26,865 nucleotides of DNA from Candidatus Sumerlaeota bacterium (GCA_016928995.1 JAFGJS010000147.1:1-26865); one strand, 5' to 3'. Counted from the first letter of the stretch, positions 1 through 26,865 are shown. Numbers and translations are program-made. Notes: generated by a model not told the origin, from the letters alone.

Positions 1-44
1 AAACGTTAAAAAACTGCGATTCCGGAGGCAAGAAAAACCACCTT

Positions 45-60
45 AAAAAATCGATTTTTT
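45..60. repeat. 16-bp perfect AT palindrome
   Basis: Six A, TCGA, six T form a perfect palindrome just downstream (in minus-strand sense) of the truncated AlbA_2 frame. It could act as a weak terminator for that gene or be chance in AT-rich DNA. No other feature was found in positions 1-81. Confidence 0.35.
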
Positions 61-81
61 GTCTAGACAGAGGGGACAAGC

Positions 82-399
82 TCAGTGCTGAAGACGAGGT
101 GCTATACCAGAAGTAATAATTTGCATGAATTGCTGCTGCTCAGTGTCAGTAAAGGTAATTCCGGGAATGCCAGAAACAACGCCGTTAGCCTCCGAAACTC
201 CGAAAAGGATATATCCGCCTTGTGAATTTGCCATTGCGCTTACATCCTTGCACAGCTCACGTTTTTCTGAGTCCGAGGCCATCTTCAACTCGGCCTTAAA
301 TTCCAGTCGCACACTCTCAGCGACTCGTTCTTGCTTTAACGAGTTTAAATGATCTTCGGTGAGTTCTTTGATGGGGATTCCATCGAGAAGTCGTGACAT
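82..399 (-). pseudogene. Truncated AlbA_2 / Schlafen-type ATP-binding domain fragment
   Basis: A 105-codon frame. The stretch with ESVRLEFKAE (residues about 28-37) followed by ELCKDVSAMANSQGGYILFGV (48-68, glycines included) is the hallmark of the AlbA_2 (divergent AAA-4, Schlafen-like) domain found at the N-terminus of predicted helicase-like or transcriptional regulators. The start ATG at 399 is preceded by GAGG five bases upstream, so initiation looks normal. The family normally continues for several hundred residues, but here the frame stops right after the GIAPRLQ segment, and no continuation is seen in the remaining 81 bases in any frame I could align. It is therefore probably a decayed or truncated copy. 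Function as a short stand-alone protein cannot be excluded. The gene lies downstream of the glycosyltransferase operon, separated by 152 bases. Confidence 0.6.
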
Positions 400-462
400 G
401 GTGTCCTCTTTTTTGTCGCCCTAGCAAAATATTTGTGGCCTTCTTTTGCTTTTCCATCGTTG

Positions 463-477
463 ATCAAGTTTCTTGAT
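463..477. repeat. Small inverted repeat upstream of AlbA_2 fragment
   Basis: ATCAAG, TTT, CTTGAT forms a 6-bp stem about 65 bases upstream of the AlbA_2 start. It could be an operator, or a terminator for the glycosyltransferase gene that stops at 552. Only the symmetry is seen; no function is shown. Confidence 0.25.
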
Positions 478-551
478 TTGAGGCCGTGATTTCAATGGAT
501 TTCCAAACCGTTGTTTTTTTCTGCTAGCACAAAATTTTTATCAATGGGCTG

Positions 552-2792
552 CTAAGAATAAAAGGAAAATTGGGCGTAGAATTCGTCGGGGGTGAAGCCG
601 GGTCTTTGTGGGGCGATTGTTTCTTGGGCGTTGTGCGCCGCTTCCAGCATCTTGGTCAAATTCGAGGCGGGCATGATTCGAACGCGTTCGGCCAGACGCG
701 GGCGGTTGCGGCGGGCGTAGAGCGGTTGCAGGGCGATGGGATCGCGGACTTCGCCGATGAAAATCAGCTCATCCGGCGCGGAGTAATCAGGCTTTTCTTT
801 CAGCTTCGAGTTTCTCTCAGCACAGCCGGGGGCGGCTGTGCCGCATTCGGAAGACTGCAATAAGGCAGCGGAACATACCAATTCGCTGGCGTAGCGTTCG
901 AGTTCTTCGAGCAGCGCGGGTTGCAGGGCATGGCTGAAGTCGCCGAGCACAACGCGGCGGCGTAGCACTGACGTTTGTGTCACAGCCGCCCTCGGCTGTG
1001 TGAGGGTAGGCGCCCATTCCACGCATTGGCGGTTGCGCACGCCGAACCACTCGAGCATTTCGGGCGATCCGGTGAAGCCTTGGGCGAGTTCCAGCAGGCG
1101 CTGGATCAATGGATGCCGGCGCGGATCGCCGCGCAAGTCTTCCGGCGCCGCCTGCCATTCGGCGGGATTCATCCCGTCGCGTTCCAAGCGGCGCAAGGCG
1201 AAGTCGAGCTCGGCGTCGGCCAGCCAAAGCCATCCGCCATTCGTCTCCAATTGCCGCAGCAGTCGTTCCAGGTCCGTGTCGCGCGAAACGGCGAAGAGGG
1301 GCTTGCCGCGCAGCGTTTCGGGGATATTTGTTAAGCACTCGCGCAGCCATTCCACGCGCGCGCCAGTGGCGTATTCGCGCTGGTCAAAGAGGAATAGCCC
1401 TTTCGTGGCGGCTTGACGCTGGATGGATTCGCCTGTTGTCGAAGTCCGTGCGGGCGATTGGGGACAATCGCCCCTACCACCGTCGCGGTCAAATAAATTT
1501 GGCGGACCGCTATAGCATCTCTCAAAAGTTCGGTCCTCATGGGAAGAGGACACAGCCGGGGGCGGCTGTGCCACATTCGATGAGATACGGTTCAAACTTT
1601 CGAGAGATGATCCAGCATTCGCGGCGAATTCCCGCAGGGCTTCGGCGCAGCGCTGGGCTACGGCGTCCCATTGGAATTGTTGGGCGCGTTCGAGGGCGGC
1701 GCCGATCTTGCGTTTTGTCTGCTCTCGATTGCTTAGAATCTCCGTCAGCGTTGCGGCCAGCGCTTGCGGATCGCGCGCATCGGCCATCCAGCCACAATCG
1801 CCCACGACCTCGGGCAGGCTGGAGTTGTCCGCCACGAGCGTGGGACAGCCGCAGGCCATGGCTTCGGCGGCCGGGATGCCGAAGCCTTCATAGAGCGAGG
1901 GAAAGAGAAACGCCGCCGCGCCGCGATAGAGCGCAGGGAGATCGGCGTCGGAAACAAAACCCGTGATGACTACTGACTTTGCCACGCCCAGCCGTTGCGC
2001 TTCGTCCAGCACGCGCTCGCGCTGAGATTCGGTCAAATGGCAGACCAGCGCGAAGCGATATTCGCGCCGTAAATCCTTGGGCAGCGCGGCATAGGCCGCC
2101 AGTGCGCCCTCCCAGTTTTTACGCGGATTATAGCCGCTGACGCACAGGATAAACGGCGGCCGGATGCCGCAGTTTTTCAGCGCGCGCTGAATCGCCTGCT
2201 CTTCGACCGGCTCGAAGAAGCGCGACTCCACGCCCGTGCCGATGTTGCGGATGCGCGGCTCGGGCCAATCGAGCCGGGCGATGGCGTCGCGGCGGGTGTT
2301 GTCCGAGATTGCCAGCGCGAAATCCATACGCCGCGCCAGCCGCAGCCGTTGTTCGTAGCCCTCCCATAAATGCGGCGGCAGTATGTCCGGCTGTTGATGA
2401 CGGAAGATGAGCGGGATCAGGTCGTAAAGGATGCAGCCGGTCAGACATGCGGCGCTGCGTGGAATCAACACGTCGGGCATGGCCGGGCTGGTGCAGAGAA
2501 ACACCGTGCGCGCCGCGCCTTCCACCGGCCGGGCGAGCGGCGCGGCCACGCCATGCTCCAGCCAGCGGGCGCGGTCAATGCTGTCGGGATAGCGATGATA
2601 GATCACGCGGCCGTCGTCGCATCCCGGTCCGGAATACGGACAAACCTCGCCGAAGCCGAACAGGTGCAGCGGCGCGCCCCATGTTTCGACGAGTCCGCCG
2701 ATCAAGCCGGAGGTGTAGCGGCCGATGCCACGATCGCGATCTGGAGATTCGAGCGTCTGGAGATCCAACGCCAGCGCAAGGGATTCACTCAC
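552..2792 (-). CDS. GT4-family glycosyltransferase with extra C-terminal domain
   Basis: A 746-residue protein. Residues 1 to about 390 form a retaining GT-B glycosyltransferase: an N-terminal part with DRGIGRYTSGL (glycine-rich donor/acceptor loop), then ILCVSGYNPRKNWEGALAAY at the start of the second Rossmann fold, and an E-x7-E motif within LYEGFGIPAAEAMACGCP near residues 300-310. Such enzymes move a sugar from an NDP-sugar to a glycan or lipid acceptor. Residues about 394-450 are a linker built from palindromic repeats, and about 450-746 is a domain I do not recognise. I chose the GTG start at 2792 because it overlaps the previous stop (GTGA) and has GGAGAA eight bases upstream; an in-frame ATG further upstream lies inside the neighbour. 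Acceptor and donor are unknown. It is the last gene of a three-gene coupled operon. Confidence 0.85.
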   Translation of the reverse strand: MSESLALALDLQTLESPDRDRGIGRYTSGLIGGLVETWGAPLHLFGFGEVCPYSGPGCDDGRVIYHRYPDSIDRARWLEHGVAAPLARPVEGAARTVFLCTSPAMPDVLIPRSAACLTGCILYDLIPLIFRHQQPDILPPHLWEGYEQRLRLARRMDFALAISDNTRRDAIARLDWPEPRIRNIGTGVESRFFEPVEEQAIQRALKNCGIRPPFILCVSGYNPRKNWEGALAAYAALPKDLRREYRFALVCHLTESQRERVLDEAQRLGVAKSVVITGFVSDADLPALYRGAAAFLFPSLYEGFGIPAAEAMACGCPTLVADNSSLPEVVGDCGWMADARDPQALAATLTEILSNREQTKRKIGAALERAQQFQWDAVAQRCAEALREFAANAGSSLESLNRISSNVAQPPPAVSSSHEDRTFERCYSGPPNLFDRDGGRGDCPQSPARTSTTGESIQRQAATKGLFLFDQREYATGARVEWLRECLTNIPETLRGKPLFAVSRDTDLERLLRQLETNGGWLWLADAELDFALRRLERDGMNPAEWQAAPEDLRGDPRRHPLIQRLLELAQGFTGSPEMLEWFGVRNRQCVEWAPTLTQPRAAVTQTSVLRRRVVLGDFSHALQPALLEELERYASELVCSAALLQSSECGTAAPGCAERNSKLKEKPDYSAPDELIFIGEVRDPIALQPLYARRNRPRLAERVRIMPASNLTKMLEAAHNAQETIAPQRPGFTPDEFYAQFSFYS
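821..850 (-). repeat. In-gene palindromic repeat, copy A
   Basis: Perfect 8-bp arms CACAGCCG and CGGCTGTG around GGGG (821-840), followed by a conserved tail CCGCATTCGG. The same 30-base unit recurs at 1551-1580 with two differences. Here it lies in the glycosyltransferase C-terminal domain and encodes a segment around GTAAPGC in the coding sense. Confidence 0.75.
981..1000 (+). repeat. In-gene palindromic repeat, copy B (opposite orientation)
   Basis: The same arms, CACAGCCG and CGGCTGTG, enclose CCCT. The loop shows that this copy lies in the opposite orientation to copies A and C. It keeps the glycosyltransferase frame open and encodes around QPRAAV. Confidence 0.7.
1452..1473. repeat. 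Second family of in-gene palindrome
   Basis: Nine-base arms GGGCGATTG and CAATCGCCC enclose GGGA. It sits in the linker of the glycosyltransferase gene, about 80 bases from palindrome copy C, and is unrelated to it in sequence. Only one copy is visible in this window. Confidence 0.65.
1516..1609. repeat. Inverted-repeat-bounded insert in glycosyltransferase linker
   Basis: CATCTCTCAAAAGTT (1516-1530) and AACTTTCGAGAGATG (1595-1609) are inverted copies with one mismatch. They flank palindrome copy C. The nested arrangement suggests a roughly 94-bp insertion inside the coding sequence that left the frame open. Confidence 0.5.
1551..1580 (-). repeat. In-gene palindromic repeat, copy C
   Basis: Arms CACAGCCG and CGGCTGTG around GGGG, then CCACATTCGA. 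It matches copy A at 28 of 30 positions and has the same orientation. In the coding sense it gives VAQPPPAV, a different reading frame of the repeat from that used in copy A. Confidence 0.75.
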
Positions 2793-4219
2793 AGCTGTTC
2801 TTCTCCGAGCCAGGCGAAGGCCAGGTTTTTTTCGGCTTTTTTCAGCGGCGAGCGGCTGTGCATCAAGCCCATGGATAGCGCGGAGAGAATGATGCGGCAT
2901 CGCCCGCCCTCCTCGCCGCAGGCGCAGTGGATGCGCAACGAACGGGCCATGCCGTTTTTCATGTAGTGGGCGAAGAGCTGATTGTAATCGAGCGTTTCAG
3001 GCAGCGGATTGAGGATGTCCGTCTGCACGGGGAAGTACTGCGCCTGATGCAGGTTGGACATCTCCGTCTGGAGATACATGTTCCAAAAGTCATAGAGCAT
3101 TTCGATCCAGTCCGCGAAACGCCCCGGACTTTCGACTTTGCTGTCCAGGTGGATCGTCTCGACAGTCTCGCCGTCCGTCGCGCCGACGGACGAGGCGATG
3201 CGGACCGGATGGGTGATCGCCATTTTCCAGGCCCGTCGCAATTCCTCTTCGGTGCAGAACGCATCGGCAAACACGCGTGGCGCGAATTTCTGCGCCGTGA
3301 GCAGCGTATATTCGCTCAGCAGGCGCTGGAACAGCCGGTTCTGCACGTCGTTGATTAATGAGCTCCATTGAGCCAGCCGCGTCAGCCAGGGCTCGCAGCC
3401 GGGCAGCCATTGCGCCGGGACGCTTTGCAACATGTCCGAAATGATGCTTAGGGGATGTTTCCATTCATCGATCGCGGGGATTCCCCAGCGCGCCTCGTCA
3501 TCGTCGTCCAGCGGCACGAAATGCACCGGCGGCAAGGCGCCGGGACGGTAAGAGCAGTCGCGCGAGTGCCGGTACACGCGGCAGAGCGCCATGAGCTGCA
3601 GGAGTTCGCGGACCATTCGCGCCGCTTCGCCGGTTGGCGGCTGCTGCCCGCGGCGTTGCTCCAGGGCGGCGGCTTCCGGCGCCAGCTCGTTCTCCCATTT
3701 GCGCAGCCAGCCCTGCAGTTCGCGTGCCCAGATTTTCGGCGCGGGTTCGTCGCTGATGCGATCCGAACGCGGCGCGGCGTACCAGCGCAAGGTGGAGTCC
3801 AGCTCAGCGGAGCTCAGGTTGGCGCCGATGTGCAGCGGAATCGCCTGGTCGCGCTTGCCGGAATAATGCCAGCCGCGCGACGGCGCATAGATAAACAGCC
3901 GCAGCTGGGAGGGATGCTTCAGCGCCAGCTGGGATTGAATGCCCCGCGCCAGCGACGGCACATCCACATAATTCGAGTAGAGCCGCTCTTCATCCGGCGT
4001 GAATTCATCCAGGGTGATGACGATGACCGGGATTATGTTTTGATCGGCGGGCAATTCCAGCAGCAGCAGCGGAATCGTGTCGGCCGGCGTCATCAGCCAT
4101 CCGGCTTGCGGATCGGGGACGCCCGCCGGCAGCCATCCGGCGCGTTGAAAATCAGGAATAAGTTCTTGGAACAGGTCGTGCAACTGCTGATCGGGAAATT
4201 CGAGGGAGAGCTCGGTCAT
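2789..4219 (-). CDS. Conserved-looking protein of unknown function
   Basis: A 476-residue protein with no domain I recognise. It has no signal peptide or clear membrane segment, so it is probably cytoplasmic. Visible features: an N-terminal alpha/beta-like half with hydrophobic strands (IPLLLLELP, IIPVIVITLDEF), a charged DDDDE stretch near residues 236-241, a helical C-terminal half rich in Trp and aromatic residues, and a late Cys cluster (CACGEEGGRC). The start ATG overlaps the stop of the upstream FliL-like gene (ATGA), and its stop overlaps the glycosyltransferase start (GTGA), so all three are probably translationally coupled and act in one process. No function is assigned. Confidence 0.75.
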   Translation of the reverse strand: MTELSLEFPDQQLHDLFQELIPDFQRAGWLPAGVPDPQAGWLMTPADTIPLLLLELPADQNIIPVIVITLDEFTPDEERLYSNYVDVPSLARGIQSQLALKHPSQLRLFIYAPSRGWHYSGKRDQAIPLHIGANLSSAELDSTLRWYAAPRSDRISDEPAPKIWARELQGWLRKWENELAPEAAALEQRRGQQPPTGEAARMVRELLQLMALCRVYRHSRDCSYRPGALPPVHFVPLDDDDEARWGIPAIDEWKHPLSIISDMLQSVPAQWLPGCEPWLTRLAQWSSLINDVQNRLFQRLLSEYTLLTAQKFAPRVFADAFCTEEELRRAWKMAITHPVRIASSVGATDGETVETIHLDSKVESPGRFADWIEMLYDFWNMYLQTEMSNLHQAQYFPVQTDILNPLPETLDYNQLFAHYMKNGMARSLRIHCACGEEGGRCRIILSALSMGLMHSRSPLKKAEKNLAFAWLGEEQL

Positions 4220-4716
4220 TGCAATCGATTGTAAGTCACGTAAATTTCACGCACGCATGCCTCAGGGGGCAAATGCTCATTCAAATACAACAGCAGCGTT
4301 TCACGCAAACGCCATTTTTCGGACAGGCTGGACAGTTCCTTGTACGTCAAATCCGCAATGCGATCCGACGCGAAATCCAGCAGTTCCGGCTCCAGTTTCT
4401 TTACGAGACCGGCATGCTTGGGATTGTCCAGCACCAGCAACAGCGTCAGCGCGATCACATGCGGCGGCCGGCCCTTGAGCAGGGTGTTGTCGATCTTCAG
4501 CTCCACCCGGCAATCCGCGTCCGTCGGAACAGGCTCCAACTGAGACGGCCGGAGGGGTTTGGTCGCCAGGATACCGAATGGATCGATCTTCGTTTGCGCC
4601 GGAGTTTCATCCGCCGCGAGATTCCACCGCGGCGCCAGCATCGCCAACGCTCCGATGATCAATGCGGCTGCTCCGCAATGCCATTTCCATCCGTTGCCGC
4701 CGGTATGATTATACAT
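4216..4716 (-). CDS. FliL-like single-pass membrane protein
   Basis: A 166-residue protein with a short cytoplasmic N-terminus, one membrane helix (about residues 14-28) and an extracytoplasmic domain. Its C-terminal end resembles FliL: LLDFASDRIADLTYKELSS, a basic helix with KWRLRETLLLYLNEHLP, and a final strand VREIYVTYNRLQ. FliL sits at the flagellar motor and affects stator function. No other flagellar gene is in the window, so this could be a FliL-like paralogue with another job. I chose ATG 4716 because AAGGCGGA lies about eight bases upstream. The longer frame back to 4884 is antisense to an asnS remnant and its ATGs lack a good ribosome site. It is first in an operon with an unknown protein and a glycosyltransferase. 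Confidence 0.55.
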   Translation of the reverse strand: MYNHTGGNGWKWHCGAAALIIGALAMLAPRWNLAADETPAQTKIDPFGILATKPLRPSQLEPVPTDADCRVELKIDNTLLKGRPPHVIALTLLLVLDNPKHAGLVKKLEPELLDFASDRIADLTYKELSSLSEKWRLRETLLLYLNEHLPPEACVREIYVTYNRLQ

Positions 4717-4804
4717 GCTGTTTTCCGCCTTTTGTCGATAGGAAAATTCAACGATTGCAGCCTTTCGCTTCAACCGCCGGAAAATCAGGCTTTCCATCAT
4801 TTTT

Positions 4805-4921
4805 ATCGGCTTGACCGGAGGGGAACTGAAGCGGCTTTTCCAAGGGGTAACGGCAACCGGCCTCGGCAACATCCGCGACGTCATCCCCTACCCCCGTACG
4901 CCCAACTCGGCGGAGTTTTGA
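4805..4921 (+). pseudogene. asnS: Orphan 3' tail of asnS (asparaginyl-tRNA synthetase remnant)
   Basis: The plus strand encodes, ending in TGA at 4919-4921, GLGNIRDVIPYPRTPNSAEF, preceded by LKRLFQGVT. This is the typical carboxy-terminal end of class II asparaginyl-tRNA synthetase (motif 3 region followed by NIRDVIPFPRTP..AEF). No upstream part of the synthetase is present: before about 4805 the sequence becomes the start region of the FliL-like gene on the other strand. It is a remnant, not a working gene. It sits within about 20 bases of the AT-rich island, so it may be a scar of a recombination or integration event. The match is from memory of the family. Confidence 0.6.
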
Positions 4922-4940
4922 TATCTGCCTGATCTGGAAA

Positions 4941-5555
4941 CTAACGACGACCAATATTCAAAGACATAACACATCTGAAAGCAATGGCCGAGAAAATAGT
5001 AATTAAAGCGATAAAAATATATTTAATGAATGGAAATTTACTGCTAGGCATGTCGCGAGAAAAAGTAATCGCAATGTGAGACCATGATTTCTCCAATTCC
5101 TGATCGGATATTTCTTTCCTTTGTTCTCCGTCAAATACAACAAACTTTCCATCCGATATTGAATGGTCAAAATAAACAAAGTGATTCGCTGTATTATTCT
5201 TCTTTTCATCCCACTTTATCCAAAGTATTGTTGGCAAATTAATGTCCTTCAATTCATCAATCGTCACATTTTTATATGTATTCATTCGAACATTATAACG
5301 GTCAGCCATTTCTTTCAATTGCAACGCACTTACCCCCATACCCTCCACTGGAGGTGCGATCTCCAATAAATCCCTTAATTTCGCATCAACGCCAATCCTC
5401 TTTAAGCAATAATACAGCGAGGTATGACCACAAATATCATTGCGGCCCACTTGCTTATTAGAGTACAATATGACGCCATTAGCAGCAAATGAGAACAAAC
5501 TCATCGGCAAATACAAAAATAAAAATAAATATACTTTCCTTGACATTGACATCAT
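4941..5555 (-). CDS. Membrane-anchored stand-alone C39 family peptidase
   Basis: A 204-residue protein. Residues about 7-25 are a signal sequence; about 28-155 match a papain-like C39 (double-glycine leader) protease; about 176-196 form a C-terminal membrane helix. Probable catalytic residues are Cys42 (DICGHT), His125 (NHFVYFD) and Asp142 (VVFDGE), with spacings of 83 and 17 close to those of known C39 domains; Gln35 could form the oxyanion hole. The MGVSALQLKEMADRYNV segment (73-89) is also typical. In bacteriocin exporters C39 is fused to an ABC transporter, but here it stands alone and should face the periplasm. The likely substrate is the GG-leader peptide encoded two genes upstream. The start overlaps the previous stop (ATGA); ATG 5546 is an alternative. 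Confidence 0.75.
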   Translation of the reverse strand: MMSMSRKVYLFLFLYLPMSLFSFAANGVILYSNKQVGRNDICGHTSLYYCLKRIGVDAKLRDLLEIAPPVEGMGVSALQLKEMADRYNVRMNTYKNVTIDELKDINLPTILWIKWDEKKNNTANHFVYFDHSISDGKFVVFDGEQRKEISDQELEKSWSHIAITFSRDMPSSKFPFIKYIFIALITIFSAIAFRCVMSLNIGRR

Positions 5556-6796
5556 CTCTTTTTATAAAAATAAATGTAAACTAATCCGAGTATAATTAAA
5601 ACTACTATAATCAATATGGAATATAACAAGCCGACATTTTGACTTTTTTGTATAGTGACACTATTTGTTTGCGGGTTAACGACGTAATGATCACTAGTCA
5701 GCTGATCATTGTCATTACTGATTTGATCTTTATTTTCAATATCATTATTCTGCTGATCATCCTTGCTTTTTAGTTCTTTTTGCATTGTTCTTATATTTGC
5801 AACCAGTTCGGCTTCAAGCGAGTCAATGTCATCTGGAAGCAGAATATTGTTATTGCCCGCTCTATATACAATATCTGCATTAATATCTGCAATCATTGCG
5901 CCTTCAGGCCAAATAATATCGAATTGATCAATATCCGGGGCCATTTCCAGTAGATGGATATTATCCACAGTTATTGAAATATCTTGATTGTACTCTTTAT
6001 TATTCGCAATTGTACGCAATTTCCCTTTTGCTGAAACGGCAATCCAAGTTGAGCCAATGAGTTCATACTGAACATCAAAAAAACTAAAATCACGCTCTTG
6101 TGTTCCCTCCCAATATTCTGCATCATCGTTAAAATGTCCTAATTCCCTTTTTCTTGATATTCGAGCAGATTGAATATTATATGATTTTTGTGGATTGACT
6201 TCGATATAGTAATCACCCCTTTTCGTTTCAGATTGCAAAACATATACTATATCTTCACCTTCCTCTCTTACTTCCATTGATGTTTTTTCCAAATTATCAC
6301 TAAATATTTGATATATTGGTTGCGCATCTTCGAACATCAAAAAACGAAGCCAATTTCCCGATGATATTTCACCCATCAATCTCATCCACATATTTTTTGA
6401 AAAACTATCATTGAGTATATCATCATGGTTCATCGCCATAAAACTCCCTGCACCATTCGGGAATTTATCACTATTTAAAGTATTCCAGTTTTTTTGGCGG
6501 GAACCATTATAACTATGAATACTACGACGCGATTCGTTGCCAGCAATCCATAACTCTTTCTGCATGAGAAAATTATTATCATATTGCAACAATGTCACTA
6601 TTTCCTTAACAGTAGAACCGCTGATATCATCGTTAATAGTCTCAAAAGTATTAACTGAGGATCCACGGCTAATAATGTGATGAGTCTCTTCCATTTTTTT
6701 AAGCACGGAACCTATATTTTCAGTACTACTTGCTATTAGTTCACTTATTTGGAATAAGAAAATTAACACAATATATTTCAATAATAATTTCGACAT
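5552..6796 (-). CDS. Exported, C-terminally anchored protein (LolA-like fold possible)
   Basis: A 414-residue protein with a signal peptide (about 1-23), a large beta-rich extracytoplasmic part, a low-complexity Asn/Asp/Gln stretch (about 345-370) and a C-terminal membrane helix followed by KKR. The middle, with repeated strand patterns such as DYYIEVNPQKSYNIQSARI and the WEGTQERDFSFFDVQYELIG region, resembles lipoprotein-carrier (LolA/VioE-like) proteins seen in planctomycetes, but I cannot confirm this. The start at 6796 is well supported: GGAGG lies eight bases upstream, just after the hairpin that follows the peptide gene. It shares its topology with the C39 protease that follows and overlaps it by four bases, so the two may form a membrane complex acting on the peptide. 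Confidence 0.7.
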   Translation of the reverse strand: MSKLLLKYIVLIFLFQISELIASSTENIGSVLKKMEETHHIISRGSSVNTFETINDDISGSTVKEIVTLLQYDNNFLMQKELWIAGNESRRSIHSYNGSRQKNWNTLNSDKFPNGAGSFMAMNHDDILNDSFSKNMWMRLMGEISSGNWLRFLMFEDAQPIYQIFSDNLEKTSMEVREEGEDIVYVLQSETKRGDYYIEVNPQKSYNIQSARISRKRELGHFNDDAEYWEGTQERDFSFFDVQYELIGSTWIAVSAKGKLRTIANNKEYNQDISITVDNIHLLEMAPDIDQFDIIWPEGAMIADINADIVYRAGNNNILLPDDIDSLEAELVANIRTMQKELKSKDDQQNNDIENKDQISNDNDQLTSDHYVVNPQTNSVTIQKSQNVGLLYSILIIVVLIILGLVYIYFYKKR

Positions 6797-6825
6797 CGAT
6801 TTATCCTCCGGAAAAAGATGAAGAT

Positions 6826-6856
6826 GCTCTGCCAATGCGATCAACATTGGCAGAGC
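6826..6856 (-). promoter_or_regulatory. Intergenic hairpin after GG-peptide gene
   Basis: Perfect 12-bp arms GCTCTGCCAATG and CATTGGCAGAGC enclose a 7-base loop. The hairpin starts eight bases after the peptide stop codon and ends about 16 bases before the GGAGG ribosome site of the next gene. There is no strong T-run next to the stem, so it is more likely a partial terminator or an mRNA stabiliser that raises peptide output relative to downstream genes, as is common in bacteriocin operons. Confidence 0.65.
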
Positions 6857-6863
6857 AGTAGTA

Positions 6864-7166
6864 TCAGGCGCAAGTTTTTTGAGTACAAGTCGGAGTGACT
6901 GTTGGATTGTTGCAACCATCTTTATTATCTTTACAGCCACATAAACCGTGAGTGCATTTTGCACCCGCATATGCCGCAGTCAAACATCCCAACGTTGATG
7001 GACACAAAAATATTGTATCACACCCCGAAGCCCCACCGATAATTAGCGCCAGTTCATTTTGCGATTTGATTTTATTATAATCATTTGAACCTGGCTGCCA
7101 AATAGTGATGATTGCACAAATCATCATCAATCCACAAATAGTCGACACAGCGCTTTTTTTAGCCAT
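6864..7166 (-). CDS. Cys-rich peptide precursor with double-glycine leader
   Basis: A 100-residue precursor. Residues about 6-23 form a hydrophobic signal or membrane segment. Residues 33-45 fit the double-glycine leader consensus: Ser35 (-11), Glu38 (-8), Leu39 (-7), Ile42 (-4), Gly44 and Gly45. Cleavage after Gly45 would release a 55-residue peptide with nine cysteines (49, 55, 61, 71, 76, 78, 85, 94, 99) and many Gly, Thr and Asn, consistent with a disulfide-rich or metal-binding product. The start is preceded by AAGGAG seven bases upstream, the best ribosome site in the operon. It lies 11 bases after the DUF1573 gene and is followed by a strong hairpin. The leader match is seen; bacteriocin, signal or structural roles are guesses. 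Confidence 0.75.
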   Translation of the reverse strand: MAKKSAVSTICGLMMICAIITIWQPGSNDYNKIKSQNELALIIGGASGCDTIFLCPSTLGCLTAAYAGAKCTHGLCGCKDNKDGCNNPTVTPTCTQKTCA

Positions 7167-7177
7167 AATTAATCTCC

Positions 7178-8278
7178 TTATTGTTTTAGCAATACCTTGT
7201 CATCGCCAGCGTGCTTAAATTGAATTACCTCCTTTCCTTGCGATTTTTTTATAATGATACCCGCAACACTAACGATGCATATTTTTTCATCATTATACTT
7301 TGATTTTACATAAATTTTTATAACATCGTTCACTAGACCAGCCTCAACGGGCAATAATGAAATCTCTATAGTATGAGCATCTTTGCTGATCGTTGCCTCT
7401 GTTGCTTCAAATGCATGTGGTATCTCATAGTCTCTGATCCCAAACCTATTTGACTCATCAGAGTTTTTTAATTCTAATGATACAACAATTTCTTCACCAA
7501 CAGATACAACACCAAAATCTATTCGCTCTGGTTCTATCTTGACTCTATCTTCTATAATACCGCTAATCTGCATATTTCGATAAATTATAATATTTTCAAT
7601 ATTCTTCCCCCATAGAACCAGTGTGTCTTTGAATTTCCCTGATGGAATCATTTTCTTCTCGGTCAATACCATTTGATAAGCAGCTTCATTTTTGATTGGA
7701 TGAATTTCAATCTTCCAATACTGTGGCTCCTGCTCAATACCGATCTCCCATTTTGACTCTACGCCAATTTTCACTTCCTCTGAATATTGCCGACCTTCGA
7801 GCAGTTTTCCTAGCCTGATTTCCGATTCTTCTATATGCAATGGATCATACACTGTACCGCAAAATTCAATTTTTGCCTCATCCAAAATAATTCTAGCGCC
7901 ATCTTTATTAACGACTGGCCATGCGTATAGATGAAATTGTTTTGAAATCTCATCGATATGCGTCTTCTCAAAATTAATCACAGCTTTAAACATTGCTGAC
8001 CGTCCAGGCTGTATCTTCTGGCTATTCGGTGCAATATCAAAACAATTGCAGGATTGTTTGAAGCCGAGAATATACACCTCCCTTGAAGAACTGCTTAATG
8101 TGAGATTAAACTGAACCTCAAAGTGGTTCGTTTTTGGTGTTCTCCCAATATCAACCAACGGCGCCTTAACTTGAATACTATTACGATGATCTTCGACTGT
8201 ATTACATGCGCATTGCAGTATCGATATAACACAAATTACATATCTTAATGTTTTGCAGTGACATTTTTTTCTGCTCAC
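7178..8278 (-). CDS. Exported DUF1573-type protein, probable lipoprotein
   Basis: A 366-residue protein. After a basic start (SRKKCHCK) comes a hydrophobic segment ending in ILQCAC (Cys23/Cys25), a weak lipobox. Residues about 45-145 fit the DUF1573 / Ig-like pattern: strand-rich, with SCNC (Cys77, Cys79) and then an I-x-PG turn. A second domain (about 255-340) repeats the pattern (IDFGVVSVGEE, then LKNSD) without the Cys pair. DUF1573 genes are often found with small exported peptides and C39 proteases or redox proteins in Bacteroidota and PVC bacteria, but their role is unknown. I chose GTG 8278, four bases after the previous stop, with GGGGTGAG upstream; the frame continues upstream into the neighbour but without need. 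GC content drops sharply at this gene. Confidence 0.7.
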   Translation of the reverse strand: MSRKKCHCKTLRYVICVISILQCACNTVEDHRNSIQVKAPLVDIGRTPKTNHFEVQFNLTLSSSSREVYILGFKQSCNCFDIAPNSQKIQPGRSAMFKAVINFEKTHIDEISKQFHLYAWPVVNKDGARIILDEAKIEFCGTVYDPLHIEESEIRLGKLLEGRQYSEEVKIGVESKWEIGIEQEPQYWKIEIHPIKNEAAYQMVLTEKKMIPSGKFKDTLVLWGKNIENIIIYRNMQISGIIEDRVKIEPERIDFGVVSVGEEIVVSLELKNSDESNRFGIRDYEIPHAFEATEATISKDAHTIEISLLPVEAGLVNDVIKIYVKSKYNDEKICIVSVAGIIIKKSQGKEVIQFKHAGDDKVLLKQ

Positions 8279-8282
8279 TTTC

Positions 8283-8945
8283 TCACCCCGCGATGGTTGC
8301 CATGACGGTTTCGGACCAGGGGCCGGGTTCTTGACGGCTGTTGACCCAGCGGGCGGCCCACCAGGCGTTCTTGCCGGCGTCGGCAGTTTCAAATTGGTAC
8401 ATGTAAGGCGTGGCGGAGTCGTACGCCACGTATTGCATGGCGTTCACGTCCGGCGGGGCGTCGCCGCCGACAAAAACGTACAATTGAATTCCAGCCACGC
8501 CGTCGGGCTTTTTGCGGCTGTTCGGCGTGGCGGTGTCGGCGAAGCGGATCGTATGCGCCAGGCGCTCGCCGCTGTCGATCACCAGCACGGGGCGCGACGT
8601 GGGGACTCCGGCGCGGGTGCGCGTGCCGCTGTAAACCGGCAGTCCAGCCTCCTCGCGCATCGCATCGGTCATCGCGGGATTGCTCTGGCAGCGCTGGGAA
8701 TATTGCCGCAGCAGCGGTTCGTAGCCCTCGCGGCTGTTATCCTTGCCCTCGGTGGCGGCGCGGGCGGCGGTTTGCGCCGCGAGATGGCTGTCGTACGCCG
8801 CGTCCCAGGTTTGGCTTCCGTTTTGCAGCGCAAGCAATTCCGCCTCGTCAAAACCGAGCGTCGCTCCGTTGGTCTGGATGAAGGTGTTGAATTGCCCTTG
8901 CCAAAGATTAAACTCCGCGTCGGCGGCTGGGATGTAATCGGCCAT
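8283..8945 (-). CDS. Helical plus FN3-like protein, function unknown
   Basis: A 220-residue protein with no signal peptide. Residues about 3-95 are helical and rich in Ala and Gln (AAQTAARAATEGKD at about 66-79). After a linker, residues about 105-215 look like a single fibronectin-III-type domain, ending with WWAARWVNSRQEPGPWSETV. The layout (MADYIP... then an Ala-rich helix, then an FN3-like sheet) is one I associate with repeated hypothetical proteins in PVC-like genomes, but no function is known to me. Start ATG 8945 has GAGGAG eight bases upstream and is preferred over an ATG nine codons earlier. It is GC-rich, unlike the island that begins four bases after its stop. Confidence 0.7.
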   Translation of the reverse strand: MADYIPAADAEFNLWQGQFNTFIQTNGATLGFDEAELLALQNGSQTWDAAYDSHLAAQTAARAATEGKDNSREGYEPLLRQYSQRCQSNPAMTDAMREEAGLPVYSGTRTRAGVPTSRPVLVIDSGERLAHTIRFADTATPNSRKKPDGVAGIQLYVFVGGDAPPDVNAMQYVAYDSATPYMYQFETADAGKNAWWAARWVNSRQEPGPWSETVMATIAG

Positions 8946-8974
8946 GATCAAAACTCCTCGTGGTGGGATCAATG

Positions 8975-9014
8975 CTAAATTCGAAACTCGAAATCCGAAA
9001 CAAATCCTAAATTC
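8975..9014. repeat. Short degenerate CGAAA-type tandem repeat
   Basis: The run reads as repeats of a 6-8 base CGAAA(C/T) unit: TCGAAACT, CGAAATC, CGAAACAA, bracketed by CTAAATTC on both sides (8975-8982 and about 9007-9014). It lies just upstream of the 8945 start. Its role is unknown. Confidence 0.45.
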
Positions 9015-9076
9015 AAGGGCTCAAAACCGGTCCTTGAAATACCGCAACTGCGATTCTAGCGCCAAGTCCTAATGCC

Positions 9077-9370
9077 CGCGGAGATTGAATATTGCTCCTC
9101 CAAGACTGAATCCGAATGCCCCCGAAGTTCTTGCTTACGGCCAGGGAATCAGTCTCCAGGGTTAGCGGATGTTTCACTGGGATTATAGAACTTGCACTAA
9201 CCCTAGGGAATGGTTCCCTAAGGTTAGCCGAAATTTCCTTAACTCCAGTAGATAATTCTTTATCGTTAATAGGGAATTCCCTTTTGACAGCGCACGAATG
9301 ATTATGGTTAGCGGAAGATTCCCTGGGGTTGGTGAATGATCCCCGAAGCCTGATAAACGCCCGGATGACA
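9077..9370. repeat. Degenerate 21-nt tandem repeat array
   Basis: Units begin near GTTAGCGGA and end near TTCCCTGGG, 21 bases in all. Clear unit starts are 9161, 9223, 9265, 9307 and 9328; the steps are 62, 42, 42 and 21, that is, multiples of 21 with one base lost. Weaker units extend to both sides. Because 21 is a multiple of three, the minus strand reads as a seven-residue repeat like LTLGNHS, but there is no supported gene. Confidence 0.65.
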
Positions 9371-9520
9371 CAAGTGAAGCAGTTCTGTAACGTATCAGCG
9401 GAATTCCGGCGACCCGGAATCGGCGCGCCACAACTGGCCAAGCGGGGCGTTGAAACAGGCATTGCTTGAGCGGAAGGAAAAAACGAAGGCAAACCCAACA
9501 GGAAACCGTTATTATTATCA

Positions 9521-9547
9521 AGAGAGAGAGAGAGAGAGAGAGAGAGA
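9521..9547. repeat. (AG)n dinucleotide microsatellite
   Basis: An uninterrupted AG run of 27 bases lies in the non-coding region about 330 bases upstream of queF. Such tracts can vary in length by slippage. No gene or promoter spacing visibly depends on it. Confidence 0.85.
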
Positions 9548-9877
9548 AGCAAAAATGATGCCGTTGGAATTCATGCCGCGTTCCCATCTCATTCAGCGGT
9601 GGATTATACCATTCCGGTCGGTTATTCGAACTATCTCCATTCTTCCTTTTCAAGTCAAGGGAATACTTGAATGTTTTTGAAGCATCTCAAGTTTCTTCCA
9701 AAAATGGGCTGGCGCCGCTTTGTCTTTTCAACGCTTAGGGAAAGATGTTCTCAGTACGATACGATCTGATAAAATCAAGATACGCCCTTTTCCTGACTGG
9801 ACTCCTTTTATAGTTGCATCTCGCGGCGTTTCAGTTAGCGTGATAGATCATTATGCATGCATCAAGGAGCGTTGCCG

Positions 9878-10273
9878 ATGGACTTTGAGGCGCAGGACAA
9901 GAAGCTGCCCTTTGACGGGCCGGATAAGATCGACGTGGCCGTGCTGGAGACGTTCGATTATGAGTACGCGGGCAAGGACGCCGAGATTGAAATTCAGACG
10001 GACGAGTTCACCTCGGTTTGTCCGTACTCCGGGCTGCCGGATTTCGCGTCGATTGTGATTTCCTATGTTCCGGATCAGAAGTGCATCGAATTGCGCTCGC
10101 TGAAATATTATCTACTGTCGTATCGCAACGTGGGTATTTTTTATGAGCATCTGGTGAATCGCATGCTGGACGATCTTGCGCAGTGCTGCCAGCCGAACAC
10201 GATGACGATTCGCGGCGAGTTCACGATTCGCGGCGGGTTACAGAGCGTCATCACCGCCAGCTATCCCCGATAA
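9878..10273 (+). CDS. queF: NADPH-dependent 7-cyano-7-deazaguanine reductase (preQ0 to preQ1)
   Basis: A 131-residue, single-domain (type I, YkvM-like) QueF that reduces the nitrile preQ0 to preQ1 in queuosine biosynthesis in the cytoplasm. The nucleophile is Cys48 in SVCPYSGLPDF, the general acid is Asp55 seven residues later, and Glu90 lies 42 residues after the Cys, the same spacing as in the Bacillus enzyme. The QueF motif for NADPH binding is E71-L-R-S-L-K-Y-Y. ATG 9878 has AAGGAG eight bases upstream; the ATG seven codons earlier lacks this. No other queuosine gene is nearby, and no preQ1 riboswitch is visible upstream. The next gene starts 10 bases after its stop, so it leads a short operon. 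Confidence 0.93.
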   Translation: MDFEAQDKKLPFDGPDKIDVAVLETFDYEYAGKDAEIEIQTDEFTSVCPYSGLPDFASIVISYVPDQKCIELRSLKYYLLSYRNVGIFYEHLVNRMLDDLAQCCQPNTMTIRGEFTIRGGLQSVITASYPR

Positions 10274-10283
10274 GGAAATCGCG

Positions 10284-11384
10284 ATGAGCACAACACCATT
10301 AAGCCCGGACATCGCCGGCCGGATCCAGACGCTGCGAAAAAAACTGAAGGACGGCAAACTGGACGGCATGCTGATTGTGGATCGATTCAACACGCGCTAC
10401 ATCTCCGGTTTTGCCGGCACGGCGTCGCAGATACTGATTCTGCGCGAATCGGCGCATTTTATCACGGATGCGCGCTACACGCAGCGCGCCCAGACCGGGC
10501 AAAGCGCGAATTTTGAGGTGCATGAAAGCCGTCAGGGCGCCGCGGCGAAACTGCTCCGCAAACTGCTGCGGAAATCCGGCGCGAAAAAAATCGCGTTCGA
10601 GGGTGAAATTTCTTTCGGCCAATACCACGATTACGCCGAGGCGTTTGCTGGCGTGAAACTCGTCGAACAATCCGCGATGTTGCAAAAAATGCGCTGGCTC
10701 AAGGACGCCTATGAAATCGACGCGATCCGCCGCGCCTGCAAGATCACCGACGCTGTCTTTTCCCGGCTGGTCACGGAGCTGAAGGCGGGAATCTCCGAGC
10801 GTGAAATTTATAACCGGATCAATTTTCTCGGAACCGACCTGGGCGCGGAAGGCCCTTCGTTTCCGGCCATCATCGCCAGCGGACCGAATTCCTCGAAGCC
10901 GCACTACGTGCCGGGCGACCGGCGGCTGGAGGCCGGCGACTTCCTCACCATCGACATGGGCGTTAGTGTGCGCGGCTATTGCAGCGATATGACGCGCACG
11001 GTAGTGATCGGCAAGGCGAGCGATGAGCAACGCCGCGTGTATGAGTGTGTGCGCAAGGCCGAGGATTGCGCCTTCAAGGCGCTCGCCGTGGACAAGCGCG
11101 GCCAGGAGATCGATGAGGAGGCGCGGCGCGTCCTGCGCACACAAAACCTGGAGGATCGTTACCCGCACGGTCTGGGTCACGGCGTGGGATTGGAGATTCA
11201 TGAGAATCCCTACATGAATAAAACTTGCTCCACGAAACTCAAGGCTGGCATGATCATAACCGTGGAGCCGGGCGTTTACATCCCCGGCTGGGGCGGCGTG
11301 CGCGTCGAGGACACGGCGCTGCTCACCGAAAACGGACCGGAGCGGCTCACTGAATCAACCCGCGAGTTGGTTGAGATTGGTTGA
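10284..11384 (+). CDS. M24B metallopeptidase (Xaa-Pro aminopeptidase/dipeptidase type)
   Basis: A 366-residue cytoplasmic peptidase of the pita-bread fold. Residues about 10-135 are the creatinase-like N-terminal domain; about 145-360 are the catalytic domain. The five metal ligands are in place: Asp224 (TIDMG), Asp235 (CSDMT), His299 (GLGHGVG), Glu328 (TVEPGVY) and Glu342 (RVEDT); His207 and His306 are the usual active-site histidines. It should remove N-terminal residues ahead of proline or split Xaa-Pro dipeptides. Its length matches the short PepQ/YpdF-like enzymes, and which of these it is cannot be told. The start has AAGGAA about seven bases upstream. It lies between queF and a sugar phosphorylase with tiny gaps, so co-transcription is likely. 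Confidence 0.9.
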   Translation: MSTTPLSPDIAGRIQTLRKKLKDGKLDGMLIVDRFNTRYISGFAGTASQILILRESAHFITDARYTQRAQTGQSANFEVHESRQGAAAKLLRKLLRKSGAKKIAFEGEISFGQYHDYAEAFAGVKLVEQSAMLQKMRWLKDAYEIDAIRRACKITDAVFSRLVTELKAGISEREIYNRINFLGTDLGAEGPSFPAIIASGPNSSKPHYVPGDRRLEAGDFLTIDMGVSVRGYCSDMTRTVVIGKASDEQRRVYECVRKAEDCAFKALAVDKRGQEIDEEARRVLRTQNLEDRYPHGLGHGVGLEIHENPYMNKTCSTKLKAGMIITVEPGVYIPGWGGVRVEDTALLTENGPERLTESTRELVEIG

Positions 11385-11390
11385 TGCGTC

Positions 11391-13112
11391 ATGACTGGCG
11401 AGACGAGCGGCCAGGCGAAAAAAATTCTCGATCTCTTCGCCGTGATGTACGGCGCGGATCAAGCGGACGCATGCGCGAAACGCTTTGACGCGCTGCTGCA
11501 AAAGTATTCCCATCTGCGCGATCAAACCGGCGGGCGCCGCTGGGACGAGGGCGACGCGCTGCTGATCACATACAGCGACATGGCACGGCGCGATGGCGAG
11601 GCGCCGTTGCGCACGCTGAAGCGATTCGCCGATGAGCGGCTGCAGGGCGCGATTCGCGCGATCCACATCCTGCCTTTTTTTCCTTATTCCTCCGACGACG
11701 GCTTTTCCGTCATCGACTACCGGCAAGTGAATCCGGCGTTCGGCGAGTGGAGCGACGTGGAGGCGGTCAACGAAAATTTCGACCTGATGTTCGACCTTGT
11801 GTTGAACCATTGTTCGGCGCAGGGCGAATGGTTTCAGAATTACCTGCAAGGGCGCGAGCCGGGACTTGGTTTTTTCATCGAGGCCTCGCCGGACGGTGAT
11901 TGGTCCAGGGTTGTGCGTCCGCGCAGTCTGCCGCTGTTCACTGAGGCGCAGACTTCGCGCGGACCGCGCCACGTTTGGACGACCTTCAGCGCGGATCAGG
12001 TGGACCTGAATTTCGCCAATCCGGACGTGCTGTTTGAGCTGTTTGACATCCTGTTGTCGTATCTGGAGCGCGGCGCGCGCATCATCCGGCTTGACGCCAT
12101 CGCGTTCCTTTGGAAGGAAGCCGGAACTTCCTGTCTCCATCTGCCGCAGACGCATGCGGCGGTGAAGCTGATGCGCGCGGCGTTCGACGCGGTCGCGCCT
12201 GGACGGCTGCTGCTAACCGAGACGAACGTGCCGCATCGGGAGAACGTGAGCTACTTCGGAAACGGCGACGAGGCGCACGTGGTGTATCAATTCAGCCTGG
12301 CGCCGTTGATCCTACTGGCGATGTTGAAAGGCGACGCGACGCTGCTCACGCAATGGGCGCGCGACCTGGAGCCGCCGCGCGAGGGTTGCGCGTATCTGAA
12401 CTTCACGGCGTCGCATGACGGCGTGGGCGTGCGGCCGTTGGAGGGCATCGCGCCGCGCGAGGAAGTCGATTGGCTCGTTCAGCAGATCGAACGGCGCGAC
12501 GGGCGCATCAACACCAAGCGCAATCCCGATGGCACGGACAGTCCGTATGAACTCTGCTGCACGTGGTTTTCGGCGGTGCGCGATCCTGATGCGCCGGATG
12601 CTGTGAACATCGAGCGTTTCCTGACCAGCCAGGCGATCATGCTGGCGATGCAGGGCATCCCGGCGATCTACTTCCATAGTTTGATGGGCGCGGAAAACGA
12701 CTACGACGGCCTGGCGCGGACGCAACAAAATCGCACGCTCAATCGCATGAAATGGAATGAGCCGGAATTGCTTGCGGCGCTCGACACGGCCGGCAATCCG
12801 CGCGGAGAGATTTTCCGGCGTTATACGGAGCTGCTGCGCATCCGCGCCAAGCAACCGGCCTTCCATCCTGACGCACGACAGGAGATTCTCGAAACCGGTC
12901 CGCGCCTCTTCGCTGTGCTGCGGCGACCGGATGAACAAGCGATTCTCGCCGTGCATAACGTCAGCGCGGAAGATCAGGTGATTGAACTGCCGATTGGGTT
13001 CGCAGGTGATTGGACGGATTTATTCACTGGTGAATCACTCGCGCTTGGCGCTCAAGCGAGCATCCCCGCGCATCAATTTCAGTGGTTTGCCGCAAAGACG
13101 CGCTCGAGTTAA
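11391..13112 (+). CDS. GH13 subfamily 18 sugar phosphorylase (sucrose/glucosylglycerate phosphorylase-like)
   Basis: A 573-residue (alpha/beta)8-barrel enzyme. Early barrel residues HILPFFPYSSDDGFSV and DYRQVNPAFG are typical of sucrose phosphorylase relatives. The nucleophile is Asp235 (IIRLDAIAFLWK), the acid/base is Glu277 (LLTETNVPH) and the stabiliser is Asp343 (ASHDGVG). LPQTH after the nucleophile is shared with this subfamily. Enzymes of the group use phosphate to split alpha-glucosides to glucose 1-phosphate, with sucrose, sucrose 6-phosphate or glucosylglycerate as substrates; the sequence alone does not tell me which. It is cytoplasmic and starts six bases after the M24 stop with only a weak ribosome site, suggesting coupling. 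No sugar transporter is nearby. Confidence 0.85.
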   Translation: MTGETSGQAKKILDLFAVMYGADQADACAKRFDALLQKYSHLRDQTGGRRWDEGDALLITYSDMARRDGEAPLRTLKRFADERLQGAIRAIHILPFFPYSSDDGFSVIDYRQVNPAFGEWSDVEAVNENFDLMFDLVLNHCSAQGEWFQNYLQGREPGLGFFIEASPDGDWSRVVRPRSLPLFTEAQTSRGPRHVWTTFSADQVDLNFANPDVLFELFDILLSYLERGARIIRLDAIAFLWKEAGTSCLHLPQTHAAVKLMRAAFDAVAPGRLLLTETNVPHRENVSYFGNGDEAHVVYQFSLAPLILLAMLKGDATLLTQWARDLEPPREGCAYLNFTASHDGVGVRPLEGIAPREEVDWLVQQIERRDGRINTKRNPDGTDSPYELCCTWFSAVRDPDAPDAVNIERFLTSQAIMLAMQGIPAIYFHSLMGAENDYDGLARTQQNRTLNRMKWNEPELLAALDTAGNPRGEIFRRYTELLRIRAKQPAFHPDARQEILETGPRLFAVLRRPDEQAILAVHNVSAEDQVIELPIGFAGDWTDLFTGESLALGAQASIPAHQFQWFAAKTRSS

Positions 13113-13131
13113 TGCGGGAAGACAACACAGC

Positions 13132-14184
13132 ATGAAAAGCAAACATCGACATTCATTTCTGAGTATAAAAATTTTTCTGTTTTTTACAATGGGGTTCATC
13201 GCCCCGTTGCAGCTCAATGCCGCCGAATTGGAAAAAAATATGCCTTACTACGATACGATAACGACTCGCACGCGCGTGATCATCGACAATGACTTTGGGG
13301 GCGATCCGGATGGATTGTTTCAACTGGCGCATCATCTGCTTTCGCCAACCACGGAAGTGCGAGGGATCATCGGATCGAAACATTATGAAAATGGTTTTTA
13401 CGGTTATCCCGGCACAGCGGCGCATGCCTGCGCGATGGCGACGGACCTTTTAACGGCCATGCAATTGGAGACTCAGGTCGCCGTTTATGAAGGCGCCAAT
13501 TCCAGTTTGAAGGATGACAAAACACCCGTTGTCTCCGCTGGGGCGGAATTCATCGTTCAAGAGGCGATGCGGGACGACGCCAAACTGCCTTTGTATGTCG
13601 TCTGCGGCGCCGGTTTGACCAACATCGCCAGCGCCTGGTTGATGGAGCCGAAAATCGCTGGGCGCATTCGATTGGTTTGGATCGGCGGACCGGAATATGA
13701 GGGGCTGGCGTTTCCGCCTCCGGGCGGGATGACTCCTGAATACAACCTGGGCATCGATCTTAAGGCTGGACAGGTGGTTTTCAATCACAGCGATATTCCG
13801 CTGTGGCAAATCCCACGCGACGCCTACCGGCAAGCGCTGGCGTCATACTCGGAATTGCTGTGTCGAGTCAAAGACAAGGGCGCCCTGGGGAAATTCCTGA
13901 TGGAGCGGCTGGACGACTTAATGCAAAGAGCCAACCGTTCGTTGGGCGAAGCATACGTATTGGGCGATAGTCCGTTAGTGCTGTTGACCGCGCTGCAATC
14001 GTCGTGGGAACCGGATCCTTCCTCCAGCAGATATGTCATCATGCCCGCTCCTCGAATCGATGATGCAGGTTTGTACGATGCGAATCCGGATGGAAGAAAA
14101 ATTCGCATTTATACGGAGCTGGACGTCCGTCTCATGTTTGAAGATTTTTACGCAAAAATTGCTTTATTCAACGTTGATGAATAA
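13132..14184 (+). CDS. Secreted nucleoside hydrolase-like protein
   Basis: A 350-residue protein with a signal peptide (about 1-30, ending LQLNAAE). The Ca-binding N-terminal motif of inosine-uridine nucleoside hydrolases appears as IIDNDFGGDPDG (Asp52, Asp54, Asp58, Asp60), a variant of DTDPGxDD in which the second Asp pair is split by Pro. Further family marks are VVCGAGLTNIASAW, VWIGGP and PEYNLGIDLKA, where the usual C-terminal metal site lies. Such enzymes split the N-glycosidic bond of nucleosides; the export signal suggests nucleoside or related glycoside salvage in the periplasm. The start ATG 13132 lies 19 bases after the phosphorylase stop, with GGGAAG upstream, so it may be the last gene of the queF operon. 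Confidence 0.8.
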   Translation: MKSKHRHSFLSIKIFLFFTMGFIAPLQLNAAELEKNMPYYDTITTRTRVIIDNDFGGDPDGLFQLAHHLLSPTTEVRGIIGSKHYENGFYGYPGTAAHACAMATDLLTAMQLETQVAVYEGANSSLKDDKTPVVSAGAEFIVQEAMRDDAKLPLYVVCGAGLTNIASAWLMEPKIAGRIRLVWIGGPEYEGLAFPPPGGMTPEYNLGIDLKAGQVVFNHSDIPLWQIPRDAYRQALASYSELLCRVKDKGALGKFLMERLDDLMQRANRSLGEAYVLGDSPLVLLTALQSSWEPDPSSSRYVIMPAPRIDDAGLYDANPDGRKIRIYTELDVRLMFEDFYAKIALFNVDE

Positions 14185-14197
14185 AGCAATCTTTGCG
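14151..14197. terminator. Long hairpin between convergent genes
   Basis: Thirteen perfect pairs (ATTGCTTTATTCA with TGAATAAAGCAAT) extend after one mismatch by six more (CGCAAA with TTTGCG), around a 7-base loop. It includes the stop codon of the nucleoside hydrolase gene and lies 24 bases from the end of the convergent lipoprotein gene. It probably ends transcription in both directions. Confidence 0.6.
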
Positions 14198-14220
14198 GGC
14201 TCATTTTTGATAGCGCTACG

Positions 14221-15105
14221 TCAAGGGTTGCGCTGGAAGGCGTTTATTATATCCGCCTCCATTCTTTTCACTGTGGGGTCTTCTGCGCCTAGGATATTTT
14301 TCTTAATCATGTAGGCTTGTTTGGCGTATTCAAAGGCTTGATCGCGTCTGCCCGCTTGCAGCATTTTTAAGGCTATCATGGTGTATTGTTCCGCTTTGCT
14401 TAATTGCTCGATGTTTTCCGGATTATAGGCGGAGTAGGGCATGCCGACGATCGGTTCGAACATGCTGAGCGCGCCAACAGTGGCTTTATGGTCCTCGCCG
14501 AGATTGGATTTCCGTATTTTGATCGCTTTGTCCATTAGCGGGGCCGCCGATAGCGGCATCCCTTGCTCCTGGAGTTGCTTGGCTTCATTCACAAGTATTT
14601 GCGATTGAATGATGATTTGTTTTTCCCAGATTTTCGGGTAGCGTAGTTTTTGCGCTCGAGCACAATCGTCGGATAAGGCGATCGGAACCATCGGCTCTTG
14701 CGGATGTATGGTCGTATCGCCGATTTTGGCTCGCGCTTGATCAACGATTTTTTCCGCGGCCAATCGTCCGCCCAATTGCTTGACCATTTTATGCACAGTG
14801 TTCAGGTCAATATTGTATTTTTTATGGGATCTTGTATCTTCCAGTTCCATGGTTTTGTCGCTGGTGAACCAGACCTGGATGTTCTCGTCGTATAGACGGA
14901 TCTCATCATCCACCCAGTTGAAAGCGCCGGAGCGAGTGGAATGGTGCTGGAATAACCAGCGACGGTCATCTTCCGAAAGATCAATATATGGATGTGTCGT
15001 TGCGGCTTGTTTGTAGCTGATCTCCTTGCTGCAACCTGTCAGGGCTAAAAAAATGAGACCGATGAAAATCCCTTGTAAAGTTTGAGCGTTGCGGCATTTT
15101 ACCAT
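14221..15105 (-). CDS. TPR-like lipoprotein
   Basis: A 294-residue protein with a lipoprotein signal (LIFLALTGC; Cys25 is the predicted lipidated residue). The C-terminal half carries TPR-type helical repeats of the kind with AIKIRKSNLGEDHKATVGALS (about 195-215) and AYMIKKNILGAEDPTVKRM (about 263-281), spaced by KAEQYTMIALKMLQAGRRDQAFEYA. The middle is unassigned and not like known enzymes. It is probably attached to the inner or outer membrane and serves protein-protein contact. The start is well supported by GAGGAA eight bases upstream. It is a monocistronic minus-strand gene between the convergent hairpin and ispH. Confidence 0.75.
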   Translation of the reverse strand: MVKCRNAQTLQGIFIGLIFLALTGCSKEISYKQAATTHPYIDLSEDDRRWLFQHHSTRSGAFNWVDDEIRLYDENIQVWFTSDKTMELEDTRSHKKYNIDLNTVHKMVKQLGGRLAAEKIVDQARAKIGDTTIHPQEPMVPIALSDDCARAQKLRYPKIWEKQIIIQSQILVNEAKQLQEQGMPLSAAPLMDKAIKIRKSNLGEDHKATVGALSMFEPIVGMPYSAYNPENIEQLSKAEQYTMIALKMLQAGRRDQAFEYAKQAYMIKKNILGAEDPTVKRMEADIINAFQRNP

Positions 15106-15139
15106 TGAGCTGATTCCTCATTAAGGTTTCGGAATATCT

Positions 15140-16333
15140 TTATCGTAAATGGGCTGATTCTATCGGAGTGACTCCCAGCAATTCAAGTGTTCGTTTGATG
15201 CAGTTGCCGGTGATGGAGTTGGGGGTGCTGGCGCCGGCGGTGAAGCCGATCTTGCGCGCGCCGGATGGAAACCAGTCCTCGGTGTGCGCGGCTTGCTTGG
15301 AGTTCAGCGGGCTGTGCTGGATGCGCGTGAGCGATTCGATGCAGGTTGCGTCGTAAATGTGGTACGCCGGGCAGCTTTGCAGCGCGATTTCCAGCAGGTG
15401 CGCGGTGTTGCTGCTGTTGAAACCGCCGACCACGAGCATCAGGTCGAGGTCGCGCTTGAGCATTTCCTGCATCGCATCCTGCCGGTCTTGTGTCGCGCTG
15501 CAGATCGTGTCGAAGCGGCGGAAGTGACCTTCCGCTGAGCCGTAGCGGTGTTCGATGCTTTGCTGCACGCGGCCGGCGATGGCCAGCGATTCGCTGCTGA
15601 GCATGGTGGTCTGATTCGCGATGCCGACCTTTTTCAGGTCCGCGTCTGGATCGAAGCCGGGCGAGCAACGTTCTTCGAATTCCCGGAGAAACGCCTCGCG
15701 GCCGCCGCGGCCTTCGATGTAGTCGCACAGCATGTCCACCTGGCGCATGTCGAGCACGACGATGTATTTGCCCGCGCGGCTTTTCGTGGCGATGGTCTCT
15801 TCGTGGCTGTGCTTGCCGTGGATGATCGCGGTGTAGCCCTCGCGCTGGTACGTCTGCACGCGGCGCCAGACGTTCATCACGCTGCCGCAGGTGGTGTCGA
15901 CGATGGTCGCGCCGGTGGCCTTGAGCCGCTCGGTCAGCTCGGCGCTGGCGCCGAACGCGGGCAGCAGCACGACATCGTTCGCGCCGACCGCGTCCCAGCG
16001 CGAGTCATCCGGCGCGGCGCCGGTCATAAATTCGACACCCATGTCTTTCAGGTTCTGATTGACGCGCGGGTTGTGGATGATCTCGTGCGTGATGATGATG
16101 CGGCGGTTGGGAAACTGGCGGCGCGTTTCGTACGCGAGGTTCACGGCGCGGTCCACGCCGTAGCAAAAGCCGAACTCGCGCGCGAGAAAGACTTCGTACT
16201 CGCCGAAGACAATATGATATTCGTTGCGCTTGATCGCTTCGATCAACTCGCTGTGATATTGGGATTGCAGAGTCGGCTCAATCTCCTTCTGCAACCCGAA
16301 ACTCCGCCGTATGAGTCCTGGATCCCGCACCAT
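15140..16333 (-). CDS. ispH: 4-hydroxy-3-methylbut-2-enyl diphosphate reductase
   Basis: A 397-residue IspH (LytB), the last enzyme of the MEP isoprenoid pathway, which turns HMBPP into IPP and DMAPP with a [4Fe-4S] cluster. The three cluster cysteines are Cys57 (FGFCYGVDRA), Cys149 (DTTCGSV) and Cys278 (DTICSATQDRQ). The substrate-binding HSHEET (175-180), GGFNSSNT and TAGASTP (366-371) are present. It is longer than the E. coli type (about 316 residues): the N-terminal extension of some 45 residues and an insert between the second and third cysteine match the longer form seen in cyanobacteria and plants. Start ATG 16333 has a weak AAGG upstream; a longer frame to 16420 enters a repeat. It stands alone next to a hairpin-rich spacer. 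Confidence 0.93.
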   Translation of the reverse strand: MVRDPGLIRRSFGLQKEIEPTLQSQYHSELIEAIKRNEYHIVFGEYEVFLAREFGFCYGVDRAVNLAYETRRQFPNRRIIITHEIIHNPRVNQNLKDMGVEFMTGAAPDDSRWDAVGANDVVLLPAFGASAELTERLKATGATIVDTTCGSVMNVWRRVQTYQREGYTAIIHGKHSHEETIATKSRAGKYIVVLDMRQVDMLCDYIEGRGGREAFLREFEERCSPGFDPDADLKKVGIANQTTMLSSESLAIAGRVQQSIEHRYGSAEGHFRRFDTICSATQDRQDAMQEMLKRDLDLMLVVGGFNSSNTAHLLEIALQSCPAYHIYDATCIESLTRIQHSPLNSKQAAHTEDWFPSGARKIGFTAGASTPNSITGNCIKRTLELLGVTPIESAHLR

Positions 16334-16366
16334 CGTAGAAACCTTTTTGGAATGAGGAGGAGACTT

Positions 16367-16403
16367 GGGGGAAGGAACCTTTTGAAAAAGGTCTCCTTCC
16401 CCC
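16367..16403. repeat. Hairpin with GGGGGAAGG arms (element A)
   Basis: GGGGGAAGG pairs with CCTTCCCCC and ACCTTTT with AAAAGGT, with a 1-2 base internal bulge, giving 16 pairs and a tight loop. In the minus sense it is the distal part of composite element A and resembles the CCTTTTTT/AAAAAAGG hairpin of element B. Confidence 0.65.
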
Positions 16404-16429
16404 AAACCCCCATCCCCCAAAACTTTTAT

Positions 16430-16465
16430 GAAATATTCATCGCGCTATAGCGCGATGAATATTTC
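16430..16465. repeat. Perfect 36-bp palindrome
   Basis: Eighteen bases on each side of the centre (after 16447) match with no mismatch. The left arm starts GAAATATTCATCGCG and the centre is CTATAG. It forms the head of composite element A and can fold into a 16-pair hairpin with a 4-base loop. Confidence 0.85.
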
Positions 16466-16538
16466 GACAATTGTTGTATAATTTTACACTCATTCTCTGG
16501 TCGAGTGGCAATAAAACTTTATCATTTTAAAAATCGAA

Positions 16539-16572
16539 GAGCGATCTCGGTGGCTTGCCACTGAGATCGCTC
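16539..16572. repeat. 34-base hairpin, head of element B
   Basis: GAGCGATCTCGGTGGC pairs with GCCACTGAGATCGCTC with one G-T wobble and a 2-base loop. Outside it, AAAACTTTAT (16513-16522) and ATAAAGTTTT (16573-16582) are also inverted copies, so the fold may be larger. Confidence 0.8.
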
Positions 16573-16608
16573 ATAAAGTTTTTGGGAAAGGGAGCGCGAG
16601 GGAAAGAA

Positions 16609-16625
16609 CCTTTTTTCAAAAAAGG
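16609..16625. repeat. CCTTTTTT/AAAAAAGG inverted repeat (element B)
   Basis: Eight-base arms with a single C between them. It is the distal part of element B and mirrors the ACCTTTT/AAAAGGT hairpin in element A. Confidence 0.7.
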
Positions 16626-16648
16626 AAAACCAAACCGACAATCGCATT

Positions 16649-16675
16649 GCGAAACAGTCCACTGGACTGTTTCGC
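16649..16675 (-). terminator. Hairpin downstream of rpoD
   Basis: GCGAAACAGTCC pairs perfectly with GGACTGTTTCGC around ACT. It begins 18 bases after the rpoD stop on the minus strand. No T-run follows directly, so it could be a weak terminator or an mRNA 3' end stabiliser. Confidence 0.6.
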
Positions 16676-16692
16676 TCCTCGCATCTCTTTCT

Positions 16693-18546
<1,854 letters not shown>

Positions 18547-18775
18547 GGTGTGCACCCCCAAATTCGTTCCGGCGCTGTTTGATGCGGCGCATCGCAACGA
18601 TCGCAGTCTTTCTCTCGGCGTTCCCTAAAAATGATTTTGGCCGCAACGGCATAAGATTCATCGTCTCAAGCGGATGAAAGGCGTTTCGCCGCCTCGTGGC
18701 GTCGTTGCGGTGGATTTCAGGGGCTCCTTTTAATATAGACTCCGGTTGCGCGATAAATATCCAAAAAAAATTCCG

Positions 18776-20635
18776 TTATTTCCTTAATGCCTGATTCGGC
18801 TTGTATCGAGCCGCTTTCTTTTCCTGCAGCTGACGGCGGCGTTCGTGATAATCTCGATGAAAATCTTGTGTTCCCGATACGCCTTGCCGTTCTGCTTCCT
18901 TGATCTGACCTTTCAAGTCGTCGATATACGTCTGGTCGAAGTCGATATCGAGCTTATTCAGAATGTCAAAAAAGACCGCCTCCGTTTTGGGGCTGCCTTC
19001 CGGGTGCGGACAGGGCTCCGCTTCCAGCATATGCCTGCGTAAAAACGCCAAGTCCGTTTCCGACGGCCGGCAGTCCTCCTCGTAACTTTCAAGATTCAGC
19101 AGCGCCTCAACGTCGACCGGCGCGCCTTGCGTTTCGCGATGGATCGCCTCTTCGATCCAAAACCGCGCGTGCTCATTCTGGATCCATTCCGTGGTCAGAT
19201 GACCGGCCATGAAGCGGCGCATGTCCGCGCGCTGAATGGCCCATTGCATCACGGAAATTTCATCGCCCGAAGGTTCGCGCGGACGCATCAGCCCGGCCAC
19301 TTCGTGGCTGACGACCGCGCGGCGCGACGGCTTGCGCAGCCGTTGCAGACTGGCCACCACGGTCTGCTGGTTCACGCCGATGAACTCCGACAGCCGCCGT
19401 ATGGCGTCCTGGCGGATGATCGGATCGGCGATGCGATCAAGCAATGGCGCGGCGTGTTCCACCACCGCCGCCTTGCCCTGCGCGTCCTTCAAGTCATGGC
19501 TCCGGGCGGCCGTGCGCAGGAAGAAATCCAGATAATCCTGCGCTTCACCGAGCCGAAGCCGCATCGCCTCCGGACCTTGCGAGCGCAGGAACGTGTCCGG
19601 ATCGTCCTCAACGCCGAACGTCACCACACGGATTGCAAGCCCCAGCGGCAGCAGGATCTCCACGATCCGCTGCATCGCCTTTTGCCCGGCCTCGTCGCCG
19701 TCGTAAAGCAGCACGACCTTGCGGCAGATGTGCTGCAGCATCCGGCCGTGCTCCTCGGTCATCGCCGTGCCCAGCGTGGCCGCGGCGTTCGTGAAGCCGA
19801 ACTGATGCAGGGCGATGGCGTCCACGTAGCCCTCGCACAGCAACGCGCATTCCGATTCGCGGATCGCGCGTCCGGCCCAATTCAGCGCGTAGAGCTGCCG
19901 CCCTTTTTCATAGATCGGCGACTCGGGCGAGTTGATGTACTTTGGCTCGTCATCCCGCTTTTTCTGCAAGATGCGCCCGCCAAAGCCGATGATCCGGTCT
20001 CGCTGGTCGCGGATCGGGAACGTCAGCCGTCCGCGAAAACGGTCGTAACAGCCGTCGCCCTTGGAACTTTCTGCGCACAAGCCGGCCGCGATCAGTTGCT
20101 TGTCGCTGAAGCCCTTGCTTCGCGCCAGATTACGGAACGCGTCCCACTGATCGGGGGCATAGCCGATGCCAAAACGGCGCACCGCCGCGTCATCGAGGCC
20201 GCGCCGTTGGCAATATTCGCGGGCTTTGCCGTCCTTGCGCCACTCCGCCTCGAACAGCCCCTGGGCCAATTCGTGGAGCTGAAACAGCGCGTCCTTGAAT
20301 TCCCGTCCGGGGCGCGGCTTATTGTCGCCGCCGCGCGTAAACTTAGGAATTGAAATGCCCTGCCGCTCTGCCAGCAGCGTCACGGCGTCCTTAAAATCGA
20401 CCGACTCGATGCGCTCGATGAAATTAATCACATCGCCGCCGGCATTGCAGCCAAAGCAATGAAAAAACTGGTCCGCCGGACTGACGTTAAACGATGGGGT
20501 GTCTTCCTGATGAAATGGGCATAAGCCCTTATAGGATTTACCCGCGCGCTTCAAAGTCGGCACATATTCACCGATGATGGCGACGATATCGCTTTGGCGT
20601 TTGACCTGGTCTTTAAATTCACCAAAATCAATCAT
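18776..20635 (-). CDS. dnaG: DNA primase
   Basis: A 619-residue primase that makes RNA primers at the replication fork. The N-terminal zinc-binding CHC2 domain has Cys39, His42, Cys60 and Cys63 (CPFH, then HCFGC). The RNA polymerase core and TOPRIM domain follow, with the glutamate of LLCEGYVDAIAL (near 268) and the DGDEAG motif (near 312). A C-terminal segment of about 200 residues should bind the helicase; it is of usual length but poorly conserved, as expected. The start ATG is 51 bases downstream of a good sigma-70 promoter. It is followed on the same strand by rpoD. Confidence 0.95.
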   Translation of the reverse strand: MIDFGEFKDQVKRQSDIVAIIGEYVPTLKRAGKSYKGLCPFHQEDTPSFNVSPADQFFHCFGCNAGGDVINFIERIESVDFKDAVTLLAERQGISIPKFTRGGDNKPRPGREFKDALFQLHELAQGLFEAEWRKDGKAREYCQRRGLDDAAVRRFGIGYAPDQWDAFRNLARSKGFSDKQLIAAGLCAESSKGDGCYDRFRGRLTFPIRDQRDRIIGFGGRILQKKRDDEPKYINSPESPIYEKGRQLYALNWAGRAIRESECALLCEGYVDAIALHQFGFTNAAATLGTAMTEEHGRMLQHICRKVVLLYDGDEAGQKAMQRIVEILLPLGLAIRVVTFGVEDDPDTFLRSQGPEAMRLRLGEAQDYLDFFLRTAARSHDLKDAQGKAAVVEHAAPLLDRIADPIIRQDAIRRLSEFIGVNQQTVVASLQRLRKPSRRAVVSHEVAGLMRPREPSGDEISVMQWAIQRADMRRFMAGHLTTEWIQNEHARFWIEEAIHRETQGAPVDVEALLNLESYEEDCRPSETDLAFLRRHMLEAEPCPHPEGSPKTEAVFFDILNKLDIDFDQTYIDDLKGQIKEAERQGVSGTQDFHRDYHERRRQLQEKKAARYKPNQALRK

Positions 20636-20686
20636 CGCATCATCCGGCCGCTTCAGGATTTGCTCCGCCCCGTCAAAAAGATGGCG

Positions 20687-20716
20687 ACATTAGGCGACGC
20701 CTGCGTCGATTGTCAA
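20687..20716 (-). promoter_or_regulatory. Sigma-70 promoter of dnaG
   Basis: Minus-strand TTGACA (20716-20711) and TAATGT (20692-20687) are 18 bases apart and about 50 bases upstream of the dnaG ATG. The spacer holds a palindrome, CGACGC-CT-GCGTCG (20695-20708), which might be a repressor site. The -35 box is perfect and the -10 box has four of six consensus bases. Confidence 0.6.
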
Positions 20717-20930
20717 GCAATGAAACACCTTTCATTGAGCGAAAGATGTTTATATAAAATAGCTGGATTTACCGATCGATCGCGACGACGCAAGCGTGTT
20801 TCTTGTGATCCAAATCCTTCAAAATAAAGATAGAGCAATAATCATACCGGGCAGTCAAGAACAAAGAATGCGCAAATGCTCCATCATCGTCTCTTTGAGC
20901 AGGAAGTTCAACCATAGACCCGGACGAGAA

Positions 20931-22988
20931 TCAACTTCTTTTTTCGAGCCGCAGCAGGGCATTTTGATCGCCCATGGCCAGCATGATGTCGCCGGGTTGA
21001 AAGACGAATTCCGCGTCGGGCAGTTGATCGACCAATTCATCGCCTTGCGCGGAGGGGCGCTTGATCAGCAGCAGCGTGATGCCGTATTCGTTGCGCAGGT
21101 TCAATTCGCGCAGGGATTTGCCATAGAAGCGCATCGGCGCTTTGATTTCCGCGACGCTGATGCCGCTCGTGCCGCGGATGCGCTCGGAGGATGGACCGGC
21201 GTCGCCCAGCATGCTGCTCACGCCATAGGCCATGTCGTGTTTGAAGATTTCGGCGTTGTAGCGGTCGATCACGTCCTCCGGCCAGATCACGCCCATCAGT
21301 TCGCCGTCGCGGATTACGGGGATCTCGTCGCGCTGGTTGCCGCCCATGCGCTTCATGACTTCATCCAGCGAGTCGTCGGGCGAGACGACAGGGAAATCCC
21401 CCTGACGCATCATGTCCGCCGCGATGATCAGATTCTCGAACGACTCCATGTCCGCCATCAGCGGCCGGATGTCGTGGATTGAAATGACGCCGAGCAGGCA
21501 GTGTTCTTTGTCCGTTACGAAAACCGATGAATCGGGATTGTTGATGAACTGGCTGATGATCGGCATGAGCTGCTGGTGCGGTCCGCAGGAGATAAAGGCC
21601 TCGCGCATCACATCGGCGACCTTCAGGTGCTTCAGCACGTTGATGTCGCGGCCTTCGTGGACGTGAATGCCGCGGCGTTCGAGTTTCAAGGTGTAGATCG
21701 AGGTCTTTTGCAGCCGCGTGGCCACGAGCGTGCTGATGATGCAGGCGATCATCAGCGGTAGAATGATCGCATAATTGCCGGTCAGTTCGAAGATCATCAC
21801 AATCGCGGTGATCGGGGCGTGGGTGCCGGCGCCGACCACGGCTCCCATGCCGACGAGCGCATATGCCCCGGGGCTGCCCACGGCGCCGGGCCAGATCATG
21901 TTCATCACTTGCCCGATTGCTCCGCCGGCCATCGCGCCGATGAACAGCGAAGGCGCGAAGATTCCACCGGAGCCGCCCGAGCCGATGGTGATCGAGACAG
22001 CCAGGATTTTCGCGACAAGCAGCGCCAGAAGCAATCCGAGCGTCATGCTCGCGTCGTTGGTCAATGCGTCATGCATGGCCTCATAGCCCACACCGTAGAT
22101 TTGCGGCGCCCAGAGCGCCATGATGCCGATCAACGCGCCGCCGATCACTGTTTTCAGCGGAGGGAAGATCTTGAAGCCGTCCCACGCATCCTCGAAGAAA
22201 TACAGCACCTTCACGAAGCCCAGCGCGACAAGTCCGGCGCAGACGCCCATGACGGCGTAAGCAAAGAGCTCCAGCGGCGATTCCAGCGTATAGGCGCCCT
22301 TCTCTACGGCGAAGGCCGGGAAGTTTCCCTCGAAATGCCGCGCCACCACCGTGCCGGAAACCGCCGCGATCACGATGGGCGAGAATTGCATCACGCCGAA
22401 ATCGCCGAGGATGATCTCCACAGCGAACAACGCTCCGGCGATTGGCGCGTTGAACGCCGCCGCGATGCCGGCCGCCGCTCCGCAGCCAACCAGCGTGCGC
22501 AGGCGTTTTTCGTCGATATGCAGCCATTGTCCGATGCTGGAACCGAGCGTGGCGCCGACTTGCACGATAGGACCTTCGCGACCGACCGATCCGCCGGACG
22601 CGATGCAGATTGCGCTGGCCACCATCTTGCCGATGACCACGCGCGGTCGCATGCGGCCGCCGCGCAACGCAATCGCCTCCATCACTTCCGGCACGCCGTG
22701 GCCCTTGGCCTCGCGCGCAAAGAAGTGCACGATGAGGCCGACGAACAGGCCGCCCACGGCCGGCGTGCCGATTTTCCAATACCACGGCAGGCCGAAGTAA
22801 TAATCCAACGGCGCCTGGCTTTCACCCCATGCGATGAACTGGCCGTAGTGGATCATGGCGCGGAACAACACCGCGCAGAGTCCGCCCAGCAGGCCGATCA
22901 CAATCGCCACCAGCACCATATAGATATGATCCGACGCCCGCAGGTCTTCATGGAAGCGCCGGAGTTGCTTCAGCGCGGATTGCAGCAT
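20931..22988 (-). CDS. ClC-family chloride channel/antiporter with CBS pair and RCK_C domain
   Basis: A 685-residue inner-membrane protein. Residues about 20-430 form the ClC fold. Signature segments are ASGGSVGREGPIV (about 130-142, with the gating glutamate in GREGP) and GSGGSGGIFAPSL (about 335-347, GxFxP). A CBS pair (about 456-580) follows and usually senses nucleotides. A final domain (about 605-680, with RFYGKSLRELNLRNEYGITLLLI) matches the C-terminal domain of RCK/TrkA proteins, often a ligand-binding module. It should exchange Cl- for H+ or conduct Cl-. Start ATG 22988 has GAGGAA five bases upstream and TATAAT-like bases close by, but no clear -35. Confidence 0.92.
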   Translation of the reverse strand: MLQSALKQLRRFHEDLRASDHIYMVLVAIVIGLLGGLCAVLFRAMIHYGQFIAWGESQAPLDYYFGLPWYWKIGTPAVGGLFVGLIVHFFAREAKGHGVPEVMEAIALRGGRMRPRVVIGKMVASAICIASGGSVGREGPIVQVGATLGSSIGQWLHIDEKRLRTLVGCGAAAGIAAAFNAPIAGALFAVEIILGDFGVMQFSPIVIAAVSGTVVARHFEGNFPAFAVEKGAYTLESPLELFAYAVMGVCAGLVALGFVKVLYFFEDAWDGFKIFPPLKTVIGGALIGIMALWAPQIYGVGYEAMHDALTNDASMTLGLLLALLVAKILAVSITIGSGGSGGIFAPSLFIGAMAGGAIGQVMNMIWPGAVGSPGAYALVGMGAVVGAGTHAPITAIVMIFELTGNYAIILPLMIACIISTLVATRLQKTSIYTLKLERRGIHVHEGRDINVLKHLKVADVMREAFISCGPHQQLMPIISQFINNPDSSVFVTDKEHCLLGVISIHDIRPLMADMESFENLIIAADMMRQGDFPVVSPDDSLDEVMKRMGGNQRDEIPVIRDGELMGVIWPEDVIDRYNAEIFKHDMAYGVSSMLGDAGPSSERIRGTSGISVAEIKAPMRFYGKSLRELNLRNEYGITLLLIKRPSAQGDELVDQLPDAEFVFQPGDIMLAMGDQNALLRLEKRS

Positions 22989-23155
22989 AGTTCCTCGATA
23001 TTATACGCAACGGCTTGTGATGGCGGCGAGAAATTCAGTCCGTCCACAGAACGAGATGTTCGAATAGAATGCAATGGAGTGCAACTCTTATTTGCGGAGT
23101 TCATTGAAACAGGAGCTGTTTCGATAAAAGGATGTTTTGAATGACGAAACTGCGC

Positions 23156-24034
23156 TCAAAGAATGCTGAAGAGTTCTTTTTGTTCCTGGAACACATTCTC
23201 AAATTCGTCAATCACTTTTTGGATCGTATCCGAGCTGGCCTTGAGATAGGCGACGGCCGGGTTTTCCATCAGCGGCACGTCGTCGATGGGTTCGCGCACG
23301 CCGATGCCGAGGAAATGGCAGATCAGGTTCGCTTGCGCGACCACGGCCAGCAGGCGCGGATCGGCGGCCTTGGTGAAACACTCGGGATCGGTCAGCGGGT
23401 GGTAGATGATGCAGCCGGTCATGGATTCGGACAGGTTCCATTTTTCGGCGACCTTCTCGCCGACGGAAACGTGCGAGAAGCCGAACTCCTCGCGCTCCAA
23501 TGCCATGTATTCGGGTCCGACAAGATTTTCATTATACGCCGTCTGGTAAAATCGCAGGTAGCGCAGCCGGTCGAAGTTGTTCAGCACGCTTTTGCCCACG
23601 TCGTGCATCAAGCCGCTGACGAACGCCTCGTCCGGATCGCATGCGCGTGTGCGCATGCTGAGCAGCCGCGCGGCGATGCCCGTGCCCACGGAGTGCTCCC
23701 AGAGCAGCGTCTCCAGCAAGCCTGGACTTTTGTAGATATGCCGGGTCGCGGCGGTGATGGCGAGGCTCTTGATCGCCGCCAGGCCCAGCAGCACCACGGC
23801 ATCCTTCACCGTGGTGATCTTGCGCGTGAAGCCGTAAAAAGGCGAATTGGCGATTTGAAGCACCTTGCTGGTGAGGCTCGCGTCGGCGGATATTGTGTTC
23901 GCCAGGTCTTTTTGCTTCACGTCATGGTCGCCGAGCAATTGCATCACACGCGCGGCCACTGCGGGCATCGCGGGAATGTCTTGCAGCGGGACACGGTTAT
24001 TGGTTCGTTCTTGGTTTTGCAAATCAAGACTCAC
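23156..24034 (-). CDS. HDOD-domain signalling protein
   Basis: A 292-residue cytoplasmic protein. Residues about 14-215 form an HDOD domain (LPAMPAV-like start at 21-26, ISADASLTSKVLQIANSPFYG at 49-69, LGLAAIKSLAI at 83-93). HDOD domains usually lack the HD metal site, but here MHDVGKSV (His144, Asp145) is intact, so a weak phosphohydrolase activity cannot be excluded. Such proteins act in stress or signal pathways, often downstream of response regulators; no partner is visible here. The start is GTG at 24034 with only a poor ribosome site; no in-frame ATG is near. It stands alone, divergent from panB. Confidence 0.85.
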   Translation of the reverse strand: MSLDLQNQERTNNRVPLQDIPAMPAVAARVMQLLGDHDVKQKDLANTISADASLTSKVLQIANSPFYGFTRKITTVKDAVVLLGLAAIKSLAITAATRHIYKSPGLLETLLWEHSVGTGIAARLLSMRTRACDPDEAFVSGLMHDVGKSVLNNFDRLRYLRFYQTAYNENLVGPEYMALEREEFGFSHVSVGEKVAEKWNLSESMTGCIIYHPLTDPECFTKAADPRLLAVVAQANLICHFLGIGVREPIDDVPLMENPAVAYLKASSDTIQKVIDEFENVFQEQKELFSIL

Positions 24035-24188
24035 GATTCATGGCATCCGTATAGGAACCGGCTGGATCGCTCGCCGGGGGAGGCGGTGGAATTCTGCCCA
24101 TAGCCCTTCCTGATGCTTACATCGGCACAATTCGGATTCGAGTAAAGCTGAAAAATCCTGCTTTGCTGCATCAGGCGCAGAATCCTGT

Positions 24189-24218
24189 TTGACAGCCTAA
24201 GTTCGACGCCGATAGAGT
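24189..24218 (+). promoter_or_regulatory. Possible panB promoter
   Basis: TTGACA (24189-24194) and TAGAGT (24213-24218) are 18 bases apart. The -10 box fits four of six bases. It lies about 80 bases upstream of the panB start, between the divergent HDOD and panB genes. Confidence 0.4.
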
Positions 24219-24300
24219 TGTACCATATTTGGTTCGAAAACCGGGCAGGGGCGGCAAGCCCAACGGGCGCCGATGTCGAACCATCATGGGCAGGTGTAAA

Positions 24301-25089
24301 ATGAACGGAAAAAAAGTGCGCATCAACGTTTTAATCGGGGCCAAGGCCGAGGGTCGCAGGTTCGCCTGCCTTACGGCTTACGATTATCCCACGGGGCTCA
24401 TCGTGGATCAGGCCGGCGTGGAGTTGATTTTAGTCGGCGACAGCCTGGGCAACACGGTTTTGGGGTATGAGGACACGATACCGGTCACGATGGAGCAGAT
24501 GATTCATCATGCGGCGGCGGTGCGGCGCGGCGTGAAGCGCGCCTTGCTCGTGGCCGATATGCCGTTCATGTCGTATAAAGTCAGCGTGGAGCAGGCGCTG
24601 GAAAACTGCGGCCGGCTGGTGCAGGAGGGCGGAGCGGAGGCGGTGAAACTCGAAGGCTGCCGTGAAGTGGCGCCGATGATCGAGGCCGTCGTGGCCGTCG
24701 GCATTCCCGTGCTGGGTCATCTGGGCCTTACGCCGCAATCGGTCCATGCGCTGAGCGGCTATCGCATCCAGGGACGCGAGAAAGAGGCCGCGCAGCAGCT
24801 CAAAGCCGATGCGCGCCGTTTGCAGGAGATCGGCTGCTTCGGCGTGGTGCTGGAGCTGGTGACGCCGGCCGTCGCAGCGGAGATCACCGCCGACCTGCAA
24901 ATTCCGACGATCGGCATCGGCAGCGGACCGAGCTGCGACGCGCAGATTCTGGTGCTGGCCGACCTGCTGGGGCTGGGCAACAAAAAGCCCCCGAGTTTCG
25001 TCAAGCAATACGCCAATCTATACGAACAATCCGTGAAGGCGATTGAATCCTACGCCGGAGAAGTGCGCGACTCAAAGTTTCCGCAGTAA
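24301..25089 (+). CDS. panB: 3-methyl-2-oxobutanoate hydroxymethyltransferase
   Basis: A 262-residue enzyme, the first committed step of pantothenate/CoA synthesis: 5,10-methylene-THF donates a hydroxymethyl group to alpha-ketoisovalerate. Metal ligands Asp47 (LVGDSLG), Asp86 (ADMPF) and Glu118 (KLEG) are present. Lys116 and Glu185 (VLELVTPA) are at the usual catalytic places; His140 lies in GHLGLTPQS. Length is the same as in E. coli (264). I chose ATG 24301 because AGGTG is about five bases upstream and the earlier ATG would add a basic, non-conserved extension. The gene is alone: panC and panD are not in this window. The MITE-like element follows it. Confidence 0.95.
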   Translation: MNGKKVRINVLIGAKAEGRRFACLTAYDYPTGLIVDQAGVELILVGDSLGNTVLGYEDTIPVTMEQMIHHAAAVRRGVKRALLVADMPFMSYKVSVEQALENCGRLVQEGGAEAVKLEGCREVAPMIEAVVAVGIPVLGHLGLTPQSVHALSGYRIQGREKEAAQQLKADARRLQEIGCFGVVLELVTPAVAAEITADLQIPTIGIGSGPSCDAQILVLADLLGLGNKKPPSFVKQYANLYEQSVKAIESYAGEVRDSKFPQ

Positions 25090-25133
25090 GGCGCGACGTA
25101 CCATTCTTTACCGATGTTGCGCAGGGGATGATT

Positions 25134-25241
25134 CTTTGGAGTGCGCAGGCCATGCCTGCGCCTTGAAGCATGAAATTGCATGGACATTGATCTATGGTCA
25201 GCCCTTCGCTAAGGCGGCGGCATGGCCGCCGCAGTCCAAAG
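25134..25241. mobile_element. MITE-like element with two internal hairpins
   Basis: The ends are inverted and homologous: the left end begins CTTTGGAGTGCGCAGGCCAT and the right end, read on the other strand, begins CTTTGGACTGCGGCGGCCAT. Homology runs about 30 bases into each end. Inner hairpins are GCGCAGGC/GCCTGCGC (25143-25161) and GCGGCGGC/GCCGCCGC (25214-25232). About 50 bases without a gene lie between. No transposase is seen, as expected of a non-autonomous element. Confidence 0.6.
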
Positions 25242-25264
25242 CGCCAAGAGTGTGTAACATACGG

Positions 25265-26800
25265 TTATTTACATAAGATCCACGCCACGCCGGGGTTGAA
25301 GTTCGCGGTAAAGTTCAGGTTGGTCGTTATATTCGTATCCACGCGAGTCGTAGTCGTCAGGCCGTCGCTCCAGTCCACGAAGAAATTCCCCAACACAGGA
25401 ACCGCCGTCACCGGAGAGCCATCGCCGCCGTAGTCGATCCATTGCACTGCGTCGCCCTCAATGATGCCGCACGGAGCGGCGTTATACGTGAGCGTCATTT
25501 GCGTCCGGGCTTCCGCTGCTGGTCCGAGCGCGGATTCGATCCCATCGCCATTGCGCGCCATGACCGCGATGCGATGCAGCGTTCCGCCGCTGAGCCCGCT
25601 GATCGTCGCCGTCCCCCAGTTCGCGGCAGTCTGCCATACCTTGCTCGAACCCAGCGTTCCGTTCGCCTGCGCCCATAGCCCCATCGTATCGCAATACACA
25701 GCATACTTCGTATACGCCGGATTGCCGTCGCCCGCGCCGATGGTCACATCGAGCGAGAACGGCGTAGGATTGCTTAATGTCGGCGCGACCGGGGGCAAGG
25801 CCAGCGTCCAGCCGTCGCCTTGCGCGCAGTATCTTGCGCCCATATTGTTGAAGGCGCGCACGCCCAGCGTGTATTGCGTATTGACCGCCAGCGAGCTGGT
25901 GGTCCAGCTTGTAGTGTTTGTAGTCAGCGTGTCGGCGACAGTCCATGACAGCTCCGTGCCGGAAGTGAAGTAGATCGTGAAGCCCGTTTCGTTGTCCGAA
26001 TTGTCCTGCCAGCCCCAGGTGATGCTCTGTGTGGTCGCGCTGGTCGCCGCGACGTCGCTCGGGGCGTCGGGGATGATTCCGGCGAAAAGGCATTCGTAAG
26101 CGCCGATGTCGTAACCTTCGTTTTCGCCGTCGTATCCCACGCCGTAGCGATCCACGGGACGCGCAACACCGTCCATGTCCGTGGCAGGCGCGCTGATTGA
26201 CGTGCCACAGTCGATCGCCGCCGATCCGTCCTGCAAATGGAAATCGCCGTTCGCCGCGTCAACAAACAGCGGATCGCCGCTGACACAGTTCGTCGCCGCA
26301 TTAAAATTCCCATTAGAGTCGCCGTCTGGATTGTTAAAAAACAGGCAATGACTCAGATTCGATAGATCGGAGTCAGACTCATAAATCGCATAGTTGTCAT
26401 GGCCTTCGAAAATTGTATTTGTGATCTCTGAAAAAGAATTGTAAATATATATTCCACCGCCTTGATACGACTCGCCACACTGGTTGCCGCTCAATGTGCA
26501 GTTTATAATCGTCGCGAAACCTGATGAATATAGACATAATCCACCTCCATTTAATACCGTCGTGTTGCCGATGATCTTGCAGTCGCTGACCTCCAAATAA
26601 TCGCCTCGAAAAATCAGTCCTCCGCCGTTATATTTCTTCGCGCTGTTATTACTAATGGTCGAGAAAGTCAGTGTCGCACAGGAATCGCTTCTCACATTAA
26701 TTCCACCGCCCACTTCTGCAGAATTGCCGTAGACTCTCGATGAAATCAGCGTCAAACTGGAATTCTCAGTGACATTTATACCGGGCGCATCTTGATCAAG
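25265..26800 (-). pseudogene. 5'-truncated beta-helix / FN3 surface protein
   Basis: The frame is open from 26800 (after a TAG at 26801-26803) to 25265, about 511 codons. First come right-handed beta-helix coils with recurring GGGI/GGGL turns (residues about 20-130). A choice-of-anchor-Q-type segment follows (GDPLFVDAANGDFHLQDGSAAIDCG), then two FN3-like domains (WGWQDNSDNETGFTI and later TLHRIAVMARNGDG) and a final repeat domain that ends FFVDWSDGLTTTTRV. It looks like an exported or surface carbohydrate-related protein. The coil pattern extends upstream of the first usable start (TTG 26755), and there is no signal peptide, so the 5' end is missing. Confidence 0.7.
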
Positions 26801-26865
26801 CTACCAAGCGTTCGCTCCAGATTTCGTCCCAGTCGTCGTTTCTTCGCGCGAGTTCGAGCAGCAAC
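26796..26865 (-). CDS. C-terminal end of an unidentified protein (partial)
   Basis: The minus strand is open from the window edge to a TGA at 26796-26798. It encodes 22 residues, LLLELARRNDDWDEIWSERL and then VA. I cannot assign it with confidence; it may be the tail of a mobile-element or unrelated gene that cut the beta-helix gene. Confidence 0.3.
   Translation of the reverse strand, partial: LLLELARRNDDWDEIWSERLVA

What the first reader, a model, noticed from the sequence alone, without database searches (positions are those of the whole stretch)
4941..8278. Operon for export-then-cleave processing of a double-glycine Cys-rich peptide
DUF1573 protein, GG-leader peptide, C-terminally anchored LolA-like protein and stand-alone C39 protease form a tight minus-strand operon with gaps or overlaps of a few bases. 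All four proteins carry export signals. In known systems C39 is cytoplasmic and fused to an ABC exporter; here the protease should face the periplasm, so the peptide would be exported first and cut later. This is an inference from topology.
Basis: partly seen in the sequence, partly recalled or inferred. Interest (0 to 1): 0.88.

Follow-up and report, generated by a model that had tools for sequence, protein, structure and literature searches.

The report
Periplasmic peptide-maturation operon in Sumerlaeota bacteria
An uncultured bacterium carries a small gene set that probably sends a cysteine-rich peptide out through the inner membrane first and only then trims off its leader with a protease sitting outside the cytoplasm; the same set recurs in related bacteria, and a few similar 'cut it outside' systems are already known.

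Summary
The operon is real: DUF1573, Cys-rich peptide with a double-glycine leader, an anchored protein possibly of the LolA type, and a stand-alone C39 peptidase. The C39 and DUF1573 calls pass Pfam cut-offs; the C39 model matches solved double-glycine peptidases. The locus recurs: a second, very divergent copy in the same genome and copies in three other families of the phylum (Candidatus Sumerlaeota). In two copies, and probably a third broken by a contig end, C39 is fused to DUF1573, a second sign that the protease faces the periplasm. The genome has no C39-ABC transporter. Best reading: signal-anchored precursor, core outside, cut in the periplasm. Topology, cleavage and peptide function are inferred. 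New variant of a known kind.

The parts
7178..8278 (-). DUF1573 (Ig/ASH-like) protein, 366 aa, GTG start, 4 nt after the upstream gene; probable but weak export signal
   Evidence: Pfam PF07610 E 3.8e-7; the domain is fused C-terminally to C39 in L034 and L032 and, by profile match, in L038
6864..7166 (-). precursor peptide, 100 aa; Shine-Dalgarno AAGGAG
   Evidence: homologous leaders in L034, L032, L033, L090
7032..7166 (-). leader (45 aa): N-terminal positive residues, hydrophobic helix, then KIKSQNELALIIGG
6867..7031 (-). predicted mature core, 55 aa, 9 Cys
   Evidence: cleavage site inferred
6825..6857 (-). stem-loop between the peptide and LolA-like genes; probable attenuator or mRNA-end element
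   Evidence: perfect 13-bp arms, terminator-like scan with a 14-pair stem, z -4.8; an unrelated but equally strong hairpin at the same place in copy 2, z -5.8
5552..6796 (-). periplasmic protein with signal sequence and C-terminal transmembrane helix (414 aa), tentatively LolA-like
   Evidence: family conserved in L034, L033, L032; LolA link only hhalign 61-85% over 35-45 residues
4941..5555 (-). stand-alone peptidase C39, 204 aa, signal sequence and C-terminal helix; Cys42, His125, Asp142
   Evidence: Pfam PF03412 E 4e-14; AF2 pLDDT 73, Foldseek best 3k8u 5e-7 and 6mpz 8.7e-7
8283..8972 (-). GC-rich gene of unknown function directly upstream; a near-identical copy (88% DNA over the last 138 nt seen) also precedes copy 2; membership of the unit uncertain

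Best explanation
A peptide-maturation locus of the outer side of the inner membrane. The precursor is inserted by Sec/YidC through its N-terminal hydrophobic helix, with the leader end and Cys-rich core in the periplasm. The C39 peptidase, itself periplasmic (tethered by a C-terminal helix here, by an N-terminal helix and fused to DUF1573 in relatives), binds the amphipathic leader segment (-12/-7/-4) and cuts after GG or a GG-like pair, releasing a 55-120-residue disulfide-rich peptide. DUF1573 is a scaffold or substrate-holding partner of the protease. The anchored, possibly LolA-like protein is a chaperone or carrier for precursor or product. The hairpin behind the peptide gene lets the peptide be made in excess over its processing proteins. 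Shown: gene content, conservation, fusions, fold and catalytic residues of C39, leader register, absence of other C39 domains. Inferred: topology, cleavage, disulfides, roles of DUF1573 and of the LolA-like protein, role of the hairpin, fate of the peptide.
For: C39 profile best matches solved double-glycine leader peptidases LahT, PCAT1, ComA, and the model agrees. Six related C39 loci in 5 of 40 phylum genomes; four of them (W, W2, G008, G037) show peptide, LolA-like, C39 and DUF1573 together in two layouts: DUF1573-pep-LolA-C39 (W, G037) and pep-LolA-C39::DUF1573 (W2, G008). A fifth, G013, is split by a contig end. C39::DUF1573 fusions argue for a shared, extracytoplasmic place. A leader profile of four peptides found the fifth peptide as the only other plausible hit among those inspected. 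Only two C39 domains in the whole genome, both here, so no PCAT is available for these leaders. The G008 leader weakly matches TIGR04149, a GG-leader model (E 9e-4, under cut-off). Precedent: FapD needs its catalytic Cys and works from the periplasm.
Against: GG is missing in 2 of 5 leaders. The usual C39 Gln before the Cys is at -7 here (expected near -6) and absent in relatives. The Asp of the triad is missing in G008 and G037, and the G037 C39 frame holds an in-frame TAG. Signal and helix calls rest on hydropathy only. Some precursors could also be cut by signal peptidase I. No outer-membrane exporter is seen nearby, and no FapF-type (PF13557) channel in the genome. Genome incomplete (92%).
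Confidence: 0.62

Rival explanations
1. The C39 protein has largely lost proteolysis in this family and acts as a leader-binding holder, like the C39-like domains of RTX exporters; the peptide stays membrane-anchored or is cut by signal peptidase I.
For: Leader ends AE/EA and GY in two loci; triad Asp missing in G008 and G037, His replaced in G011, conserved Gln not kept; in-frame TAG in the G037 C39.
Against: Cys and His kept in all five loci that have a peptide; the only member without the His (G011) has no peptide gene in the 1 kb upstream that its contig holds. Full Cys-His-Asp in W, W2 and G013.
Confidence: 0.2
2. A signalling unit: the peptide is a pheromone or stress reporter, and the LolA-like anchored protein is an RseB-like sensor tied to an ECF sigma/anti-sigma pair.
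For: G008 has an ECF sigma factor and a zinc-finger anti-sigma-like membrane protein directly upstream of the peptide gene; RseB has a LolA-type fold (general knowledge).
Against: No sigma pair seen beside W, W2 or G037; LolA fold itself unproven.
Confidence: 0.1
3. A redox or cofactor-protein maturation locus, in which the Cys-rich polypeptide is a periplasmic structural or electron-transfer subunit rather than a secreted peptide.
For: MauE-type membrane proteins lie near the G008 and G011 loci, with a rhodanese in G011; cores carry 9-15 Cys.
Against: No such genes seen at W, W2 or G037; cores share no alignable Cys pattern, unlike a conserved subunit.
Confidence: 0.08

Closest known systems
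FapD/FapF functional amyloid (Fap) system of Pseudomonas
   Same: Stand-alone C39 with Sec signal, proteolytically needed in the periplasm (PMC5557850)
   Different: Fap subunits lack a canonical leader and FapD's target is unsettled in the papers read; Fap has a FapF pore, not found here; no DUF1573 or LolA-like partner described there
nap island of Neisseria (NapA-C, NapP, NapF)
   Same: Small GG-leader peptides with a stand-alone C39 and a proposed periplasmic cut (PMC11798529)
   Different: Cationic peptides, FapF-like pore; here Cys-rich precursors with a membrane helix, DUF1573 and an anchored, possibly LolA-like protein
PCAT / LahT / ComA double-glycine peptidases
   Same: Same peptidase fold and catalytic residues; same -4/-7/-12 leader register (PMC10885120)
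   Different: There the domain is cytosolic and fused to an ABC exporter
FilB, 'putative pilus system C39 peptidase' (NF050078)
   Same: Another stand-alone C39 family; copy 2 scores E 6e-6 but far under cut-off
   Different: Known to me here only by its model name; not a member
TIGR04149 GG-leader peptides of Bacteroidetes
   Same: Leader of the G008 peptide resembles it (19.1 bits; cut-off 25)
   Different: No radical SAM enzyme recognised in these loci; an N-terminal membrane helix precedes the leader

Membership tests
Peptidase C39 | Pfam C39 match over cut-off and C39 fold | tested here: met
   53 bits against cut-off 22; Foldseek ComA, LahT, PCAT1
Peptidase C39 | Catalytic Cys-His-Asp | tested here: met
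   Cys42, His125, Asp142 in the window protein; Asp not kept in G008 and G037, His not in G011
Peptidase C39 | Conserved Gln before the Cys | tested here: inconclusive
   Gln35 sits at -7 in W; not present in relatives
Double-glycine leader peptides | Hydrophobic residues at -4, -7, -12 then GG | tested here: met
   W: Ile-4, Leu-7, GG met; -12 is Lys (Ile at -13). Relatives: hydrophobic register met in 4 of 4, GG in 2 of 4
PCAT (C39-ABC) systems | C39 fused to an ABC exporter | tested here: not met
   204-aa protein; no other C39 in the genome outside copy 2
Fap/Nap export systems | FapF-type outer-membrane channel | tested here: inconclusive
   No PF13557 match in the genome at E 0.01; that FapF belongs to this Pfam family is from memory, and the search was nearly silent in the controls too, so the test is weak
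Fap/Nap export systems | FapD-family membership of the C39 | tested here: not met
   14.3 bits against cut-off 330
LolA/LolA-like | Pfam LolA-clan match or LolA fold | tested here: inconclusive
   No Pfam match; AF2 unusable, pLDDT 34; hhalign 61-85% on the C-terminal 35-45 residues against bona fide phylum LolA proteins, reversed decoy 0.5%
DUF1573 | Pfam match over cut-off | tested here: met
   30.5 bits against 26.1

The most novel reading that the evidence does not exclude
A distinct pathway in which precursors are inserted as single-pass membrane proteins, form disulfides in the periplasm, are held by DUF1573 and handed to a LolA-like carrier, and only then are released by a periplasmic C39 peptidase that has relaxed its GG requirement; folding before leader removal is the opposite order to PCAT bacteriocins.
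Probability: 0.25. Interest if true: 0.75.

Novelty: new variant of a known kind. Interest (0 to 1): 0.56.

Why it matters
Periplasmic C39 peptidases are few, and the substrate of the best studied one, FapD, was still unsettled in the papers read. Here protease and an obvious leader-bearing substrate sit side by side, in several lineages, with protease-DUF1573 fusions. That makes the question of how a periplasmic C39 recognises and cuts its substrate directly testable, gives DUF1573 (function unknown) a concrete setting, and points to a family of Cys-rich peptides in an uncultured phylum.

Tried and rejected
LolA-like structure: AF2 with four rows gave pLDDT 34, not used. Solved structures: no match for that family. 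The single scan of named genomes returned only phylum members already in hand, so occurrence outside Sumerlaeota is untested, not excluded. Plasmid searches gave ABC-type C39 and Bacteroidetes DUF1573 only; the one stretch that seemed to span both domains, in a Nostoc plasmid, is an ordinary C39-ABC transporter. PHROGs: no match. Other weak leader-profile hits opened (L088, L089, L091, L092, L098) showed no such peptide. Literature: no paper holds DUF1573 together with 'C39 peptidase' or 'double-glycine'. NVEALA peptides of Bacteroidetes, recalled as similar, gave no Pfam match and no paper.

Full report
Observation. The four minus-strand genes are present. The C39 protein (4941-5555) matches Pfam C39 at E 4e-14 and the first protein (7178-8278, GTG start) matches DUF1573 at E 3.8e-7. 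The peptide (6864-7166) has a hydrophobic helix at residues 5-23 and, 22 residues later, the end of a double-glycine leader, NELALIIGG, before a 55-residue core with 9 Cys. The LolA-like ORF listed from 6970 begins inside the peptide gene; ATG 6796 behind CCGGAGGA is the better start, giving a signal sequence. So the peptide and LolA-like genes are 67 nt apart, and that gap holds a perfect 13-bp hairpin (6825-6857), fold z = -4.8. The operon is AT-rich (about 33-43% G+C) inside a region of mostly 55-65% G+C, which suggests a foreign origin.

Where it lies. The window is contig C36 of a 4.5-Mb, 92% complete genome. Relatives in the same class carry the name Candidatus Sumerlaeota in public records. 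The phylum is thinly sampled: 40 genomes held.

Conservation. A sequence search with the window C39 alone finds nothing else in the phylum, but the C39 family search does. Reading neighbourhoods gave: G037 (L033), same order as the window, DUF1573 - peptide (...LDQALGVSGG^CSC) - LolA-like with C-terminal helix - C39 with C-terminal helix, the C39 frame broken by one TAG between signal and domain; G008 (L032), ECF sigma - zinc-finger protein - peptide (...LSDSQMQAIHGG^DCC) - LolA-like - C39 fused to DUF1573; and a second copy in the window's own genome (L034), peptide (...VSDSELDTIVAEA-TCGP) - LolA-like with helix - C39 fused to DUF1573. G013 has another C39::DUF1573 fusion starting 35 bp from a contig end (L038). 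A profile of the four leaders then found, at E 0.045, a fifth peptide in G013 (L090...LSENQLKGITGYCVC, Cys-rich) followed by a signal-bearing protein running off a contig end; the two ends are compatible with one locus, but the join is not proven. That second G013 protein is LolA-like by position only: it scores below threshold with the family profile. G011 has a C39-like::DUF1573 fusion with the His replaced, beside a rhodanese and a MauE protein, and no peptide in the 1 kb upstream held. Divergence is large: C39 domains are 17-24% identical to the window's and cores are not alignable, so the shared content and order are not recent copies of one stretch.

The protease. Against solved structures the six-member C39 profile is closest to LahT, PCAT1 and ComA, the double-glycine leader peptidases (E 5e-14 to 4e-9). 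The AF2 model (pLDDT 73) agrees: 3k8u 5e-7 and 6mpz, LahT with leader bound, 8.7e-7. Cys42, His125 and Asp142 are present; Cys and His are kept in all five peptide-bearing loci, Asp in three (W, W2, G013). Weak points are the shifted Gln and the missing Asp in G008 and G037.

Topology, inferred. C39: signal-like N-terminus, C-terminal helix followed by a positive tail (NIGRR). LolA-like: signal-like N-terminus, C-terminal helix ending in KKR. Peptide: positive N-terminus, helix, then leader. By the positive-inside rule all three domains face the periplasm. The fusion of C39 to DUF1573 in relatives supports the same side. There is no alternative protease of this type: the genome has two C39 domains in all, both in these operons, and neither is fused to an ABC transporter.

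Leader. In a common register (G013 added by eye) the residues at -12/-7/-4 and -2/-1 are: W K,L,I, GG (Ile at -13); G008 L,M,I, GG; G037 I,A,V, GG; copy 2 V,L,I, AE; G013 L,L,I, GY. LahT needs hydrophobic residues at -4, -7 and -12 (PMC10885120). The recognition part is thus better kept than the cut site.

The LolA-like protein. No Pfam match for any of four members, no usable model, no solved relative. A profile comparison with true LolA-family proteins of the phylum (Pfam LolA E about 1e-12 to 1e-20) gives 61-85% probability over 35-45 residues at the matching C-terminal end, against 0.5% for the reversed set. Plausible, not settled.

Expression. Both copies in this genome have a strong hairpin directly behind the peptide gene, of unrelated sequence (z -4.8 and -5.8), while G037 and G013 do not. 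Independent occurrence suggests a function, such as raising peptide over enzyme levels; whether it terminates is unknown (the T run is interrupted).

Known systems. FapD carries a Sec signal, works in the periplasm and needs its Cys (PMC5557850); its target was still open in a 2018 review (PMC6173800). In the Neisseria nap island a stand-alone C39, NapP, is proposed to cut GG peptides in the periplasm (PMC11798529). So 'export, then cleave' by C39 is not new in kind. New here are the membrane-helix precursors rich in Cys, the DUF1573 partner including fusions, the anchored LolA-like partner, and no recognisable FapF channel (a weak test).

Verdict. A real, conserved maturation locus.

Noticed in passing
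window 8283-8972 and L034 9321-9458: The same GC-rich gene, 88% identical in DNA over the 138 nt visible, lies directly upstream of both very divergent operon copies; similarity stops near the gene end. It may mark a preferred insertion point or a recombination hotspot.
   Followed up: partly
L033 10438-10440: In-frame TAG between the signal sequence and the C39 domain of G037; error, pseudogene or read-through cannot be told apart here.
   Followed up: no
L039 2-2282: C39-like::DUF1573 fusion lacking the catalytic His, followed by a rhodanese and a MauE/DoxX membrane protein: possibly a non-proteolytic offshoot with a redox role.
   Followed up: partly
L032 7828-12385: ECF sigma factor, two zinc-finger membrane proteins and a MauE-thioredoxin-like protein next to the G008 locus.
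   Followed up: partly
window 9521-9547: Perfect (AG)13.5 dinucleotide array upstream of the operon, in a moderately AT-rich stretch without a recognised gene.
   Followed up: no
window 17401-18600: Strong AT skew (-0.37 to -0.41) over about 1.2 kb.
   Followed up: no
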